In this document: piece after piece, positions 1 through 64,000 of the stretch
Layout: each line of letters begins with the position of its first letter
Numbering within the stretch: position 1 is the stretch's first letter
Source: Pseudomonas asiatica
Lineage (GTDB): Bacteria > Pseudomonadota > Gammaproteobacteria > Pseudomonadales > Pseudomonadaceae
Direction of reading: 5' to 3'
DNA: 64,000 nucleotides
Assembly (NCBI RefSeq): GCF_009932335.1
Contig: NZ_BLJF01000001.1
Coordinates: 1,364,001-1,428,000 of the forward strand
Translations under genes and position numbers: made by a program
The notes under the pieces: generated by a model
Seen by the model: the letters and a program-made list of their open reading frames with translations, nothing else
The model's database searches: none
What the model was told of the DNA's origin: nothing

Positions 1-485
1 GGTGCGCGGCTACCCTTGCACCAGTCCAGGCCGACCTCATCAAGGAAGCACTGGCTGATTTCCTCCCAGTGGCTGGCCAGTCCTGCCCAATCCTTCCCGT
101 GGCAGACCATCTCGCCCATACGGGGCTTCCACTCAGGGATCAATTCAAGGAGCTTGATGCAGCGGTTCAGGTCGTCTGGATCGAGCGGATAGTCGAAGTA
201 GCCGTTCTTCGGCGTCAGTCCCAGCATGTGGTCGTGAATAGCTCGCGACGACATGCCTACCTCGCCGTCACGCACCCACGCAGCGGCACGCTGCTCGACG
301 GTCTTGTCAGCGCCCGGCATGGTGGTGTCGTAGCCAAGTGGACAGCCGGCCCTTTCCAAGGCGTCGACGCAAGCCTGCTCGAAAGCCCTCTGGCTGACCC
401 GGCCTTGGATCAGGTCGTTCATGGTCGGCGTGATGGCGTCCAGCTGGCGCTGGTTCAGTTTGTGTTCGCGCAGCACAATGCTCAT
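1..485 (-). CDS. Hypothetical phage protein, 3' end outside window
   Basis: The reading frame opens at ATG 485-483 and stays open to the window edge, giving at least 161 residues that begin MSIVLREHKLNQRQLD. Its start overlaps the stop of the next gene by an ATGA-type junction (482-485), so it belongs to the tightly packed leftward block of the prophage. I see no signal peptide or membrane segment and no motif I can assign. The composition is soluble and mixed-charge. It probably belongs to the left arm that leads towards the phage integrase outside the window. Confidence 0.7.
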   Translation of the reverse strand, partial: MSIVLREHKLNQRQLDAITPTMNDLIQGRVSQRAFEQACVDALERAGCPLGYDTTMPGADKTVEQRAAAWVRDGEVGMSSRAIHDHMLGLTPKNGYFDYPLDPDDLNRCIKLLELIPEWKPRMGEMVCHGKDWAGLASHWEEISQCFLDEVGLDWCKGSRA

Positions 486-1216
486 GCCCGACCTCCTGCC
501 AATTCTGCCAGCTCAGCCACCAGCGCCTCAGTGCGCCCGTAGAACTTCCCGGCATCCTCATTCACGAACCGCTCGAGCACGGTGGCCACAGCCTGCTGGT
601 TGGCCAGGCCGCGCAGATCCGCCTCGGTGAGTGGCGTGTCTGTCGATGGCGCGTGCACGAAAGCCTCCTGGCTGATCAGCAGGGTGCGAACCGGGCGGAT
701 GCCCTTGCACTTGCTCACCCAGTTCGTGTCAGGCACGCACCAGGGCAACATGTGCAGGTACCACGCAGTAGCCGCGTTCGACTTCTGACTGCTGGTCCAG
801 TACTCGCTGAGGCCGAACGCCTGGGCCGCGCCCCTGACTGTGTACGACCCGTCGTGCCCCCATTCTGGAAGCTGCAAGAGATTGCAGCGAAGCACCTGCA
901 GCTCCTCGATGGACGGGATATGCCAGCCCCAGGCGCCACGGATGTTCATGCCCAGCACCTTGCGGGCAATAGCGCTGCCCTCGGCGGCCATGGCCTGGGT
1001 GTTGGCCATTCCGTCAAAGCGTGACGTGGCGCCACGGATGCGTGGGCGCGGGCCTTCCTCCTGCCACCAGTGTGCGGCGACTTCAAAGTCCCGGCCTGCA
1101 TCGATAACCGCGTGCTCGGCGCCGTCGAAGAACAGGCGCCCGGCGAAGAAGCCACCACCAAGCGGCTGGCCAACGGCGGGGAGGGCGGCGGGGTTGATTG
1201 AACGACGCTTGGTCAT
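482..1216 (-). CDS. DUF1566-like phage protein
   Basis: This 244-residue protein carries a central stretch with WGWHIPSIEEL followed by YWTSSQ and a C-terminal KGIRPVRTL. That is the pattern of DUF1566/Lcl-C-like domains found in phage and secreted proteins. The domain occupies roughly residues 55-185 and its function is unknown. The C-terminal 60 residues are helical and charged. It overlaps both neighbours by four bases, which indicates translational coupling in a leftward operon. There is no signal peptide. The family assignment rests on the tryptophan-rich motifs only. Confidence 0.65.
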   Translation of the reverse strand: MTKRRSINPAALPAVGQPLGGGFFAGRLFFDGAEHAVIDAGRDFEVAAHWWQEEGPRPRIRGATSRFDGMANTQAMAAEGSAIARKVLGMNIRGAWGWHIPSIEELQVLRCNLLQLPEWGHDGSYTVRGAAQAFGLSEYWTSSQKSNAATAWYLHMLPWCVPDTNWVSKCKGIRPVRTLLISQEAFVHAPSTDTPLTEADLRGLANQQAVATVLERFVNEDAGKFYGRTEALVAELAELAGGRA

Positions 1217-1902
1217 TTTGCAATCCTCGGTTTGCCCGTAACTACTCGACTGCCCTCGGCGTCATGCACCGTCACCGTTGGCGAATTCCTCACCATGGAG
1301 CCGTCGGGCATTTGGGTGTAGGTAGGGATGCCGTAGAACGGTCCGTCAGGTGCAAACGGATCGGGCAGGGCGCCGGGGTTGTCCAGCAGCATCTGCTCGA
1401 ACTGGCGCATGCAGGCGTTGAACAGAGGGCCGTCCTTGAAGTCACGCTCTTTGCGGCCCGACTTGGTGCTGGCGCTGTCTTCCAGGCCGGCCACGAACAC
1501 GACCCCGGAGAGTGTGCCTTTGGCCTCGGCGGCGTACTCGGCAGCTTCAGCCCGGTGTACCGGGTTGACCGCCAGAACATCGAGGATCACGTCCAGCCCA
1601 TGCACGACGGTCAAGTAGTCGTCGGCACGCAGGAGCCAGTCCGCGATTGCCAGGAAGTTCTTCCTGCGCCAGACGCGCCGAGCGTCACTTTGCGCCTCAA
1701 GCTCTTTCACCTTGTTGGCAGTGAATGGCAGGCCCGCCTTCGCTGCCTTTATCTGCGCGGCGTAGTAGGTGTGATCGTGTTCGCGTTGGGAGCACAGGTG
1801 CCGCGTAAAACGCCGAGCAATGATCAGCGAGATCAGAGGTTCGACGTTGCCGCGATTGGCTAGCTCCGCCAGCCGGCGGGCGTGCTCGGACTTCATCAGC
1901 AT
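1213..1902 (-). CDS. Hypothetical phage protein
   Basis: The product has 229 residues from the start MLMKSEHARRLAEL. The frame is open further upstream, but the ATG at 1902 keeps only a short overlap with the small upstream gene, whose stop lies at 1896-1898. An ATG at 1896 is an alternative start. The protein is soluble, with a lysine- and arginine-rich helical N-terminal half. I recognise no catalytic motif. The gene is packed with overlaps on both sides in the leftward prophage operon. Confidence 0.6.
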   Translation of the reverse strand: MLMKSEHARRLAELANRGNVEPLISLIIARRFTRHLCSQREHDHTYYAAQIKAAKAGLPFTANKVKELEAQSDARRVWRRKNFLAIADWLLRADDYLTVVHGLDVILDVLAVNPVHRAEAAEYAAEAKGTLSGVVFVAGLEDSASTKSGRKERDFKDGPLFNACMRQFEQMLLDNPGALPDPFAPDGPFYGIPTYTQMPDGSMVRNSPTVTVHDAEGSRVVTGKPRIAK

Positions 1903-2042
1903 GGGAACCCCCGGAAGTGATCGGCCAGAACCTGGCGCCCGTCCAGGCCGCAAGCGGCAGACAAGTCCAGCACTTGGCCAAAGGTGGTTTGACGCTGCTG
2001 CAGGGCATCCCACAGCAGCAAGAGCAGGCAGGCCTGGCTCAT
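1896..2042 (-). CDS. Small phage ORF, 48 residues
   Basis: An ATG at 2042-2040 opens a 48-codon frame starting MSQACLLLLLLWDALQQRQT and ending at TGA 1898-1896. It overlaps the stop of the CsrA-like gene upstream (2039-2042) and the start of the gene downstream. That four-base coupling on both sides is the main evidence that it is translated. The leucine run resembles a short helix, but I assign no function. Phage left arms often carry such small genes. Confidence 0.5.
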   Translation of the reverse strand: MSQACLLLLLWDALQQRQTTFGQVLDLSAACGLDGRQVLADHFRGFPC

Positions 2043-2434
2043 GGCTGCTGATCCTGTACCACCTGCTGCTGCAAGGCCTCCAGGCGCAGGGCGGTGTCGA
2101 TCTCCTGATCCAGCTCTTCGCCGGAGAGCCAGTTATCGCCGCGCACTACCAGCAGGTCTTCGTCAGGATCTTCGATGCGCTCGCGGTCACGCAGCCAGCG
2201 GTAACGGCGCGCATCTGCCGCCAGCTTGACGTGCTCGTCGATGCTGAACGCTGGCGCTTCCTCGACGGTACCTTCAGCCACGCGGCGGGCGTGGATCTCT
2301 TCGCGGTCAACGATCACCCCGCGCGGGGCCTCAATCCCCAGGCGAACCTGGCAGCCGTTAACCTGGGCCACACTGACCCGGATGTTGCCGCCGATGATGA
2401 CGGCCTTGCCGATGTTCCGGCTGAGCATAAGCAT
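2039..2434 (-). CDS. CsrA/RsmA-like RNA-binding protein with C-terminal extension
   Basis: The first ~55 residues read like CsrA: MLMLSRNIGKAVIIGG, then a strand ending QVRLGIEAPRGVIVDREEI. These match the beta-strand fold and the conserved GI-AP--V-V-REEI segment used by CsrA/RsmA to bind GGA motifs in mRNA leaders. A normal CsrA is about 60 residues; this protein has 131, with a charged C-terminal domain of about 75 residues containing RYRWLRDRERIEDPDED. The start at 2434 is chosen because AAGGAG lies six bases upstream. Frame continues upstream without an RBS. A phage-borne CsrA could alter host or phage mRNA translation; this is inference. Confidence 0.8.
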   Translation of the reverse strand: MLMLSRNIGKAVIIGGNIRVSVAQVNGCQVRLGIEAPRGVIVDREEIHARRVAEGTVEEAPAFSIDEHVKLAADARRYRWLRDRERIEDPDEDLLVVRGDNWLSGEELDQEIDTALRLEALQQQVVQDQQP

Positions 2435-2524
2435 GTGAATCTCCTTATTTCGGGCAAGCCGGTGGCCTGCCGCGTTTGTTGGCTTTCGCAAAAATCAGGG
2501 TTGGATCAGGTCAGGCCAGCAGCG

Positions 2525-2905
2525 TCACGCCACCGCCAAGGCACACTCAGCGCGCCGAGTTGCTACACGGGTTTCAATCTTGCGTTCGCCTTGACGGCGT
2601 ACGCGTGTGAATTCGTCAGTGCTGGATACGGAATGTCCAACCAACACAGCGCAGATAGTTACGACCATCGGGGAAATCAGGCCTCTTCGCATTGCTTCTG
2701 CCACGAGCTGTGCACGCTTGATCACACCGAGTTTGGTGCTGGCCGCAAGCAGGCGCTTGTCGATGGTGTCCTTGGCTACACCGAGCTCACGGGCTGCTTC
2801 TTTGCTTGTCATCCCGCATGCCACAGCCATAACGCACTGAAGCTCGCGCTCCGCCAGGCCCAGCCCAAGGCTGCCAGTCCAGTTACCGAAAGTCAGTGCG
2901 TTCAT
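2525..2905 (-). CDS. LuxR-type HTH regulator
   Basis: The 126-residue protein begins MNALTFGNWTGSLGLGLAER and contains ERELQCVMAVACGMTSKEAA followed by ELGVAKDTIDKRLLAASTKL. This is the four-helix DNA-binding domain of LuxR/FixJ-type regulators at about residues 18-75. No receiver or ligand-binding domain is present, so it is a stand-alone DNA-binding protein. A strong sigma-70-like promoter (TTGACA, 17 bp, CATTAT) lies upstream and overlaps two repressor half-sites. It is therefore probably controlled by the phage repressor and silent or modulated in the lysogen. Confidence 0.75.
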   Translation of the reverse strand: MNALTFGNWTGSLGLGLAERELQCVMAVACGMTSKEAARELGVAKDTIDKRLLAASTKLGVIKRAQLVAEAMRRGLISPMVVTICAVLVGHSVSSTDEFTRVRRQGERKIETRVATRRAECALAVA

Positions 2906-2939
2906 TTTTTCGCTCCGTGCGGGTGAGTTGATGTGGCGA

Positions 2940-2979
2940 ATAATGGTTTGCCTTTATTTGCCTGTCAACAGGTATGCCT
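2940..2979 (-). promoter_or_regulatory. Leftward promoter with two repressor half-sites
   Basis: On the minus strand, TTGACA (2968-2963), a 17-bp spacer and CATTAT (2945-2940) form a near-consensus sigma-70 promoter for the LuxR-type gene. GGTTTGCCT (2945-2953) and GGTATGCCT (2971-2979) on the plus strand repeat the half-site seen at the main repressor/cro operator (4263-4318), at almost the same spacing. The phage repressor probably binds here. Confidence 0.65.
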
Positions 2980-3029
2980 TTATTTTTTAGCAGCACTTCC
3001 CTAGGACGGTATCGCTTGGGTACCCTTTT

Positions 3030-3045
3030 CTGTATGGATATACAG
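3030..3045 (+). promoter_or_regulatory. LexA (SOS) box
   Basis: The 16-bp element CTGTATGGATATACAG fits the gammaproteobacterial LexA consensus CTG-N10-CAG. It overlaps a candidate promoter TTGGGT, 17 bp, TATACA (-10 at about 3039-3044), just upstream of the DUF1654 gene at 3062. The chromosomal DUF1654 gene has a perfect version of the same box at 38909-38924. Confidence 0.7.
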
Positions 3046-3061
3046 TAACTAGGAGATGGTT

Positions 3062-3379
3062 GTGGCCAAGCAAAAAAAACAAGCGGCAGAGCAGCGCACA
3101 GAGATGACAGGCATGGAGCGCTTGGTCTTGAGGGTTTCTTCGATGATCAACCATCCAATAGCTCAGACCCAGAGGTGGGTCACAATTCACCAGCTTGATA
3201 CTGATAGCGATCAGAATTGGGAGGAGGTCATGAGCATGATTGCTGAAACCCCAGGGATAGAAATGACCTTCAGCGATGATGGAAGCGTGACGCTTCAGTG
3301 GGAGGCCGATGAAGAGCAGACCTCCACCTTGGCGATGGATGGGGCAGAATCCGAAGAGGAGGTCGCCGCCCCGTTTTAA
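3062..3379 (+). CDS. DUF1654 family protein, prophage copy
   Basis: The protein contains RVSSMINHPIAQTQRWVTIH, then NWEEVMSMIAETPGIEMTF and DDGSVTLQW. This is the same layout as the chromosomal DUF1654 protein at 38647-38889 (RIQKIINSPTAQRSRAALIF, DWETLLEEIAENDNVTLAH, DDGGVQIFW). DUF1654 is a small Pseudomonas family of unknown function. AGGAG at 3051-3055 is directly adjacent to ATG 3056 but six bases from GTG 3062, so GTG is the likelier start. The lysine-rich N-terminus and acidic tail are extra to the domain. The upstream LexA box predicts SOS induction. Confidence 0.75.
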   Translation: MAKQKKQAAEQRTEMTGMERLVLRVSSMINHPIAQTQRWVTIHQLDTDSDQNWEEVMSMIAETPGIEMTFSDDGSVTLQWEADEEQTSTLAMDGAESEEEVAAPF

Positions 3380-3415
3380 GGGCGGCAATTGCGCGCTGTG
3401 CCCTCGCTCGGCGCG

Positions 3416-4246
3416 CTACAGAAGGTTGCCATTCCAGACGTATAGGACCTTTGCCTGGATGTAGGTCTCTTCTTTGCGGATCATCCGATCCTTATGCTTA
3501 GGGTTGTCGGAGATCATCTCGTAATGCTCATCGTCCGCGACTTGGAGGCGCTTGATGTACTCATGCCCACCCCAAGAGATGAAATACACTCCATCGCCGT
3601 TGAAGTCGCGTACAGTCACGTCGACAATTAATGGATCGCGATCCTTGATTGTTGGAGCCATTGATTGACCCCAGCCAGTGACGAGCTTCAGGTGATGTGG
3701 CTCTTTGAAATCAAGCCCCAGTTCACGTAGGTGGCTCAAGCTGACGCGAACGTCTCTGAGCATCTCCGGGTAGTCGTGCGTTACTTGGCCTCCACCCATT
3801 GCTCCTCGCACGTCATAGTGTGCAATTCGGATCATATCGCCAGCGGAGCCACGAGTAGCACCCACCTTTGCAGAGCCGTCGCCAGGGTGTGAATCGGTCT
3901 CTTCGGCAGCTTGGAGTAGACGATTGCGCGCCTCTTCCGACAGGCCCGAGCCCGTTTTTGCCAGCATCTGCCTGACCATGTCAGCAGCCGAGAGCTTCTG
4001 TATCTGCTCACCGACGAGAGCGTAGCCAGGCTCGGTTGGGGCGGGAATGCTACCCACGCCCTCCGCCAACCATAGCGCATCAACCCCGCAGATCTGGGCG
4101 ATCTTTACCAGGTGGCTACTGGATCGGGAGAGCCCTCTCTCGATTTCCGAGATTGAGGCTTGCGCGATGCCAGCCTTTTCGGCCAGCTCGGTCTGGGTAA
4201 GCCCTTTCAGGCGGCGGGCGTGTTTGAGTCGATCTTTGAGTTCCAT
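3416..4246 (-). CDS. Phage repressor, HTH plus S24 peptidase (CI/LexA type)
   Basis: The 276-residue protein has an N-terminal HTH_3 domain (residues 5-60, LTQTELAEKAGIAQASISEI) and a C-terminal S24/LexA-like peptidase domain. The catalytic serine is S195 in GWGQSMAPTIKD and the general-base lysine is K232 in EYIKRLQ. It should maintain lysogeny by repressing early genes and cleave itself when RecA is activated. It is transcribed leftward, divergent from the cro-like gene, across a region with repeated GGTATGCCT operators. A minus-strand promoter TTGCAA, 17 bp, TAGATT (4283-4255) fits its own transcription. Confidence 0.92.
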   Translation of the reverse strand: MELKDRLKHARRLKGLTQTELAEKAGIAQASISEIERGLSRSSSHLVKIAQICGVDALWLAEGVGSIPAPTEPGYALVGEQIQKLSAADMVRQMLAKTGSGLSEEARNRLLQAAEETDSHPGDGSAKVGATRGSAGDMIRIAHYDVRGAMGGGQVTHDYPEMLRDVRVSLSHLRELGLDFKEPHHLKLVTGWGQSMAPTIKDRDPLIVDVTVRDFNGDGVYFISWGGHEYIKRLQVADDEHYEMISDNPKHKDRMIRKEETYIQAKVLYVWNGNLL

Positions 4247-4254
4247 AACGCACC

Positions 4255-4318
4255 AATCTAATGGTTAGCCTTTTTCCTTGCAAAAAGGTATGCCTCTAAA
4301 ATACAGTAAAGGCATACC
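4255..4318. promoter_or_regulatory. Repressor/cro operator and divergent promoters
   Basis: Half-sites GGTTAGCCT (4263-4271) and GGTATGCCT (4287-4295) and the inverted AGGCATACC (4310-4318) lie between the repressor and cro-like genes. The last two form an inverted repeat. The self-palindromic TTGCAA at 4278-4283 can serve as -35 for both directions: leftward with TAGATT (4260-4255) and rightward with TACAGT (4302-4307). The right-hand promoter is the weaker assignment. Confidence 0.65.
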
Positions 4319-4337
4319 TCTATTTGGCGTTACGCCC

Positions 4338-4637
4338 ATGAATGAAATCTTCAATGACCTGGTCAAGTTTTTTGGCGGCCAGGTGGCAACAGCGAAAGCG
4401 CTCGGCGTGACGCAAGGCACTGTCAGCGGCTGGGTGCGCGGCGTTCATGGCTGCTCTGCTGATATGGCCCTAATCATTCAGGCCAAAACTCATGGTCGTT
4501 TCGCCGCTTCAAGCATTCGTCCCTCGCTGGCGGAATCGCTCCCGACCTTGGATCAAAAGGTACCAGCCAAGAGCCATCAAGCGCAGACCAACGAATCTGC
4601 TGTGAATTCATCCAGTACAGCACGGGCGAGCTTATGA
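4338..4637 (+). CDS. Cro/YdaS-like HTH protein
   Basis: From ATG 4338 the product is 99 residues beginning MNEIFNDLVKFFGGQVATAK. The HTH is ALGVTQGTVSGWVRGVHGCS, the pattern of YdaS/Cro-like repressors, with the remainder a serine-rich tail. An in-frame ATG at 4278 would place the start inside the operator, so I chose the internal one. It lies opposite the S24 repressor and is the first rightward gene. It is expected to shut off repressor synthesis and allow lytic development. Confidence 0.8.
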   Translation: MNEIFNDLVKFFGGQVATAKALGVTQGTVSGWVRGVHGCSADMALIIQAKTHGRFAASSIRPSLAESLPTLDQKVPAKSHQAQTNESAVNSSSTARASL

Positions 4638-4692
4638 GCGCCTGCGCTGCTCAGTTTTTGTTGTCTGGCTGACTTTTCAGTAGGCAACAAAA

Positions 4693-4717
4693 AACCCGCT
4701 TGCCGGCGGGTTCTTTA
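4693..4717 (+). terminator. Rho-independent terminator after the cro-like gene
   Basis: AACCCGC (4693-4699) pairs with GCGGGTT (4706-4712) and is followed by CTTT. A second hairpin GGTCCC/GGGACC (4723-4740) follows at once. Such a site right after cro is expected for an early terminator. Confidence 0.65.
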
Positions 4718-4772
4718 AATCCGGTCCCTTGCCGGGGACCTTCTTGAATCTTCGTCACTTGGAGACGATCTC

Positions 4773-5087
4773 ATGCACCCGAAAAATAACACTACGGATT
4801 CCAGCGCGCAAGGGAGCGTGCTTGGCAGTCTGCTCGTAACCCGAGTATCAGAATTCAATCCAGTCAGCGGTGGCAGTCTGTTTGCCGTAGTCGAAGGTGT
4901 CAGCTGTGGTGACGCTATGAATGTGGCCAGTGCGAGTCTGTCCTCGGCTGAGGCTCTACTCGGCGACCTAGTTGCCGACGGTGACAGCGTGCATCAGGCC
5001 TATGCAATTCGGGCCCTGGTGCGCGAGGCCAAAGCGTTGATCGACTCGAGCGTAATTTCGGTTGAACTAGCGGAAGGTGTGCGATGA
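4773..5087 (+). CDS. DUF3077-like Pseudomonas phage protein
   Basis: The 104-residue product contains LFAVVEGVSCGDAMNVASAS followed by an alanine-rich helix and AKALIDSS near the end. This resembles the small Pseudomonas DUF3077 family, in which a G(V/I)-x-DA pattern precedes a helical bundle. Function is unknown. It overlaps the next gene by four bases (ATGA at 5084) and starts the early operon downstream of the terminator. The first ~20 residues are polar and probably disordered. The family call is from memory of the pattern. Confidence 0.6.
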   Translation: MHPKNNTTDSSAQGSVLGSLLVTRVSEFNPVSGGSLFAVVEGVSCGDAMNVASASLSSAEALLGDLVADGDSVHQAYAIRALVREAKALIDSSVISVELAEGVR

Positions 5088-5407
5088 AAAACACACCTCA
5101 AACCGTTGATCATCCATTCTCCGTGCAAGGCCTGCATGATGTTCTGCAAGCCGCAGGAGGTATACCAGTTCACGAATCTCTTGACGCAGCAATCGATCGA
5201 CTTCAAGTGGCAATTGGTGGCGTTCGCGAGCTGATTCAAATCTCTTCGGTATCGAACCAAGCGACCCTGGTTTTCTTCGCGGCAGAAAGTGCCTTAGCGC
5301 TGGTTATCGCCGCGCATGCTGGAGTTGCCCCGCAGAATGAAGTTGTACAACGCGCGCCACATAAACCTGCTTCGCCAGTTCGTGGCGCGGGAGGTGCAGC
5401 ATGCTAA
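5084..5407 (+). CDS. Small DUF3077-like phage protein
   Basis: This 107-residue protein contains GLHDVLQAAGGIPVHESLDA and a hydrophobic helix LVFFAAESALALVIAAHAG. The layout mirrors its upstream neighbour (GIP-x-ESLDAA versus GVSCGDAMNVA), so the two may be diverged paralogues. It starts within the preceding stop codon and overlaps the next gene by seven bases. Function is unknown. Confidence 0.55.
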   Translation: MKNTPQTVDHPFSVQGLHDVLQAAGGIPVHESLDAAIDRLQVAIGGVRELIQISSVSNQATLVFFAAESALALVIAAHAGVAPQNEVVQRAPHKPASPVRGAGGAAC

Positions 5408-5697
5408 TTGCGCGAACCGAATTGGTGCCGATGGCGGTTGCCGGCGAGATAGTGCAGGACGTGACCCTCACGGCAGCGGACATTGCGCGCTTCAACGAAG
5501 CGCGTGAGTCATTCAAGTTGATCAAGGCCTTGTATTGGGCGCACGTCGTGCCTTCGCTCGGCGGATTCGATAATCCAGTAGCCGGCGAACTTGAGCGTCT
5601 GTTCGAGCGCGTCGTTTTCGACACGCGAAACTTTATGTGGCCTCACCGCAACGCGGCTGCCTTCCATGAAGCGAAGGATGTGGGAGGTGCTCCATGA
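5401..5697 (+). CDS. Hypothetical phage early protein
   Basis: The 98-residue product begins MLIARTELVPMAVAGEIVQD and is rich in helical stretches with FNEARESFKLIKALYWAHVV. It has no signal peptide or recognisable motif. It overlaps the previous gene by seven bases and the Rha gene by four, so it is clearly part of the coupled early operon. Confidence 0.55.
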   Translation: MLIARTELVPMAVAGEIVQDVTLTAADIARFNEARESFKLIKALYWAHVVPSLGGFDNPVAGELERLFERVVFDTRNFMWPHRNAAAFHEAKDVGGAP

Positions 5698-6422
5698 GCC
5701 TGATCACCTCCGAAGCGATCACCATGTCCTCGCAGGAGATTGCTGACCTTGTCGGCTCCCGGCATGACAGCGTGAAGCGCACCATAGAAAGACTCGCCGA
5801 GAAGAGCACTATTTCCCAGCCACCGTTGGTGGCTGGACCGCGCTCTGGCAATGGAGTTGTGGTGCAAGAGTACCTGGTGAACAAGCGCGATAGCTTCGTC
5901 GTCGTAGCCCAACTCTCCCCAGAGTTCACGGCAGCCCTTGTCGATCGCTGGCAGGAACTGGAGCAGCAAGTCGCACGCCCGATGACCCAGGCGGAGCTGA
6001 TCGCGGCCAGTGCAAACCACCTGGTGGCGATCGAGCGCAAGCAGGCGGAGCAGCAGCAGGCTCTGGCGCAGGTAGAAGACCGTACCAGCCGGCTGGAGCA
6101 GGTCCGCTATCTCGACTCCGTGCCCAGCGGTTTCGAGACCATCACCACGATCCGCGACCGTATCAACAATCGCCATGGTCTGCCGGCCTGGGTGGTAAAC
6201 GCAGTGATGCGTGAGGTTTCGGGCGCTCCGCTGCCGTTCGCCATGGTGCGCAGCCGCCATTCCGAAGAAGGGGGGCAGCCGTTCGCGATCTGGCCCAAGC
6301 CTGCCATTACGCGCCGATTTGACCAGTTCGTGGAGCAATGTGCGTACGTCACACCCGAGCGTGCAACCCACCCCGAGATCCCACAAGGGCGATTCAAGAT
6401 CAACCCGAGGGCGCCGCAATGA
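5694..6422 (+). CDS. Rha family phage regulatory protein
   Basis: The N-terminal ~95 residues match phage Rha/pRha proteins: MSSQEIADLVGSRHDSVKRT, an EYLVNKRDSFVVVAQLSPEF strand-helix segment, then VDRWQELE. A coiled-coil linker (about 105-140) follows, and the C-terminal half contains IRDRINNRHGLPAWVVNAVM, which resembles a second DNA-binding module. Rha proteins interfere with phage growth when IHF is absent in Salmonella phage; the role here is unknown. It overlaps both neighbours by four bases. Confidence 0.75.
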   Translation: MSLITSEAITMSSQEIADLVGSRHDSVKRTIERLAEKSTISQPPLVAGPRSGNGVVVQEYLVNKRDSFVVVAQLSPEFTAALVDRWQELEQQVARPMTQAELIAASANHLVAIERKQAEQQQALAQVEDRTSRLEQVRYLDSVPSGFETITTIRDRINNRHGLPAWVVNAVMREVSGAPLPFAMVRSRHSEEGGQPFAIWPKPAITRRFDQFVEQCAYVTPERATHPEIPQGRFKINPRAPQ

Positions 6423-6943
6423 CCGACAACGTGATCCCTCTGTTTGGCCGGAAGCCAACTGATCCGGTGGTGATCAACGAGGCGTACTTCGAACCACTGA
6501 CCAACGATCAGCTCGCTTACCGGGCCTGGAACCATTGCGACCTGGCAGAGGAAATTTTCTTCTCGGATGAGGCAGAGCAAGACTCCCTGCGCGAAGCCAA
6601 GTTTGAAGTGCTCATGGCTCAGTGGGCTTTGCGGGTGCTGGTTCGGCGACTAACCGGACTCCCGGCACTTGAGCTTCGGGAGCAGGTGAATCAGGCGTTC
6701 CTTGATCGGCTTGCCAACGATCCGGACGGGCTGACTTCAGCGACTGAGCAAGGCTCTGGCGAATCCTTGGTGATGCTCCCGTGGCCCAGCTACGCCGGGG
6801 CTCGCCATTTGCCTGAACGCGAGCGGTGGGTGGTTTACAGCACAGCCAAAGCATATCGGGCCGCATTGGAAGAGCAGGGTATCGCCATGGCTGAACCCTA
6901 CGACCAGTTTGTCCAGCGGATCACCGCTGAGTTGGAGATCTGA
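6419..6943 (+). CDS. Hypothetical phage early protein
   Basis: From the ATG at 6419, which overlaps the Rha stop, the protein has 174 residues and begins MTDNVIPLFGRKPTDPVVIN. The MTDNVIPLFGR opening resembles small phage proteins in other Pseudomonas prophages, but I cannot assign a function. It is acidic, with several helices and no membrane segment. The gene sits between Rha and the replication initiator in the early operon. Confidence 0.6.
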   Translation: MTDNVIPLFGRKPTDPVVINEAYFEPLTNDQLAYRAWNHCDLAEEIFFSDEAEQDSLREAKFEVLMAQWALRVLVRRLTGLPALELREQVNQAFLDRLANDPDGLTSATEQGSGESLVMLPWPSYAGARHLPERERWVVYSTAKAYRAALEEQGIAMAEPYDQFVQRITAELEI

Positions 6944-6947
6944 ACCC

Positions 6948-7682
6948 ATGAGCATGGAATTGATGGTCAAGGCCATGAAGACCAAGGTTGGCAACCCGCT
7001 GCGTAAGCTGGTGCTGATCAAGCTGGCGGACAACGCCAGCGACCAGGGCGAGTGCTGGCCCTCGTACCAGCATGTTGCGGACCAATGCGAGATCGGCAGG
7101 TCGACAGTAAAACTGCACATCCGGGAACTTGAAAAGGCTGGACTGTTGCGCCGCGAGTATCGCCGTAAAGGCGATCTCAACCAGTCGAATATCTTTCATC
7201 TCACACTCGGTGGTGGGGCAGCTGGTGACCTAGGGGGTGGGGCAGGAGATAACCCACCTGGGGCAGGAGATAACCCAGGGGGTGGGGCAGGAGCTGCCCC
7301 CAGAACCAGTCACTCTTCTGAACCAGTCAAGGAACCTAAACCTATGTGCACTTCGGTGGCGGATGGGTTCGACCAGTTCTGGAAGCTGTACCCGAAGAAA
7401 AAAAGCCGGAAGGACGCCCTGAAGGCCTGGAACAAGCTCAATCCTGACGCTGAGCTGCAGGCCGTGATGATCGCAGCGCTTGGACGCCATTGCGTATCGC
7501 GTGACTGGACCAAGGACTCCGGCCAGTACATCCCGATGGCCTCCACCTGGATCAACGGCGAACGCTGGCACGACGTTCTGCAGCCAGCCGGCGCAACCGC
7601 TCAAGGCGGCGCATTCAACAACCTCCCGCAGCACACCGATGACATGTACCAGGAGAGCCACGATGGCCGCCCAAATTTCTGA
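6948..7682 (+). CDS. Phage replication protein O-like, winged-helix initiator
   Basis: The 244-residue protein begins with a helix-turn-helix domain of the phage replication type (residues 1-85): NPLRKLVLIKLADNASDQGE, CWPSYQHVADQCEIGRSTVK, then RELEKAGLLRREYR. A glycine/proline/alanine-rich linker encoded by near-perfect DNA repeats follows (residues ~88-118). The C-terminal domain contains FDQFWKLYPKKKSRKDALKA, common in O-like proteins. It likely recognises the phage origin and recruits the DnaC/DnaB pair encoded directly downstream. Start ATG 6948 is preceded by GGAG. Confidence 0.75.
   Translation: MSMELMVKAMKTKVGNPLRKLVLIKLADNASDQGECWPSYQHVADQCEIGRSTVKLHIRELEKAGLLRREYRRKGDLNQSNIFHLTLGGGAAGDLGGGAGDNPPGAGDNPGGGAGAAPRTSHSSEPVKEPKPMCTSVADGFDQFWKLYPKKKSRKDALKAWNKLNPDAELQAVMIAALGRHCVSRDWTKDSGQYIPMASTWINGERWHDVLQPAGATAQGGAFNNLPQHTDDMYQESHDGRPNF
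7208..7302 (+). repeat. Imperfect GGGGCAGGAGATAACCC repeats in the O-like gene
   Basis: Units of the form GGGGCAGGAGATAACCC recur three to four times with small insertions, encoding a GGGAGDNPPGAGDNPGGGAG linker. In some phages the origin lies as iterons inside the O gene, so these could be either linker expansion or initiator-binding sites. Confidence 0.6.
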
Positions 7683-8463
7683 TCTGTTCCACCGTACCCC
7701 GGCCAAGCGCATCTTCTCCGGCGAGTGCCCAGTGCATGGCCGAGTCGATATGAGTGAAGTCGAGCAGCTGGATGGCTCGATGCTGGCGCGTGGCTGCAAG
7801 CGCTGCGCTTGGGAGGCCCTGCATACCACCCCCCGCGCCTCGGCAGAGCGCGCCCTGGCCAATGCCCAGCACAAGGCCGAGAAAGCCAGCGAAGCGCTGA
7901 TCGCTGCCGGGATCACCCCGCGCTTTGCTGGCGCCACCTTCGACAGCTACCGCGCCGAGACGGAGCCGCAGCACAGGGCTCTGGCCAAGTGCCAGGCCTA
8001 TGCCGAGCAGTTCCCGGCCAACTTCCGGGCTGGCCGCTCCCTGCTGCTGACCGGCAATGTCGGCTGCGGTAAGACTCACCTGGCCAGCGCTATCGTCCGC
8101 ACGGTGGTGGCCGATCAATGCCGTGCGCTGATCATCCCGGCCGGGGACATTGTGAGCATTGCCCGCGCCTCCATGGCGCCCGGATCGGGTTACACCGATC
8201 GTGACGTGGCAGTCCATCTTGGCGGCTTGGATCTGCTGGTGATTGATGAGATCGGTGCGCAGAAGGGCAGCGAGTACGAGCTGGGCCTGCTGCACAGCAT
8301 CATCGACCGCCGGTATCAGTCCGTGCTGCCGACTGTGGTGATCAGCAACTTGAGCGCTGACGGCCTCAAGTCCTACATTGGGGATCGCGCCCTTGACCGC
8401 CTGCGCCAGAACGGCGGGCAGCAAGTCGGGTTCACTTGGGAGTCGAAGAGGGCTGCGGCATGA
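7663..8463 (+). CDS. DnaC-like helicase loader
   Basis: The 266-residue AAA+ protein starts at ATG 7663, with AGGAG upstream, inside the end of the O-like gene. A cysteine/histidine cluster (ECPVHGR at 21-27, GCKRC at 44-48) forms a probable zinc site at the N-terminus. Walker A is TGNVGCGKTH (about 130-139) and Walker B is LLVIDEIG (191-198). This is the DnaC/IstB architecture that delivers replicative helicase to an origin. It ends in an ATGA overlap with the DnaB gene. Confidence 0.88.
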   Translation: MAAQISDLFHRTPAKRIFSGECPVHGRVDMSEVEQLDGSMLARGCKRCAWEALHTTPRASAERALANAQHKAEKASEALIAAGITPRFAGATFDSYRAETEPQHRALAKCQAYAEQFPANFRAGRSLLLTGNVGCGKTHLASAIVRTVVADQCRALIIPAGDIVSIARASMAPGSGYTDRDVAVHLGGLDLLVIDEIGAQKGSEYELGLLHSIIDRRYQSVLPTVVISNLSADGLKSYIGDRALDRLRQNGGQQVGFTWESKRAAA

Positions 8464-9842
8464 GGGCTCTCTACAGCGACGAGGCTGAGCACGGCGTGCT
8501 TGGCGCGGTCATTCACGCTTCGCTGCAGCAGGATGTGGGCCTGGTCGAGGACATGCTCGGCCAGATGACCTCAGCCGACTTCTATCATGCCGACAATGCG
8601 GCACTGTTCGAGGCCATGCTGGAGTGCCGCGAGCAAGCCATGCCCATCGATCCGGTGACCTTGGGCGCGGTGCAGCGCCTGCTTCCAGGTGGTGACAACG
8701 TCATGGCCTATGCCGCTGAGCTGGCCAGCAAGGTGCCTTCGCTGGCCAACTGGAAGGCCTACGCCAAGCACGTCAAGGAGTGGGGCGTGATCCGCCGCAT
8801 TCTGGACGTGGCGGGTGACGCGCAGGAAATGGTGCAGGCCGGCGCACCTACCGGCGAAGTAATTGCTGCAGCCCAGCAGGCCATGGCAGACCTGCGCAAC
8901 CTTGATGGGGAGGCAAAGGGCTACAAGCGGTTGGACCAATGGATGGGAGATGCCGCCGACCTGGTGGACGAAAAACACCGCGGCGTGGCGCCGAAGTGGC
9001 CATCCACGGGGCTCGAAAAGCTGGATGAGCTGGCCCAAGGTCTTCGTCCGAAGAAGGTGACGGTAATTGCCGGCCTGCCGGGCAGTGGTAAGACCACCCT
9101 GGCCCTGCAGATCGCCCAGCACAACGCCGTCAAGGAGCGGAAGCCGTGGCTGGTGTTCTCCATCGAAATGCCTGGCGAAGAACTGGGGCTGCGCGCTATC
9201 GCCTCGCTGGGAGGGGTGGCTCTGCACAAGCTGGATAACCCGACCCAGATGCGCGAGGACGACTGGGCCAGGATGAGCGGCGCCGTAGGATTGGCCCTGG
9301 AAGCCCCGCTATTCGTCTGTGACGACCCCGTGCAGACGCCGTCCACCATTCGCGCCACGGCTCGGCAGTGCCAGCGCGAGCACGGACTGGCCGGCATCGT
9401 GGTCGACTACCTGACCCTGGTGCGCAGCGAGCGTGGTGGCCGATCTCGTACCGAGGAGGTGGGCAAGATCAGCAAGGCCCTGCTGCAGCTGGCCAAGGAA
9501 ATGGCCATCCCGGTCATCGAGCTGGCCCAGCTGAACCGTGATTCGACCAAGCGCCCCGGCAAGAAACCCCAATCCAGCGACCTGCGCGACTCCGGTGAGA
9601 TCGAGGCCGACGCCAGCTGCATCCTGATGGTGCACCGCGACATGGATACGGAGGAGGGCCAGAACGGCCTCACTGAGATTCTGATGACCAAGTGTCGCCA
9701 TGCGCGGGTTGGCAGCTGCATCGTCCAGCAGGAGGGGCAGTATGGCCGGTTCGCCACCTACGCCGGATCGCTGCCCAGTGATGATGAGGTCGAGGCTGGG
9801 CGTGGCAGCTACGCCCAGCGCTACAAGGGGGCTGGCCTGTGA
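8460..9842 (+). CDS. Replicative DNA helicase, DnaB family
   Basis: The 460-residue protein has the DnaB N-terminal helical domain (about 1-105, opening with the typical EAEHGVLGAV), a linker, and a RecA-like helicase domain. Walker A is GLPGSGKTT (205-213), Walker B is GIVVDYL (about 310), and downstream are SRTEEVGKISKALLQLAKE and QLNRDS, the usual DnaB motifs 3-4. It unwinds DNA at the phage replication fork and is loaded by the DnaC-like neighbour. The start overlaps the previous stop by ATGA. Confidence 0.9.
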   Translation: MRALYSDEAEHGVLGAVIHASLQQDVGLVEDMLGQMTSADFYHADNAALFEAMLECREQAMPIDPVTLGAVQRLLPGGDNVMAYAAELASKVPSLANWKAYAKHVKEWGVIRRILDVAGDAQEMVQAGAPTGEVIAAAQQAMADLRNLDGEAKGYKRLDQWMGDAADLVDEKHRGVAPKWPSTGLEKLDELAQGLRPKKVTVIAGLPGSGKTTLALQIAQHNAVKERKPWLVFSIEMPGEELGLRAIASLGGVALHKLDNPTQMREDDWARMSGAVGLALEAPLFVCDDPVQTPSTIRATARQCQREHGLAGIVVDYLTLVRSERGGRSRTEEVGKISKALLQLAKEMAIPVIELAQLNRDSTKRPGKKPQSSDLRDSGEIEADASCILMVHRDMDTEEGQNGLTEILMTKCRHARVGSCIVQQEGQYGRFATYAGSLPSDDEVEAGRGSYAQRYKGAGL

Positions 9843-10183
9843 CTGAGCCGATCAAGATGGCGCCCTGCCCCTTCTGCGAAGGGCCGCCCTGCATCACGGC
9901 CAAGGATGAAGCCGGTACCGAAATCTCTGAGGGCCGCACCTTCGACCCGGCTGACGAGTTCCCGATGGTCTCGGCGCACGTCTGGTGTCACGACTGCGGC
10001 GCGCAGGGGCCGAACATCGACACGCTGACCCTGGGCACGTTCGAGCACCTGTATGACCTGCAGGTGGTGGATGTGATGCGGATCGCCGTGGAGAGCTGGA
10101 ACAACCGCCACGCGAATGCCCGCGCCTGCTACGACGCGGGCGATCAGAAAGGCCTGAACCTGTGGCCAAGGAGGGAGGCATGA
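9839..10183 (+). CDS. Lar-like restriction alleviation/zinc protein
   Basis: The 114-residue protein starts at GTG 9839, overlapping the helicase stop. It has PCPFCEGPP near the N-terminus, VWCHDCGAQGP in the middle, and ends its domain with ESWNNRH. This CPFC...C--CG-xGP...WN-R pattern is typical of the Lar restriction-alleviation family, small phage or Rac-encoded zinc proteins that reduce type I restriction. The four cysteines at two CxxC sites probably bind zinc. The function in this phage is inferred from family only. Confidence 0.7.
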   Translation: MTEPIKMAPCPFCEGPPCITAKDEAGTEISEGRTFDPADEFPMVSAHVWCHDCGAQGPNIDTLTLGTFEHLYDLQVVDVMRIAVESWNNRHANARACYDAGDQKGLNLWPRREA

Positions 10184-11514
10184 GCGACACCAAGACCCTC
10201 ACCGTTACCCTCAGTGACGCGGAGATCCGCCGGCACGCTGCCGGCGAAGTCTTCCAGCTGCGCGATACCCGTCACCGGGAGCTGCGATTCCGATTCTCGA
10301 CTGTTGACCGCTCCCGTGGCGCCTGGCACGTCGTAGTGCGCGGGCGCTGGGGCAAGGCAGGTGATTACCCGGGGATCAACACCAAGACCATGCTGGCCAC
10401 GCTGCCGGCGATCCTGGCCCGCCGTGCCGCCGATGCCGACGCCAAGTCCACCACCACCAGCTGGGCCACGGTGGGCGACGTGCTGGCGTGGTACCGCGAC
10501 CGGATGAACCGTGATCGAGGCCTGTCCGCCAAGCGCAAGGCCAGTGCCAAGTCGGCGCTGGATCGCCACCTGATGCCTCGCCTTGGTGATCTGCTGCTGG
10601 CCGAGACCAACAAGCAGGCGATCGATCAGCGCCTGATGTGGCCGCTGCAGGAGCGCTATGCCCTGTCCTTCGTGCGTTCGGTCTACGGCGTGCTTTCGGT
10701 GGCGTTCCGCCAGGCCCTGCGTCTGGACATGCTGCCCGCCAACCCCATGGCCTCGTTGAAGTTCACCGACTTCGTGCGGACCCGGATCAGGCCGCGACCG
10801 GCACGACTGCGCGGGGATGATGTGCCGGGCCTGCTGGTGGTGGTGGCCCAGCGCTTCGAGGCGGAGCCGGCGGGCTGCATGCTGGCTCTCATGATGCTGT
10901 GCCACGGTTCGCGGTTGGGCGAGACCCGGCTGGCGCGCTGGCGCAACGTCAACCTTGAAGCGGGCCGCTGGTTCATTCCGGCGGGTGACACGAAGACGAA
11001 GGCCGAGCACACGCTGCCATTGACCGCCCAGGCCTGCGCACTGCTGCGCCGGTACCAGCGCTTGCAGACCGCCCAGGGTTACACCGGTCTGCTGCTGTTT
11101 CCGGGCAGCCACGGTGCACCGCTGAGCCCGAGCAAGGCCAACACCTTGTTCACCGATCTGGCCAAGGGCGAATGGTCGAGCCACGACCTGCGCAAGGTGG
11201 CCCGTACAGCGTGGACCGACCTCGGCGTGGACTACATGGTGGGCGAGCTGCTGCTGAACCACGCCATGAAGGATCTCGACGCCACCTACATCCACACCAC
11301 GGCCGAAGGGCTGAAACGTCAGGCGCTGGAGGCCTGGCACAAGCACCTCGACGGGCAGGGATTCGCCGCCATTCACACCGAGACATTGCCGGGACAGAAA
11401 ACCGGGCCTGTAGCCGTTGACGCCACTACCGGCGCGGGTTGCAGCACCGCACAGCATCCATCCCAAGGGAGGATGCACGACCAAGAATTCAACCCAGGAG
11501 TTGGCCATGAGTGA
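10180..11514 (+). CDS. Tyrosine recombinase/integrase, internal position
   Basis: The 444-residue protein starts at ATG 10180 behind AGGAGGGAGG. The C-terminal catalytic domain has Arg I in CHGSRLGETR (R245), a lysine in DTKTKAEH, H335-x-x-R338 in SHDLRKVART, H361 in LLLNHAM and the nucleophile Y370 in DATYIH. An N-terminal arm-type region and a core-binding domain precede it. It is a full-length enzyme by motif content. Its place in the replication/nin-like region, about 26 kb from the right attachment site, is unusual for the enzyme that integrates the phage. Confidence 0.9.
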   Translation: MSDTKTLTVTLSDAEIRRHAAGEVFQLRDTRHRELRFRFSTVDRSRGAWHVVVRGRWGKAGDYPGINTKTMLATLPAILARRAADADAKSTTTSWATVGDVLAWYRDRMNRDRGLSAKRKASAKSALDRHLMPRLGDLLLAETNKQAIDQRLMWPLQERYALSFVRSVYGVLSVAFRQALRLDMLPANPMASLKFTDFVRTRIRPRPARLRGDDVPGLLVVVAQRFEAEPAGCMLALMMLCHGSRLGETRLARWRNVNLEAGRWFIPAGDTKTKAEHTLPLTAQACALLRRYQRLQTAQGYTGLLLFPGSHGAPLSPSKANTLFTDLAKGEWSSHDLRKVARTAWTDLGVDYMVGELLLNHAMKDLDATYIHTTAEGLKRQALEAWHKHLDGQGFAAIHTETLPGQKTGPVAVDATTGAGCSTAQHPSQGRMHDQEFNPGVGHE

Positions 11515-11794
11515 CGCTATCGCGGTCATGCCGCGCAAGAATCTGACCCCCGTAGAGCGAGAGTTCCTGAAGAAGGGCAACCGCATGATGCTGGACAAGC
11601 CCAATGGACGCATGGGGTCGGCCGCCCTGATGGACATCGTGGCTGACTGGCACGGATCGAGAGCCGTGCAGGGCTTTGAGCAATATGCCAAGGCCTGGAT
11701 CATCCAGGGCGGCGCCAAGAGTAAAGCGGCCCACCAACTCCTATGCGAGCTGTTCGGCCTGGACACCGACCCAACGCCCCGGAGGGCTGCATGA
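11507..11794 (+). CDS. Hypothetical phage protein
   Basis: The 95-residue product begins MSDAIAVMPRKNLTPVEREF, preceded by CAGGAG, and overlaps the integrase stop by eight bases and the Q gene by four. It is basic, soluble and helical. I recognise no motif. Its position between the recombinase and antiterminator Q places it in the nin-like region. Confidence 0.6.
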   Translation: MSDAIAVMPRKNLTPVEREFLKKGNRMMLDKPNGRMGSAALMDIVADWHGSRAVQGFEQYAKAWIIQGGAKSKAAHQLLCELFGLDTDPTPRRAA

Positions 11795-12180
11795 AGAAAC
11801 GAACCTACGTGGACAAGGCGCTGGGCGATACCGAGTACCTGCTGGAGCAGTGGGGCTGGTGGCGGATGAGTGAGATGGGTGTGCCCCGGTACGTGTCGCC
11901 GCTTTACGCGCTCATGCGTGACAACGTGCCTAGTGAAGGAGGTGCCCGGCAGCATGTGATCACTGACGACCTGGCCCTGATCATCGACGGCGCTGTGGCC
12001 AGGCTGACGAAGCGCAACCAGCAGATGGGGGATTTCGTGTGGGCCTACTACGGATCGAAGCACCCGGCCATGCGAGTTGGAAGGGAGGCAGGCATGTCCG
12101 AGCGCAAGGCGCGGGAGATCATCAAGGCCGGCGTTGCATGGATCGATTGTGCGCTCGAAGAAATTCGAGAGGCGGCGTAA
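11791..12180 (+). CDS. Antitermination protein Q-like
   Basis: The 129-residue protein begins MKKRTYVDKALGDTEYLLEQ and has WGWWRMSEMG followed by YVSPLYALM, the start of lambdoid Q-like antiterminators (Phage_antitermQ family). The C-terminus has YYGSKHPAMRVGREAGMSER, a helix-turn-helix-like part also present in that family. Q binds near the late promoter and lets RNA polymerase read through terminators into lysis and structural genes. It is the last gene of the early operon, and a strong terminator follows at 12255. Confidence 0.75.
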   Translation: MKKRTYVDKALGDTEYLLEQWGWWRMSEMGVPRYVSPLYALMRDNVPSEGGARQHVITDDLALIIDGAVARLTKRNQQMGDFVWAYYGSKHPAMRVGREAGMSERKAREIIKAGVAWIDCALEEIREAA

Positions 12181-12254
12181 AAAGTTCTATGCGGGCGGAT
12201 AAACACCTGTTTTCATAGCAGCGTGTCCAGCTTGCAACGTTACGCGACACAGAC

Positions 12255-12285
12255 AAACCCCGGCCATCGTGTCGGGGTTTTGTGT
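12255..12285 (+). terminator. Rho-independent terminator after Q
   Basis: AAACCCCG (12255-12262) pairs with CGGGGTTT (12273-12280) and is followed by a T-rich run. It is a natural stop for early transcription and a possible site for Q-dependent read-through. Confidence 0.75.
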
Positions 12286-12405
12286 TTTTGAGGGGCTTAG
12301 ATTCAGGTAGCCCTCCAGAAAAAGCATTTTTCTTGTATGAGGGAACGTTTTGATAGCGCTATGATTCTGATAGGTTGCTACTCAATAACATGGAAGACCG
12401 TGAGT

Positions 12406-12915
12406 ATGAAAAACGTTCTCGCCGTTGTGGCGCTTTCCCTTTTCGCTGCGTCCGCCGGAGCGGCTGAGCTATCCGGAGCGCTTGGCGCGACAGGCCAAGG
12501 TGGTCTTACAGCGCGCGTCGGCATTGGCTTTAACTGGGACAAAAGCTGGTTTGAATCCAGTACTGGCCGTCTAACCGGTTACTGGGATGCTGGGTATACC
12601 TATTGGGAAGCAGGAGATGCTTCCGGTGGCGCTCACTCGCTGTCCTTTGCGCCAGTTTTCGTTTACGAGTTCGGCAGCGGTAACGTGAAGCCATTCGTTG
12701 AGGCTGGCATCGGCCTGGCGGTCTTCTCTGGTACGTCCGCAGGTGACCAGGACTTTGGTTCGGCCTTCAACTTCGAAGACCGCATCGGTGCGGGCTTGAA
12801 GATCGGCGAGACGCAGAAGGTTGGCATCCGAGCGATTCACTACTCCAACGCTGGCATTAAGCAGCCCAACGACGGTATCGAGTCGTACTCGCTGTTCTAC
12901 AGCCACCAGATTTAA
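12406..12915 (+). CDS. pagL: PagL-like lipid A 3-O-deacylase (moron)
   Basis: The 169-residue protein has a signal peptide (about residues 1-20, cleavage after ASAGAA) and a small beta-barrel of alternating strands. The C-terminal segment RAIHYSNAGIKQPNDGIESY holds H145, S147 and E159. The same His-x-Ser spacing and +14 Glu form the catalytic triad of P. aeruginosa PagL. PagL removes the 3-O acyl chain of lipid A in the outer membrane. It is flanked by terminators, has no overlap with phage genes and is unrelated to phage assembly, so it is a probable lysogenic-conversion gene. The ribosome binding site is weak. Confidence 0.85.
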   Translation: MKNVLAVVALSLFAASAGAAELSGALGATGQGGLTARVGIGFNWDKSWFESSTGRLTGYWDAGYTYWEAGDASGGAHSLSFAPVFVYEFGSGNVKPFVEAGIGLAVFSGTSAGDQDFGSAFNFEDRIGAGLKIGETQKVGIRAIHYSNAGIKQPNDGIESYSLFYSHQI

Positions 12916-12934
12916 AAAAGCACGATCCCTCTTT

Positions 12935-12957
12935 GCCCGCCCTGTGCGGGCTTTTTT
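12935..12957 (+). terminator. Terminator after pagL
   Basis: GCCCGC (12935-12940) and GCGGGC (12946-12951) form a hairpin followed by six T. Confidence 0.8.
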
Positions 12958-13263
12958 ATGCGGATGACACGCTCAGGCAGCTGGGCTAAGTCGGTAGTGG
13001 CGTCGATCAAAGCCGTGCGCTCCCTGATCGGCTACGCGATGAGAGTCTGGGGTATGTGACCCAGCGATCCAGGCCACCAAGCCGGGTATGCACCGGCCCT
13101 CCGCAACTTATTCCAAGGCCTCGCCATTTCGCGGGCGCCTTTAATTTCTGACGATCTCCCGATGCCAGTTATCCATTCTCGATTTTTTGCGATAAGCCTA
13201 AAATTGTGAGTGGCCATGCCGATACCCTAGGCTCGAATAACCGTTAGGCGTGAAAAAGAGACA
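12958..13263. other. Intergenic stretch with no supported gene
   Basis: Short frames exist, including a 61-codon one on the minus strand at 13032-13217, but none has a good ribosome binding site, family resemblance or coupling. I see nothing else in this stretch. Confidence 0.5.
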
Positions 13264-13509
13264 ATGCGCGACCAGTTTGAGGCTTCCAGGCCTGAACATT
13301 TGCTTGCCCGGTTGAATGAAGGCTATTTGGATGCGTCTACCAACCTCGAATGGACTATCTGGCAGCAGGCATAGCAAGCCGCACTAGAACATAAATCATC
13401 AATGCTCGCGGAGCATTCCCCGAAACGAGGTCTGACTGCTGATGAGTTTGAATTTATCAGGCAGTTGTTCGATGTTTCCGAAGCGCAAGGACATGCGAAA
13501 CTACTTTAG
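13264..13509 (+). pseudogene. Small phage protein interrupted by an in-frame TAG
   Basis: From ATG 13264 the frame reads MRDQFEASRPEHLLARLNEG, then YLDASTNLEWTIWQQA and a TAG at 13372-13374. It then continues in the same frame with QAALEHKSSMLAEH to TAG 13507-13509. The N-terminal part resembles short phage proteins with Y-D-x-x-T-x-LEW--WQ-A. The frame downstream of the stop still looks coding (LTADEFEFIRQLFDVSEAQG). A single CAG/TAG-type change would restore an 81-residue protein. It is a pseudogene unless suppression occurs. Confidence 0.55.
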
Positions 13510-13541
13510 GGTTTGGGCGTGAAGATCGAGCGAACTATTTC

Positions 13542-13568
13542 AAGCCTCGGCATTTGCCGGGGCTTTTC
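13542..13568 (+). terminator. Rho-independent terminator
   Basis: AAGCCTCGGC (13542-13551) pairs with GCCGGGGCTT (13556-13565) with one wobble pair, followed by TTCG. It ends the decayed reading frame at 13264-13509. Confidence 0.6.
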
Positions 13569-13586
13569 GTTTCTGGAGCATCACCT

Positions 13587-13661
13587 ATGGCCGAGCCGAG
13601 TACCGGCGCCCTTGCAGTGACCGGCGTACTTGCCAGCGTTGGCCTGGGTATCCCGATATAG
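13587..13661 (+). pseudogene. Possible truncated small membrane protein
   Basis: ATG 13587, behind TGGAG, opens a frame of only 24 codons: MAEPSTGALAVTGVLASVGL and GIPI, then TAG. The start resembles small Pseudomonas phage membrane proteins that begin MAEP with an alanine/glycine-rich helix and are usually near 70 residues. The rest is missing, replaced by the leftward genes at 13662-14119. It may be a remnant. Confidence 0.35.
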
Positions 13662-13889
13662 CTATTTATCCCCCTCAATGCGTACATCCGAGATGCCCAA
13701 ATCGGCGATCGCAATGCGGAGATCATCATGTGATAAGCGGCACGGCGCGCGCGCCTCAGACAAGGGGTCAGCGGGGGCATGCAGACGGAGGAGAGCGGTC
13801 AGCACATTGTCTTCGTTCGGCGTGCTAGGCCAATCGCATATCCAGAATCTGGTATGGCCTTTGAGGTTGTAGTCGATGCGGTATTTCAT
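13662..13889 (-). CDS. Small Pseudomonas protein, paralogue of its neighbour
   Basis: The 75-residue product begins MKYRIDYNLKGHTRFWICDW. Its ATG (13889) overlaps the stop of the upstream gene in an ATGA junction. The order of features matches the neighbour at 13886-14119: Y-(R/V)I-Y-L-G strands at the N-terminus and a C-terminal DLG-ISDVRI resembling RFGITDVQW. It may belong to the DUF6555-type Pseudomonas family, which is a tentative recollection. Function is unknown. Both genes are leftward inside an otherwise rightward region. Confidence 0.55.
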   Translation of the reverse strand: MKYRIDYNLKGHTRFWICDWPSTPNEDNVLTALLRLHAPADPLSEARAPCRLSHDDLRIAIADLGISDVRIEGDK

Positions 13890-14119
13890 AGGTTGCCGGA
13901 CCTCCGCCATTGGACGTCAGTTATGCCGAAGCGCTCAGCAGCAGGCCGAGAGACTTTTCTGATATCCGAAGCAGTGAACTTAGGGATGACTCCAACGCCG
14001 GCTTCGCAGGCAGCCCAGTGCCAAGCCTCAGCGTTATTCATTCGCTCGGCGCGGACGATGAATTCGCGAGCCTCCCCGTGGAGCTTGTAAGCGATTACAA
14101 AAATGTCACTGATCGGCAT
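13886..14119 (-). CDS. Small Pseudomonas protein (DUF6555-like)
   Basis: The 77-residue product begins MPISDIFVIAYKLHGEAREF, continues with MNNAEAWHWAACEAGVGVIP and ends with PAAERFGITDVQW. The AEAWHWA and FGITDV elements recall a small uncharacterised Pseudomonas family that I tentatively name DUF6555. AGAGGGA lies upstream of the start. It is translationally coupled to the next leftward gene. Confidence 0.6.
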   Translation of the reverse strand: MPISDIFVIAYKLHGEAREFIVRAERMNNAEAWHWAACEAGVGVIPKFTASDIRKVSRPAAERFGITDVQWRRSGNL

Positions 14120-14122
14120 TTA

Positions 14123-14359
14123 TTAGTTCCCTCTAGTGAGGCCAGATCGGGCAACATTCCTTTTAGCCTCTAGGGGATTCCTAGGCAAGCATCCGACCGG
14201 TTTTACGTCGGTGCACGAATTTTCATTTACGGAGCAAGCAATGGCCCGACCGACCTCGGCCCAGGCGCAGCCACCTCGCTGGGCATAAGGCTCCTCTACT
14301 GTTCTCGCTGGGTGGTTGGTCGCCCCAGCCTTCCGCACCCACTCCTGGGCTCGCCACAA
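14123..14359 (-). CDS. Doubtful hypothetical ORF
   Basis: A 78-codon frame with a TTG start ends three bases before the ATG of the gene at 14119, which suggests coupling. The sequence (for example GGCAWAEVGRAIACSVNENS) has no recognised motif and its start is unsupported. I list it only because of the spacing; it could be leader sequence for the two genes downstream. Confidence 0.3.
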   Translation of the reverse strand: MWRAQEWVRKAGATNHPARTVEEPYAQRGGCAWAEVGRAIACSVNENSCTDVKPVGCLPRNPLEAKRNVARSGLTRGN

Positions 14360-14405
14360 CGGCGGGCCTTTTCTATTTCCGCTCCCCGCAACGGGAGGAA
14401 TCGAG

Positions 14406-14729
14406 ATGGACCATATGCCAGAGAAAGATCCCGGCCTGTGGGCCGCCCTGATTGCTTGGGTGCTTGCCCACCAGCCTCAGCTGTACGCCGCTGGCCTTTC
14501 CGTCGCGATCGCCGTCCTTCGGGTGGTTTATGGCGGCGGCACCCGTAGGCAGATGTTCTTGGAGGGCGCCCTGTGTGGCCTCATCACCCTGGCCCTAGTA
14601 CCGCTGCTCGAATGGATGGGCCTGCCACAGGGCATGGCCACCTTCGCCGGCGGCATGGTCGGCTTCATGGGGGTGGAGAAGCTGCGCGGCTACTCCGATT
14701 TGTTCCTGTCCCGAAAGGCTCAAGGCTGA
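14406..14729 (+). CDS. Phage holin, lambda-type family
   Basis: The 107-residue protein starts at ATG 14406 behind GGGAGG. It has three hydrophobic segments: LWAALIAWVLAHQPQLYAAG (about 12-31), LSVAIAVLRVVYGG and a long MFLEGALCGLITLALVPLLE region, ending in KLRGYSDLFL. This is the layout of the phage holin family 3 (lambda-like) proteins. It would permeabilise the inner membrane at lysis. It is unusually separated from the lysozyme/spanin genes, which are at 35.6-36.8 kb, and directly precedes the HNH/terminase block. Confidence 0.8.
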   Translation: MDHMPEKDPGLWAALIAWVLAHQPQLYAAGLSVAIAVLRVVYGGGTRRQMFLEGALCGLITLALVPLLEWMGLPQGMATFAGGMVGFMGVEKLRGYSDLFLSRKAQG

Positions 14730-15067
14730 TGGCCAGGCTCAAGACACTCGGCTCACGCATCAAGGAGAGCTCAGGGTCGCGGGTCAAGGTGGTCACACCT
14801 GGCAGCTGGCGGAGCGGCATGACCAGCTCCCAGCGTGGCTACGACTACCGCTGGCAGAAGGCACGCGAGCGCCACTTGCTCGACCGCCCTCTGTGCGTCT
14901 ACTGCGCCAGGCTCGGTCGCACCACCGCGGCCACGGTGGTGGACCATAGCGTGCCTCACCGTGGTGATCAGCAGATCTTCTGGGACCAGAGCCTGTGGGT
15001 GTCCCTGTGCACCCACTGCCACTCTTCGGTCAAGCAGAAAGAAGAGAACCAAACCCCCCTTCGATAG
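14729..15067 (+). CDS. HNH endonuclease, packaging-associated
   Basis: The 112-residue protein overlaps the holin stop (TGATG). It contains CVYCARLGRTTAATVVDHSV followed by FWDQSLWVSLCTHCHSSVKQ. The two CxxC pairs bind zinc and VDH...HCHS forms the HNH active site. Small HNH proteins next to HK97-type terminases assist DNA cleavage for packaging; here it sits upstream of the terminase small subunit. Confidence 0.85.
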   Translation: MARLKTLGSRIKESSGSRVKVVTPGSWRSGMTSSQRGYDYRWQKARERHLLDRPLCVYCARLGRTTAATVVDHSVPHRGDQQIFWDQSLWVSLCTHCHSSVKQKEENQTPLR

Positions 15068-15075
15068 AGGCCTGT

Positions 15076-15711
15076 ATGCCCAAAGCAACCCAGGCAGCCT
15101 TGTGCTGTGTACCTGGCTGCCTCGCTGTGGCCAACCGTAAAGGGGCGAGGATGTGCGAGAAGCACTACACGCGACAACGCCGGACAGGCACGACCGATCA
15201 GGTGAGCAGGGTCAAGTCGGGACTGCTGACCAACGCCTACGGTTACAAGCTGGCGCACTCGCCAGATCATCCGCTGCGCCGGCAAAGCAACCGCGTCTAT
15301 GAACACCGCATCGTGTATCACGCTCATCATGGTGATGGCCCATTTGCATGTCACTGGTGCTCAGCCCAGGTGACTTGGGATGACATGCATGTCGATCACC
15401 TCAACGACCGAACCGATGACAACCGGCCAGATAATCTGGTGGCGAGCTGCGCTCGCTGTAACCAGAAGCGCGGCCTCCCCAAGATGACAAGGACACAACA
15501 GCTCAAGTCTGACCGCCGCTACACGGCGCACGGCAAGACGATGTGTCTCAGTGAATGGAGCAGGCACCTCAGCATCTCGCGCGCCGCCATTGAATATCGA
15601 CTCAAAGCCGGTTGGCGGCATGAGGATGTGTTCTCGCCCAGGAAGGGTAGATCTGGCCCACCTAGTCGTAGGGTCAAGCAGGCCGAGGAGGCTGCTGGTC
15701 TGGCTGGCTGA
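15076..15711 (+). CDS. Second HNH endonuclease, homing-type candidate
   Basis: The 211-residue protein starts at ATG 15076. It has an N-terminal zinc-like cluster (CCVPGCLAVANRKGARMCEK), a central HNH core CHWCSAQVTWDDMHVDHLND through RPDNLVASCARCNQKRG, and a C-terminal helix-turn-helix-like part SEWSRHLSISRAAIEYRLKA. HNH plus a NUMOD-like DNA-binding tail is the structure of free-standing homing endonucleases. It lies between the packaging HNH gene and terS, a common site for such intruders. Confidence 0.8.
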   Translation: MPKATQAALCCVPGCLAVANRKGARMCEKHYTRQRRTGTTDQVSRVKSGLLTNAYGYKLAHSPDHPLRRQSNRVYEHRIVYHAHHGDGPFACHWCSAQVTWDDMHVDHLNDRTDDNRPDNLVASCARCNQKRGLPKMTRTQQLKSDRRYTAHGKTMCLSEWSRHLSISRAAIEYRLKAGWRHEDVFSPRKGRSGPPSRRVKQAEEAAGLAG

Positions 15712-15865
15712 GGTCGCTAGGCGGCGCGGATCGTCAAAAGGCGCTTCGCAGCACGGCAGTGGCGTGCCTCGGGGTAGGGGGTGGTCAAATAATAGCGATT
15801 CTCACGTAGCTAGACCGCCACCGACCCCACGTACAGATTTTTTTCCCCCACAGGATTTTTGTTAA
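15712..15865. other. Non-coding gap before terminase, possible cos/packaging region
   Basis: A 154-bp stretch without a gene lies directly upstream of the terminase small subunit. It contains GGGGTAGGGGGTGGTC and GACCGCCACCGACCCC, a partly self-complementary pair of motifs. A cos site is expected near here in HK97-type phages, but I cannot identify the cut positions. Confidence 0.3.
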
Positions 15866-16411
15866 ATGGCTTTAACATCCCGCAAGCGCGCTTTCATCGC
15901 AGCGCTGAGGGAAGGTGCGTCCAATCGAGACGCAGCTGTAGCAGCGGGTTATTCCGAGAAGACCGCGTCTGCGGCGGGGTCTCGGCTGGTAAAGGACAAG
16001 GACGTGGCGGCCGAGTTGGCCAAGCTCCGCGCCTTGGGTCTGATGCCGTCAGATGTTAAAGCAGATGTTAAAGCGCATGTTAAAGCCAAGCCTGCGCCGG
16101 AGCCATCGACGCAGGCTGAGTCAGTGACCGAACCCGCCGGCGCGAAGGACGAGTGCGCCGAGCCGGAGCCTGCCGGCTTCGACCTCATGCAGGCGTTGCT
16201 GCACCGCGACCCGAAGGACTTCCTGCTGTCGGTGATGAACGACCTGGAGTCTGAGCCGAAGCTGCGTGTTGATGCAGCCAAGGCACTGATGCCCTTCGTG
16301 CATCCTCGCAAAGGGGAGAGCGGCAAGAAGGATCAGGCCCAGGCGAAAGCTGAACAGGCATCGACTGGCAAGTTTGGCGCCCGGCGCGGGCCGCTGAGGT
16401 CGGTGAAATGA
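15866..16411 (+). CDS. Terminase small subunit
   Basis: The 181-residue protein begins MALTSRKRAFIAALREGASN and RDAAVAAGYSEKTASAAGSR, the helix-turn-helix of P27/HK97-like small terminases that bind cos/pac DNA. A linker with VKADVKAHVKAK follows, encoded by 12-bp tandem repeats (GATGTTAAAGC-type units at 16051-16089). The remaining part, with PKDFLLSVMNDLESEPKLRV and KALMPFVHPRKG, is typical of the oligomerisation region. It overlaps the large subunit by four bases. Confidence 0.85.
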   Translation: MALTSRKRAFIAALREGASNRDAAVAAGYSEKTASAAGSRLVKDKDVAAELAKLRALGLMPSDVKADVKAHVKAKPAPEPSTQAESVTEPAGAKDECAEPEPAGFDLMQALLHRDPKDFLLSVMNDLESEPKLRVDAAKALMPFVHPRKGESGKKDQAQAKAEQASTGKFGARRGPLRSVK

Positions 16412-18096
16412 AGGAATGGACAACTGCATGCCCCGACTGGGAGCAGCGCATCGTTGCGCGAAAAAGTCTGATTCCCTTCAAGCCGCTGTTTCCGACCGAG
16501 GCCGAGGAAGCCCTTGATGTGTTTGGTGCGCTCCGCATGGTGGATGCCACCGGCAGCCCGCTGATGTCCGAGACAGTGCGCGATTGGGTCAACCAGTTCG
16601 TGGCCGCCATCTTCGGTGCCTATGACCCGGATGAGGGCCGGCGCCTGATCAGCGAATTCATGCTGCTGATCAGCAAGAAAAACGGCAAGTCCACGATCGC
16701 CGCAGGCATCATGCTGACCGCATTGATCTTGAACTGGCGCCCGTCGGGTGAGTTCATCATCCTGGCGCCGACCAAGGAGATCGCTGACAACTCCTACATC
16801 CCGATCCGCGACATGGTGCGGGCGGATGAGGAGCTTGACGCCTTGCTCAAGGTGCAGGATCACCTGCGCACCGTCACCCACCGGCAGACGAACGCCACGC
16901 TCAAGGTGGTAGCCGCTGACAGCGAGACGGTGTCAGGCAAGAAGGCCATCGGTGTGTTCGTCGATGAACTGTGGGTCTTCGGCAAGCGCGCCAACGCCGA
17001 GGCGATGCTTCGGGAAGCAACCGGTGGCCTGGCCTCTCGGCCTGAGGGATTCATCATCTGGGCAACGACCCAGTCCGATGCGCCGCCTGCCGGCGTGTTC
17101 CGGCAGAAACTGCTTTACGCCCGCAAGGTGCGCGACGGCGAGATCGTCGACAAGTCGTTCCTGCCGGTGCTGTACGAGTTCCCAACAGCGATGCTCGACG
17201 CCGGAGCGCATCGGGATTTCTCCAACGCCTACATCACCAACCCCAACTTGGGGCTGTCTGTAGATGAGCCGTTCATTGAGCGGGGCTATGCCCAAGCCCA
17301 GATGGACGGGGAAGAGTCATTTCGCGGCTTCCTGGCCAAGCACCTTAACGTCGAGATCGGCCTGGCCCTGCTGTCTGATCGCTGGGCTGGCACTGATTAC
17401 TGGGAGCAACAAGCCTCCGAGCTGTGCAAGACCCTGGATGATCTGATCGAGCGCTGTGAGGTGATCGACATCGGCATCGACGGTGGCGGGCTGGACGACC
17501 TGCTGGGGCTGGCTGCCATCGGGCGTGAAATAGGCACTCGGCGCTGGCTGACTTGGACTCACGCCTGGGCGCACCCCTCGGTGCTGGAGCGCCGAAAGTC
17601 AGAAGCATCGCGCATTCGGGACTTCGCCAAGGATGGGCACCTGACTCTGGTCAACCGGATCGGCGACGACATCGATGATGTGGCGCAGCTGGTCGCGAAG
17701 GTTGAGCAGGCAGGGCTATTGGACAAGGTAGGCCTCGACCCGGCCGGTGTCGGCGCCATTCTCGACGCCCTGGAGGCGGCCGGGATACCTCGCGACAAGA
17801 TCGACGGCATATCGCAAGGCTGGCGCTTGGGCGGATCGATCAAGACTGCGGAGCGCAAGCTGGCAGAGGGCGCTCTGCTGCACGGCGGTCAGCCAATGAT
17901 GGCGTGGTGCTGCGGCAATGCTCGTGTTGAGCCGCGAGGTAACTCGATCCTGATCACGAAGCAGGCCAGCGGCTCGGCGAAGATCGACCCGCTCATGGCG
18001 CTGTTCAACGCCGTGACGCTGATGGCGCTCAATCCAGAAGCGAAAAGCGGTATGGACAACTACCTCAATCACGGCTTCTTCGACCTCATAGGCTGA
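16408..18096 (+). CDS. Terminase large subunit
   Basis: The 562-residue protein is an HK97-type packaging motor and nuclease. Walker A is ISKKNGKST (about 88-96), Walker B is GVFVDELW (182-189), and WATTQSD provides the coupling motif. The nuclease domain begins near DIGIDGGGLDDLLG, with the first conserved aspartate, and ends with a DPLMALFNAV segment. It cuts concatemers and translocates DNA through the portal encoded next. ATGA overlap with terS. Confidence 0.92.
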   Translation: MKEWTTACPDWEQRIVARKSLIPFKPLFPTEAEEALDVFGALRMVDATGSPLMSETVRDWVNQFVAAIFGAYDPDEGRRLISEFMLLISKKNGKSTIAAGIMLTALILNWRPSGEFIILAPTKEIADNSYIPIRDMVRADEELDALLKVQDHLRTVTHRQTNATLKVVAADSETVSGKKAIGVFVDELWVFGKRANAEAMLREATGGLASRPEGFIIWATTQSDAPPAGVFRQKLLYARKVRDGEIVDKSFLPVLYEFPTAMLDAGAHRDFSNAYITNPNLGLSVDEPFIERGYAQAQMDGEESFRGFLAKHLNVEIGLALLSDRWAGTDYWEQQASELCKTLDDLIERCEVIDIGIDGGGLDDLLGLAAIGREIGTRRWLTWTHAWAHPSVLERRKSEASRIRDFAKDGHLTLVNRIGDDIDDVAQLVAKVEQAGLLDKVGLDPAGVGAILDALEAAGIPRDKIDGISQGWRLGGSIKTAERKLAEGALLHGGQPMMAWCCGNARVEPRGNSILITKQASGSAKIDPLMALFNAVTLMALNPEAKSGMDNYLNHGFFDLIG

Positions 18097-18098
18097 CC

Positions 18099-19313
18099 AT
18101 GGCATTCAAATGGTACAACCCCGCGACCTGGGGATTTTTCGGTTACACCGATCCGGCCACCGGAAACTACGTCGAGGCCGATCTGGAGGTTGGTGGAAGG
18201 CGGACGAAGGCGGGCGTGCGGATCACGACGAGGACTGCGTTGTCCATCAGCATGGTCTGGTCCTGCGTCAAGGTGCTTTCCGAATCGCTGAGTGGCCTGC
18301 CGCTGAAACTGTACGAGGACAAGCAGGGCGGCCGGCAGATGATCAGCGGCAACGACCGCATGCTCAAGCTGCTGCGCAAGCCCAACCCGTACATGACGAT
18401 GCTGAACTTTCTCAAGTTCGTGGTTGTGAACATGGCGCTGCGTGGCAACGCCTTCGCGCTGATCGAGCGCAATGGGCAGGGTGATGTGATCGGTCTGGTC
18501 CCGCTGGACGGCCGAACGGTCAAGATCGATACCGAAGACGATTTGCTTTACACGGTGACGCCCGCAGAGGGTGACCCGTTTCCGGTGTCGCCCGAGAACA
18601 TGCTGCATTTCAAGCTATTTAGCCTGGATGGGATTGTTGGCCTTTCCCCGCTTGAGTACCAGGCTGAGACCATGGGATTGGCCAAAGCGGGCCAGCAGTG
18701 GTCGGCCCGGTTCATGCGCAAAGGCGGCTTTACCGGCGGCTATGTCATCTACGACGGCTTTCTGACCGAACAGCAGCAAGAACAGATCCTCAAGCGATTC
18801 CCGGATGTCCGTAAGGCTGACACTGACGACATCGGCAAGATGGCGATCCTGCAGGGCGGACCGAAGATTCACCCCGCCGGAATCTCTCAGAAGGATGCGC
18901 AGTTCATTGAATCCCAGCAGTTCCAGGAAGAAGCGCTGGCGGGCATCTACGGCGTGCCACTCTGGCTAGCCAACCGCGCCGGCAAGACCTCAATCATGGG
19001 CTCCAACTTGGAGCAGCAATTGATCGGCTTCATCACCTTTGGCCTAAAGCCTTACATCGACACCATCGAGGACGAGCTCAACAGCAAGCTGTTTGGTGCG
19101 TCCGGGCGCTTCCTCGAGTTCGTCGTCGAGGGGCTAATGCGTGCCGATAGTGCTGGTCGATCCACCTACTACGGCGGCGCTCTCGGCGGCTCAGGCGGTT
19201 CCGGCTGGATGAGCATCAACGAGGTCCGCTTGAAGGAAAACCTGCCTCCCCTGGAAGGCGAAGAATACAACCGGGTCACCCGATGGGAGATGCAAACCAA
19301 TGGCGAACCTTGA
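18099..19313 (+). CDS. Portal protein, HK97 family
   Basis: The 404-residue protein contains TRTALSISMVWSCVKVLSES, GRGNAFALIERN-like text (ALRGNAFALIERNGQGDVIG), LHFKLFSLDGIVGLSPLEYQ and ASGIYGVPLWL-like AGIYGVPLWLAN. These are landmark segments of HK97 gp3-type portals. Twelve copies form the DNA entry ring at one capsid vertex. It starts two bases after terL and overlaps the protease gene by 14 bases. Confidence 0.92.
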   Translation: MAFKWYNPATWGFFGYTDPATGNYVEADLEVGGRRTKAGVRITTRTALSISMVWSCVKVLSESLSGLPLKLYEDKQGGRQMISGNDRMLKLLRKPNPYMTMLNFLKFVVVNMALRGNAFALIERNGQGDVIGLVPLDGRTVKIDTEDDLLYTVTPAEGDPFPVSPENMLHFKLFSLDGIVGLSPLEYQAETMGLAKAGQQWSARFMRKGGFTGGYVIYDGFLTEQQQEQILKRFPDVRKADTDDIGKMAILQGGPKIHPAGISQKDAQFIESQQFQEEALAGIYGVPLWLANRAGKTSIMGSNLEQQLIGFITFGLKPYIDTIEDELNSKLFGASGRFLEFVVEGLMRADSAGRSTYYGGALGGSGGSGWMSINEVRLKENLPPLEGEEYNRVTRWEMQTNGEP

Positions 19314-19941
19314 AGTCCCGTTCGAACTCAAGGCCGTAGACGAAGCCGGCAACTTCGAAGGCTACGCCGCGGTGTTCAACAACGTCGACCTGGGCGACGA
19401 CGTAATCATGCCCGGAGCCTTCACCCGGGTGAAGGCCACCCGAAACGGCAAATTGAAGCTGGCCCTGTACCACGACCTGACCCGTCTGGTGGGGGCCGCC
19501 GACTACACCCAGGACGACCACGGCCTGCTGCTGAAGGGCCAGGTCAACCTCAATGTCAGCTACGCCCGCGACGCCTATGAGCTCATGAAGGCCGACATCC
19601 TCGACAGTATGTCGATCGGCTTCAACACCATCAAGGCAGATTTCGAGGACCGCGCAGGCCGGCGTGTGCGCCTCATCAAGGAGGCCGAACTCTGGGAGGC
19701 GTCCTTCGTCCCGTTCGGCATGAACCCGGAGGCCCAGGTTCTCAGCGTCAAGTCGGACATCAGGCTTTTCGAGAAGGCCCTGCGCGAACGCATGGGCCTC
19801 TCGCAGAAGGAAGCGGCGGCAGTCGCTTCGCTCGGCTACACCGCGCTACGCCGTGATGGCGGGAGCGAGGCCACGGCGATCGTGGATGAGCTGAAAGAAA
19901 TTCCCAACTTGTTCACCCAATATTTCGGAGTGTCGCCATGA
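19300..19941 (+). CDS. Prohead maturation protease, HK97 family (S78)
   Basis: The 213-residue protein has GNFEGYAAVFNNVDLGDDVI, the histidine in LALYHDL (H58) and LDSMSIGFN with the nucleophile serine (S105), then ELWEASFVPFGMNPEA. This is the HK97 gp4 fold. It removes the capsid N-terminal delta domain during maturation and cleaves itself. It overlaps the portal and capsid genes at both ends. Confidence 0.92.
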   Translation: MANLEVPFELKAVDEAGNFEGYAAVFNNVDLGDDVIMPGAFTRVKATRNGKLKLALYHDLTRLVGAADYTQDDHGLLLKGQVNLNVSYARDAYELMKADILDSMSIGFNTIKADFEDRAGRRVRLIKEAELWEASFVPFGMNPEAQVLSVKSDIRLFEKALRERMGLSQKEAAAVASLGYTALRRDGGSEATAIVDELKEIPNLFTQYFGVSP

Positions 19942-21137
19942 GCGAAGTGAAAGAACTGAAGGATTCCCTGGAGCTGCAACTGAAGGCCGGCTTTGATGGC
20001 TTGCAGAAAAAGTACGATGCAGCCATGGATGAAGTCCAGAAGGGCAACCAGGTCACCACTGATCTGAAAAAGCAGATCGAAGACCAGAAGGGCGAGCTGC
20101 AGAAAGTCATCGACCAGGTCGTGGACCTGGAGCAGAAGGGCGTCAAACTGCGAGGCCAGCCCGGCGAGGGTAAGAGCTTCATCGACCTCATCAAGGGCGA
20201 CGAGAGTTACAAGTCGCTGAATCAGAAGAACGCCGCGCTGGCTCAACTCGAAGTCACCAAGTCTGACATGGCCAGCATGAAAGAAATGAAGGTGACCAGC
20301 GCCGGCATCGTTGCGCCAGTTTACGATCCAGTGATTCAACCCGGGATCCGCCAGGAGCTGCGCATCCGTGACCTGCTGACATCGATCCCGGTAACCGGCC
20401 AGCAGTACACCTACTTCCGCGAGAAACTGCACACCCGGGGCGCCGCACCGGTGGCCGAGGGCGGCCTGAAGCCGACCAGCAACGTCACCTTCGAGCCGGT
20501 CACCGATCGCGTGAAGAAACTTGCGGTGTGGATGCCAGTTACCGACGAGGCGCTGGATGACGTACCGCAGATGTTCGCTTACCTTCAGCAACTGCTCCGC
20601 TACGACCTCAAGTTGGAAGAGGAGGCGCAGATCCTCAAGGGTGACGGTACCGGTGAGAATCTGCCGGGTCTGATGACCCAGGCGACCACCTACGACACCG
20701 CCCTGAGCAAAGCCGGCGATACCGCTATCGACCTGGTTCGTCGCGCCATTTACCAGGTGCGCAAGCAGTCGCAAATGTCCGCCGACGGTACGGTGATGAC
20801 CGAGCTGGACTGGATGAACATCGAGCTGCAAAAGGACGGCGAGAACCGCTACCTGTTCGCGAACCTGCAAGGCCTGGTCACCCCAATCCTCTGGGGGCGT
20901 CCGGTGATCACCTCCGACAGCATGGACGAGGGCGATGGCACCAACGGTGGTGAGTTCCTGGTGGCGAACTTCGCTCGCTCCACCACGCTGTTCGACCGCA
21001 TGTCGTTCGTGTTCAAAATGGGCCTGATCAACGATCAGTTCATCAAGAACGAGCGGGCGCTGCTGGTCGAGGAGCGCCTGGGGCTCGGCGTTCGCCGTAA
21101 GGAAGCTCTGGTGAAAGGGCGCTTCCCGACCGCCTAA
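19938..21137 (+). CDS. Major capsid protein, HK97 fold
   Basis: The 399-residue protein starts with a lysine/glutamate-rich coiled-coil delta domain (about 1-110) that acts as scaffold and is cut off by the neighbouring protease. The capsid domain begins around SAGIVAPVYDPVIQPGIRQE and contains LKPTSNVTFEPVTDRVKKLA, VPQMFAYLQQLLRYDLKLEE and LKGDGTGENLPGLM, all typical of HK97 gp5. The assignment is firm. It overlaps the protease gene by four bases and is followed by a hairpin. Confidence 0.93.
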   Translation: MSEVKELKDSLELQLKAGFDGLQKKYDAAMDEVQKGNQVTTDLKKQIEDQKGELQKVIDQVVDLEQKGVKLRGQPGEGKSFIDLIKGDESYKSLNQKNAALAQLEVTKSDMASMKEMKVTSAGIVAPVYDPVIQPGIRQELRIRDLLTSIPVTGQQYTYFREKLHTRGAAPVAEGGLKPTSNVTFEPVTDRVKKLAVWMPVTDEALDDVPQMFAYLQQLLRYDLKLEEEAQILKGDGTGENLPGLMTQATTYDTALSKAGDTAIDLVRRAIYQVRKQSQMSADGTVMTELDWMNIELQKDGENRYLFANLQGLVTPILWGRPVITSDSMDEGDGTNGGEFLVANFARSTTLFDRMSFVFKMGLINDQFIKNERALLVEERLGLGVRRKEALVKGRFPTA

Positions 21138-21147
21138 CCCCACTGAA

Positions 21148-21172
21148 GGCCGGCATATTGCCGGCCTCTTCA
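21148..21172 (+). terminator. Hairpin after the capsid gene
   Basis: GGCCGGCA (21148-21155) and TGCCGGCC (21159-21166) form an 8-bp stem with a 3-base loop, followed by TCTTCATTT. It may be a weak terminator or an mRNA-end stabiliser for the abundant capsid message. Confidence 0.6.
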
Positions 21173-21186
21173 TTTCTGGAGGCAGC

Positions 21187-21405
21187 ATGAAAATCAAGAT
21201 TCTGTGGGGCTTCGTCGGCAACGGGGCGCTGTTGGGCGGAACTTCGAACAAGGTCAAGGCCGGTGAAACCTTCGATGAGGCTGATGACGAATACGCTCAC
21301 GCCTTGATCGGCAAGGGGTTAGCCGAAGAAGTCGATAGCGACGGTAAGGCGAAGGCGGTGAGACCCAAGGAAACCAAGCCTACCGCGCCGAAAGAGAGCA
21401 AGTGA
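21187..21405 (+). CDS. Small head protein, paralogue of 22039-22209
   Basis: The 72-residue product begins MKIKILWGFVGNGALLGGTS and contains KAGETFDEADDEYAHALIGK, GLAEEV, then a lysine/proline tail. The same plan (MKI-AL-G, KGEIFDVEDEYAKGLIARGY, basic tail) occurs in the 56-residue protein at 22039-22209. Small proteins with this E-F-D-x-DDEYA-x-LI-x-G pattern are common beside phage connectors. Function unknown; a role in head completion is inferred from position. Confidence 0.65.
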   Translation: MKIKILWGFVGNGALLGGTSNKVKAGETFDEADDEYAHALIGKGLAEEVDSDGKAKAVRPKETKPTAPKESK

Positions 21406-21704
21406 TGATCGACCTGGCCACCGTGAAGATGCACCTGCGGGTCGACGGCGACGAGGAAGACGCTTTGATCAGCGGCTACATCGCAGCGGCCAAGGCCCAT
21501 GTCGAGCAGCACTGCGACCGCAAGCTGGTAGGGACTGACCCAGTTGAGCCCGAGGAGATGGGATTGACCGGCGATGTCGAGCAGGCGGTCCTACTGCTGG
21601 TCGGCCACTGGTACGCCAACCGCGAGGCTGTTGCCGTGGGCACCATCGCCACTGCCATGCCGCTCGCCGTTGAAAGGCTGCTCTGGTACAGGAAGCGCTT
21701 CTGA
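21405..21704 (+). CDS. Head-tail connector, HK97 gp6-like
   Basis: The 99-residue protein begins MIDLATVKMHLRVDGDEEDA and has LISGYIAAAKAHVEQHCDRK and a C-terminal VLLLVGHWYANREA. This is the standard gp6-like connector: DLxxVKxHLRVD followed by helices and the HWYxNRE segment. It forms the adaptor ring under the portal. ATG 21405 overlaps the upstream stop (TGATG); a GTG three bases earlier is possible. Confidence 0.88.
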   Translation: MIDLATVKMHLRVDGDEEDALISGYIAAAKAHVEQHCDRKLVGTDPVEPEEMGLTGDVEQAVLLLVGHWYANREAVAVGTIATAMPLAVERLLWYRKRF

Positions 21705-22030
21705 TGAAAGCCGGACCAATGCGGCATCGCTGCCGGATCTTCAAACCCCATCGCGAGCAGAACCGCTCCGGCGGGGCCACTGAAACCTGGCTGGAGGTCG
21801 GCGAAGTCTGGGCGGAGGTCACCACGCCCACTGGCAGGGTTTCACCTGTGGCCGAGCAGATGCAGGCGGTGATCAGCGCCGAGATCCGCATACGGCCGCG
21901 CTCGGACATCATCGCCGGGTGGCGGCTGACCGAGAAGCGCACGGGCATGACCTACCAGGTCGAGGCGCCGCTGCTCAACAACGAACGGGACATGCTGCGG
22001 CTGCTGTGCTCCAGCGTCCCCAACCCATGA
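21704..22030 (+). CDS. Head closure / head-tail adaptor protein
   Basis: The 108-residue protein has MRHRCRIFKPHREQNRSGGA, EVWAEVTTPTGRV and a TYQVEAPLLNNERDMLRLLC end. This is the beta-rich SPP1 gp16/HK97 gp7-like head-closure family that joins the connector to the tail. It overlaps the gp6-like gene by one base. Confidence 0.82.
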   Translation: MKAGPMRHRCRIFKPHREQNRSGGATETWLEVGEVWAEVTTPTGRVSPVAEQMQAVISAEIRIRPRSDIIAGWRLTEKRTGMTYQVEAPLLNNERDMLRLLCSSVPNP

Positions 22031-22038
22031 GGTGAACC

Positions 22039-22209
22039 ATGAAAATTCAAGCACTGGGGCCGCTGACAGGCGCCTCTGGCGAGCGCGAGAAGGGTGAAAT
22101 CTTCGATGTAGAGGATGAGTACGCCAAGGGCCTGATCGCTCGCGGTTACGCCGTTAAGATGATCGAGAAGGCCGAAAAGCCAGCGAAGGCCGCACAGGCC
22201 AAGGAGTAG
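22039..22209 (+). CDS. Small head protein, 56 residues
   Basis: ATG 22039, preceded by GAGGTG, opens a 56-codon frame: MKIQALGPLTGASGEREKGE, IFDVEDEYAKGLIARGYAVK, then a lysine/alanine tail ending at TAG 22207-22209. It resembles the protein at 21187-21405. It fits exactly between the head-closure and gp10-like genes with no overlap. Function unknown. Confidence 0.65.
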   Translation: MKIQALGPLTGASGEREKGEIFDVEDEYAKGLIARGYAVKMIEKAEKPAKAAQAKE

Positions 22210-22212
22210 GTC

Positions 22213-22788
22213 ATGGCTCGCCGGTCCAGTATCCGCGGCGATATCCGGCTGCGCCGGACGCTGCGCAACATACACCAGACGATGGACAACGAACTGCAGC
22301 CGGCCATGGCCAAAGCGGCTGCACGCGTGCTGGCCACCCAGCAGCAGCTGATCCCGAAGGACACTGGCGCCGCGTCGGCGGCCCTGCGGGTCTACGTCGC
22401 CCCAAGCGGGCTGGATGCCCAGGTCGGCATCAGAGGCAAGCGGGACAACCGCCGATTCTTCTACCTGCGGTTCCTCGAGTATGGCACCAAGGGCTATTCC
22501 GGCAGCATGTACCAGCGGGCCGACCGCAACGCGGTTGGCGGTGTGCACACCAACAACCGCGACAAGTCGAAGCTGAAAGGGCGCCGCAATGCGTTTCGTC
22601 AGCGCGACACCAAGAACAAGTCGGATGGGCAGCACTTCTTTGGTAAGTACCCGGACATACCCGCCAGGCCGGCTCACCCGTGGTTGCGACCGTCGCTGGA
22701 CGTCAACCGCGAATTCGTGATGGCCGACCTTCAGGAAGCTGTCCGGCGCACGCTGCGCAAGGCGAGCCAGGGGGTAGGCAATGGCTGA
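22213..22788 (+). CDS. HK97 gp10-like tail-completion protein
   Basis: The 191-residue protein contains the characteristic PKDTGAASAALRVYVAP-type segment, RFFYLRFLEYGTKGYSG and ARPAHPWLRPSL near the C-terminus. These GT-(A/L)-ARPFLRP landmarks identify the HK97 gp10 family, a neck/tail-completion protein. The product is basic and has an insertion with many lysines and arginines (about 95-135). It overlaps the next gene by eight bases. Confidence 0.85.
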   Translation: MARRSSIRGDIRLRRTLRNIHQTMDNELQPAMAKAAARVLATQQQLIPKDTGAASAALRVYVAPSGLDAQVGIRGKRDNRRFFYLRFLEYGTKGYSGSMYQRADRNAVGGVHTNNRDKSKLKGRRNAFRQRDTKNKSDGQHFFGKYPDIPARPAHPWLRPSLDVNREFVMADLQEAVRRTLRKASQGVGNG

Positions 22789-23167
22789 TCCATCGCTGGC
22801 CTTGCAGGAGGCTATCTTCGCCAGGCTTCAAACCGAGGTTAGCTGCCCGATCTACGACGGTGCGCCGCTGAATGCGACGATGCCGTACGTGTCGATCGAC
22901 CGGGAGGTCTCGGTCAACAGCAGCCCGATCTCTGGCCGAAAGCGCGAAACGCGCCTGCTGTACCTGTCGGTCTGGTCCGATGCCGTGGGCCAAGCGGAGG
23001 TCAAGCGCATCAACGGCGAGGTCGTCGCCGCGCTCGACGAGCGCCGTCTACCGCTGGAGGTGGGCCGCGCTGTTTCCGTCCGGGTCGAGCAGGCCGACGC
23101 CCAACGCGACGCCGACGGCATCACATACCAGGGCTCGATCACCGTCCGCGTGATTACCACCCACTGA
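22781..23167 (+). CDS. Tail completion protein, DUF3168 family
   Basis: The 128-residue protein begins MADPSLALQEAIFARLQTEV, then PIYDGAPLNATMPYVSID, and ends with ITYQGSITVRVITTH. DUF3168 proteins (lambda gpU/HK97 gp-like tail terminators) show this L--al-a-L------VYD..P----PYv-ig layout. It caps the tail tube at the head side. Confidence 0.82.
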   Translation: MADPSLALQEAIFARLQTEVSCPIYDGAPLNATMPYVSIDREVSVNSSPISGRKRETRLLYLSVWSDAVGQAEVKRINGEVVAALDERRLPLEVGRAVSVRVEQADAQRDADGITYQGSITVRVITTH

Positions 23168-23222
23168 ACCACCCAACGGCCGCGCCGCGGCTTTTATCCA
23201 ATGTGCCTTTGGAGGAACCCTC

Positions 23223-23723
23223 ATGGCCGACGACAACCTCAACACAGCCGCCGGCTGCCGCTTCTTCATCGGCGGCAAGACCGGCGCGGACACCGAAACC
23301 GAGTACAAGGCCGACACCTACGTCGAAGTTGGCGAGATCGAGGACCTGGGCGAGTTCGGTGACACCTTCAGCAGCGTGAGCTTCACCTCGCTCAAGGATG
23401 GCCGGGTGCGCAAGTACAAGGGAACCGCAGATGCCGGCGACCTGACCGTCACCGTTGGCCTCGACAACGGCGATGCAGGCCAGAACGCGGTCAAGACTGC
23501 CCACAAGGACCGCAGCAAGGGCGATTACAACATCAAGATCACCCTCAACGACGGCGACCCGGATGCTGCCCCGGTGATCAACCCGACTACGTTCTACTTC
23601 CGCGGGAAGGTGATGAACAACACCGTGGCGCCTGGCGCAGCCGACAACGTGGTTCGTCGCAACATCTCGATCGGCATCAACTCCGACATCCTCGAGCTGC
23701 TGCCGGCACCGGTCACCCCATAA
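23223..23723 (+). CDS. Major tail tube protein
   Basis: The 166-residue protein contains YVEVGEIEDLGEFGDTFSSV, RVRKYKGTADAGDLTVTVGL and YFRGKVMNNTVAPGAADN. The strands and the RKYKGT..AG..T segment are typical of siphophage tail tube proteins (lambda gpV group). Hexamers stack to form the tube whose length is set by the tape measure at 24941. It starts behind GGAGG and is followed by a GC hairpin at 23729-23748. Confidence 0.87.
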   Translation: MADDNLNTAAGCRFFIGGKTGADTETEYKADTYVEVGEIEDLGEFGDTFSSVSFTSLKDGRVRKYKGTADAGDLTVTVGLDNGDAGQNAVKTAHKDRSKGDYNIKITLNDGDPDAAPVINPTTFYFRGKVMNNTVAPGAADNVVRRNISIGINSDILELLPAPVTP

Positions 23724-23763
23724 CTGAACCGGGGCTTCGGCCCCGGCCTCACTGGACTGAGCT

Positions 23764-24093
23764 ATGAACAACACTCTGCACGGCACCATGACCGTGAAAT
23801 TAGGCGATGAGGAGTTCACCCTTCGTCCCACCCTCAAAGCGGTGAGGGCGATCGAGAGCCGCTTCGGCGGTCTGCGCGGCGCATCTGGAGCCCTGCATGC
23901 AGTCGGCGTGGATGCGGTGGCCTTCATCATTGCCGCCGGCGCCGGCCTGGAAGGGAAGGCTGCCGAAGCGTTGCCCGAGAAGGTCTGGCAGGAAGGTGTG
24001 GCCGGGCTGACACCGCCAGTAACCAGGTACCTTGGCGCTCTCTACAATCCGCGAGGCGTTGAACCGGGAAACGACCAGGCCGGGACGGCGTAA
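23764..24093 (+). CDS. Tail assembly chaperone, short form (TAC_11-like)
   Basis: The 109-residue 0-frame product includes VKLGDEEFTLRPTLKAVRAI and ESRFGGLRGASGALHA, the layout of phage TAC_11/GTA-type chaperones. It binds the tape measure and tube monomers during tail assembly. Near its 3' end the frame contains G GGA AAC (24066-24072), which permits -1 slippage into a downstream frame, as for lambda gpG/gpGT. Confidence 0.82.
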   Translation: MNNTLHGTMTVKLGDEEFTLRPTLKAVRAIESRFGGLRGASGALHAVGVDAVAFIIAAGAGLEGKAAEALPEKVWQEGVAGLTPPVTRYLGALYNPRGVEPGNDQAGTA

Positions 24094-24341
24094 GCGCTGT
24101 CGAGGACGGCAGCTACGTTGACCGGCTTTATGGGATCGCCACCGGCTGGTTGGGTTGGGCGCCTGATGTGGCCTGGTCTACGCCGCTTCCTGAACTGTTC
24201 ATGGCCATGGATGCCAGAATTGAGTGGACTCAAATGACCAATCCGTTCGGCAGCGGGAAGAAGCAGGGAGCGAAGGAGAAGCCAGCTGCATCGAATGTCG
24301 CTGACAAGCTGAGGATGGCACTGACAGGAAGACGAGGTTAG
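23764..24341 (+). CDS. Frameshifted long tail assembly chaperone (gpGT-like)
   Basis: After slippage on G GGA AAC (24066-24072), translation continues in the -1 frame from 24072 as RPGRDGVSAVEDGSYVDRLY, followed by GIATGWLGWAPDVAWSTPLP, to the stop at 24339-24341. The coordinate join is 23764-24072 plus 24072-24341, giving about 192 residues. The -1 extension has no start codon or ribosome binding site of its own near its beginning, which supports frameshift expression. The T-like part is expected to bind the tape measure. Confidence 0.75.
24066..24072 (+). promoter_or_regulatory. -1 programmed frameshift heptamer GGGAAAC
   Basis: The 0-frame reading is CCG GGA AAC, so the heptamer G GGA AAC has the X XXY YYZ form. 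The downstream -1 frame stays open for 90 codons. Lambda uses the closely related GGGAAAG at the same gene position. Confidence 0.8.
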
Positions 24342-24377
24342 GTGCTATGGTGCCTCCTTCAATCAAGGAGGGTTATC

Positions 24378-24884
24378 GTGAAAGTTCTTCTGGTTATCTT
24401 TGGATCTCTGTGCGCGGTGCTTGCTGCTGTTGTTGGACTAGGACTGATGGTAGATAACAACGCTGCCGCCTCATCTCGGCTGATGAAACAATGCATAGGG
24501 CAAATCAAGGAAAGTGCTCCGGATACAAAGGATCTGGCCGTGCAGAAAATCCTTTCCGGGGCGATACCGGACCAAGATAAGAAATCTGATCCAACTGCTC
24601 CTCACCACAGAAGTTACGTTGAAGGTTGGCTTGAGCCCGTCACGGTTATTGTTCAGTTCTCATATAGGGCAAGCGGCAGGTTGCATGAAGCAAATTGCTT
24701 TTATGAAGCGCAGAGAGTGACTGATGGCGGAAGTATTGATTACGTGCATCCAAAGTCATTTTATGTAGATCAGAGGCAAGTGGCTAGGGATTCTCTATAT
24801 TTCCCTAGCTTAAAGTTTAGCTTAATAGATAAGTACAGATTCTATCTTCCAGTAGATGCAGATGATGTGCATCACGGCATCTAG
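24378..24884 (+). CDS. Membrane-anchored hypothetical protein, moron candidate
   Basis: The 168-residue product starts at GTG 24378 behind AAGGAGGG. It has an N-terminal hydrophobic segment, VLLVIFGSLCAVLAAVVGLG (about 3-22), then a soluble periplasmic or extracytoplasmic domain ending YRFYLPVDADDVHHGI. Two cysteines (CIGQ, NCFYEAQ) could form a disulphide. The codon use and base composition are clearly more AT-rich than the flanking tail genes. It interrupts the usual order of chaperone then tape measure and has its own terminator at 24902. I recognise no family; superinfection exclusion or host modification is speculation. Confidence 0.65.
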   Translation: MKVLLVIFGSLCAVLAAVVGLGLMVDNNAAASSRLMKQCIGQIKESAPDTKDLAVQKILSGAIPDQDKKSDPTAPHHRSYVEGWLEPVTVIVQFSYRASGRLHEANCFYEAQRVTDGGSIDYVHPKSFYVDQRQVARDSLYFPSLKFSLIDKYRFYLPVDADDVHHGI

Positions 24885-24901
24885 AGACTTGCAATGACAA
24901 A

Positions 24902-24923
24902 GCCCGCTTCGGCGGGTTTTTTT
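24902..24923 (+). terminator. Terminator after the moron gene
   Basis: CCCGC and GCGGG around a TTCG-type loop are followed by seven T. Confidence 0.8.
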
Positions 24924-24940
24924 ATGATACGGGGAAAATC

Positions 24941-27900
24941 ATGGCCGACACCGACATTCAGGGCATGCTTGTACGGATTGAGGCAACTACCGCTCAGCTG
25001 AGACAAGAGATGGCGAGAGCTGACTCAGCAGTCTCCAAGACTGGTGGCAGCATTGATAAAAGCCTCAAGCAGGTCGACGATGCCTTTGACCGAGTTGAAT
25101 CGCACTCCGTCGCGCTGCGCGAAGCGGTAGGGAGTGCTTTCACGGGCATTGGGCTTGCAGCAGCTGGTGCGGTTGCTGGCTTGGTTGCGCTGACCACTTC
25201 GACCCTCAGCTACGCCCAAGAAGTTCAAACTCTGGCTCTTCTGTCTAACACATCTGTAGAAGATTTCCAGCGGTTGGCGGTAGGCGCAAAGTCTGTAGGT
25301 GTAGAGCAGGATAAGCTTGCCGACATTTTCAAAGACACCACCGACAGGGTTGGGGAGTTCATCTCCCGCGGCGGCGGTGAGCTACAGGACTTCTTCAAGG
25401 AGATCGCCCCTCAGGTAGGAGTAACAGCTGAAAGCTTCAAGGGCTTATCCGGTCCGGAAGCATTACAGCTCTACTACACCTCGCTCGAGAAGGCCGGTGC
25501 CAGCCAGCAGCAGATAACCAGCTATATGGAGCAGATGGCTGATGAAGCCACTGCCCTTGTTCCGCTGCTCAAAAACGCGGGGCAGGGGTTCAAGGAGGCG
25601 GGTGAGCGAGCCGATGAATCCGGAGCAATCATCTCGGCGTTCGATATTGGCCAGATGGTCAAGCTGAACAAGTCAGTTCAAGACCTCGAAAACTCATGGG
25701 ATGGCGCGACCCGCCAGTTGGTCGTAGGGCTGCTTCCTGGTATCGAGAGCGTAACCAGGAAGCTCCAAGGGATGACCGACAATGGCGCCTCAGAAGCCCT
25801 GGGCACCGCTATCGCGTTCCTGGCGGATAACGTGAATATTCTGCTGGGTGCGATCGGCACCAAGCTGACAGCCAGCTTCATCGGGTACGTCGCAGCTCTC
25901 GGCAAGGGGCTCGTTTCCACCGTCGAAAGCACCCGAGCCACCAACGCTCAGGCGCAAGCGGCGTTGATGGCAGCGAAGGCCGATCAGATCGCTGCGACTT
26001 CGGCAGTATTTCGAGCTCAGAAGGAGGCCGATGCCGCTCGGGGAACTGCCGTTCAGACTGCAATGTCGCTTGAGCTAGCCCAAGCCAGGATGGCTGAAAC
26101 AGCCGCAACCGCTCGACTTGGAGTAGCCCAGGCCGCAGTGAAAGCCTCCTCAGGGGTACTCATGACCGTCCTCGGCGGGCCAGCAGGTCTGGCGGCCTTG
26201 GCTGTCGGGGCGGGCATTGCCTTCCTGACCATGGGAAGTAATGCTCAGTCGGCCAGGGAGGATTTGGAGGGGCTGAAGAGGCCGATAGAAGAGCTTCGCA
26301 AGGCATTCAAGGAGTTGGATAAAGACCAGCGCGGCGCCATGTTGGTGGGCGCGATGCGGCAGCAGGAGCAGGCCGCTGCTGATGCAGAGCAATCCTACAA
26401 AGACTTTCTCTCCACCGTGAGACAGGGCGTCGGCTCTACGGTTGCAGCTCGAATCTCTGGAGAGGCAGATGAAGCCCGCAATGCCGGCAAGGGTCTGTCC
26501 GACTGGTTGGACGATCTCAGTACGCGCTTTAACATCCCGCAAGAAGCGTTGCGCAATATGCGCGAGGCTGCCGGTAGTTACTCCAAGACTAGCGAGACCG
26601 CGAAGAAAGCTGCTGACGTCGTGGCTCTTTATACCAAGGAGCAGAACAGCAAAACCGTCTCGACCAACGCTGCCTCCGATGCTGACGCGAAAGCCACCTC
26701 TGCCGGACAGACGTATCTCGATACACTGGACAAGCAGCTTGCCACGCTCAAGGACAAGACGGCGGCCGAGGCTGCTGAGCGCTTCATCACGGACAACAAG
26801 ATCAAGTCCGAGAGTGACCTGGCGAAGCAGATCCGTGATCGCGCAAAAGCCGTCGACGCCCAGAAGGAGGCCGACAAATCGGCCAAGGCCGAAACGAAGG
26901 ATGCCACCTCGGCGCAGTCAAAACTGACCCAGCAGTTGAAAGAGGCGGAAACCGCCTACCAGCAGCTGAAGAAGGTCTACGACCCGGTTGGTGCGGCCGC
27001 TGATGAATTCAAGAAGCAGACCCAAGGCTTGGACCTGCTACTGACCCAGAAAAAGATCACCACCGAAGAGTATGGTCGTGCGATTGCTGCGTTGGCTGCC
27101 CAGTTCAACCAGGCCGTCCAGGCATCCACCGGCTTGTCCCAGGCGATGAAGTACCAGGCCGATCTAGAACGTCAACTGGCGATTGCGCAGGAGCAGGGTG
27201 ATGCCGCCGCCGCGTCGGTTGGGATGGGCGACAAACGGGCAAGTCGTACCCAGTCTCGACTTGCGCTCGAGCAGGAGAACAACAACAAGATCCTGGCGCT
27301 GCGCGACGAGCTGGCCACAGCTTCGAACGAGAAGCAGCGGCAGGAACTGGAGAAGCAGATCGCCCTGCGCCAGGAGTATGGCGCAAAGCTGGTGCAGGTT
27401 CAGGAAGACACCTTCACCAAAATCGATGCGGCTCAGGCCGACTGGAGCAATGGAGCATCGGCTGCCTTCGAGAACTATCTCGACAGCGCTGCCGATGTCG
27501 CTGGCCAGACTCAGGAACTATTCACCAATGCGTTCAGCAACCTTGAGGATGGCATTGTCCAGTTCATCAAGACTGGCAAAGCGTCGTTCAAGGACTTCGC
27601 GGACGCGATCATTGAGGACCTGATTCGCATCCAGGTGCGCCAGGCGGCCGCTGGCTTCCTCAGTTCGGCGTTCGGCTTACTGGGCGGCGGTGGGGCGGCG
27701 CTGGGGCAGGGCACCATGACCGGATTCAGCGAAGGCTCGTTCGTCGCGAACGCAAAGGGCGGGGTCTACGATTCGCCAAGCTTGTCGGCCTATTCCGGCG
27801 GGGTGTACGACAGCCCGCAGATGCTCGCCTTCGCCAAGGGGGCGGGCATCTTCGCTGAGGCCGGGCCTGAAGCAATTCTGCCGCTTCACCGGGGACCGGA

Positions 27901-28126
27901 TGGCTCCCTTGGCGTCATGGCCGCTGGCGCTGGCGGAGGTGGCGGAGAGTCCTCGATTACCTTTGGCGGCATCACCCAGCACATCCAGGTGTCAGGGCAG
28001 GCCAACGCTGCCACCCTGGCCGATGTTCGGCGTGCCGCCGAGCAGGGGGCGCGGGATGGCTACGAGCTCATGTTGCGAGACTTCAAAACCAACGGCGCCG
28101 GGCGGCAGATGCTGCAGCGGCGGTAA
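24941..28126 (+). CDS. Tail tape measure protein
   Basis: The 1061-residue protein begins MADTDIQGMLVRIEATTAQL and RQEMARADSAVSKTGGSIDK, the usual tape-measure opening. A hydrophobic segment follows near 70-90 (IGLAAAGAVAGLVALTT) and another near 400-430 (VLMTVLGGPAGLAALAVGAG). Long alanine/glutamine-rich helices fill the middle, and the C-terminus has FKDFADAIIEDLIRIQVRQA and AEAGPEAILPLHRGPDGSLG, which is the lambda gpH/TMP_C pattern. Its length predicts a tail of roughly 160 nm at 0.15 nm per residue. It sets tail length and enters the host at infection. Confidence 0.92.
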   Translation: MADTDIQGMLVRIEATTAQLRQEMARADSAVSKTGGSIDKSLKQVDDAFDRVESHSVALREAVGSAFTGIGLAAAGAVAGLVALTTSTLSYAQEVQTLALLSNTSVEDFQRLAVGAKSVGVEQDKLADIFKDTTDRVGEFISRGGGELQDFFKEIAPQVGVTAESFKGLSGPEALQLYYTSLEKAGASQQQITSYMEQMADEATALVPLLKNAGQGFKEAGERADESGAIISAFDIGQMVKLNKSVQDLENSWDGATRQLVVGLLPGIESVTRKLQGMTDNGASEALGTAIAFLADNVNILLGAIGTKLTASFIGYVAALGKGLVSTVESTRATNAQAQAALMAAKADQIAATSAVFRAQKEADAARGTAVQTAMSLELAQARMAETAATARLGVAQAAVKASSGVLMTVLGGPAGLAALAVGAGIAFLTMGSNAQSAREDLEGLKRPIEELRKAFKELDKDQRGAMLVGAMRQQEQAAADAEQSYKDFLSTVRQGVGSTVAARISGEADEARNAGKGLSDWLDDLSTRFNIPQEALRNMREAAGSYSKTSETAKKAADVVALYTKEQNSKTVSTNAASDADAKATSAGQTYLDTLDKQLATLKDKTAAEAAERFITDNKIKSESDLAKQIRDRAKAVDAQKEADKSAKAETKDATSAQSKLTQQLKEAETAYQQLKKVYDPVGAAADEFKKQTQGLDLLLTQKKITTEEYGRAIAALAAQFNQAVQASTGLSQAMKYQADLERQLAIAQEQGDAAAASVGMGDKRASRTQSRLALEQENNNKILALRDELATASNEKQRQELEKQIALRQEYGAKLVQVQEDTFTKIDAAQADWSNGASAAFENYLDSAADVAGQTQELFTNAFSNLEDGIVQFIKTGKASFKDFADAIIEDLIRIQVRQAAAGFLSSAFGLLGGGGAALGQGTMTGFSEGSFVANAKGGVYDSPSLSAYSGGVYDSPQMLAFAKGAGIFAEAGPEAILPLHRGPDGSLGVMAAGAGGGGGESSITFGGITQHIQVSGQANAATLADVRRAAEQGARDGYELMLRDFKTNGAGRQMLQRR

Positions 28127-28135
28127 CTATGCTCG

Positions 28136-28160
28136 GCCCGCTTCGGCGGGCTTTCTTTTT
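28136..28160 (+). terminator. Hairpin after the tape measure
   Basis: GCCCGC (28136-28141), TTCG, GCGGGC (28146-28151), then TTTCTTTTT form a typical intrinsic terminator. Late transcripts must read through it to reach the tail tip genes, which fits Q antitermination. Confidence 0.7.
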
Positions 28161-28171
28161 GGAGTGACCCA

Positions 28172-28756
28172 ATGGCGGAGGAATGGCCCGAGGACCTGGA
28201 GCCCACTGAGGTCACCTGGGGTGTCGTCTACAACAACCGGGGCTTCAGTTCTTCGCTGTCAAATTCGCAGCAGATCGTGGCTCAGCCTGGCTCCTACTGG
28301 AAATGCACCATGAATTTCGGCGTTCTGTATGAGGAGGACGAACGCGAACTGACCTCGCTGCTGGGCCGCCTGCACGGGATGTTCGGCACGGTAAACATCC
28401 CGTACCTCACCCGAGCGCGGGTGGACAACATCGGCACGCCGACGGTAGCAGTCGCCAATGCCCAGGCCAGCGTCATGCAGCTGCAAGGCATGCTGGCCAG
28501 CCGGCCGGTATTCAGCCGCGGCGATCTCATCACCATCAGCGGGGAGATGTTCGAGGTGGTGGAGCACGCCTCCACCGACGCTGCTGGCAAAGCCGTGATT
28601 GCGGTGAACAAGCGCATCCGCAAGCTGATCCCGATCGGCAGTGCGGTGGAGTACAAGAATCCCTACTGCGAGATGCGCCGCATGGATGACACCAACGAAT
28701 GGACTACCCAGCCGGTGGTTTCGAACTCGACTCTGCAATTTCGAGAGGCATTCTGA
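28172..28756 (+). CDS. Distal tail protein
   Basis: The 194-residue product contains VTWGVVYNNRGFSSSLSNSQ, QPGSYWKCTMNFGVLYEEDE and a LRGRL-like LTSLLGRLHGMFGTVNIPYL region. This is a beta-rich tail-tip protein as found after the tape measure in lambda-like tails (gpM position). It starts behind TGGAG and overlaps the following gene by one base (TGATG). Confidence 0.65.
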   Translation: MAEEWPEDLEPTEVTWGVVYNNRGFSSSLSNSQQIVAQPGSYWKCTMNFGVLYEEDERELTSLLGRLHGMFGTVNIPYLTRARVDNIGTPTVAVANAQASVMQLQGMLASRPVFSRGDLITISGEMFEVVEHASTDAAGKAVIAVNKRIRKLIPIGSAVEYKNPYCEMRRMDDTNEWTTQPVVSNSTLQFREAF

Positions 28757-29361
28757 TGGCCACCGGTGTTTTTCCGTTCAGCCAGACAGTCGTCGACATC
28801 ATCGCCAAGGGCAACTTCATGGCGGTTTACGCCTGCCAGCTGGATTTCCCCGATGGGATGGTCTTCGCGCATACCGGTACCGGCGACCTGGTGATCGGTG
28901 GCATCACCTATCAGGGCGTCGGCAGCTTCGGGGAGGTCGGCCAGTCGCAGGAGAGCAGCAACTCGGGTTCGCCCATGTCGGTGGACCTGACGCTCAACGG
29001 CCTGGACGCCCAGATCATCACTGAAACCTCGCTGAAGGGGTGCCGGGGGCGCAACGGCAAGCTGATGTTCGTGGTGTTCGACCAGGACGGCAGCTATGCC
29101 GCCGATATCCTGTTCAGTGGGCGCATGGACGCCGCCAAGTTCTCCTATGCGGGCAACGGCGAGGAGGGCAACAGCATCACGGTTCCCCTTATCGACCGCA
29201 TGGCCGAGTGGAACCGGACCGGTACCGAGCGCTGGACCGACGAGAATCACCGGGCTCGCCGGCAGGACGACCGCTTCTTCTTCGCCATCGCCCAAATCGC
29301 CGACTGGCCCATCTACTGGGGCGCCTCCAAGGACGCACCGAAGTTCACCTACGAGACATAG
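28756..29361 (+). CDS. Tail protein, DUF2163/BR0599-like (gpL position)
   Basis: The 201-residue protein contains VYACQLDFPDGMVFAHTGTG, GGITYQGVGSFGEVGQSQES and RWTDENHRARRQDDRFFFAI. The opening and the H--R---D--F end resemble phage proteins of the DUF2163/BR0599 group that act as tail-tip hub components. It lies between the distal tail protein and a peptidase-like tail gene, the place of lambda gpL. Confidence 0.7.
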   Translation: MATGVFPFSQTVVDIIAKGNFMAVYACQLDFPDGMVFAHTGTGDLVIGGITYQGVGSFGEVGQSQESSNSGSPMSVDLTLNGLDAQIITETSLKGCRGRNGKLMFVVFDQDGSYAADILFSGRMDAAKFSYAGNGEEGNSITVPLIDRMAEWNRTGTERWTDENHRARRQDDRFFFAIAQIADWPIYWGASKDAPKFTYET

Positions 29362-29363
29362 CC

Positions 29364-29762
29364 ATGCGAAAGCGCGATTGGACGACACAGCTTGCCAACA
29401 CGATCAAGGCCGCCACCGAGCGGCCTTTTTCATGGGGCGACTTTGACTGCTGCCTGTTTGCAGCCGACTGCGCCCAGGCGGTGTGCGGTGTCGATCCTGC
29501 CGAAGCCTATCGGGGCCGGTATTCATCTGAGGCCGGAGCCAAGCGCCTGCTGAAGAAGCTGCACGGCTCGCTGGAGGCCGCCTGGGATGCCTGCTTTGTC
29601 CGCATCCAGCCAGGCCTGCTGCAGCGGGGCGACATCGCTCTGTACGACGGCCCCAACGGGCGAGGCGTGGCGGTGTTCTGGGCGGATGAGTTCTGGTCGG
29701 TGTCCCCCGATGGGGTCGGGCGTATCGAGTGCGAACCTTTGACGGTGTGGAGAGTTGAATGA
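29364..29762 (+). CDS. DUF6950-like / NlpC-P60-like tail protein (gpK position)
   Basis: The 132-residue protein begins MRKRDWTTQLANTIKAATER and has PFSWGDFDCCLFAADCAQAV, a cysteine-helix segment typical of NlpC/P60-related tail peptidases, then LQRGDIALYDGPNGRGVAVF with the strand that normally precedes the catalytic histidine. In this position (lambda gpK) the protein helps tail assembly or degrades peptidoglycan. A canonical catalytic histidine is not evident, so activity is uncertain. Confidence 0.72.
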   Translation: MRKRDWTTQLANTIKAATERPFSWGDFDCCLFAADCAQAVCGVDPAEAYRGRYSSEAGAKRLLKKLHGSLEAAWDACFVRIQPGLLQRGDIALYDGPNGRGVAVFWADEFWSVSPDGVGRIECEPLTVWRVE

Positions 29763-32700
29763 GTTCAGCAGTCAAGAAGGTTGCCCAGGTCGCTATCGGC
29801 GCGGCCATCGGCTTCATCCAGGGCGGGCCTTGGGGCGCGCTGGCGGGCGCAGCGATGGCGTTCTACGTTGCGTCTCAGCAGGACAAGCTCGATACCGGCT
29901 CGCTGCGCACCAGTGAGCCTTCCAGCCAGACCCTGCGCTCGTCCAAGGCGGCTGCTCGGTACGTGCTGGGCCGGGTGAGCACTGGTGGCGTTCTAGCTTG
30001 GGGGCAGGAGCAGTCCGGCGACCAGACTGACGGCGAATGGTTGCACATGGTCTACGTGCTGTCGGAGGGGGAGATCGATGGCTTGGAAGACATTTTCCTG
30101 GGGGAGGAGGTCGTTCAGGCTTACGGCGAGCACGCCTCCTATGAACTGGTCACCAACCCGACTCAGGTGAATGCCTTCCTGAAAGCCAACAGCCCGGACT
30201 GGCGCGACACCCAGATTGGCCGAGGCCTGTCTTTCGTCCGGCTGTCGTTCAAGTACAGCGCCGAGAAGTATCCCTCTGGCATCCCGGATGTACGCTTCGT
30301 ACTTCGCGGGCGCCGGGATATCTACGATCCTCGGACCGGGACCGCCGGTTACAGCGAAAACACCGCACTTCACATCCTCTGGTTCCTGCGCAACCGGTGC
30401 GGCGTGCCGGATGATGAGATCGTGTTCGCGAGTTTCGCCAACAGTGCCAGCGTGTGCGATGAGATGCTGGCCAACGCAGACGGCAGCACCTCGGCGCGAT
30501 ACCGCTCCGGCTGTGTCATCGGCGCCGACGAGTCGCGCACCCAGGTGATGCAGAAGCTGGAGGCGGCATGCGGTGGCAAGCTGATCCGTGTCGGCGGTCG
30601 CTGGATGCTGCAGGTCGGTGCCTACTACGGCCCGTACGACTTCGAGATCACTGAGGACATGGTGATCGGCACCGTCACCGGCAGCACCGAGCCGACCAAC
30701 GACTCGGCGATCAATACCGTTCGCGGTACCTTCGTGGACCCGACACAGGCCTGGGCCGAGACGGACTATCCCGAGGTGTCGGTGAGCGAATGGGTGGTGG
30801 CCGACGGCGGTGAGGCGGCAGAAACACTGTCGTTCTCCTACGTCAGCAACCCGTACCAGGCCCAGCGCCTGGCGAACATCGAACTGCGCCGCCGGCGCGC
30901 AGGTGGCACCCTGTCGATCCCCATGAACTTCATGGGCTACAACTGCCGCCCTGGCCGCTCGGTGAAGGTCAACCTGCCATCCCTGAATATCGTGGGCGAG
31001 TTCATCGTCACTGACTGGTCGATGAGCGCCGACAGTGGCTGCAACGTCTCGGTTGCCCAGAACGAACCGGCAATTTTCGACGACGCCGTGGGCCAGCCGT
31101 ACAATCCGATCGGCTTCATCAAACTGCCAGCTGGCGGTCTGGGTAGTCCAACCGGACTCGCCTGGGCGACCGAGGAAAATGCCGAGTCGGTACAGGGTAC
31201 CCTGGCGTGGGTGGCGCCCTACGGCGTGGTCACGGGCTACGCCATCACGATTCGCCAAGGCGCGGCCGCAGTGCAGGCCCAGCAGGTACCGGCTACGGCG
31301 CTCAAGCTGCCACTGTCGGGCCTGCCGTCTGGTAGTTACACCATGAGTGTGGCCGCTCTCGGTCCGCTGACCCGCTCCGGCGAAGCCAGTATCACCGTGA
31401 ACATTGACGGGCCGCCAATTCCCGAGGCGTGCACGGTTCAGTCCACCATCGACACGATTACCCTGTTCCCGAGCAACGTCCAGCACGGGCTGAACGGCGG
31501 CACCTACGAGTACTTCTACAGCGAAGATCCGCAGGCTACCGCTGCGCAGGCGACCTACCTGGGGCAGGGCCTCAGCCTGACGCACACCGGCCTGGCGTTC
31601 TTCACCAACTACTTCTACTTCATCCGCTCCCGCAACGCCTACGGGGTCAGTGGCTTCCTGAAGAGTGCCGCGTCCACGTCGAACGACGTTACCGCGATGC
31701 TCGAGGCTCTGGCCGGTCAGATCGAAGAAACACAGCTCGCACAGCACCTGCAGGAAGAAATCGAGAAGATCTCCAGCGATGTTCCCGGGTCGGTCAACGA
31801 TCGAATCAACCAGGCCAAGCAGGAGCTGGAGGAGCTGATCAGCGACATGGAGGACCCCCTCGAGTATGTCGCCACCCAGGCCTACGCCAAGAACGACAGT
31901 GTTCGCTCGGGACAGCGCCTGTACCTGGCAATCGCGCCAGTTCCGGCAGCGGCGAGCGGTGCCAACGCTCCGCCGAATCCGGCCTACTGGGTGGACATCG
32001 GCAGTATCGCGGAAACGTCGAGCGCGCTGGCCAGCGCGGTGAGCAAGAACACCAGCGATATCGGGGTCATTGACGGCAAGGTCGCAGCGCAGGCTGCGAT
32101 GCTGCAGGCCGTTCAGGCCGCCTACCGCGATGATGATGGCGAGGGGGACCTCTCTGACGCCATCGACGGATGGAACTCGAAGGCCAGCTTCGCACAGGAA
32201 GTACGAACGAGGGCAAGCGAAAACCTTGCGGTGGTGGAGCGGATAACCAAGCTCGATGCGGACGTAGGCGGCAACAGCGCTTCCATTGGTGAGCTGGAGA
32301 GAGTCGTGGCTTCCAATGAGCAGTCTTCCGCGACCAGGTTCAGCACCTTGGAAAGTCGGGTCGGCGAGAACGAAGCCGGACTTTCCCAGGAGGAGGTGGC
32401 AAGGACTGATGGGGACCAGGCTCTGGCGGAGCGGATCGGGCTGATGGAGGCGAGTTATGTAACGCCGCAGGCCGACCGTGACGAAGACGGGGAGGGTGAT
32501 CTTGCAAGCGCAATGAAGTCGTGGGAGTCCACGGCCAAAATCGCTGATGAGTCGAAGGTTAGGGCGGCCAGCGACCAAGCGCAGGCGCTTCGCACCGAAA
32601 CGCTGCAGGTGTCCATCGGGCAGACGAACAGCGAGCTGGCGAAGACGAATGCTTCGGTTCAGACCTCCAGCCAGGCGATAGCGAATATTGATGGCAAAGC

Positions 32701-33130
32701 AAATGCTATGTGGTCCGTGAAGCTCCAGGTGAACGCCCAGGGGCAGTACGTTGCCGCGGGCGTCGGGCTCGGTATCGAGAACGGTCCTGCCGGCCTGCAG
32801 AGCCAGTTCCTGGTCAGTGCTGACAGGTTTGCAGTGGTCAACGGCATCAACGGCACGCTGTCAGCGCCGTTCGTGGTGCAGGACGGCCAGGTCTTCATCA
32901 ATCAGGCGTTCATCAACCAGGCTTTCATTCAGCAGATCATCCTCGGCATGACCTTGCGATCCCAGGCCGTGGACTCCCTTGGGCGTCCGCTGATCGAACT
33001 GAACATGGTCAACGGCACGTTCACCCTGCGCGGCCAGGACGCCAGTGGCAATGTGCTGATCACCAATGGTGGCATCTACGTGTATGACCTGAACGGCGTG
33101 GAGCGCGCTGCACTGGGGAGGATGACCTGA
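29759..33130 (+). CDS. Tail tip / host specificity protein J-like
   Basis: The 1123-residue protein starts MSSAVKKVAQVAIGAAIGFI with a glycine/alanine segment, then LRSSKAAARYVLGRVSTGGV, typical of J. The middle includes fibronectin-like and beta-strand-rich regions (about 440-600). The C-terminal third contains an internal repeat: DDDGEGDLSDAIDGWNSKAS (about residue 790) and DEDGEGDLASAMKSWESTAK (about residue 905). The end AALGRMT sits within the DUF1983-type domain. It is the central tip fibre that contacts the receptor. ATGA overlap with the upstream gene. Confidence 0.9.
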   Translation: MSSAVKKVAQVAIGAAIGFIQGGPWGALAGAAMAFYVASQQDKLDTGSLRTSEPSSQTLRSSKAAARYVLGRVSTGGVLAWGQEQSGDQTDGEWLHMVYVLSEGEIDGLEDIFLGEEVVQAYGEHASYELVTNPTQVNAFLKANSPDWRDTQIGRGLSFVRLSFKYSAEKYPSGIPDVRFVLRGRRDIYDPRTGTAGYSENTALHILWFLRNRCGVPDDEIVFASFANSASVCDEMLANADGSTSARYRSGCVIGADESRTQVMQKLEAACGGKLIRVGGRWMLQVGAYYGPYDFEITEDMVIGTVTGSTEPTNDSAINTVRGTFVDPTQAWAETDYPEVSVSEWVVADGGEAAETLSFSYVSNPYQAQRLANIELRRRRAGGTLSIPMNFMGYNCRPGRSVKVNLPSLNIVGEFIVTDWSMSADSGCNVSVAQNEPAIFDDAVGQPYNPIGFIKLPAGGLGSPTGLAWATEENAESVQGTLAWVAPYGVVTGYAITIRQGAAAVQAQQVPATALKLPLSGLPSGSYTMSVAALGPLTRSGEASITVNIDGPPIPEACTVQSTIDTITLFPSNVQHGLNGGTYEYFYSEDPQATAAQATYLGQGLSLTHTGLAFFTNYFYFIRSRNAYGVSGFLKSAASTSNDVTAMLEALAGQIEETQLAQHLQEEIEKISSDVPGSVNDRINQAKQELEELISDMEDPLEYVATQAYAKNDSVRSGQRLYLAIAPVPAAASGANAPPNPAYWVDIGSIAETSSALASAVSKNTSDIGVIDGKVAAQAAMLQAVQAAYRDDDGEGDLSDAIDGWNSKASFAQEVRTRASENLAVVERITKLDADVGGNSASIGELERVVASNEQSSATRFSTLESRVGENEAGLSQEEVARTDGDQALAERIGLMEASYVTPQADRDEDGEGDLASAMKSWESTAKIADESKVRAASDQAQALRTETLQVSIGQTNSELAKTNASVQTSSQAIANIDGKANAMWSVKLQVNAQGQYVAAGVGLGIENGPAGLQSQFLVSADRFAVVNGINGTLSAPFVVQDGQVFINQAFINQAFIQQIILGMTLRSQAVDSLGRPLIELNMVNGTFTLRGQDASGNVLITNGGIYVYDLNGVERAALGRMT

Positions 33131-34185
33131 TGGCCGATCTCTATGGGCTCCGGACGCGTGATGCGTCCGGGGTTGCCACCCTGGACACCACTATCACTTC
33201 GGTGCGGTCGCTGAAAATGATGCAGGTCGCTGGAAATGGTGCGTTCGACCAGTACATCTCCATTCCAGAGATCCAGGCGCAGTCTTTCGTGGTCGTGGAT
33301 GCACTGTACGACGGAGGAGAATACACAAGCAGCCCCCAAGCATGGTACTCCACGGGGCAACTGCAATTGCGGCAACCCTACACCCAGACCTGGCAGGTGA
33401 TGATTCTGTCGTTGGGTGGCGAGCCGTTCGCTGCACCTGGTTCTTTTGGCATCCGCGCTTCGAACAACAACATTCGAACGCAGATCGATTCAATTAACCA
33501 GGTGCTAACGGTTCGTTACAACGGGAGGTTCAACATTGGATTCCAAGGACCTGGTAGCAAAAACCAGATTCAATGGGCTGATGTGAATTTTGCTGCGCCG
33601 ATCACCACATATGAAAGACCAATGGTCTTTCTGAATGCCGATGACTACATGATGGTCGGTAACTTTTCGGTGAAAGGTAGCCCGGGGAACTGGACAGGAT
33701 TCAGGCTTAAAGCCTGGAACTACCAACCCGGGCATGGAGAAGCTGCGCTTTATCCGATGATGATCAATTGGTTCTGCGCGAGTTACATGGTGCCGGATGC
33801 AGCTCCCGGGCAATACGGAGCCTCGGTCCGGGACGCCGCAGGCAATCGGACCTTTGTCACCACCGCTAATCTGGCGTTGCTCAACGGTCAGCCTGCGTCC
33901 AACTCCTTTGTTGTGGCTGGAGATCCGCTCACAGGTGGGGCCTGGTATGCGCCTAGCAATCAAATGCCTTGGACCGGTAGTTACCAAGACTATGTATTGG
34001 CGAATGCTTTGTTTTCTGTCACTGCCATTGGACAAACAACCCAACCATTTCGCGCCAATTTCGGCGGTTTTCTGCCTGGAAACAGGTCTGTGCTGCAGAT
34101 GTATTGCGACAACGGTTCAGGGATTAACCCACTTACAGCAAATGGTCGGACCCTCTTCGCATCTCGACCAATGAAACCTCTTTAA
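33130..34185 (+). CDS. Tail fibre/tip-associated protein
   Basis: The 351-residue product begins MADLYGLRTRDASGVATLDT and is beta-rich with many tyrosine, tryptophan and asparagine residues (QAWYSTGQLQLRQPYTQTWQ). The start matches short phage proteins that follow J and begin AxYGL-x-xxG. The second half is lower in GC and shows no recognisable motif, consistent with a receptor-binding or exposed domain exchanged between phages. It overlaps the J stop by one base. Confidence 0.65.
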   Translation: MADLYGLRTRDASGVATLDTTITSVRSLKMMQVAGNGAFDQYISIPEIQAQSFVVVDALYDGGEYTSSPQAWYSTGQLQLRQPYTQTWQVMILSLGGEPFAAPGSFGIRASNNNIRTQIDSINQVLTVRYNGRFNIGFQGPGSKNQIQWADVNFAAPITTYERPMVFLNADDYMMVGNFSVKGSPGNWTGFRLKAWNYQPGHGEAALYPMMINWFCASYMVPDAAPGQYGASVRDAAGNRTFVTTANLALLNGQPASNSFVVAGDPLTGGAWYAPSNQMPWTGSYQDYVLANALFSVTAIGQTTQPFRANFGGFLPGNRSVLQMYCDNGSGINPLTANGRTLFASRPMKPL

Positions 34186-34197
34186 AAGGAACCAAGC

Positions 34198-34956
34198 ATG
34201 CCATGGTACAGAACGGGCACGGTTGCGATCACGGCCGGCCAAACGACGGTGACCGGTGCCGGCACCAACTTCTCCGCCAACTCGCGGGTAGGGGATGCGT
34301 TTCAAGGCCCTGATGGCCGCTGGTATGAAGTGACCAACATTGCCAGCGGTACGGTGCTGAGCATTTTGCCAGCCTACCAAGGGTCGACCGTATCCGGAGG
34401 AGCCTACGGCTTGGCCCCTATGCAGGGGTACGTGAAGGAGTCTGCAGACCGTCTGCGCCAGATAGTCGATCAATGGGGTTCTACGCTGGCCCGCCTCGGC
34501 TCCGTCTCGACCGAGAACGTAGTTCCCGTGGCTAAAGGAGGAACCGGAGGTGATACGCAGTCCTCTGCGAGGACCGGGTTGGGCCTGGGATCAGCTGCCA
34601 CAGCTGCGTTGGTGGGCAGCGTCACACAAGGCGGAGGTGCCGTTGTCGAATACGGAAGTAATTCAAATGGAACGTACTGCAAACTCGCCGGCGGTTTGAT
34701 GATCTGTCAGACCGCCGGTGCAACCCTCTTACCCCCTGCGGGCATAGGCTATGTGGGCTGGACTTTCCCGGCCCAATTCCTTGGGGGGGTTCCTGCGTTC
34801 GTAGACTTGATCGCAGAGCCTGGGCAGGGCTCCGACATCAGAAGCTACGCCTGTCAGTCGCAGTATCAAGGGACGACAACAACTGGCACTACGTTCCTTA
34901 CCTACATGGCCTCATCGGTGGGATGCAAGGCCATTGCTATCGGGAGATGGATGTAA
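34198..34956 (+). CDS. Tail fibre protein
   Basis: The 252-residue protein begins MPWYRTGTVAITAGQTTVTG, a common opening of Pseudomonas phage fibres, with AGTNFSANSRVGDAFQGPDG. Around 115-140 it has the fibre hinge VPVAKGGTGGDTQSSARTGL followed by GLGSAATAA. The C-terminal ~100 residues are probably the receptor-binding tip. It starts behind AAAGGA and overlaps the next start (TAATG). Confidence 0.78.
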   Translation: MPWYRTGTVAITAGQTTVTGAGTNFSANSRVGDAFQGPDGRWYEVTNIASGTVLSILPAYQGSTVSGGAYGLAPMQGYVKESADRLRQIVDQWGSTLARLGSVSTENVVPVAKGGTGGDTQSSARTGLGLGSAATAALVGSVTQGGGAVVEYGSNSNGTYCKLAGGLMICQTAGATLLPPAGIGYVGWTFPAQFLGGVPAFVDLIAEPGQGSDIRSYACQSQYQGTTTTGTTFLTYMASSVGCKAIAIGRWM

Positions 34957-35555
34957 TGATTATCAAACTGTCGCCAGTTCGTTCTGATTCGATGCTGTCA
35001 GTCACCAAAGCGGGTGATGCCCTTGTCGTCAATGGTGTGTCATTCGATTTTTCGCGACTTAAGGACGGCGAGACCCTTCCGGCAAAAGCGATATCCAGCG
35101 ACTGGATTACCCAAGACGTAGCGCGTGGCGGTGCGGATATCGAGATTACTTTGATCATGCCTCATGCGGTAGATGCGCCAGAATCGGCGAGATTCCCTGT
35201 AGATATCGTAAGCCCTGCTGACGGCGTCATTCAGCTTCCAGGACTTGAGTCGGAGCCATCGCAGCCGCCGATCATGGCCGGCGTAATCGACTGGAGTCAG
35301 GTGATTACCGCAGTGATGAAGCAGGAGCAGGAGGCGGCTGTTCTGCTCGTCCAGATTGCCGATCAGATCACCGCCCGCCGCCTCGTGGTAGACACCGCGA
35401 TCGCGCCGCTGCAGGACGCGGTTGATCTTGAGGTGGCCACCGAGACTGAGGCAGCCCTGCTGAAAGAGTGGAAGCGCTACCGCGTGGCGCTGAGCCGTCT
35501 TCCCGAGCAGGAAGGGTACCCAACGACCATCAACTGGCCCACGCCTCCGGCCTGA
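34956..35555 (+). CDS. Probable tail fibre assembly chaperone
   Basis: The 199-residue protein begins MIIKLSPVRSDSMLSVTKAG and ends with a helical part LKEWKRYRVALSRLPEQEGY followed by INWPTPP. That W(K/R)xYRxAL...W(P) tail is typical of fibre assembly (Caudo_TAP) proteins. It directly follows the fibre gene and overlaps it by one base. It is expected to be a cytoplasmic chaperone that trimerises the fibre and is not in the virion. Confidence 0.75.
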   Translation: MIIKLSPVRSDSMLSVTKAGDALVVNGVSFDFSRLKDGETLPAKAISSDWITQDVARGGADIEITLIMPHAVDAPESARFPVDIVSPADGVIQLPGLESEPSQPPIMAGVIDWSQVITAVMKQEQEAAVLLVQIADQITARRLVVDTAIAPLQDAVDLEVATETEAALLKEWKRYRVALSRLPEQEGYPTTINWPTPPA

Positions 35556-35589
35556 TCCAGCTGAACTTACCTGCTGTCCAAAGAACACA

Positions 35590-35614
35590 ACCGGCCGCGA
35601 GCCGGTATTTTTTT
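35590..35614 (+). terminator. Terminator after the fibre assembly gene
   Basis: ACCGGC (35590-35595) pairs with GCCGGT (35601-35606), followed by A and seven T. Confidence 0.75.
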
Positions 35615-35629
35615 GCCTGGAGCAACCCC

Positions 35630-36073
35630 ATGACTGCACGCGGTGTACGCAACAACAACCCCGGCAATATCGACTTCAACCCGAGGAACGCTTGGCAGGG
35701 CCAGCTGGGCATGGAGGAGGGCGTGGCCAAACCGCGCTTCGCCAGGTTCGACCAGGCCGAGAATGGTATTCGTGCCCTGGGCAAGCTGCTGCTGAACTAC
35801 CGGGGCAAGGACGGTATGCCCGGTGTCGGCCGCCCTGGCATCGACACCCCGCTGGAGTTCATCAGCCGCTGGGCGCCGTCCAGCGAGAACAACACCCTGG
35901 CCTACGCCCAGGCCATTGCCAAGCGTCTCGGCGTCGGCGTGCGCGACTCAATCGACATCTCCAAGCCGCAGGTGCTGCGCGAGGCAGTGGTAGGGATCAT
36001 CGTCCACGAGAACGGCGGCAACCCGTACACGGATCAGGTGATTGACGAGGGTGTGCGGAGGGCGTTGGCATGA
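35630..36073 (+). CDS. Lysozyme/structural P5-like endolysin candidate
   Basis: The 147-residue protein starts at ATG 35630 with MTARGVRNNNPGNIDFNPRN, then AWQGQLGMEEGVAKPRFARF and DQAENGIRALGKLLLNYRGK. The RGVRNNNPGNI opening is typical of the phage structural P5/lysozyme-like family, which replaces classical endolysins in many Pseudomonas prophages. No signal peptide is present, so it would depend on the holin. It overlaps the Rz-like gene by four bases. Confidence 0.75.
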   Translation: MTARGVRNNNPGNIDFNPRNAWQGQLGMEEGVAKPRFARFDQAENGIRALGKLLLNYRGKDGMPGVGRPGIDTPLEFISRWAPSSENNTLAYAQAIAKRLGVGVRDSIDISKPQVLREAVVGIIVHENGGNPYTDQVIDEGVRRALA

Positions 36074-36432
36074 CGTCCTTGGCTATGCGTGCTCTTGGCG
36101 CCGGCCTGTTGATCCTGCTGGGCGTCCTGTTGGGTATCTGGTCCGCTACAGGGCACTTCCGGCCGCTGCTGGACGCTGAGCAGAACCAGGTGGCCAGCTG
36201 CAAAGCTGCTCGGGACAATCTCAGCGGGTTGGCGGTGGAGCAGGGCAAGGCCATGGGCGACCTGACCCTGGCGGCAAAGACTCGCCAGGCCGGGGCTGAG
36301 CAGGCGGTTGGCAAGGCGAAGGCCAGCGCGGAAGTCGACTACGCCGCGGCAAACCGCCTGCAGCAGGAGCGCACCGGTGGCGACCAGTGCACAGCAGCCA
36401 CCTCGATTATCGACAAGGAGCTTGGGCTATGA
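36070..36432 (+). CDS. Rz-like inner-membrane spanin
   Basis: The 120-residue protein has an N-terminal membrane anchor, ALGAGLLILLGVLLGIWSAT (about 7-26), and a periplasmic coiled-coil rich in alanine, glutamine and lysine. It overlaps the outer-membrane lipoprotein partner by four bases. The pair disrupts the outer membrane in the last step of lysis. The position after the lysozyme gene is classical. Confidence 0.8.
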   Translation: MTSLAMRALGAGLLILLGVLLGIWSATGHFRPLLDAEQNQVASCKAARDNLSGLAVEQGKAMGDLTLAAKTRQAGAEQAVGKAKASAEVDYAAANRLQQERTGGDQCTAATSIIDKELGL

Positions 36433-36773
36433 CGGTGGTGGTGAACTCGCTGACCTGTAGGAGCGGAATGGGCATTTTCTGGCCTGCACGCCGCGTAATA
36501 CGGGGCCTTGCCTGTGGGAGCGGGGTGGTGGTAACCCTGCTGTACCTTGCCGGCTGCGCGATGAAGGCGGAGCCAGAGATCCGCTATTTGCGCGTCGAAG
36601 TGCCGGTGCAGGTTCCTTGCCGTGCACCAGAAGTCGCGGTGCCGCCCTGGGCGGCCGCCGGCTTGCGCAGGGACGACAGCCTTGAAGTGAAGGTGAGGGC
36701 GCTGCTGGCTGAGCGCCGGCAGCGGATCGGGTACGAACGCCTTCTTGAGGCGGCTGTTTCGGCGTGTCGATAG
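36429..36773 (+). CDS. Rz1-like outer-membrane lipoprotein spanin
   Basis: The 114-residue product has the lipobox LYLAGC (cysteine at about position 43) preceded by an unusually long N-terminal region. Residues ~9-35 (TCRSGMGIFWPARRVIRGLA and following) are encoded by a REP-like insertion. After the cysteine comes the typical proline-rich VPVQVPCRAPEVAVPPW. The lipoprotein pairs with the inner-membrane spanin encoded upstream. The long leader may reduce secretion or may still work since the hydrophobic VVVTLLYLAGC part remains. Confidence 0.72.
   Translation: MTVVVNSLTCRSGMGIFWPARRVIRGLACGSGVVVTLLYLAGCAMKAEPEIRYLRVEVPVQVPCRAPEVAVPPWAAAGLRRDDSLEVKVRALLAERRQRIGYERLLEAAVSACR
36454..36533 (+). 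repeat. REP-like insertion inside the Rz1 gene
   Basis: CCTGTAGGAGCGG (36454-36466) and CCTGTGGGAGCGGG (36511-36524) carry the same TGT(A/G)GGAGCGG core as the chromosomal REP elements at 37990, 40197 and 48333. The bases on both sides (GGTGGTGGTGAACTCGCTG and GGTGGTGGTAACCCTGCTG) look like a duplication. An in-frame insertion of about 90 bp is the simplest explanation. Confidence 0.5.
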
Positions 36774-36973
36774 GTCGGAGATCTGCGCCACGCGCCACAG
36801 AATCGCGAGCCTCGGTTTCGTGGCGCGGAGGGCGTGCGCAATATTCTTTACGCAGGTCTATTTGCAAAACCCGTAGCTAACTTATTGATTGTTATAGGCT
36901 TATTTCGGCTTTTTCGGGGCTCTAGGTGAGCAAGGAAAGACCATTAAAATCAATGGCTTAACGATTATCCGCA

Positions 36974-37032
36974 CACCACCTTGACATGGTGGGGGTCGTT
37001 GGTTCGAGTCCAATTGTGCCTACCAAATCGAA
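36974..37032 (+). repeat. Prophage right attachment site (attR), partial tRNA-Val copy
   Basis: These 59 bases are identical to 37217-37275, the 3' part of the intact tRNA-Val from the anticodon stem through the CCA end and seven bases beyond. They are directly downstream of the last phage gene. The 5' half of a tRNA is missing in front. This fits integration into a tandem upstream tRNA-Val, whose intact copy would lie left of the window. Confidence 0.82.
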
Positions 37033-37033
37033 G

Positions 37034-37066
37034 AAGGGGTGATCCGCAAGGGTCACCCCTTTTTTC
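37034..37066 (+). terminator. Terminator of the split tRNA-Val
   Basis: AAGGGGTGA (37034-37042) and TCACCCCTT (37053-37061) are followed by T residues. It was the terminator of the original upstream tRNA gene. Confidence 0.75.
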
Positions 37067-37148
37067 ATTGGGTTCTCGCGGCCTGGTGCTGCGCAGCAGG
37101 CCCTTATGCACGAATTCGCAAAGTTTTTGATTTTTCTGAAAAAAACGC

Positions 37149-37177
37149 TTTACAGGTACGCATTCGATCACTAATAT
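37149..37177 (+). promoter_or_regulatory. tRNA-Val promoter
   Basis: TTTACA (37149-37154), 17 bp and TAATAT (37172-37177) lie 15 bases upstream of the tRNA. Confidence 0.65.
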
Positions 37178-37191
37178 GCGCACCACACGAC

Positions 37192-37268
37192 AGGCACATA
37201 GCTCAGTTGGTTAGAGCACCACCTTGACATGGTGGGGGTCGTTGGTTCGAGTCCAATTGTGCCTACCA
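37192..37268 (+). tRNA. tRNA-Val(GAC)
   Basis: The 77-base sequence has acceptor arms AGGCACA/TGTGCCT, a D-arm TAGCTCAGTTGGTTAGAGC, an anticodon stem CCACC/GGTGG around TTGACAT (anticodon GAC), a T-arm GTTCGAGTC and encoded CCA. A terminator follows at 37276. It is intact and complete. Confidence 0.95.
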
Positions 37269-37275
37269 AATCGAA

Positions 37276-37305
37276 AAAGGGCGATCAGCAATGATCGCCC
37301 TTTTT
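37276..37305 (+). terminator. tRNA-Val terminator
   Basis: AAAGGGCGATCA (37276-37287) pairs with TGATCGCCCTTT (37292-37303), followed by TT. Confidence 0.8.
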
Positions 37306-37399
37306 GCTGTGCGCATGAAGCAGCGTGTAACGTTTGGTCGCGGTTCGGGGCATTGCCCGGCGTGCTAGAATCCGCCCCTTCGAATCTGGAGGTACACGC

Positions 37400-37969
37400 G
37401 TGCGCAAACTGGCTGTGGTAATGGCAGTGCTCGCCCTGGCGGGCTGTGAGAACGAGGTCGAAGGCGTGCACAAACAGGTGGCCGAACACCTGCACAACCC
37501 CAAGACCGCCAAGTTCGGCAACGTGCGGATCGACACCCAGGGCACCATCTGCGGCCAGGTCCGTGGCAAGGATGATGCCGGGCAGTACGAGGCCTACCGC
37601 AGCTACGTGGCCATCAAGCGCGATGGCCAGTACGAAATCATCGTCGACGACAGCGGCAACAACCTGCGCATCCGCGAAATGTGCGGCGGCGCCGAGCTGC
37701 AGCGCCGCGCCGAGGCCCTGGCTGGCCAGCCGGCCCCGCAAGGCTGGGATGTGGAAGTGATCCAGGGTGCAAACATGGGCGCGCTCAGCGACATGACTGC
37801 ACGCCTGATCGAAAAGGGCATCCCGTCCTCGGTGGAGTACCGCGACGGCAAGCCGGTGGTGCTGATGGGGCCATTCCCCACCCGTGAGGAAGCCGAAGCG
37901 CGCAAGGCCGAGGTAATGGCCAAGCTGGGTACCGATTCGGTGGTGATCCAGCACGGCGCAGCGCGCTGA
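37400..37969 (+). CDS. SPOR-domain lipoprotein
   Basis: The 189-residue product starts at GTG 37400 behind GGAGG. It has a lipoprotein signal peptide with LALAGC (cysteine near 15), a KTAKFGNVRIDTQGTICGQV central domain and a C-terminal SPOR-like domain, DVEVIQGANMGALSDMTARL to GPFPTREEAEARKAEVMAKL. SPOR domains bind denuded peptidoglycan at the septum. The LHNPKTAKFGNV part resembles small Pseudomonas periplasmic proteins of unknown role. Confidence 0.8.
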   Translation: MRKLAVVMAVLALAGCENEVEGVHKQVAEHLHNPKTAKFGNVRIDTQGTICGQVRGKDDAGQYEAYRSYVAIKRDGQYEIIVDDSGNNLRIREMCGGAELQRRAEALAGQPAPQGWDVEVIQGANMGALSDMTARLIEKGIPSSVEYRDGKPVVLMGPFPTREEAEARKAEVMAKLGTDSVVIQHGAAR

Positions 37970-37989
37970 AAACTCTGTGTGAGTGGGGG

Positions 37990-38104
37990 CTGTAGGAGCG
38001 GCCTTGTGTCGCGACGGGCTGCGAAGCAGCCCCACAGAATCTGCTGTGATGCCGAATCCCGGGGCTGCTTTGCAGCCCGTCGCGACGCAAGGCCGCTCCT
38101 ACAG
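37990..38104. repeat. REP pair (BIME)
   Basis: CTGTAGGAGCGGCCTTGTGT (37990 onward) is repeated in inverted orientation up to 38104, each arm about 44 bases with an internal GGGCTGC/GCAGCCC hairpin. It lies between two genes and is the common Pseudomonas putida-type repeat. Confidence 0.85.
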
Positions 38105-38208
38105 GGCATGCGCCAGCTTCCGGATTTCGAGCAGTCACACGCGCGCTAGACATTGTCCGCACAGTTTTGGCTATGCTTGTCAGGAAGAAGCCGAACGGGG
38201 AGGGCCTC

Positions 38209-38634
38209 ATGTCTACACTGGAGCGGGCCATTGCCGTGGCCGCCAGGGCGCATGAAGGGCAATACGACAAGGGTGGGGCCGCTTATATCCTCCACCCGCT
38301 ACGCGTGATGATGCGGGTTTCCACAACCGAACAACGGATTGTCGCGGTGCTGCACGATGTGATCGAAGACACCCCGCTGACCCTGTCCGACCTGGCGCGC
38401 GAGGGTTTCGCGCTGAAAATCCTTGCCGCCTTGCTGGCGCTCAGCCGCCGTGAGGGCGAGGCCTACCAGGACTTCGTGGTGCGCCTGGGCGGTGACCCGC
38501 TGGCGCGCACCGTCAAGCTGGCCGATCTGGCCGACAACAGCGACCTTTCGCGCATCCCGTGCCCAGGCCCCACCGACCTGGCACGGCTGGCGCGTTACCG
38601 CGAAGCCAGCGCCTACCTGCAGGCCTTGGCTTGA
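38209..38634 (+). CDS. HD-domain phosphohydrolase, (p)ppGpp hydrolase-like
   Basis: The 141-residue protein begins MSTLERAIAVAARAHEGQYD and has AAYILHPLRVMMRV and IVAVLHDVIEDTPLTLSDLA. The H...HP...HD-x-x-EDT motifs belong to RelA/SpoT-type HD hydrolases, and the small single-domain size resembles MESH1-like ppGpp hydrolases. KLADLADN provides the last metal-side motif. It probably hydrolyses nucleotide or alarmone phosphates. GGGAGG precedes the start. Confidence 0.8.
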   Translation: MSTLERAIAVAARAHEGQYDKGGAAYILHPLRVMMRVSTTEQRIVAVLHDVIEDTPLTLSDLAREGFALKILAALLALSRREGEAYQDFVVRLGGDPLARTVKLADLADNSDLSRIPCPGPTDLARLARYREASAYLQALA

Positions 38635-38646
38635 GGCTGAATGCAG

Positions 38647-38889
38647 TCAGTCTTCCTTCGGTACCGTCCAGAAAATCTGCACGCCGCCATCGTCGCGGTG
38701 GGCGAGGGTGACGTTATCGTTTTCGGCGATTTCCTCTAGCAGGGTTTCCCAATCTTCCGGGGTTTCCTGCTCCAGACGGAAAATCAACGCCGCACGGCTG
38801 CGCTGGGCAGTGGGGCTGTTGATGATTTTCTGAATGCGCATACCCAGTTGTTCATAGCTGCTTGGGGTGGCGGAGGCGGTGCTGGACAC
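38647..38889 (-). CDS. DUF1654 family protein, chromosomal copy
   Basis: The 80-residue product starts at GTG 38889 behind AAGGAA. It contains SYEQLGMRIQKIINSPTAQR, a middle EDWETLLEEIAENDNVTLAH and DDGGVQIFWTVP. It is a standard-length member of this Pseudomonas-specific family of unknown function. A perfect LexA palindrome at 38909-38924 lies 20 bases upstream, predicting DNA-damage induction. It converges with the HD hydrolase gene. Confidence 0.85.
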   Translation of the reverse strand: MSSTASATPSSYEQLGMRIQKIINSPTAQRSRAALIFRLEQETPEDWETLLEEIAENDNVTLAHRDDGGVQIFWTVPKED

Positions 38890-38908
38890 AAGTGTTTCCT
38901 TGTTTTTG

Positions 38909-38924
38909 CTGTATGCGCATACAG
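38909..38924 (-). promoter_or_regulatory. LexA (SOS) box
   Basis: CTGTATGCGCATACAG is a perfect 16-bp palindrome matching the LexA consensus. It lies directly upstream of the leftward DUF1654 gene. Confidence 0.8.
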
Positions 38925-39020
38925 TATTTCACTGTAAGTAATTTCGCAACAGTCAGACAGCAAACGCCCCGCCTGGGCAGCGGGGCTGTTTGCATTTCCG
39001 GGGGGGGGGGCGGCTGGCGA

Positions 39021-40312
<1,292 letters not shown>

Positions 40313-40427
40313 GAAGGTGCGTTCCATTCGAGATTCCGAACAAATGCAGGAAAAGACGTTCGGCTTTTCGGAAAAAATCCGGATAAACTGCGCCAAGTTC
40401 GACTTGACCTCCGACAGCCAAACGGAT

Positions 40428-40456
40428 TTGACAAACCCCGGTCCTGTTTCCATAGT
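40428..40456 (+). promoter_or_regulatory. rbs operon promoter
   Basis: TTGACA (40428-40433), a 17-bp spacer and CATAGT (40451-40456) form the most likely sigma-70 promoter. The LacI-type operator starts eight bases downstream of the -10. Confidence 0.65.
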
Positions 40457-40463
40457 TAGGCAA

Positions 40464-40477
40464 CGCAAACGTTTGCG
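40464..40477 (+). promoter_or_regulatory. RbsR operator
   Basis: CGCAAACGTTTGCG is a perfect 14-bp palindrome with the central CG typical of LacI/GalR-family operators. It overlaps the expected transcription start of the rbs operon. Confidence 0.8.
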
Positions 40478-40513
40478 ATCCGACAAAAAACACAAGATTC
40501 GGAGTCATCGTCC

Positions 40514-41470
40514 ATGAAACTGCCGTTCCCCGGTCGTCTGCTGGCCCTCGCGGTCATTTCCTCGCTGTCCCTGGCCCTGCCATTTTCCCCCGCCCACGCC
40601 GAAGACAAGCCCAAGGTTGCCCTGGTCATGAAGTCGCTGGCCAACGAGTTCTTCCGCACCATGGAAGACGGCGCCAAGGACTACCAGAAAGCCCACGCCG
40701 ATGAATTCGAGCTGATCGCCAACGGCATCAAGAACGAGACCGACACCGGCGAGCAGATCCGCATCGTCGAGCAGATGGTCAACGCGGGCGCCAAGGCCCT
40801 GGTCATTGCCCCGGCCGACTCCAAGGCGCTGGTATCGGCGGTGAAGAAGGCCATGGACCAGGGCGTTGTGGTGATCAACATCGACAACCGCCTGGACCCT
40901 GAACTGCTCAAGAGCAAAGGCATCAGCGTACCCTTCGTGGGCCCCGACAACCGCAAGGGCGCGCGCCTGGTCGGTGACTACCTGGCCAACGAGAAGCTCA
41001 AGGCCGGCGACCAGGTCGGCATCATCGAAGGCGTGCCGACCACCACCAACGCCCAGCAGCGTACCGCCGGCTTCAAGGACGCCATGGACGCCGCGCAGAT
41101 CAAGATCGTATCGGTGCAGAGCGGCAACTGGGAAATCGACAAAGGCAACGCCGTCGCCGCCTCCATGCTCAACGAATACCCCGACCTGAAAGCCCTGCTG
41201 GCCGGCAACGACAGCATGGCCCTGGGCGCGGTGTCGGCCGTGCGTGCCGCCGGCAAGACCGGCCAGGTGCAAGTGGTGGGCTACGACAACATCAACGCCA
41301 TCAAGCCGATGCTCGCCGATGGCCGTGTGCTTGCCACCCTCGACCAGGCGGCCAGCCAGCAGGCGGTGTACGGCATCCAGGCGGCGCTGAAAATGGTCAA
41401 GGGCGAGAAACCCGACGTGGATGCCGACAACGTCATCCAGACCCCGGTCCAACTCATCACCAAGCCCTGA
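40514..41470 (+). CDS. rbsB: Ribose ABC transporter, periplasmic binding protein
   Basis: The 318-residue protein has a signal peptide (cleavage near PAHAEDK) and a Peripla_BP_4 fold: VALVMKSLANEFFRTMEDGA, EQMVNAGAKALVIAPADSKA, INIDNRLDPELLKSKG and VVGYDNINAIKPMLADGRVL. It captures ribose and passes it to the RbsAC complex. It is the first gene of the operon, downstream of the operator at 40464. Confidence 0.93.
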   Translation: MKLPFPGRLLALAVISSLSLALPFSPAHAEDKPKVALVMKSLANEFFRTMEDGAKDYQKAHADEFELIANGIKNETDTGEQIRIVEQMVNAGAKALVIAPADSKALVSAVKKAMDQGVVVINIDNRLDPELLKSKGISVPFVGPDNRKGARLVGDYLANEKLKAGDQVGIIEGVPTTTNAQQRTAGFKDAMDAAQIKIVSVQSGNWEIDKGNAVAASMLNEYPDLKALLAGNDSMALGAVSAVRAAGKTGQVQVVGYDNINAIKPMLADGRVLATLDQAASQQAVYGIQAALKMVKGEKPDVDADNVIQTPVQLITKP

Positions 41471-41491
41471 TCGCTGGCAGGAGAAACGGCC

Positions 41492-43045
41492 ATGCCTGCA
41501 TCGGCCAACGAAGTAGTGCTCGCCGCCAGTGGCCTGGGCAAGACCTACGCCCAGCCCGTGCTCGGCGAGGTCAGCCTGAACCTGCGTGCCGGCGAAGTGC
41601 TGGCCCTGACCGGCGAGAACGGCGCCGGCAAGAGCACCTTGTCCAAGCTCATCAGTGGGCTGGAAACCCCCACCACCGGGCACATGCGCTACCGCGGCCA
41701 GGCCTACGCGCCTGGCAGCCGCAGCGAGGCTGAGCGCCTTGGCGTGCGCATGGTCATGCAGGAACTCAACCTGCTGCCCACGCTGACCGTGGCGGAAAAC
41801 CTGTTCCTCGACAACCTGCCCGGCCGCTTCGGCTGGATCAGCCAGAAGCGCCTGCGCCAACTGGCCACGGCCGCCATGGCCCAGGTCGGCCTCGACGCCA
41901 TCGACCCGGACACCTCGGTCGGCGAGCTGGGCATCGGCCATCAGCAGATGGTCGAGATCGCCCGCAACCTGATTGGCGACTGCCATGTGCTGATCTTCGA
42001 CGAGCCCACCGCCATGCTCACCGCGCGCGAAGTGGAGCTGCTGTTCACCCAGATCGAGCGCCTGCGCCAACGTGGCGTGGCCATCGTCTACATCTCCCAT
42101 CGCCTGGAAGAACTGCAGCGCGTGGCCCAGCGCATCGTCGTGCTGCGCGACGGCAAACTGGTGTGCGATGAGCCGATACAGCGCTATAGCAGCGCCGAAC
42201 TGGTCAACCTGATGGTCGGCCGCGAGCTGGGCGAGCATATCGACCTGGGCCGCCGGCAGATCGGCGCGCCGCTGCTCAAGGTCGACAGGCTCAGCCGTGC
42301 CGACAAGGTGCGTGAAGTGTCGTTCGAGGTCAGGGCAGGGGAGATCTTCGGCATTTCCGGCCTGATCGGTGCCGGCCGTACCGAACTGCTGCGCCTGATC
42401 TACGGCGCCGACCGTGCCGACAGCGGCAGCATCGCCCTCGGCCAGCCGCCCAAGGCTGTCACCATCGACTCGCCCAAGGCTGCGGTGCAGGCCGGTATCG
42501 CGCTGATCACCGAAGACCGCAAAGGCGAGGGCCTGCTGCTGACGCAGTCGATCAGCGCGAATATCGCCCTGGGTAACCTCGGTGCGGTTTCACGGGCCGG
42601 GGTGCTCGATGGCGAAGCCGAAGCGGCATTGGCCGAACGCCAGATCCAGGCCATGCGCATTCGCAGTGCCGGCCCGCAGCAGGTGGTAGGCGAGCTGTCT
42701 GGCGGCAACCAGCAGAAGGTGGTGATCGGCCGCTGGCTGGAGCGCGACTGCCAGGTGCTGCTGTTCGACGAGCCCACCCGTGGCATCGACGTCGGCGCCA
42801 AGTTCGACATCTATGGCCTGCTGGCCGAGCTGGCGCGCCAGGGCAAGGCCCTGGTGGTGGTGTCCAGTGACCTGCGCGAGCTGATGCTGATATGCGACCG
42901 CATCGCCGTGCTGTCGGCCGGTCGCCTGATCGACACCTTCGAGCGGGACCATTGGAGCCAGGACCAGTTGCTGGCCGCGGCCTTTGCCGGTTATCAGAAA
43001 CGTGACGCACTGCTGCATGAAGCAGCTCCCAGGATGGATGCATGA
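41492..43045 (+). CDS. rbsA: Ribose ABC transporter, duplicated ATPase
   Basis: The 517-residue protein has two ABC domains. The first has Walker A GENGAGKST (about 43-51) and LIFDEPTAML; the second has the degenerate GLIGAGRTE that is usual for sugar transporters, a signature SGGNQQKVVIGRWL and LLFDEPTRGIDVGAK. It powers RbsC. It follows rbsB by 21 bases and overlaps rbsC by four. Confidence 0.93.
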   Translation: MPASANEVVLAASGLGKTYAQPVLGEVSLNLRAGEVLALTGENGAGKSTLSKLISGLETPTTGHMRYRGQAYAPGSRSEAERLGVRMVMQELNLLPTLTVAENLFLDNLPGRFGWISQKRLRQLATAAMAQVGLDAIDPDTSVGELGIGHQQMVEIARNLIGDCHVLIFDEPTAMLTAREVELLFTQIERLRQRGVAIVYISHRLEELQRVAQRIVVLRDGKLVCDEPIQRYSSAELVNLMVGRELGEHIDLGRRQIGAPLLKVDRLSRADKVREVSFEVRAGEIFGISGLIGAGRTELLRLIYGADRADSGSIALGQPPKAVTIDSPKAAVQAGIALITEDRKGEGLLLTQSISANIALGNLGAVSRAGVLDGEAEAALAERQIQAMRIRSAGPQQVVGELSGGNQQKVVIGRWLERDCQVLLFDEPTRGIDVGAKFDIYGLLAELARQGKALVVVSSDLRELMLICDRIAVLSAGRLIDTFERDHWSQDQLLAAAFAGYQKRDALLHEAAPRMDA

Positions 43046-44037
43046 AAACCACCCCGCTCGACAGCCAAGGCGCCGCACCGGTGCGCCGCAGTGGCACCTA
43101 TCTTGGCCTGGGTACCTACCTGGGCCTGGCCGGCGCCTTGCTGGCGATGATCGTGCTGTTCTCGTTCCTCAGCAGCCACTTCTGGTCCTACAACACCTTC
43201 AGTACCCTGGCCAACCAGATCCCCGACCTGATGGTACTGGCGGTGGGCATGACCTTCGTGCTGATTATCGGCGGCATCGACCTGTCGGTGGGCTCGGTAC
43301 TGGCGCTGGCGGCCTCCACGGTCAGCGTGGCGATCCTCGGCTGGGGCTGGGGCGTGCTGCCTTCGGCCCTGCTGGGCATGGCCGTGGCCGCGCTGGCCGG
43401 CAGCATCACCGGCGGCGTCACCGTGGCCTGGCGCATTCCGTCGTTCATCGTTTCGCTAGGGGTGCTGGAAATGGCCCGCGGCCTGGCCTACCAGTTCACC
43501 GACTCGCGCACCGCCTATATCGGTGATGCCTATGCCTGGTTCTCCAACCCCATCGCATTCGGCATCTCGCCGGCGTTCATCATCGCCTTGCTGGTGATCG
43601 TGCTGGCCCAGTTGGTGCTGACCCGCACGGTGTTCGGCCGCTACCTGATCGGTATCGGCACCAACGAAGAGGCCGTGCGCCTGGCCGGCATCGACCCGCG
43701 CCCGTACAAGGTGCTGGTGTTCGCCCTGATGGGCCTGCTCGCCGGCCTGGCCGCGCTGTTCCAGATCTCGCGCCTGGAAGCCGCCGACCCCAATGCCGGC
43801 TCCGGCCTGGAGCTGCAGGTAATCGCTGCCGTGGTGATTGGCGGCACCAGCCTGATGGGCGGGCGCGGCTCGGTCATCAGCACCTTCTTTGGCGTACTGA
43901 TCATTTCGGTGCTGGCTGCAGGGCTGGCGCAGATCGGTGCCAGCGAACCGACCAAACGCATCATCACCGGGGCGGTGATTGTCATCGCCGTGGTGCTCGA
44001 CACTTACCGTAGCCGGCGTGCAGGCCGGCGGAACTGA
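43042..44037 (+). CDS. rbsC: Ribose ABC transporter, permease
   Basis: The 331-residue protein is an inner-membrane permease of the BPD_transp_2 family with about ten helices. Landmarks are LAVGMTFVLIIGGIDLSVGS and AAVVIGGTSLMGGRGSVIST. It forms the ribose channel with RbsA. The start overlaps the rbsA stop by ATGA and rbsR begins four bases after its end. Confidence 0.93.
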   Translation: MKTTPLDSQGAAPVRRSGTYLGLGTYLGLAGALLAMIVLFSFLSSHFWSYNTFSTLANQIPDLMVLAVGMTFVLIIGGIDLSVGSVLALAASTVSVAILGWGWGVLPSALLGMAVAALAGSITGGVTVAWRIPSFIVSLGVLEMARGLAYQFTDSRTAYIGDAYAWFSNPIAFGISPAFIIALLVIVLAQLVLTRTVFGRYLIGIGTNEEAVRLAGIDPRPYKVLVFALMGLLAGLAALFQISRLEAADPNAGSGLELQVIAAVVIGGTSLMGGRGSVISTFFGVLIISVLAAGLAQIGASEPTKRIITGAVIVIAVVLDTYRSRRAGRRN

Positions 44038-44041
44038 AAAC

Positions 44042-45064
44042 ATGGCAACCATCAAAGACGTCGCGGCACTGGCGGGCATTTCCTACACCACCGTGTCCCA
44101 TGTGCTGAACAAGACCCGGCCGGTCAGCGAGCAGGTGCGGTTGAAAGTCGAAGCCGCCATCGCCGAACTCGACTACGTACCCAGCGCCGTGGCCCGCTCG
44201 CTGAAGGCGCGCAGCACGGCCACCATCGGCCTGCTGGTACCCAACAGCGTCAACCCGTACTTCGCCGAACTGGCGCGGGGCATCGAAGACGCCTGCGAGC
44301 GCAACGGCTACTGCGTGATCCTGTGCAACTCCGACGACAACCCGCAGAAGCAGCGCAGCTACCTGCGCGTGCTGCTGGAAAAGCGCATCGACGGCCTGGT
44401 AGTGGCTTCGGTAGGGCAGGACAGCGACCTGCTGCAAAGCCTGGCTGGCGTGCGCACGCCCATGGTGATCGTCGACCGCGAACTGGACGGTGTCGATGCC
44501 GACCTGGTGCGCATCGACCACGAGCAGGGCGCCTTCCTGGCCACCCAGCACCTGCTGGAACTTGGTCACCATGACATCGCCTACATCGGCGGCCCCGCCG
44601 AGACCGGTGTGACCCAGCTGCGCCTGAGCGGCTTCCGCCGCGCCATGGCCGAAGCCGGTGTGCCGGTGCGCAACGACCGCGTGCTGCACTGCGATTTCAC
44701 CAGCCCCGGCGGCCATGCAGCCGCGGGCCGGCTGCTGGAGGGCAAGCGACCTACGGCGATTTTTGCCGGCAACGACATGATCGGCTTCGGTGTGCTGCGT
44801 GCCGCGGCCGAACGCAATATCAACGTGCCCGGCGAGCTGTCGGTGATCGGCTTCGACGACATCGAGCTCAGCCGTTATGTGTACCCGCCGTTGACCACGG
44901 TGGGCCAGTCGATTCGCGAGCTGGGCGAGAGCGCCGCGTCGCTGTTGCTGGCGCGTATCGGCACCCCCCGGCAGGGCGCGGCAGAGCAACGCATCGTCGC
45001 CCCGCGCATTGTGCTGCGCGAGTCCACCGGGCCGCGTCCGGACCTGTTCAACGATTACCGCTGA
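44042..45064 (+). CDS. rbsR: Ribose operon repressor, LacI family
   Basis: The 340-residue protein has an N-terminal LacI HTH, MATIKDVAALAGISYTTVSH, and the hinge region VAR-SL-ARSTATIGL, then a periplasmic-binding-like ligand domain (VIGFDDIELSRYVYPPLTTV). It represses the operon without ribose and probably binds the palindrome at 40464-40477. Genes rbsBAC, rbsR, rbsK and rbsD lie in the same direction in one transcript, so it is likely autoregulated. Confidence 0.92.
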   Translation: MATIKDVAALAGISYTTVSHVLNKTRPVSEQVRLKVEAAIAELDYVPSAVARSLKARSTATIGLLVPNSVNPYFAELARGIEDACERNGYCVILCNSDDNPQKQRSYLRVLLEKRIDGLVVASVGQDSDLLQSLAGVRTPMVIVDRELDGVDADLVRIDHEQGAFLATQHLLELGHHDIAYIGGPAETGVTQLRLSGFRRAMAEAGVPVRNDRVLHCDFTSPGGHAAAGRLLEGKRPTAIFAGNDMIGFGVLRAAAERNINVPGELSVIGFDDIELSRYVYPPLTTVGQSIRELGESAASLLLARIGTPRQGAAEQRIVAPRIVLRESTGPRPDLFNDYR

Positions 45065-45079
45065 TGCTAAGGAAATGTC

Positions 45080-45988
45080 ATGAATGCCAAGGTTGTGGTA
45101 GTCGGTAGCCTCAACATGGACCTGGTGGCCCGCGCGCAGCGCCTGCCCCGGGCCGGCGAAACACTTCCCGGCGAAAGCTTTTTCACCGTGCCGGGCGGCA
45201 AGGGGGCCAACCAGGCAGTGGCCGTGGCGCGCCTGGGTGGCAGCGTGGCGATGATCGGCAACGTTGGCGACGATGACTATGGTCGACAACTGCACCGGGC
45301 CCTGTATGTGGAAGGCATCGACTGCCAGGGCGTCAGCACCTGCCAGGGCGTGTCCAGCGGGGTGGCGCTGATCACCGTGGATGCCGCCAGCCAGAACTGC
45401 ATCGTCATCGTCCCCGGTGGCAACGGCCTGCTGACGCCGCAGTCGGTGCAGCGGTTCGATGCGCTGCTGCAGGCGGCCGAGGTGATCATCTGCCAGTTGG
45501 AAGTACCGGCCGACACCGTGGCCTGGACCTTGGCCCGGGGGCATGAACTGGGCAAGCGGGTGATCCTGAACCCGGCGCCGGCGACCGGCCCCTTGCCGGC
45601 GGACTGGTTCGCCCGCATCGACTACCTGACGCCCAACGAAAGCGAGGCCGAAGCCCTGACCGGCGTGGCGGTGACTGACCTGGACAGCGCCCGACGTGCC
45701 GGCGAATGCTTGCTGAAACTGGGCGCGGGCAAAGTGATCATCACCCTGGGCGCGCAAGGGGCTTTGCTGGTCACCCCTCGGGGCCACCAGCACTTCCCCG
45801 CGCCGGTGGTGCAGCCGCTGGACACCACGGCAGCCGGCGACACCTTCATCGGCGGCTTTGCCGCAGGCCTGGTGCGCGGCCTGGAGGAGGGCGAAGCCAT
45901 CGCCTTCGGCCAGCGCGCCGCGGCCCTGTCAGTTACCCGCGCCGGTGCCCAGCCGTCGATTCCCTACCTGGCGGAGCTTGCGCCATGA
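45080..45988 (+). CDS. rbsK: Ribokinase
   Basis: The 302-residue protein is a PfkB-family sugar kinase: [20 protein letters not shown] at the start, [17 protein letters not shown] for substrate binding, and [17 protein letters not shown] with the catalytic aspartate and anion hole. It converts ribose to ribose-5-phosphate in the cytoplasm. It overlaps rbsD by four bases. Confidence 0.93.
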
Positions 45989-46383
45989 AGAAAACCCCGC
46001 TGCTGAACGTTGCCCTGTCGCGGACCATCGCCGGCATGGGGCATGGCGACATCCTGGTGATCGGCGATGCCGGGCTGCCGGTGCCGCCGGGCGTCGAACT
46101 GATCGACCTGGCCGTCACGCCTGGCCTGCCGGATTTCGCCAGCGTGTTGCGGGTTGTGCTGAGCGAGTTGCAGGTAGAGCGCCACGTGCTGGCCGAAGAG
46201 ATGCAGAAAGTGGTGCCGCCGGCGCTGGTCGAGATCGAGCGGCTGAAGGGCAAGCTGGGCAAGCGCGAATGGCTGAGCCATGAAGATTTCAAGGCATTGT
46301 CACGCAGTGCCCGTGCGGTAGTGCGCACCGGCGAGTGCCAGCCCTACAGCAACATCGCGCTGATTTCCGGCGTGACTTTCTGA
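45985..46383 (+). CDS. rbsD: D-ribose pyranase
   Basis: The 132-residue protein matches Rbs[21 protein letters not shown] with the active-site histidine, [20 protein letters not shown], and the end [19 protein letters not shown]. It converts the pyranose form of ribose to the furanose form that ribokinase uses. It is the last gene of the operon, followed by a GC hairpin. Confidence 0.93.
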
Positions 46384-46384
46384 A

Positions 46385-46402
46385 GGCGGGGGCTGCGCCC
46401 CC
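46385..46402 (+). terminator. Hairpin after rbsD
   Basis: CGGGGGC and GCCCCCG form a strong stem directly after the stop codon, without a T-run. It may end or stabilise the operon mRNA. Confidence 0.5.
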
Positions 46403-46490
46403 GAATCGCCGGCAAGCCAGCTTCCACAGGTACTGCACAATGCTTGAGGCCGATGCAGTACCTGTGGGAGCTGGCTTGCCGGCGATTGGG
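46403..46490. repeat. REP-like inverted repeat
   Basis: ATCGCCGGCAAGCCAGCTTC (46405 onward) is complemented by GAGCTGGCTTGCCGGCGATT at the right, with CACAGGTACTGCA/TGCAGTACCTGTG inside. This is a different REP class from those at 37990 and 48333. Confidence 0.75.
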
Positions 46491-46539
46491 CCGCAAAGCG
46501 GCCCCAGAAACCACCACCCAGGCAACAGGAGTGCCACCC

Positions 46540-47541
46540 ATGCTCAAACCCCTGCTACAAGGAATCGCCCTCATGGCCGCAGCCACCACCCTCCAGGCCG
46601 CCCCCATCGACCTGATCATCGACACCGACCCCGGCGCCGACGACGTGGTCGCGCTGTTCCTGGCCATGGCCTCGCCCGACGAGCTGAACATCCGCGCCAT
46701 CACCACCGTGGCCGGCAACGTGCGCCTGGAAAAGACCTCGCGCAACGCCCGCCTGGCCCGCGAATGGGCCGGCCGCGAAGACATCCCCGTGTACGCCGGC
46801 GCCGCCCGCCCGCTGGTGCGCAAGCCGATCTACGCCGCCGAGGTGCACGGCGAAGAAGGCCTCACCGGCATCCAGGTTCACGAACCGAAAGCGCCGCTGG
46901 CCCAGGGCAATGCCGTGCAATACCTGGTCGACACCCTGGGCACCGCCAAGCCCCACAGCATTACCATTGCCATGCTCGGCCCACAAACCAACCTGGCCCT
47001 GGCGCTGATCCAGCGCCCGGATATCGCCAAAGGCATCAAGCAAGTGGTGGTCATGGGCGGTGCCCATTTCAACGGTGGCAATATCACCCCGGCGGCGGAA
47101 TTCAACCTCTATGCCGACCCACATGCCGCCGAAGTGGTGCTGGCCAGCGGCGTGCAGCTGACCTACCTGCCGCTGGACGTCACTCACAAGCTGCTGACCA
47201 GCGACGCCCGCCTCAAGCAACTGGCGGCGGTGAACAACCAGGCCAGCAAGCGGGTGGTGGATATCCTCAACGCCTACATCACCCACGACATGGACCTGTA
47301 CGGCATGCCCGGCGGCCCGGTGCACGACGCCAGCGTCATCGCCTACCTGCTCAAGCCCGAACTGTTCAGCGGCCGGCGTATCCACATGAGCATCGACAGC
47401 CGCGAAGGCCCCAGCTTCGGCCAGACCCTTGCCGACTGGTACGGCGTGCTCAAGCAGCCGGCTAACGTGATGTGGGTGGGCGAGGGCGATGCCCAGGGCC
47501 TGTTCGACCTGCTCAGCGCCCGTTTGGCGCGATTGGAATAG
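46540..47541 (+). CDS. Nucleoside hydrolase (periplasmic)
   Basis: The 333-residue protein has a signal peptide, ending LQAAPIDL near residue 21, and the IunH-family calcium site IDLIIDTDPGADDVVALFLA. VVVMGGAHFNGGNITPAAEF and FNLYADPHAA complete the fold. It hydrolyses ribonucleosides to base plus ribose, so its position right after the ribose operon gives it a logical supply role. CAGGAG precedes the chosen start. Confidence 0.9.
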   Translation: MLKPLLQGIALMAAATTLQAAPIDLIIDTDPGADDVVALFLAMASPDELNIRAITTVAGNVRLEKTSRNARLAREWAGREDIPVYAGAARPLVRKPIYAAEVHGEEGLTGIQVHEPKAPLAQGNAVQYLVDTLGTAKPHSITIAMLGPQTNLALALIQRPDIAKGIKQVVVMGGAHFNGGNITPAAEFNLYADPHAAEVVLASGVQLTYLPLDVTHKLLTSDARLKQLAAVNNQASKRVVDILNAYITHDMDLYGMPGGPVHDASVIAYLLKPELFSGRRIHMSIDSREGPSFGQTLADWYGVLKQPANVMWVGEGDAQGLFDLLSARLARLE

Positions 47542-47725
47542 CCGTGTGCGGCGCGTAGCGCTCGAACACCTGGTCGAAGAAGCTGCGTGCCGCCTCGGCG
47601 CCGCGATCGCGCACCAGCAGGTCGATGGCAATCAGCAGCAACTCCTCCGGCGTGCCAGGGCTGTACGCGCTCTGGCCTTCGGCCCATTTGACCTTGATAT
47701 CGGCTTCGATGCTGTGGCTGCTCAT
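47513..47725 (-). CDS. Small hypothetical Pseudomonas protein
   Basis: The 70-residue product begins MSSHSIEADIKVKWAEGQSA and has EELLLIAIDLLVRDRGAEAA RSFF-type helices. Its 3' end overlaps the nucleoside hydrolase by about 29 bases on the opposite strand. The composition is that of a real soluble protein, and AGAGCC lies upstream. No family is recognised. Confidence 0.6.
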   Translation of the reverse strand: MSSHSIEADIKVKWAEGQSAYSPGTPEELLLIAIDLLVRDRGAEAARSFFDQVFERYAPHTAIPIAPNGR

Positions 47726-48001
47726 GAAAGGCTCTCGCTTGGGGCCCGGGACGAAGGGGCGAACACCTGACCCTGGTGTTCGATGGAGGCGGGGTGCGCT
47801 CCACTTCTTGCACTAAATCATGACTTTGCGTCAGTGACCTTGCGGCTTAAGCATATGGCAAACGCAGCGGCTTGTGCAAAATCCGGTCACGATTGCGTTT
47901 TCGCCTCGGCTGGCGAGTTCAGGCAGACTTGACCGGTTTTGCAACAAAAGATCAGCGGAACTGTCGGATCAGACAGTTCCCGGACCGATTTAGGAGGCTT
48001 C

Positions 48002-48322
48002 ATGTTCCGTACCCGTGCTTACCTGGCAACCCTGGCGGTGGCTGCTGTGCTGGCTGGTTGCAGCACTGGTGGCAATTCTGCTGGTGGCGCTGCGCCAGCC
48101 ACGCCGGCAGGCAACGATGGCCGCTGCGAAGCCAGCGGCGCCGATTTTGCCATTGGCAAGCCGGCCAGCGCCGAGCTGCTGGAGCAGGCGCGCAAGGCCA
48201 GTGGCTCGCAGATGGCCCGCATTCTCAAGCCGCACGACGTGGTTACCCTCGAGTACCGTTCCGAACGCTTGAACCTGAATGTGGACGAGCAGGGCAAGGT
48301 GGTTCGCGTCAACTGCGGCTGA
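48002..48322 (+). CDS. I78-family peptidase inhibitor lipoprotein
   Basis: The 106-residue protein has a lipoprotein signal ending AAVLAGC (cysteine near 20) and a low-complexity linker. The domain GRCEASGADFAIGKPASAEL to RILKPHDVVTLEYRSERLNL and NVDEQGKVVRVNCG matches the I78 inhibitor family: IG-x-(P/A) near the start, P-x-x-(V/M)-T-x-(E/D)-(Y/F)-xxx-RLN, V-x-xCG at the end. AGGAGG precedes the start. Confidence 0.87.
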   Translation: MFRTRAYLATLAVAAVLAGCSTGGNSAGGAAPATPAGNDGRCEASGADFAIGKPASAELLEQARKASGSQMARILKPHDVVTLEYRSERLNLNVDEQGKVVRVNCG

Positions 48323-48332
48323 CACGCGGTCC

Positions 48333-48447
48333 TTGTAGGAGCGGCCTTGCGTCGCGAAAGGGCCGCAAAGCGGCCCCGGCCATTGATGCTGCGAAGCTGA
48401 AACCCAGGGGCCGCTTCGCGCCCCGTCGCGACACAAGGCCGCTCCTA
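48333..48447. repeat. REP pair (BIME)
   Basis: TTGTAGGAGCGGCCTTGCGT at the left and its inverted partner ending CAAGGCCGCTCCTACAA at the right flank GGGCCGC/GCGGCCC hairpins. Confidence 0.85.
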
Positions 48448-48485
48448 CAAAAAAAGCGAGCGCGTGCAGCCTGGTAAACGCCCAT

Positions 48486-48516
48486 AAAAAAACCCGCCAC
48501 AAGGGCGGGTTTTTTT
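48486..48516. terminator. Bidirectional terminator
   Basis: CCCGCC (48493-48498) pairs with GGCGGG (48504-48509), with A-tracts on the left and T-tracts on the right. It serves the leftward cold-shock gene and possibly the rightward lipoprotein gene. Confidence 0.8.
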
Positions 48517-48529
48517 ACAGCTATCCGAA

Positions 48530-48742
48530 TTACTCCGGACGAACCTGTGCAGCCTGCATGCCCTTCTGGCCGCGCTCGGCGACGAAGGAAACAGTCTGGC
48601 CTTCTTTCAGGCTCTTGAAGCCGTCAGATTCGATGGCCTTGAAGTGAACGAACAGGTCGTCGCCGCCGCCTGCTGGGGTGATGAAGCCGTAGCCTTTCTC
48701 ATCATTGAACCATTTGACGGTGCCTTGTTGGCGATTGGACAT
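48530..48742 (-). CDS. Cold-shock protein, CspA family
   Basis: The 70-residue protein has [20 protein letters not shown] and [11 protein letters not shown], the RNP1 and RNP2 nucleic-acid-binding motifs of cold-shock domains, at full family length. It is a single-strand RNA/DNA chaperone. Several Csp paralogues exist in Pseudomonas, so I give no symbol. GGAGA lies upstream and a terminator downstream. Confidence 0.93.
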
Positions 48743-48904
48743 GGGTGAATCTCCAGAACATTTAGTTTTTTCAGTGGTGCAATGCGGCCGAGGCTACGGA
48801 GCACGGAACACATCATAGTCTAATTCTGCGCATCTAGCGCCTTTTACCTTCGCAGGATGTTGATCCAGCTCAAAGAATGGCTGGTCTGCTCTGGCTTTAA
48901 GGTT

Positions 48905-49210
48905 TCAGCTCTTCGGTGCACAGGCCTGTTTCACGACCATCTGGGCCTTCTGCATCAGCTTGGCGTCCACGCCATCGTTGCTGTCGAGGTCGGCAATTTC
49001 CGCGTCGGTGAAATTCTTTTTGATGGTTTGCGCGCCACAGTCGCAGTGTTTTTTCGCGGCCGCAGCGTCAACGCCTTGGCCTTGAGCCACTTGCGTGCAC
49101 TGGGTCATGTAGGCGGCTTCCTTCCCGGCCGGGAAGTTGCCGGCGTTCGCAGCCATGGGCAGCAGCAGGGCCCCAGCGGCCGCCAGGGCCAGAAGAGACG
49201 GAACTCGCAT
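48905..49210 (-). CDS. Small secreted/periplasmic protein
   Basis: The 101-residue product has a signal peptide, MRVPSLLALAAAGALLLPMA and ANA, then NFPAGKEAAYMTQCTQVAQG and KKHCDCGAQTIKKNF. Four cysteines (TQCT, HCDC, QACA) could form disulphides. The HCDCGAQTIKK part resembles helical domains common in small Pseudomonas periplasmic proteins. No function is known to me. Confidence 0.75.
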   Translation of the reverse strand: MRVPSLLALAAAGALLLPMAANAGNFPAGKEAAYMTQCTQVAQGQGVDAAAAKKHCDCGAQTIKKNFTDAEIADLDSNDGVDAKLMQKAQMVVKQACAPKS

Positions 49211-49339
49211 AACCAGTTACTCCTTGGGTTAAGGTCTCATCAAGAGTAGGTTGCTTCCCAAGGTCTGATAGGAATTTTTCCGCGTTAGTTCACCGCTGCG
49301 GCGTAATTTCCAAATATTTCTGCCTGGCGTGCAACCCGC

Positions 49340-49548
49340 GTGCTAGCATGCCCGGCTTGCAGCTGACAACTTGCAGCTTGCAGCTATCTTTTTTCTTTCC
49401 AGTCACTCTGGTTCGTCCCTGGCAAGCCGAAAGGCTTCTGCCACTGTGAGGCAGGCTTCCCGTTGCGGGAAGGCAGGTCGGATCTTGTACTGGCTCATCC
49501 CAACCCACGTGACCTTTGGTAGGGGTCACCACTAGGAGAGGAGGCGCC
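49340..49548 (+). promoter_or_regulatory. thrS promoter and leader region
   Basis: TGCTAGCAT (49341-49349) resembles an extended -10 box. Downstream CTTGCAGCT occurs three times (49356, 49370, 49377). CTTCCCG/CGGGAAG (49456-49472) forms a hairpin. The leader is about 190 bases long and may control thrS; no tRNA-like structure was established. Confidence 0.4.
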
Positions 49549-51471
49549 ATGCCCGTTATTACTCTTCCCGATGGCAGTCAACGTTCGTTCGATCATGCCG
49601 TATCCGTAGCCGAAGTCGCCGCTTCCATCGGCGCCGGCCTGGCCAAGGCCACCGTGGCCGGCAAGGTCGACGGCAAACTGGTCGATGCCTGCGACCTGAT
49701 CAGCAACGACGCCACCCTGCAGATCATCACCCCTAAAGATGAAGAGGGACTGGAGATCATCCGTCACTCGTGCGCCCACCTGGTCGGCCACGCGGTGAAA
49801 CAGCTGTACCCGACCGCCAAGATGGTGATCGGCCCGGTCATCGACGAAGGCTTCTACTACGACATCGCCTTCGAGCGCCCCTTCACCCCTGAAGACATGG
49901 CCGCCATCGAAAAGCGCATGATGGAGCTGATCGACAAGGACTACGACGTCATCAAGAAGGTGACCCCGCGCGCCGAAGTCATCGACGTGTTCAAGGCCCG
50001 TGGCGAAGACTACAAGCTGCGCCTGGTCGAAGACATGCCGGACGAGCAGGCCATGGGCCTGTACTACCACGAAGAATACGTCGACATGTGCCGCGGCCCG
50101 CACGTGCCGAACACCCGCTTCCTCAAGGCATTCAAGCTGACCAAGCTGTCCGGCGCCTACTGGCGCGGTGATGCCAAGAACGAACAGCTGCAACGCGTGT
50201 ACGGCACCGCCTGGGCCGACAAGAAGCAGCTGGCTGCGTACATCCAGCGCATCGAAGAAGCCGAAAAACGCGACCACCGCAAGATCGGCAAGCAGCTCGA
50301 CCTGTTCCACCTGCAGGAAGAAGCCCCGGGCATGGTGTTCTGGCACGCCAACGGCTGGACCGTGTACCAGGTACTCGAGCAGTACATGCGCCAGGTCCAG
50401 CGCGTCAACGGCTACCAGGAAATCAAGACCCCGCAGGTTGTCGACCGCATTCTCTGGGAACGTTCCGGCCACTGGTCCAACTACGCCGAGAACATGTTCA
50501 CCACCTCGTCGGAAAGCCGTGACTACGCGGTCAAGCCGATGAACTGCCCGTGCCACGTGCAGGTGTTCAACCAGGGCCTGAAGAGCTACCGCGACCTGCC
50601 GCTGCGCCTGGCCGAGTTCGGTGCCTGCCACCGTAACGAGCCGTCCGGCGCCCTGCACGGCATCATGCGCGTGCGTGGCTTCGTGCAGGACGACGCGCAC
50701 ATCTTCTGCACCGAAGAACAGGTGAAGAAAGAAGCCGCCGACTTCATCAAGCTGACCCTGGACGTGTACAAGGACTTCGGCTTCACCGACATCGCCATGA
50801 AGCTGTCGACCCGCCCGGCCAAGCGCGTGGGTTCCGAAGAGCTGTGGGACCGTGCCGAAGGTGCACTGGCCGACGCCTTGAACGAATCGGGCCTGGAGTG
50901 GGAATACCAGCCGGGCGAGGGCGCCTTCTACGGCCCGAAGATCGAGTTCACCCTGCGCGACTGCCTCGGCCGTAACTGGCAGTGCGGTACCCTGCAGTAC
51001 GACCCGAACCTGCCAGAACGCCTGGATGCCAGCTATATCGCCGAAGATAACAGCCGTGTTCGCCCGGTCATGCTGCACCGCGCCATCCTCGGTTCGTTCG
51101 AGCGCTTCATCGGCATGCTGATCGAGCACTACGCCGGCGTGTTCCCGGCCTGGCTGGCCCCAACCCAGGCCGTGATCATGAACATCACCGACAAGCAGGC
51201 CGATTTCGCCCTCGAGGTGGAAAATACCCTGAACGGTAGCGGTTTCCGTGCCAAGTCGGACTTGAGAAATGAGAAGATCGGCTTTAAAATCCGCGAGCAT
51301 ACTTTGCTCAAGGTCCCGTACCTTTTGGTTATAGGGGATCGCGAAGTCGAAACGCAGACCGTCGCCGTACGCACCCGTGAAGGCAAAGACCTCGGCTCCA
51401 TGCCGGTGGCTGAATTCACGCAGCTGCTCAACAGCGCTGTTGCCCAGCGCGGTCGCCTAGAATCGGAGTAA
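49549..51471 (+). CDS. thrS: Threonyl-tRNA synthetase
   Basis: The 640-residue protein has the TGS domain at the start ([20 protein letters not shown]), the tRNA-editing SAD domain with [16 protein letters not shown], the class II catalytic core with [20 protein letters not shown] (a zinc ligand cysteine) and [20 protein letters not shown] as motif 2, [20 protein letters not shown] as motif 3, and an anticodon domain. It charges tRNA-Thr. GGAGG lies upstream of the chosen ATG; an earlier in-frame start has no good RBS. Confidence 0.97.
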
Positions 51472-51476
51472 TGACT

Positions 51477-52022
51477 ATTAAGCGTGAAATGAGAAACGAT
51501 AAACGAACTGCACCGAAAGCCCCGATCAACGAGAATATCTCGGCACGCGAGGTTCGGTTAATTGGCGCTGACGGCGAGCAGATTGGCATCGTCTCGATTG
51601 ATGAAGCGCTTCGTATCGCTGATGAAGCGAAGCTGGATCTGGTGGAAATCTCCGCCGACGCGCAACCGCCCGTCTGCAAGGTGATGGACTACGGCAAGCA
51701 CCTCTTCGAGAAGAAGAAGCAGGCCAACGAAGCCAAGAAAAACCAGAAGCAGATCCAGATCAAAGAAATCAAGTTTCGTCCAGGGACGGAAGAAGGGGAT
51801 TACCAGGTAAAACTACGCAACCTGGTACGTTTCCTTACCGATGGGGACAAGGCCAAGATCTCTCTGAGATTCCGCGGCCGTGAGATGGCCCACCAGGAGC
51901 TGGGCATGGAGCTGTTGAAGCGGGTCGAAGCCGACCTCGCCGAATACGGCTCCGTTGAGCAGCATCCGAAGATGGAAGGACGCCAGCTTATGATGGTCAT
52001 CGCCCCCAAAAAGAAGAAGTAA
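51477..52022 (+). CDS. infC: Translation initiation factor IF-3, probable ATT start
   Basis: The product contains [40 protein letters not shown] and a C-terminal [17 protein letters not shown], all IF-3 landmarks. GGAG at 51465-51468 is eight bases from ATT 51477 but only two from ATG 51471, so the rare ATT start used by E. coli infC is the better fit; ATG 51471 (overlapping the thrS stop) remains possible. The ATT start allows IF-3 to repress its own synthesis. The protein prevents premature subunit joining and proofreads the start codon. Confidence 0.92.
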
Positions 52023-52083
52023 TCTCCCGGGCACGGCAGGCCTGATGATTATTGTGTAATTTTATCGAATGCGGAGTTCCAAC

Positions 52084-52278
52084 ATGCCAAAAATGAAAAC
52101 CAAGAGCGGTGCTGCGAAGCGCTTCCTGAAGACCGCTTCCGGCTTCAAGCACAAGCACGCTTTCAAGAGCCACATCCTGACCAAAATGTCGACCAAGCGT
52201 AAGCGTCAACTGCGCGGTGCCAGCCTGCTGCACCCGTCTGACGTGGCAAAAGTCGAGCGCATGCTGCGCGTACGTTAA
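52084..52278 (+). CDS. rpmI: Ribosomal protein bL35
   Basis: The 64-residue basic protein begins [20 protein letters not shown] and ends RMLRVR with [18 protein letters not shown]. Full family length. It belongs to the infC-rpmI-rplT operon. Confidence 0.97.
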
Positions 52279-52305
52279 TTCTGGTTTAGATAGAGGAAGT
52301 TACTC

Positions 52306-52662
52306 ATGGCTCGTGTTAAGCGTGGCGTCATCGCTCGTAAGCGTCACAAGAAAATTCTGAAACTGGCTAAAGGCTACTACGGTGCACGCTCGCGCGTATT
52401 CCGCGTTGCCAAGCAGGCTGTCATCAAGGCAGGTCAATATGCCTACCGTGACCGTCGTCAGAAGAAGCGTCAGTTCCGCGCACTGTGGATCGCTCGTATC
52501 AACGCCGGTGCCCGCACCAACGGTCTGTCCTACAGCCGTCTGATTGCTGGCCTGAAAAAGGCTTCGATCGAAATCGACCGTAAGGTTCTGGCCGATCTGG
52601 CAGTGAACGAAAAAGCGGCGTTTGCTGCGATTGTCGAGAAAGCTAAAGCCGTTCTGGCTTAA
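52306..52662 (+). CDS. rplT: Ribosomal protein bL20
   Basis: The 118-residue basic protein begins [20 protein letters not shown] and has [20 protein letters not shown] and [20 protein letters not shown]. It is a primary 23S rRNA-binding protein and in enterobacteria also represses its own operon. GAGGAA lies upstream of the start. Confidence 0.97.
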
Positions 52663-52678
52663 GTACCCGCGACAATCA

Positions 52679-53788
<1,110 letters not shown>

Positions 53789-53821
53789 GTCAATGCCCGA
53801 CGCAACTTTCAGGAGAACAGC

Positions 53822-56203
53822 ATGAAATTCAGTGAACAGTGGCTGCGCGGTTGGGTAAACCCGCAAGTCTCCCGTGACGAACTGGTTGCCCGCCTGTCCA
53901 TGGCCGGCCTCGAAGTTGACAGCGTTACCCCCGCTGCCGGCCAGTTCAGCGGCATCGTCGTGGGCGAAATCCTCGCCACCGAACAACACCCGGACGCCGA
54001 CAAGCTGCGCGTGTGCCAGGTAAGCAGCGGCCAGGAAACCTTCCAGGTCGTGTGCGGCGCCCCTAACGCCCGCCCAGGCATCAAGATCCCGTTCGCCATG
54101 ATCGGCGCCGAACTGCCAGGCGACTTCAAGATCAAGAAGGCCAAGCTGCGCGGCGTCGAGTCCTTCGGCATGCTGTGCTCGGCTGCCGAGCTGCAAATCA
54201 GCGAAGAGAACGACGGCCTGCTGGAACTGGCTGCCGACGCCCCGGTTGGCGAAGACATTCGCCAGTACCTGAGCCTGGACGACGCCAGCATCGAAATCGG
54301 CCTCACCCCCAACCGCGGCGACTGCCTGTCCATCGCAGGCCTGGCCCGCGACGTCAGCGCCCTGTACGACACCCCGGTCACCCGCCCGGTAGTGCCAGCC
54401 GTACCGGCTGCCCACGACGAAGTGCGCCCGGTCGAAGTCAGCGCCCCGGCTGCCTGCCCACGCTACCTGGGCCGCGTCATCCGTAACGTCGACCTGAGCA
54501 AGCCGACCCCGCTGTGGATAGTCGAACGCCTGCGCCGCAGCGACGTGCGCAGCATCGACGCCGCCGTCGACATCACCAACTACGTGATGCTCGAACTCGG
54601 CCAGCCGATGCACGCCTTCGACCTGGCAGAAATCAACGGCGGCATCCGCGTACGCATGGCCGAAGAGGGCGAGAAGCTCGTCCTGCTCGACGGCCAGGAA
54701 GTTGCCCTGCGCGCCGACACCCTGGTAATCGCCGACCACACCCGCGCCCTGGCCATCGCCGGCGTCATGGGTGGCGAGCACAGCGGTGTGAACACCGAAA
54801 AAACCCGCGACCTGTTCCTCGAAAGCGCCTTCTTCGAGCCGATCTCCGTCGCCGGTAAAGCCCGTTCCTACGGCCTGCACACCGACGCCTCGCACCGCTA
54901 CGAGCGCGGAGTAGACTCGCAGCTGGCCCGCGAAGCCATGGAACGCGCCACCCAGCTGCTGCTGGACATCGTCGGCGGCGAAGCCGGCCCGGTTGTCGAA
55001 GCCGTCAGCGAACAGCACCTGCCGCAAGTGGCCCCGGTCACCCTGCGCGCCGAACGCATCACCCAGATGCTCGGCATGGAAATGGACCCAGCCCAGGTCG
55101 AGCAGCTGCTCAACGCCTTGGAGCTGACCACCACCAAGAGCGGGGAAGGGCAGTGGACGGTGAACGTGCCGAGCCACCGCTTCGACATCAGCCTGGAAGT
55201 GGACCTGATCGAAGAGCTGGCCCGCCTGTACGGCTACAACAACCTGCCGGTTCGCTACCCGCAAGCCCGCCTGGCCCCCCAGGGCAAGCCGGAAACCCGC
55301 GGTGACCTGCCGACCCTGCGCCGCCTGCTGGTTGCCCGCGGCTACCAGGAAGCCATCACCTACAGCTTCATCGACCCGAAACTGTTCGAACTGTTCAGCC
55401 CGGGCGTAGAGCCGCTGCTGCTGGCCAACCCCATCTCCAGCGACATGGCCGCCATGCGCGCGTCCCTGTGGCCGGGCCTGGTCAAGGCACTGCAGCACAA
55501 CCTGAACCGCCAGCAAGACCGCGTGCGCCTGTTCGAAAGCGGCCTGCGCTTCGTCGGCCAGCTCGGCGACCTGAAGCAGCAGCCGATGATCGCCGGCGTA
55601 GTCACCGGCAGCCGCCTGCCAGAAGGCTGGGCCAACGGCCGCGACGGCGTCGACTTCTTCGACGTGAAGGCCGACGTGGAAGCCCTGCTGGGCTACTCCG
55701 GTGCCCTGAGCGACTTCACCTTCAGCGCCGGCAAGCACCCAGCCCTGCACCCAGGCCAGACCGCCGCCATCGAGCGTGACGGCAAGCTGGTCGGCTACCT
55801 CGGCGCCATCCACCCAGAGCTGGCAAAAGCCCTGGACCTGGACCGCCCGGTGTTCCTGTTCGAACTGGTGCTGGGCGACGTGGTCGAAGGCCGCCTGCCG
55901 AAGTTCAGCGAGCTGTCCAAGTTCCCGGAAACCCGCCGCGACCTGGCTTTGATCGCAGGACGTGATGTAGCTTCTAGCTCGGTGCTTGAAGTAATTCGTG
56001 ACAATGCAGGCGAATGGCTCACAGACCTCAGGCTGTTTGATGTCTACCAAGGTAAAGGCATTGATCCTGATAGAAAAAGCCTTGCCGTCGGCTTGACCTG
56101 GCAGCATCCATCGCGCACTCTTAACGACGATGAGGTGAACGCCGCACTGCAAAACATCCTCACCTCGCTCGAACAAAGGTTGAACACCACGTTAAGGAAA
56201 TAA
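53822..56203 (+). CDS. pheT: Phenylalanyl-tRNA synthetase beta subunit
   Basis: The 793-residue protein begins [20 protein letters not shown], with the tRNA-binding EMAP-like domain at about 40-150, the B3/B4 editing domain in the middle, B5 and a C-terminal ferredoxin-fold anticodon domain ending [20 protein letters not shown]. It binds tRNA-Phe and edits tyrosine. It is 33 bases downstream of pheS, and ihfA follows four bases later. Confidence 0.97.
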
Positions 56204-56207
56204 CGGC

Positions 56208-56510
56208 ATGGGTGCTCTGACGAAAGCTGAGATGGCCGAAAGGCTGTACGAGGAGCTGGGGCTTAACAAGCGTGAGGCCAAGGAGCTGGTCGAGCTGTTT
56301 TTTGAAGAAATTCGGCACGCACTTGAAGAGAACGAGCAGGTCAAGCTGTCCGGTTTCGGCAACTTCGACCTTCGCGACAAACGCCAGCGGCCGGGCCGCA
56401 ACCCCAAGACAGGGGAAGAAATCCCGATCACTGCACGGCGCGTCGTCACCTTTCGTCCAGGGCAGAAGTTGAAGGCCCGGGTTGAGGCCTATGCTGGAAC
56501 CAAGCCATAA
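56208..56510 (+). CDS. ihfA: Integration host factor alpha subunit
   Basis: The 100-residue HU-fold protein begins [20 protein letters not shown] and contains [20 protein letters not shown] and [20 protein letters not shown], with the proline-tipped DNA-bending arm. It pairs with IhfB. The usual position is after pheT. The end overlaps the MerR gene by 20 bases. Confidence 0.97.
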
Positions 56511-56847
56511 CGACGAACTGCCCCCCATACCGGGCAAAAGGTACTTCACCATTGGTGAGGTGAGTGAGCTTTGTGCGGTAAAACCGCACGTGCTGCGGTA
56601 TTGGGAGCAGGAGTTCGATCAGCTCAATCCCGTGAAGCGGCGGGGGAATCGGCGGTACTATCAGCGGCAGGATGTGCTGATGATTCGCCAGATTCGTGCG
56701 CTGCTTTATGACCAGGGCTTTACCATTGGCGGGGCTCGGTTGAGGCTTTCCAGTGATGAGGCCAAGGATGAGTCTAGCCAGTACAAGCAGCTGATTCGGC
56801 AGATGATTGTCGAGTTGGAGGATGTGTTGGTGGTGTTGAAGAAGTGA
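56491..56847 (+). CDS. MerR-family transcriptional regulator
   Basis: The 118-residue protein starts at ATG 56491 inside ihfA. It has [40 protein letters not shown] and [20 protein letters not shown], a canonical MerR winged HTH. There is no effector domain beyond a short coiled coil and no cysteine metal site. This gene follows ihfA in pseudomonads generally; targets are unknown. Confidence 0.9.
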
Positions 56848-56959
56848 CCTGGGTTTTTGATGAGTGAATTTTTTTGAGAAAAAGCTTTCATTTATCAGGA
56901 GGTTAGGGTACATTCTTCAACGTTCTCGGTAACATTGAGAACATGCTTCAAAGCCCAGT

Positions 56960-57036
56960 CGGGGCGTAGCGCAGCCCGGTAGCGCACTTGCATGGGGTGC
57001 AAGGGGTCGAGTGTTCGAATCACTCCGTCCCGACCA
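56960..57036 (+). tRNA. tRNA-Pro(GGG)
   Basis: The 77-base tRNA has acceptor arms CGGGGCG/CGTCCCG, an anticodon stem CTTGC/GCAAG around ATGGGGT (anticodon GGG), a T-arm TGTTCGAATCA and encoded CCA. It is at the border of the island that follows; I found no second copy of its 3' end to prove integration there. Confidence 0.95.
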
Positions 57037-57050
57037 TTATTTAAACGACT

Positions 57051-57076
57051 AAGCCACCTTCGGGTGGCTTTGTTGT
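57051..57076 (+). terminator. tRNA-Pro terminator
   Basis: AAGCCACC (57051-57058), TTCG and GGTGGCTT (57063-57070), then TGTTGTTT. Confidence 0.8.
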
Positions 57077-57815
57077 TTCTGGAGTTCTTGGTTTTTTAGA
57101 GGCTTCGCTTGTTTCATTAATCAATCTTGTGATTCGGTTAGGCAAGATAGCTGTGCCCATCGTTTCGCGAGCCTCGTAACTGAGCAGGCGTTTCGTAAAG
57201 GGGTGGGCTACCCTGGTTCAATTCGCTGTCCAGCTACGGATGCTCCCTGCGCTAAGCGATGAGGGGCTGTGTGGGCGAATAGATTTGCGGGCTGAACTCT
57301 TGTGTTGGACCGTAAGCAGCTTGTCACTGGTCGTGCTACGGAGTGCGCGACCTATGCATCGAGAGCGCCGGGGTGATTTTAAACAAGTCGGTATCTATCT
57401 ATTTTTTCTAGTTAATATTCTCTGGGTCAACTTGGTTGGAATACCAGTTGGAACGCAGCGTGATCTGGATTCCGATGGAAGGTGCTTTTTGAGCACTTTT
57501 TTGTGCGGCAGCTAACAGATTGGCACCGGAAAATATCCAACACAGTAATCCATGCGCCCTTGGCACCAATCGGACAGCCAGCTGAAGACAAACAGTCCTT
57601 CAGCACATCTTGGAAAAATACCGTCGGGTCATCCTGTCAATGGGGGCGCAGAGACAGCCAAGGGGTTTCAGTGGCTGTTAGAACATCAGCGTCACGGCAT
57701 CATGGAAGCGTGACGACGGGCCGATCTGCAAGGTGAGCGATAAAAGGGGACAGATTTAGATCTTGCGTTCCGGTATTCAATCAACACCGGAACGTGAGTA
57801 GGCATGGGGGCAGGA
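57077..57815. other. Gene-poor island edge with repeat debris
   Basis: I see no supported gene in this 739-bp stretch of lower GC; a 91-codon frame at 57240-57515 has no RBS or family likeness. GGGGACAGATTTA at 57746-57758 resembles a repeat often seen near REP-associated transposases, and CGTTCCGGT/ACCGGAACG (57766-57794) forms a hairpin. The area looks like remnants of mobile DNA. Confidence 0.4.
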
Positions 57816-59018
57816 TCAATTCGGCTTGGCTACCGTTGCGGCATCCTTGCTTAATACAGGAGCGGCTACATGCACCTTGGCCTCGGACAACGCAATACAG
57901 CGATGTGCGTAGCTGTCGATCTCTTTCAAAGCGATATTTCGGTAGCTAGCGGGACAGATCAACAACGTATCGCCGAAGCGGAACTGACGAAACGCCCTGA
58001 CACTGTACAAACCATTCGGCCCCTCGTAGCTCTCCAGTTGCCACGGGGCGCTACTGAATACCTCCTTCGGATAATCCTTTTCGTTCAACACATAGCTCAA
58101 CTCGGTATTGTCCCTGATTTTGATCAGATTGGCGGCGGAATAGACCCACAGGTCCAAGAGGGCCGGCAACAGCATGGCATTGACGAAGATGCACCCGAGC
58201 AGCACCAGTGCGGCTCGGCCAGTGCGCTGCATCGCATTGCCGTTTGTCAAATAAAAGACGAGGACTGGCGCTAGGTAGAGGCACATTATCAATAAGCAGA
58301 GAGCGATAGCCCCGAATGCCTCTTCGTCGCTCTCTCCGCCTCGCCACGTCATGATGGCTAGCTGGGCGGGCATGACTCCACTCATCGAAGTAAAAGCTAG
58401 CAGCGTACCTAGCCAGCCAACGAGGGCTGTGTAATAGAGTTTGCGATGCAAGGGTTTGCGAGGACTAGGCGGCAGCTCCAGTACTTTGTTGTGCAGGAGC
58501 GCATCGCGGCGAAGCAGAACTATCACGGCACAAGCGGCAGCGACTACGACGATAGGGAAGAAGTAGCCTGGGGCCATGGTGTGATCAAAGAGGGCGCCCA
58601 GCAGGTTGAGCGATAGCAGTAGGTAGCCCCCGCCTACGATGAGGCCAAAGCGTAAGGCGAGTCTCTTTTCCAGCTCTCTATCGACGGTGCATACAGACAT
58701 GCTCAACGTGAAGACCAAAGACGGCACCGATACGATGAGCAGCAGCGACGCGAGTATCAGCAGGTTGAAGAATAACCAGGCGACGAGGTTCGAAGGATTA
58801 CCTAACGAACTAAGGATCAACTCGGGGTGATGGATTACCCAGAGGTACTTGGTGAGGAGTGAGATTGAGATAAGCGTTGAAACTACTGGCAGCCACCATT
58901 TGATATCGGAGAGGAGTTTGAATAGTGCTTGTCGGGGACTGCTGGAGGCGGAGGGGGCGGGCGCTGAAGCGGGGGATGAGCTTTGCTGGTTGGATGTGGG
59001 GGGAGATACGGCTGTCAT
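57816..59018 (-). CDS. Multi-span membrane protein of unknown function
   Basis: The 400-residue protein starts MTAVSPPTSNQQSSSPASAP with a serine/proline-rich cytoplasmic tail of about 30 residues. At least seven hydrophobic segments follow, including WWLPVVSTLISISLLTKYLW and AWLFFNLLILASLLLIVSVP. The C-terminal ~130 residues are a soluble domain (ELSYVLNEKDYPKEVFSSAP to IDSYAHRCIALSEAKVHVAA) likely outside the membrane. I recognise no family. It lies 62 bases downstream of the WYL gene in the same direction, so it is probably co-transcribed with it. Confidence 0.7.
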   Translation of the reverse strand: MTAVSPPTSNQQSSSPASAPAPSASSSPRQALFKLLSDIKWWLPVVSTLISISLLTKYLWVIHHPELILSSLGNPSNLVAWLFFNLLILASLLLIVSVPSLVFTLSMSVCTVDRELEKRLALRFGLIVGGGYLLLSLNLLGALFDHTMAPGYFFPIVVVAAACAVIVLLRRDALLHNKVLELPPSPRKPLHRKLYYTALVGWLGTLLAFTSMSGVMPAQLAIMTWRGGESDEEAFGAIALCLLIMCLYLAPVLVFYLTNGNAMQRTGRAALVLLGCIFVNAMLLPALLDLWVYSAANLIKIRDNTELSYVLNEKDYPKEVFSSAPWQLESYEGPNGLYSVRAFRQFRFGDTLLICPASYRNIALKEIDSYAHRCIALSEAKVHVAAPVLSKDAATVAKPN

Positions 59019-59080
59019 GAGCGTGTGTTCCTTCCTTGAGTGCAGTTTTTGTGGTTATGGGATGCAATGAGCGCGTTGAG

Positions 59081-59953
59081 TCAGTCGTAGAGCCAAGGTT
59101 TCAGCGCGTTCAAGTTGGCGATCACGACCTGCTGCGCTTCTGGCTTAGGGTCCAAGTTCTTGGGGTCGATTTGATAGCGTTGCAGCACATATTTGACCAA
59201 CGCTTGCCGGCTCGGGATCTCCAGCCGGCCATTCAGCATACCGTAGTCACCCTCTATGATCGCCTTCTGCGCGGCGTCGAGCCGCGGGTCAGGTTCCAGG
59301 ATCACCGATACATCAGTGTTCCAGATTGTATCGCCTTCTATGCCGTTGCCATTGCCGTCCAGTAGGTCTGGCTTGCCGCGCATGCGGCTGAGCACGAAGT
59401 CGCGGTAAGCGCTGTTTTTCTCGCAGTAGGCCCGAACGTGCCAGCGCATGCCGGTATGAATCAGTGTGTGCGGTTCGATCAAGCGAATCTCAGGCTCGGG
59501 ATTGGCCAGCGAAACGTATTCGACCTCTAGTCGCAACCCTTCCCGGCAAGCCCGTAAAAGGGGGCGAAGCACCTCAGGCTGAATGCTGCGATCGGGAACT
59601 TGCAACATCAATGTATGCGCATAGGCGAGCTTCAGCCCTTCGATATGCGGGGCTCGTTCATTGTTCTGGGCAAGCATATCGAGGTAGGCGCTGGCGCTGA
59701 GGTCGATGAAGCGTGGTTTGAAGTGCGGCGTAGGTACGTAGCCTTTGATCCGCTTGTCATATGTCAAGTTTCTGGACGCATGCTCGCTGATGTAGGTGTT
59801 GATGTCTTTAGACGCCTGCTGGCGGCTGATGCCAAAGCTCTGCATCAGGTGCCCCGTGGTCAGCCGGCCTTCCCACCAGGCAACGGTCTCGATCAAACGA
59901 TAGCGAAGTGCCAGGTCCCAGCGTACCTGCTCGATGGATTGCTTGCGTTTCAT
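59081..59953 (-). CDS. WYL-domain transcriptional regulator (BrxR/CapW-like)
   Basis: The 290-residue protein has an N-terminal winged HTH (about 10-70: RWDLALRYRLIETVAWWEGR, FGISRQQASKDINTYI) and a WYL domain (about 125-205) with LRLEVEYVSLANPEPEIRLI, HTLIHTGMRWHVRAYCEKNS and AYRDFVLSRM. A C-terminal helical part completes it. This is the architecture of BrxR/CapW regulators of phage-defence operons, which bind nucleotides or ssDNA and repress their own promoter. An imperfect inverted repeat at 59985-60009 in the divergent promoter region is a candidate operator. Confidence 0.85.
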   Translation of the reverse strand: MKRKQSIEQVRWDLALRYRLIETVAWWEGRLTTGHLMQSFGISRQQASKDINTYISEHASRNLTYDKRIKGYVPTPHFKPRFIDLSASAYLDMLAQNNERAPHIEGLKLAYAHTLMLQVPDRSIQPEVLRPLLRACREGLRLEVEYVSLANPEPEIRLIEPHTLIHTGMRWHVRAYCEKNSAYRDFVLSRMRGKPDLLDGNGNGIEGDTIWNTDVSVILEPDPRLDAAQKAIIEGDYGMLNGRLEIPSRQALVKYVLQRYQIDPKNLDPKPEAQQVVIANLNALKPWLYD

Positions 59954-59984
59954 ACCCTCTCCATGTGCGCGATTACTTTACCTG

Positions 59985-60009
59985 TATAAGTCTACATTCT
60001 AGACGTGTA
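59985..60009. promoter_or_regulatory. Candidate WYL operator
   Basis: TATAAGTCTA (59985-59994) and TAGACGTGTA (60000-60009) form 10-bp arms matching at 8 of 10 positions around CATTC, with a perfect GTCTA/TAGAC core. The site lies between the divergent WYL and membrane coiled-coil genes. Confidence 0.5.
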
Positions 60010-60072
60010 ATTTTGCATTACATATCTTTAGATTGTCTTCGGAATACATCGGGGGCAGCAAAGGATATGAGC

Positions 60073-60333
60073 ATGACGATGGCGGAAGTGGTTGCGACTG
60101 GGGCCTTGGTGGCGATGGGGATCATCCTGCTGGTGCTGATTCAGCAGGCTTTGAGGCTCGGCGAGCTTGGGAAAAAGGTCGAGCACTGCCAGAGGGATCT
60201 GCGCTGGCTGCAGATTTGGGAAATGGAAAACCGCGAGCTGCGGTCGGCGTTGCGTGCAGAGCGGGAGCATGTTGCGCAGTTGCAGCGCAAGTTAGTGATT
60301 TTGCAGGACCTGGATTCTGCAGAAGAGCGTTAA
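60073..60333 (+). CDS. Single-pass membrane protein with coiled coil
   Basis: The 86-residue protein begins MTMAEVVATGALVAMGIILL with one helix to about residue 25 (VLIQQAL), then a charged coiled coil LGELGKKVEHCQRDLRWLQI through LRAEREHVAQLQRKLVILQD. AAAGGA is seven bases upstream of ATG 60073, better than for ATG 60067. It is the first gene of the rightward island operon, divergent from the WYL gene. Such small membrane anchors often organise partner proteins. No family recognised. Confidence 0.65.
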   Translation: MTMAEVVATGALVAMGIILLVLIQQALRLGELGKKVEHCQRDLRWLQIWEMENRELRSALRAEREHVAQLQRKLVILQDLDSAEER

Positions 60334-60341
60334 GGGACGAT

Positions 60342-61394
60342 ATGAACAGAATTGAACGGATCAGCGGCTGCCTACTGGGGGGCGCCGTCGGAGATGCGCT
60401 AGGCTCCCCGGTGGAGTTGCTTGAGTGGCCTGTGATCGAGGCCAGGTTCGGGCCGCAGGGCACCATTGATTTTGCCCCGGCTTATGGCACCGCCGGTGCG
60501 ATAAGCGACGCTACACAGATGATGCTCTTTACCGCAGAAGGCTTGCTGCGGGCTTATGTGCTAGGGAGTTCGCTGCAGGCATGCCATGTGCCCAGCATTG
60601 TTCATCACGCGCTGCTGCGCTGGCTGACGACCCAGGATCAACCTTCGCTGATACCGGTCGCCACAGATGGCTGGCTGATCAGGCAAATGGAGCTCTGGTC
60701 GCGTCGTGCGCCAGACATAACCTGCATGAGTGCGCTCAAGGTCAGCGGACGGTTGGGTATGATTGCCGAAAACAACAGCAAGGGCTGCGGTGCTTTGGTA
60801 CATGTTGCACCCTGTGCGTTCTTTGCCAATGCATTTGACTACGCAACGCAATCCGGGCGCCTGACGCACGGGCACCCGACAGGTTACTTGGCGGCTGGGC
60901 TGTTCGCCGACATTCTGCAGCGTGTTGTCGATCGACAAGATAGCTTGGAGCACGCTGTGACGCAGAGTCTGGCCAGGTATGGGCAGGTGCCTGGTATCGA
61001 GGAAACGCGCAGCCTTGTCGAGCGCGTGATGTTCTTCTTTTACGAGGGATACACACCCAGCCCTCAACGGATAGACGATTTTGCCGGTGGTTGGGGCGCT
61101 GAACAGGTGCTGGCGATTGGGCTGTGGTGCGCGCTGACAGCGCGGTCATTTGAAGAAGGGGTGATTGCGGCGGTTAATCACAGTGGTGACAGCAGCAGTA
61201 CAGGGCTGGTCGTCGGGCACTTGCTGGGGGCGCAGTATGGCGCTGGCGCTATTCCTGACCGGTGGCTTGAGTGCCTGGAGCTGCGGCAGGTGATTGCGCA
61301 GGTGGCTGAAGATATCGAGCGTGTTCCGCGGGAGTACTGCGGGGTGGGGGGCGAGTTTGATGAGCAAATTGAACTGGCTTATCCCGGGAGTTGA
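60342..61394 (+). CDS. ADP-ribosylglycohydrolase-like protein with altered metal site
   Basis: The 350-residue protein has the ARH/DraG fold landmarks GCLLGGAVGDALGSPVELLE, NNSKGCGALVHVAPCAFFAN, HGHPTGYLAAGLFAD and NHSGDSSSTGLVVGHLLGAQ. Two conserved metal-ligand positions differ. Family members read S/T-D-D-T, here S55-D56-A57-T58; they read GDSDS/T, here G282-D283-S284-S285-S286. Loss of one aspartate at each half of the binuclear magnesium site suggests reduced or no hydrolase activity, so it may be an ADP-ribose sensor. It follows the membrane coiled-coil gene by eight bases. Confidence 0.82.
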   Translation: MNRIERISGCLLGGAVGDALGSPVELLEWPVIEARFGPQGTIDFAPAYGTAGAISDATQMMLFTAEGLLRAYVLGSSLQACHVPSIVHHALLRWLTTQDQPSLIPVATDGWLIRQMELWSRRAPDITCMSALKVSGRLGMIAENNSKGCGALVHVAPCAFFANAFDYATQSGRLTHGHPTGYLAAGLFADILQRVVDRQDSLEHAVTQSLARYGQVPGIEETRSLVERVMFFFYEGYTPSPQRIDDFAGGWGAEQVLAIGLWCALTARSFEEGVIAAVNHSGDSSSTGLVVGHLLGAQYGAGAIPDRWLECLELRQVIAQVAEDIERVPREYCGVGGEFDEQIELAYPGS

Positions 61395-61440
61395 ACGCAT
61401 TGAAGGTAGTGAGTTTGCGTAGGGATCAAGGAGATTGAAC

Positions 61441-61641
61441 ATGCCGATCAAACCCAGGCCCCTCACTTTTGAATGTGAAGGGTGTGGTTGGACGAAAACA
61501 GTGGCGCCGCGCAGTGATGCGTTGGCGCCGGGGGAGTGGATTGATCAGTGTCCTAAGTGTGGGGGCAAGGCGTTGAAGGTGCGTACTGCCGGGTGGCTTG
61601 CGGGGGCGGTGGCGGAGTTGCTGGCGCGGCGGCGGTTTTAG
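61441..61641 (+). CDS. Small zinc-ribbon protein
   Basis: The 66-residue protein starts at ATG 61441 behind AAGGAG. It contains FECEGCGWTKTVAPRSDALA and DQCPKCGGKALKVR, two CxxC knuckles of a zinc ribbon. The C-terminus is basic and ends RRRF. Its TAG stop (61639-61641) spans the junction with the IS element; without the IS the next base is also G, so the stop would be the same. It may bind nucleic acid or a partner protein. Confidence 0.75.
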   Translation: MPIKPRPLTFECEGCGWTKTVAPRSDALAPGEWIDQCPKCGGKALKVRTAGWLAGAVAELLARRRF

Positions 61642-62155
61642 GCTCTGTACGAAAAGAGATGTCGCAGACACCGCATGGAACAAGCCAGTGAGACCATGGC
61701 GGCATAGCTTTTCGCGAGCTTGTCGAAGCGCGTCACGATGCGGCGGTTCTCTTTCAGCCAGCCAAACATGCGCTCGATGATGTTGCGCTGTCGATATTTG
61801 GGCCGATCAAACAATCTGGGTAAGCCAGGCTTGGGTTTGCGCTTCATTGAGCGCATCGGGATGACGGGTTGCATGCGGTACTGGTCGCAGTAGCGGCGCA
61901 GCGCTTCGGCATCGTAGCCTTTGTCAGCAAGCAGCCATTTGCAGCGCTTGCGCGGACGACCTCGTTGGCTTGATGGAATGCTGACTTCGTCCAGCAGTGG
62001 CTGGGCGTAGCTGATGTCACTGGCTTGACCGCCAGAGAGAAGGAAGCGCAACGGTGTTCCGTTGGCGTCGCAGAGCATGTGGATCTTGGTTGTCAGGCCG
62101 CCGCGACTGCGGCCTAGAGCGTGATCGGCAGGCTCGTCAGGCCCCCTTTTTTCCC
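61638..62155 (-). CDS. IS5-family transposase, second frame
   Basis: This frame encodes PDEPADHALGRSRGGLTTKI, then HMLCDANGTPLRFLLSGGQA, LLADKGYDAEALRRYCDQYR and RNIIERMFGWLKENRRIVTR, the DDE domain with the second aspartate (ADKGYD) and the glutamate (IIERMF). Its first ATG is only at 62078, but similarity starts upstream, so expression requires -1 shifting from the first frame. The TAA stop is formed by the flanking TTA at 61638-61640, outside the IS. Confidence 0.8.
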
Positions 62156-62587
62156 GGCGCCAGAAGAGGCTCGGGTTGCGCGTACAGCAGTTGAGTCGAT
62201 CATCCAGGTTTGCAAATCGATCAAGCCTTGCTCATTCAATTTCAGGTGCAAGCGTTTGAGCATCTGATCGAACGTCCCCTGGTTTCGCCAGTCCCGGAAC
62301 CGTTGATACACCGTTGACCACGGGCCAAATCGCTCCGGCATATCTCGCCACGCAGCACCCGAGCAGAGCACCCAGAGCACGCCATCGAGCATCAGCCGAT
62401 CACTCAGGCGGGGCCGCCCCCGACCATGGGTTTCAGTGAAGAGATCGGCAACCAAAGCCCAAGCCTCATCCGAGAGTTCGTAACGCTTAGCCATCACAGA
62501 ATTCCTTTCCGTAGATGGCGGATGACTCTACAAAATCTCAGCGTTCAAGGGGCAGCGATCGGGTTTCTCGGGATTTCGTACAGAGCC
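61641..62587 (-). mobile_element. IS5-family insertion sequence (IS427-like)
   Basis: GGCTCTGTACGAAA at 61641-61654 is repeated inverted at the right end (TTTCGTACAGAGCC, ending 62587). The flanking TA at 61639-61640 and 62588-62589 is the target duplication. The 947-bp element contains two overlapping transposase frames read leftward. It has inserted between the zinc-ribbon gene and the small membrane peptide gene. Confidence 0.85.
62114..62497 (-). CDS. IS5-family transposase, first frame
   Basis: The 127-residue frame begins MMAKRYELSDEAWALVADLF and has RPRLSDRLMLDGVLWVLCSG AAWRDMPERFGPW-type DUF4096 text, then WMIDSTAVRATRASSGAGKK. It covers the DNA-binding domain and the first catalytic aspartate (IDST). 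The gene ends after AAAAAA GGGGG, a likely -1 frameshift site (62143-62153) into the second frame. Confidence 0.85.
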   Translation of the reverse strand: MMAKRYELSDEAWALVADLFTETHGRGRPRLSDRLMLDGVLWVLCSGAAWRDMPERFGPWSTVYQRFRDWRNQGTFDQMLKRLHLKLNEQGLIDLQTWMIDSTAVRATRASSGAGKKGGLTSLPITL

Positions 62588-62630
62588 TAGGGTATAGGCG
62601 GACAAGTCGATCAATCAGGAGCATTCAGCC

Positions 62631-62756
62631 ATGAAGAATATCTTTGCCGTTGTCGGTTTTATCGTGATCGCTACCAAGAGTTATGAGCTGTACCGCGAAT
62701 ACAGCGAGATGAAGCGTGAGAAAGCGGCGCGGGAGGCCGCCGCCGGTTCGGTTTGA
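62631..62756 (+). CDS. 41-residue membrane peptide
   Basis: ATG 62631 behind AGGAG opens a 41-codon frame: MKNIFAVVGFIVIATKSYEL, YREYSEMKREKAAREAAAGS and V. It has one hydrophobic helix (about 4-15) and a charged helical tail. The good RBS and amphipathic tail favour translation. It once followed the zinc-ribbon gene by about 50 bases before the IS inserted. Function unknown. Confidence 0.6.
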   Translation: MKNIFAVVGFIVIATKSYELYREYSEMKREKAAREAAAGSV

Positions 62757-62988
62757 CGTGCGCCGAGTTGTGGCATTGACGACCTGTTCGAGGATATCGG
62801 GAAGGCTACGGAGCTGAAAGTTTGTCATTAATTTATGCATTTGCATTCGACCAATGAGTACTACTGGGGCTCTGCCCGGCACTCGGCTGAAAAACCGGTT
62901 AAAGTTACAGCAATTTGCCGGTACTGGATGGAAGATGAATAGGCGCCTCACGGAACATGGCAAGCAATCAGAAACCAAGGAGGAATAA

Positions 62989-63726
62989 ATGCGAACGCAG
63001 GTCATCGTCGAGGATCATGTTCTGCCACAACTGCTTACTTCGGCCATTGAAGCTTACGAAGTGTCACACAGAGCTCATGCTCGGGGTCGAAGCAACAAGA
63101 AGCTCGAGACGTTCGGGTTGCTGTGGGGGTATGCGTTACCGGTGCGCAACGGAGTGCCGGCGCGCTTAGTCGCGGTGGTCGCCACTGTCGAGACCTCGGC
63201 ACTGAGGCACACCGACTGGGTGCGGCCTGATTTCGAGTCCATCGCGATGAAGCGGGATTTCTTCGGCGAATACTGGCCGCAGCTTGAGCTGATTGGTACG
63301 TTCCATTCGCACCCCTACGAAGATCTGAGTGAGGTCAATGACACCAAGGGGTGGCGCGCTTCGGAGGCGGACATGGCGTTTTGGCCGGCCTTTCACGAGT
63401 TCGTTTGCCCGGACATGGATGAGTTGGCGCATCTGGTGATTGCAATCACTGGGTTGGCACGTAAGGGTACTGCCGAACCAGATCGTCTGGCGGGCACTGA
63501 ATACACCTCGGGTTATGTTGTCAGCGCGGACAAGCGCAAGCTGTGGGTCAAGGGTTACACATCTGCGCTGCACGAAGAGATCGACGAAGATGCGCCATTT
63601 GATGAGGCATTCATGGCTGGAGAAATCGAGTTGGAGCGTTCCTACGATGTCTATGAGGATGAAGATGTACTGTTGGAAATACCCTCGCTGGAGGCGCGCT
63701 TCCGGCATCAGCTACTGCGCAGGTGA
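62989..63726 (+). CDS. JAMM/Mov34-MPN metalloprotease-like protein
   Basis: The 245-residue protein starts at ATG 62989 behind AAGGAGG. It has KLETFGLLWGYALP with the catalytic glutamate (E40), GTFHSHPYEDLSEVNDTKGW with H106 and H108, and ASEADMAFW with S125 and D128. These form the complete JAMM zinc site E...HxHP...SxxD. The enzymes remove ubiquitin-like or C-terminal peptide modifiers, and in bacteria appear in CBASS and related defence operons. An acidic C-terminal region follows. No ubiquitin-like or E1 gene is visible in the window. Confidence 0.82.
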   Translation: MRTQVIVEDHVLPQLLTSAIEAYEVSHRAHARGRSNKKLETFGLLWGYALPVRNGVPARLVAVVATVETSALRHTDWVRPDFESIAMKRDFFGEYWPQLELIGTFHSHPYEDLSEVNDTKGWRASEADMAFWPAFHEFVCPDMDELAHLVIAITGLARKGTAEPDRLAGTEYTSGYVVSADKRKLWVKGYTSALHEEIDEDAPFDEAFMAGEIELERSYDVYEDEDVLLEIPSLEARFRHQLLRR

Positions 63727-63843
63727 ACGTAAGCTGTTCATGCTGAGAAAACACCTGCGGCTGGCTGGCGAGCGGGCCTCGTCTGATCCAGCCGAGTTGG
63801 GGCTCATCTCCGAGCCCCTTTTCGACTGTGCTTGCTAGTGAGC

Positions 63844-64000
63844 TTATGCAGCCTCGAGCGTTGCCATACGGCCGTAGGGCAACGTGAGCAGTAGTTGATT
63901 CTCTTGCGATTGAATCAGGTGGCGAGCCTTGTCTTCGATACGCTGCAGGACCACGGTTTTGTCACCCATGTTACCCCGTACCAGTTCACGATGTTGGGCA
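63844..64000 (-). CDS. C-terminal end of a leftward gene, start outside window
   Basis: A frame open from the right edge encodes MGDKTVVLQRIEDKARHLIQ, then SQENQLLLTLPYGRMATLEA and A, ending at TAA 63846-63844. It is convergent with the JAMM gene. At least 51 residues are visible. I do not recognise the family. Confidence 0.5.
   Translation of the reverse strand, partial: AQHRELVRGNMGDKTVVLQRIEDKARHLIQSQENQLLLTLPYGRMATLEAA

Follow-up and report, generated by a model that had tools for sequence, protein, structure and literature searches.

A candidate BrxR/CapW-type control head and short operon in a mosaic defence island of Pseudomonas asiatica

Background

In the published reports drawn on here, BrxR represses its own operon, has inverted repeats upstream and adjoins diverse defence systems (PMC9122601), the genus most often met in the BrxR survey being Pseudomonas (PMC9122601, PMC9122589). 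Release of CapW/BrxR on single-stranded DNA is summarised in PMC13373217, and a further report, PMC10270631 on P. aeruginosa, is counted as support for reading the present locus as a control head. The ADP-ribosylglycohydrolases (ARG) have a binuclear metal site and a TH motif, and operons joining a WYL or Nudix regulator to an ARG have been predicted as anti-phage systems, in which coupling to a phosphatase or chaperone is common but not universal (PMC9503650).

The window, a stretch of 64,000 nucleotides of P. asiatica, carries towards its right end a block of genes (57816-63726) that an initial annotation, made from the letters alone, had proposed as an undescribed defence-like island following a tRNA-Pro gene. 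The block shares with BrxR/CapW a wHTH-WYL-WCX regulator aligned over nearly its full length, an upstream inverted repeat and diverse defence neighbours (PMC9122601, PMC9122589). It differs in that the regulator is divergent from the operon, whereas the long transcript of Acinetobacter starts before brxR, and in having a small membrane coiled-coil partner that was not met in the BrxR/CapW literature searched. The ARG-centred systems are similar in combining an ADP-ribosylglycohydrolase and a WYL regulator with no linked ADP-ribosyltransferase found, yet here the partners are coiled-coil and Zn-ribbon proteins, no phosphatase or chaperone is recognised, and ARG is often absent or has altered ligands (compared with PMC9503650). 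As with CapK+CapS and CapH+CapP, a control module appears to be reused ahead of different immune operons, but those pairs consist of other proteins and switch by a kinase or protease (PMC13373217).

The locus and its surroundings

Every gene named in the initial annotation is present in the block (Table 1) and the tRNA ahead of it is indeed tRNA-Pro(GGG); an IS5-family element inside the block had been overlooked. That the block stands in a genuine defence island is supported by its BrxR/CapW-family regulator together with the genes to its right, which are JukB/JukA (427/316 bits), a LeoA-like dynamin (151 bits) and two GmrSD_N proteins, the order beyond the window continuing as jukB-jukA-(Fe-S-like)-LeoA-like-LeoBC-like (L002 9844-14214). 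The defence role that had been proposed is supported for the island, but not for the six genes as one system. JukAB and Leo, as named by PADLOC, lie directly downstream in this genome, but converge on the head operon, lack its operator-like sequence and are best regarded as a neighbour and a separate unit.

Table 1. Features of the block and its edges
Feature	Position	Strand	Remarks
tRNA-Pro(GGG)	56960-57036		upstream of block
TM, polytopic membrane protein	57816-59018	-	400 aa; 62 bp behind WYL gene
WYL-domain regulator, BrxR/CapW family (wHTH-WYL-WCX)	59081-59953	-	290 aa
Operator-like core	59977-60008	+	TTTACCTGTAYAAGTCTACATTMTAGACSTGT; inverted repeat GTCTA-N5-TAGAC; between divergent WYL and CC genes
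CC, single-span membrane and coiled-coil protein	60067-60333	+	88 aa; first gene of divergent operon
ARG, ADP-ribosylglycohydrolase-like	60342-61394	+	350 aa; ADP_ribosyl_GH 205 bits
Zn-ribbon-like protein (ZnR)	61441-61641	+	66 aa; two CxxC pairs; weak HMM matches only
IS5-family element	61641-62587	-	947 bp; two transposase frames; NF033580, 139 and 125 bits
Small protein	62631-62756	+	41 aa; conserved in some relatives
JAMM/Prok-JAB-like protein	62989-63726	+	245 aa; accessory
3' end of jukB	63844-64000	-	window ends inside gene

On the block itself PADLOC matched no system model beyond two WYL models, the remaining matches being at chance level (JAMM 12.3 bits, E=0.011; one transposase half 10.8 bits). 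Neither BrxC nor a BREX methylase/PglZ was found when the block and the 10 kb beyond it were scanned with Pfam, and no CD-NTase, the marker of CBASS, was seen by Pfam or PADLOC among the block proteins and the downstream proteins scanned.

The tRNA-Pro gene was considered as the integration site of the island, as 3/12 other same-genus genomes searched (G001, G004, G012) carry a second copy of its 3' end 25-71 kb downstream, but this is unsupported here because such a copy is absent from the window's own genome. At the right edge a diguanylate-cyclase gene has no close match in 18 other genomes, and no shared boundary was obtained.

By sequence identity the locus is a mosaic, its two arms matching different relatives. 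The left arm (TM and WYL, 57767-59690) is 95% identical to Pseudomonas sp. 10-1B, where a nearly identical arm occurs without adjoining CC, ARG or JAMM, and the part to the right of the IS (62588-68199) is 97% identical to P. ceruminis, with a junction between about 59690 and 59800. Although this junction is close to the operator-like sequence, the operator as sole crossover point is unsupported by distance correlations, which have no unique breakpoint there and decay along the whole operon (WYL_N-CC 0.69, CC-ARG_N 0.61, ARG_C-ZnR 0.48).

The regulator and the operator-like sequence

The WYL protein is a BrxR/CapW-like regulator, as had been claimed, with homology over nearly its full length; residues 12-262 align to BrxR 7t8k (213.6 bits) and residues 8-288 to CapW 7tb6 (154.9 bits), the CapW-type structures together scoring 155-159 bits. 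Matches at E<=1e-60 occur in 70/298 genomes of the genus. BrxR represses its operon (PMC9122601), and by analogy the WYL protein is probably a repressor too.

The divergent WYL and CC genes are separated by an intergenic region of about 113 bp, in which a sigma-70-type promoter was not found. The 32-bp operator-like core was recovered from 48 intergenic entries, and across 39 unique intergenic sequences its mean pairwise identity is 91%, against 59% for the CC-proximal part; third-position identity in the same comparison is partly confounded by stronger protein conservation at the WYL N-terminus. At up to 3 mismatches there are three sites in the window's own genome, all 5' of WYL genes, one at this locus, one at another complete head and one at a truncated third head (C1:18866-19100), and a reversed-pattern control gave 0 sites. 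Around the block there is one site in 20 kb, where 0.07 are expected, and no second within 3 mismatches. Direct control of the whole island by the WYL regulator was considered and is unlikely, since the operator-like sequence is found in the genome only at WYL genes.

The CC protein and the recurring head

The CC protein has one hydrophobic segment and the motif E-N-x-E-L...R-A, in keeping with the single-pass coiled-coil protein first described, and its coiled coil probably lies on the cytoplasmic side. Locus counts were made by tblastn because the simple ORF caller missed the Zn-ribbon gene and truncated some genes at their starts. Among 69 loci found via CC, a divergent WYL gene is present at 65 and the operator-like sequence at 64; ARG is found at 32 and a Zn-ribbon, after CC or ARG, at 34, with JAMM at 2, a TM-family gene at 3 and the 41-aa gene just after the head at 3 (12 have a match to it anywhere). 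In a separate count the WYL gene is divergent at 59/65 CC places, and 29/88 WYL places are without a CC match.

The WYL-CC-(ARG)-(Zn-ribbon) association exceeds chance, since it recurs in dozens of genomes. The same neighbour counts speak against the six-gene set as one system and point to a smaller conserved unit, the head, which would consist of WYL and a divergent CC, with ARG and Zn-ribbon often next. The expectation that the genes keep together is thus borne out for WYL and CC, is intermediate for ARG and Zn-ribbon, and fails for JAMM, TM and the 41-aa gene; only one locus of the 69, that of P. ceruminis, has the whole set in its order. ARG was not found after 37/69 CC genes, and the head can therefore stand without it.

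In a search beyond the genus CC was found in 2/219 genomes of the class, the window's own and another from the same family. Phage and plasmid records gave no CC match by single-sequence tblastn, although the head on a P. veronii plasmid does carry a divergent CC, which is 42% identical over part of its length. Pfam and other profile searches gave no accepted family match for CC, the Zn-ribbon or the 41-aa protein. PADLOC names no system for the block, as had been supposed, but WYL+ARG operons are already predicted as anti-phage systems (PMC9503650), so that the label undescribed is limited to the CC partner, no earlier description of a CC head being found in the literature searched.

The ARG protein

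Active DraG/ARH enzymes have binuclear metal ligands in the motifs T/S-D-D and D-x-D. The window ARG keeps the TH motif, and both of its metal-ligand sites are altered (SDAT against the usual TDDT, GDSSST against the usual GDSDST), so the broken metal site that had been reported is real for this copy. As a family trait it is rejected, being a minority state; when copies aligned over no more than 300 residues (e.g. G148, L155) are left out, all metal ligands, that is both Asp pairs, are kept in 19/28 ARG copies and altered in 9/28 (seven distinct sequences), the window ARG being of the latter kind. In 12 intact pairs ARG has a dN/dS of 0.07-0.12, and three altered copies compared with one another give 0.13-0.20; this slightly higher value may also fit relaxed selection. 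A divergent WYL gene stands at 21/30 ARG places; the ARG gene of G148 is in two pieces, one of which is left out of this count. Neither an ADP-ribosyltransferase nor a sirtuin had a Pfam match among the block proteins and those 10 kb downstream, and no coupled phosphatase or chaperone was recognised in the same region.

Accessory genes of the block

The Zn-ribbon assignment is in keeping with the CxxC pairs, and the stop codon of its gene ends on the first base of the IS, which has perfect 14-nt terminal repeats and is flanked by TA. The empty site is found in P. ceruminis (L214), and the element is outside the system. The 41-aa gene is also downstream of the Zn-ribbon in L214, L234, L246 and L123; the reading frame exists as annotated, but its short hydrophobic stretch fails a 19-residue membrane test and the name of membrane peptide needs qualifying.

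The metalloprotease motif of JAMM proteins is E ... H-x-H ... S-x-x-D. The protein in the block has the motif residues (E40, H106-S-H108, S-x-x-D), which is the part of the earlier claim of a complete JAMM protease that stands, but its Pfam score of 18.3 bits falls short of the 25-bit cut-off, no PDB sequence matches it at E<=0.1, and its structure model is too poor for a fold search (pLDDT 34). It occurs in 7/298 genus genomes, four of them at >=87% identity with the window's own included, and in other genomes stands apart from ARG, with other contexts in L128-L130; one of the two JAMM-bearing CC loci is a fragment (L249).

The TM protein was described as spanning the membrane seven or more times. 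An AlphaFold model of moderate quality (pLDDT 77) gives it about 7-8 long helices, but under a strict cut-off only five of its segments are strongly hydrophobic. It has no Pfam or PADLOC match, a fold search of the PDB found nothing at E<=0.001, and there are matches to it in 25/298 genus genomes (E<=0.001), six at >=79% identity with the window's own included. Its gene is perhaps co-transcribed with the WYL gene and belongs to the mosaic's left arm, outside the conserved head.

Neighbours of the head in other genomes

Relatives of the head adjoin BREX, Leo/dynamin, JukAB and ZorAB-like genes. A recognised defence family lies within 8 kb of 49/65 heads as against 0/40 control loci, a control that is partly circular and overstates specificity because the head loci themselves supplied the neighbour families. 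In 4/69 loci (L241, L244, L245, L255) the order is WYL / CC-ARG-HTH-BrxA-BrxB-BrxC-methylase; BREX genes adjoin the head in L113, and the identities of the BREX genes come from Pfam on the L113 copies. Some family labels are weak, with f7, f19, f37, f54 and f84 scoring 22-70 bits to Leo models and the ZorA-like label 26 bits, and f88 is labelled a GTPase from a visible P-loop with no PADLOC match; f94, f95, f76, f41, f42, f60 and f118 were scanned by Pfam, not PADLOC, and f30 and f117 by neither. The head cannot drive all of its neighbours, as the next recognised gene to its right opposes the direction of CC in 22/53 loci.

Discussion

The block looks like a variant of known defence-island control units and not like one six-gene immune system. 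The account that we favour, with rather better than even confidence, is a BrxR/CapW-type control head with a short operon in a mosaic defence island. From family precedent, a WYL dimer would bind the operator-like core and repress both its own gene and CC-ARG-ZnR, releasing the DNA once the WYL domain binds a ligand of infection or damage, which for CapW is single-stranded DNA. Upon release CC would be made at the inner membrane, and an intact ARG would remove ADP-ribose put on host molecules by phage. The window ARG, if functional, is more likely to be an ADP-ribose binder than a hydrolase because the ligands thought to be needed for hydrolysis are changed. Recombination may have joined the head to varied defence modules (BREX, Leo/dynamin, JukAB, ZorAB-like), with JAMM, TM and the 41-aa gene as presumed passengers of this recombinant.

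It is possible, if doubtful, that WYL, CC, ARG and ZnR instead form an ARG-centred counter-ADP-ribosylation system as predicted in PMC9503650, with WYL sensing ADP-ribose or nucleotide products, ARG reversing phage-made ADP-ribosylation and CC anchoring the enzyme at the membrane. The WYL+ARG precedent in that report, the divergent WYL at 21/30 ARG places, the 19/28 copies with all ligands and the lack of an ADP-ribosyltransferase, sirtuin or CD-NTase match in the block or 10 kb downstream are what such a system would have, yet about half of the loci have CC and WYL without ARG, ligands are altered in the window ARG and 9/28 copies, and no phosphatase or chaperone partner is recognised. Decay offers another account, which we consider unlikely, in which the locus is a non-functional remnant and JukAB and Leo are the working parts of the island; the IS insertion, the changed ARG ligands with their higher dN/dS and the truncated third head would fit, but the IS sits between genes, reading frames and operator-like core are intact, and ARG dN/dS is still far below 1.

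That all six or seven genes are one new defence system, with JAMM as effector or activator, is very improbable. P. ceruminis L214 does have WYL, CC, ARG, ZnR, the 41-aa gene and JAMM, with their order unchanged and no IS among them; against this JAMM is in 2/69 CC loci and has other contexts, a 232-bp gap lies ahead of it, the 20 kb contain no second operator-like site at up to 3 mismatches, and the nearly identical TM and WYL arm of Pseudomonas sp. 10-1B has neither CC, ARG nor JAMM beside it.

A bolder extension of the control head, which we hold to be rather unlikely, makes it a portable adaptor of Pseudomonas defence islands. The operator and first 70-90 WYL codons would be a handle for homologous recombination, swapping modules on either side. 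CC would be the membrane partner of the repressor and signal envelope infection to it, a single type of switch thereby serving BREX, dynamin and other systems, and the altered ARG copies would act as ADP-ribose readers in that circuit.

Most defence systems have been found singly, and less is known of what activates islands and reshuffles them. With a near-constant head and changing neighbours, a single promoter, regulator and small protein could be tested across many systems. The head could also guide the search for new Pseudomonas defence genes, these being whatever adjoins it, and with the repeated change of ARG ligands one can test whether an immune enzyme may be becoming a reader.

Gene block and surrounding island

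Every ORF that the initial annotation named in the block following tRNA-Pro is present in the window (ORF listing, table below), and an IS5-family element absent from its gene list is found as well. The transposase halves score 139 and 125 bits to NF033580, the terminal repeats are GGCTCTGTACGAAA and TA lies on both flanks. The same gene order is found in Pseudomonas ceruminis BML-PP028 (L214) with a single TA, an empty site, at this point, thus the window's element is an insertion between genes. Copies about 91% identical to the element are carried in three Pseudomonas plasmid records.

Features of the block and of the island continuing beyond it (WYL, BrxR/CapW-family regulator; TM, polytopic membrane protein; CC, 88-residue single-span coiled-coil protein; ARG, ADP-ribosylglycohydrolase-like protein; L002, fetched own-genome locus)
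Feature	Position	Strand	Remarks
TM gene	57816-59018	-	62 bp behind WYL gene
WYL gene	59081-59953	-	
CC gene	60067-60333	+	
ARG gene	60342-61394	+	8-bp gap from CC
Zn-ribbon gene	61441-61641	+	
IS5-family element	61641-62587		between Zn-ribbon and 41-aa genes; transposase halves and terminal repeats
41-codon ORF	62631-62756	+	
JAMM-motif gene	62989-63726	+	232-bp gap upstream
JukB, JukA, LeoA-like, LeoBC-like, unknown ORF, two GmrSD_N/DUF262	L002:9844-18061 (window 63844-72061 if extended)		Pfam and PADLOC

The window corresponds to C1:1364001-1428000 of the genome. Its end falls within jukB, which in L002 is followed by jukA, an Fe-S-like ORF, a LeoA-like dynamin, a LeoBC-like gene, an ORF without Pfam match and two GmrSD_N genes, with PADLOC scores of 427 (JukB), 316 (JukA), 151 (LeoA) and 31 bits (LeoBC-like). 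In nucleus-forming jumbo phages it is the early vesicle on which JukA and JukB act, according to a review (PMC13282480). With the Juk, Leo and GmrSD_N genes 3' of the block, the suspected defence island is well supported.

A conserved head with exchanged neighbours

The WYL protein is a BrxR homologue, aligning with BrxR 7t8k over residues 12-262 at 213.6 bits and with CapW-type structures at 155-159 bits. In the accessible part of a survey 48% of 347 BrxR homologues lie near diverse defence systems, the commonest genus being Pseudomonas (n=24; PMC9122601).

Among 298 evenly drawn genomes of the genus (cut-offs E<=1e-60 for WYL, E<=1e-50 for ARG), matches were found in 70 for WYL, 54 for CC, 26 for ARG, 25 for TM (19 weak) and 7 for JAMM. 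A divergent WYL gene lies within 1.3 kb at 59/65 CC places, with ARG next at 19/65; 21 of 30 ARG places likewise have a divergent WYL gene. CC matches occur at 59/88 WYL places, and of the 29 without, 20 were fetched and 4 of these gave weak tblastn matches to CC. When the CC alignment was used, via one peptide pattern, to scan a single genome of each species, it gave 69 CC loci, two in records titled Pantoea sp. Ap-967 (a title that may be wrong) and the others in Pseudomonas. The operator-like sequence is present in 64 of them, ARG in 32, the Zn-ribbon gene in 34 (23 with ARG, 11 without) and the 41-aa gene after the head in 3. The expectation that the block's genes keep together elsewhere thus holds for WYL and CC, divergent in 65 of the 69, and fails for JAMM, present in two, and for the full set of WYL, CC, ARG, Zn-ribbon, 41-aa and JAMM genes, found in the P. 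ceruminis locus alone; in L128-L130 JAMM stands in contexts other than the head.

At class level CC was found in 2/219 genomes, the own genome and one of the same family. Single-sequence tblastn gave no CC match in phage or plasmid collections, despite which a P. veronii plasmid carries a head made up of WYL, ARG and a CC of divergent sequence. In a second set of WYL genes (L192, L194, L196, L199, L207, L208, L210) the upstream sequence is likewise of TTTACCTGTAC type, and in place of CC the divergent strand bears a recurring but unrelated VSAQQLAQAYDRNTVAADQQFKGKRF-like ORF.

It is the neighbours of the head that are exchanged. Beside the 65 heads with divergent WYL are Leo/dynamin GTPases (30 loci), MkoA-like (13), PDC-M40B/M09A-like (9) and IetA-like AAA proteins (7), JukAB, BREX and ZorAB-like systems (5 each) and GmrSD_N (1), and 49/65 have at least one recognised defence family within 8 kb. 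The same families were found in none of 40 control stretches, taken at two fixed places in each of 20 genomes of the genus; as the families had been gathered at head loci, this shows no more than that they are uncommon as background. In L113 a head of WYL and divergent CC-ARG continues into HTH-BrxA-BrxB-BrxC-methylase (Pfam BrxA 173, BrxB 127, BrxC 179 bits). To the right of the head, the first recognised gene is co-oriented with CC in 31/53 loci and opposed to it in 22/53, therefore the head is not always the driver of its neighbour. The own genome's second complete WYL/CC/ARG/Zn-ribbon head (L101:9256-11806) is accompanied by a dynamin-type GTPase trio.

Operator-like sequence

The WYL-CC intergenic region is 111-124 bp long in 41 of 48 entries, in which one locus (L114) is counted twice and three were measured to ARG, no CC being found there. 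Mean identity across 39 unique regions is 91% in a 32-bp core and 85% in a 50-bp core, with 74% on the WYL-proximal and 59% on the CC-proximal side; the core contains GTCTA-CATTC-TAGAC. A consensus promoter scan of the region found none, so promoters are inferred from layout only. In the own genome the sequence is confined to WYL heads, with three sites at a limit of 3 mismatches: the window head, the second complete head (C1:9256-11806) and a truncated head. A reversed-pattern control gave none. The 20 kb of L002 hold one site (16-bp core, up to 3 mismatches), where 0.07 would be expected by chance. This sequence is therefore unlikely to place jukBA, Leo or JAMM under direct control. TM could be reached through read-through from the WYL gene.

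Mosaic origin

The locus is a mosaic. Identity to P. ceruminis is 97% for 62588-68199, a stretch that runs from the IS site across JAMM and jukBA to LeoA, and 88% for 59164-61642; in 50-bp bins it is 0.88-1.00 over 59800-60300, 0.56-0.88 over 59150-59800 and 0.14-0.50 before 59150. Pseudomonas sp. 10-1B matches the left arm (57767-59690), which holds TM and most of the WYL gene, at 95% identity; its copy now terminates in a broken WYL 5' region, hence the end of that copy is not itself a marker of the junction. With left-arm likeness reaching at least 59690 and right-arm likeness starting near 59800, the alignments place the changeover early in the WYL gene.

Across 63 unique heads, third-position identity of WYL is 0.66-0.83 in codons 1-70 and 0.30-0.65 in the second half of the gene, a pattern that fits exchange around the operator; however, the N-terminus is more conserved at protein level as well, and DNA signals within the gene would also fit. 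Segment distance correlations (20 heads) are 0.83 between WYL halves, 0.69 for WYL_N-CC, 0.61 for CC-ARG_N, 0.92 between ARG halves and 0.48 for ARG_C-ZnR, and this gradual fall along the operon argues that recombination was not limited to one point. The truncated head is a 235-bp piece (L101:18866-19100) with WYL codons 1-54 and the operator, before an SNF2-helicase ORF.

Island junctions (L214:6913-6996, L217:13276-13398, L002:14200-14259) repeatedly hold short pieces from the C-terminus of a 215-aa protein family without Pfam match (f4), which are perhaps recombination scars. A 241-bp segment (57526-57766) is missing in Pseudomonas sp. 10-1B (L215) and L132, whose flanks adjoin directly. 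Within 57365-57525 is a conserved element of ~128 bp that recurs close to TM and to other genes; nine aligned copies have 88% mean column identity, and an unannotated phage record gave one match. For the 3' end of tRNA-Pro(GGG) (56960-57036), three genomes of the genus (G001, G004, G012) have a second copy 25-71 kb downstream, resembling an attachment site; no such repeat was found downstream in the own genome.

ARG and the proposed working of the head

The broken metal site first described for ARG stands for the window copy, which retains the TH motif, and not for the family: in an alignment of 28 copies including the window's, with a Plesiomonas homologue as outgroup, both metal motifs are kept in 19 and at least one ligand is lost in 9 (window, L101, L102, L103, L106, L109, L112, L113, L127), which are seven distinct sequences, ARG being identical in L102/L103 and in L112/L113. 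Ligand loss appears to have more than one origin, judged from the differing residues rather than from a tree. The altered copies are still constrained, slightly less so, with dN/dS of 0.13, 0.18 and 0.20 in comparisons among three of them (window, L101, L102) against 0.07-0.12, mean 0.10, for 12 intact pairs (dS 0.1-1).

The combination was thought to be undescribed, yet the WYL and ARG pairing is already covered by the prediction that ARG-centred operons, >42% of them with a Nudix or WYL regulator, are a host response to ADP-ribosylation by viruses (PMC9503650, section 3.8). Phosphatases and chaperones are frequent partners in those operons, whereas none is recognised in the window block. The CC partner does appear new: no description was found in the accessible literature on ARG with anti-phage defence, BREX or WYL, or on BrxR/WYL defence islands, most subscription journals and supplements lying outside it.

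CapW and BrxR are summarised, in the accessible part of one source, as repressors until ssDNA is bound (PMC13373217), and by analogy the window WYL protein would probably behave in the same way, repressing and then releasing. CC, with one hydrophobic segment, would sit at the membrane, and as its coil motif (E54, N55, E57, L58, R63, A64) is kept in 30/30 aligned sequences and its place beside the WYL gene is constant, a physical link between CC and the WYL protein is a reasonable hypothesis. Intact ARG may act on ADP-ribosylated targets.
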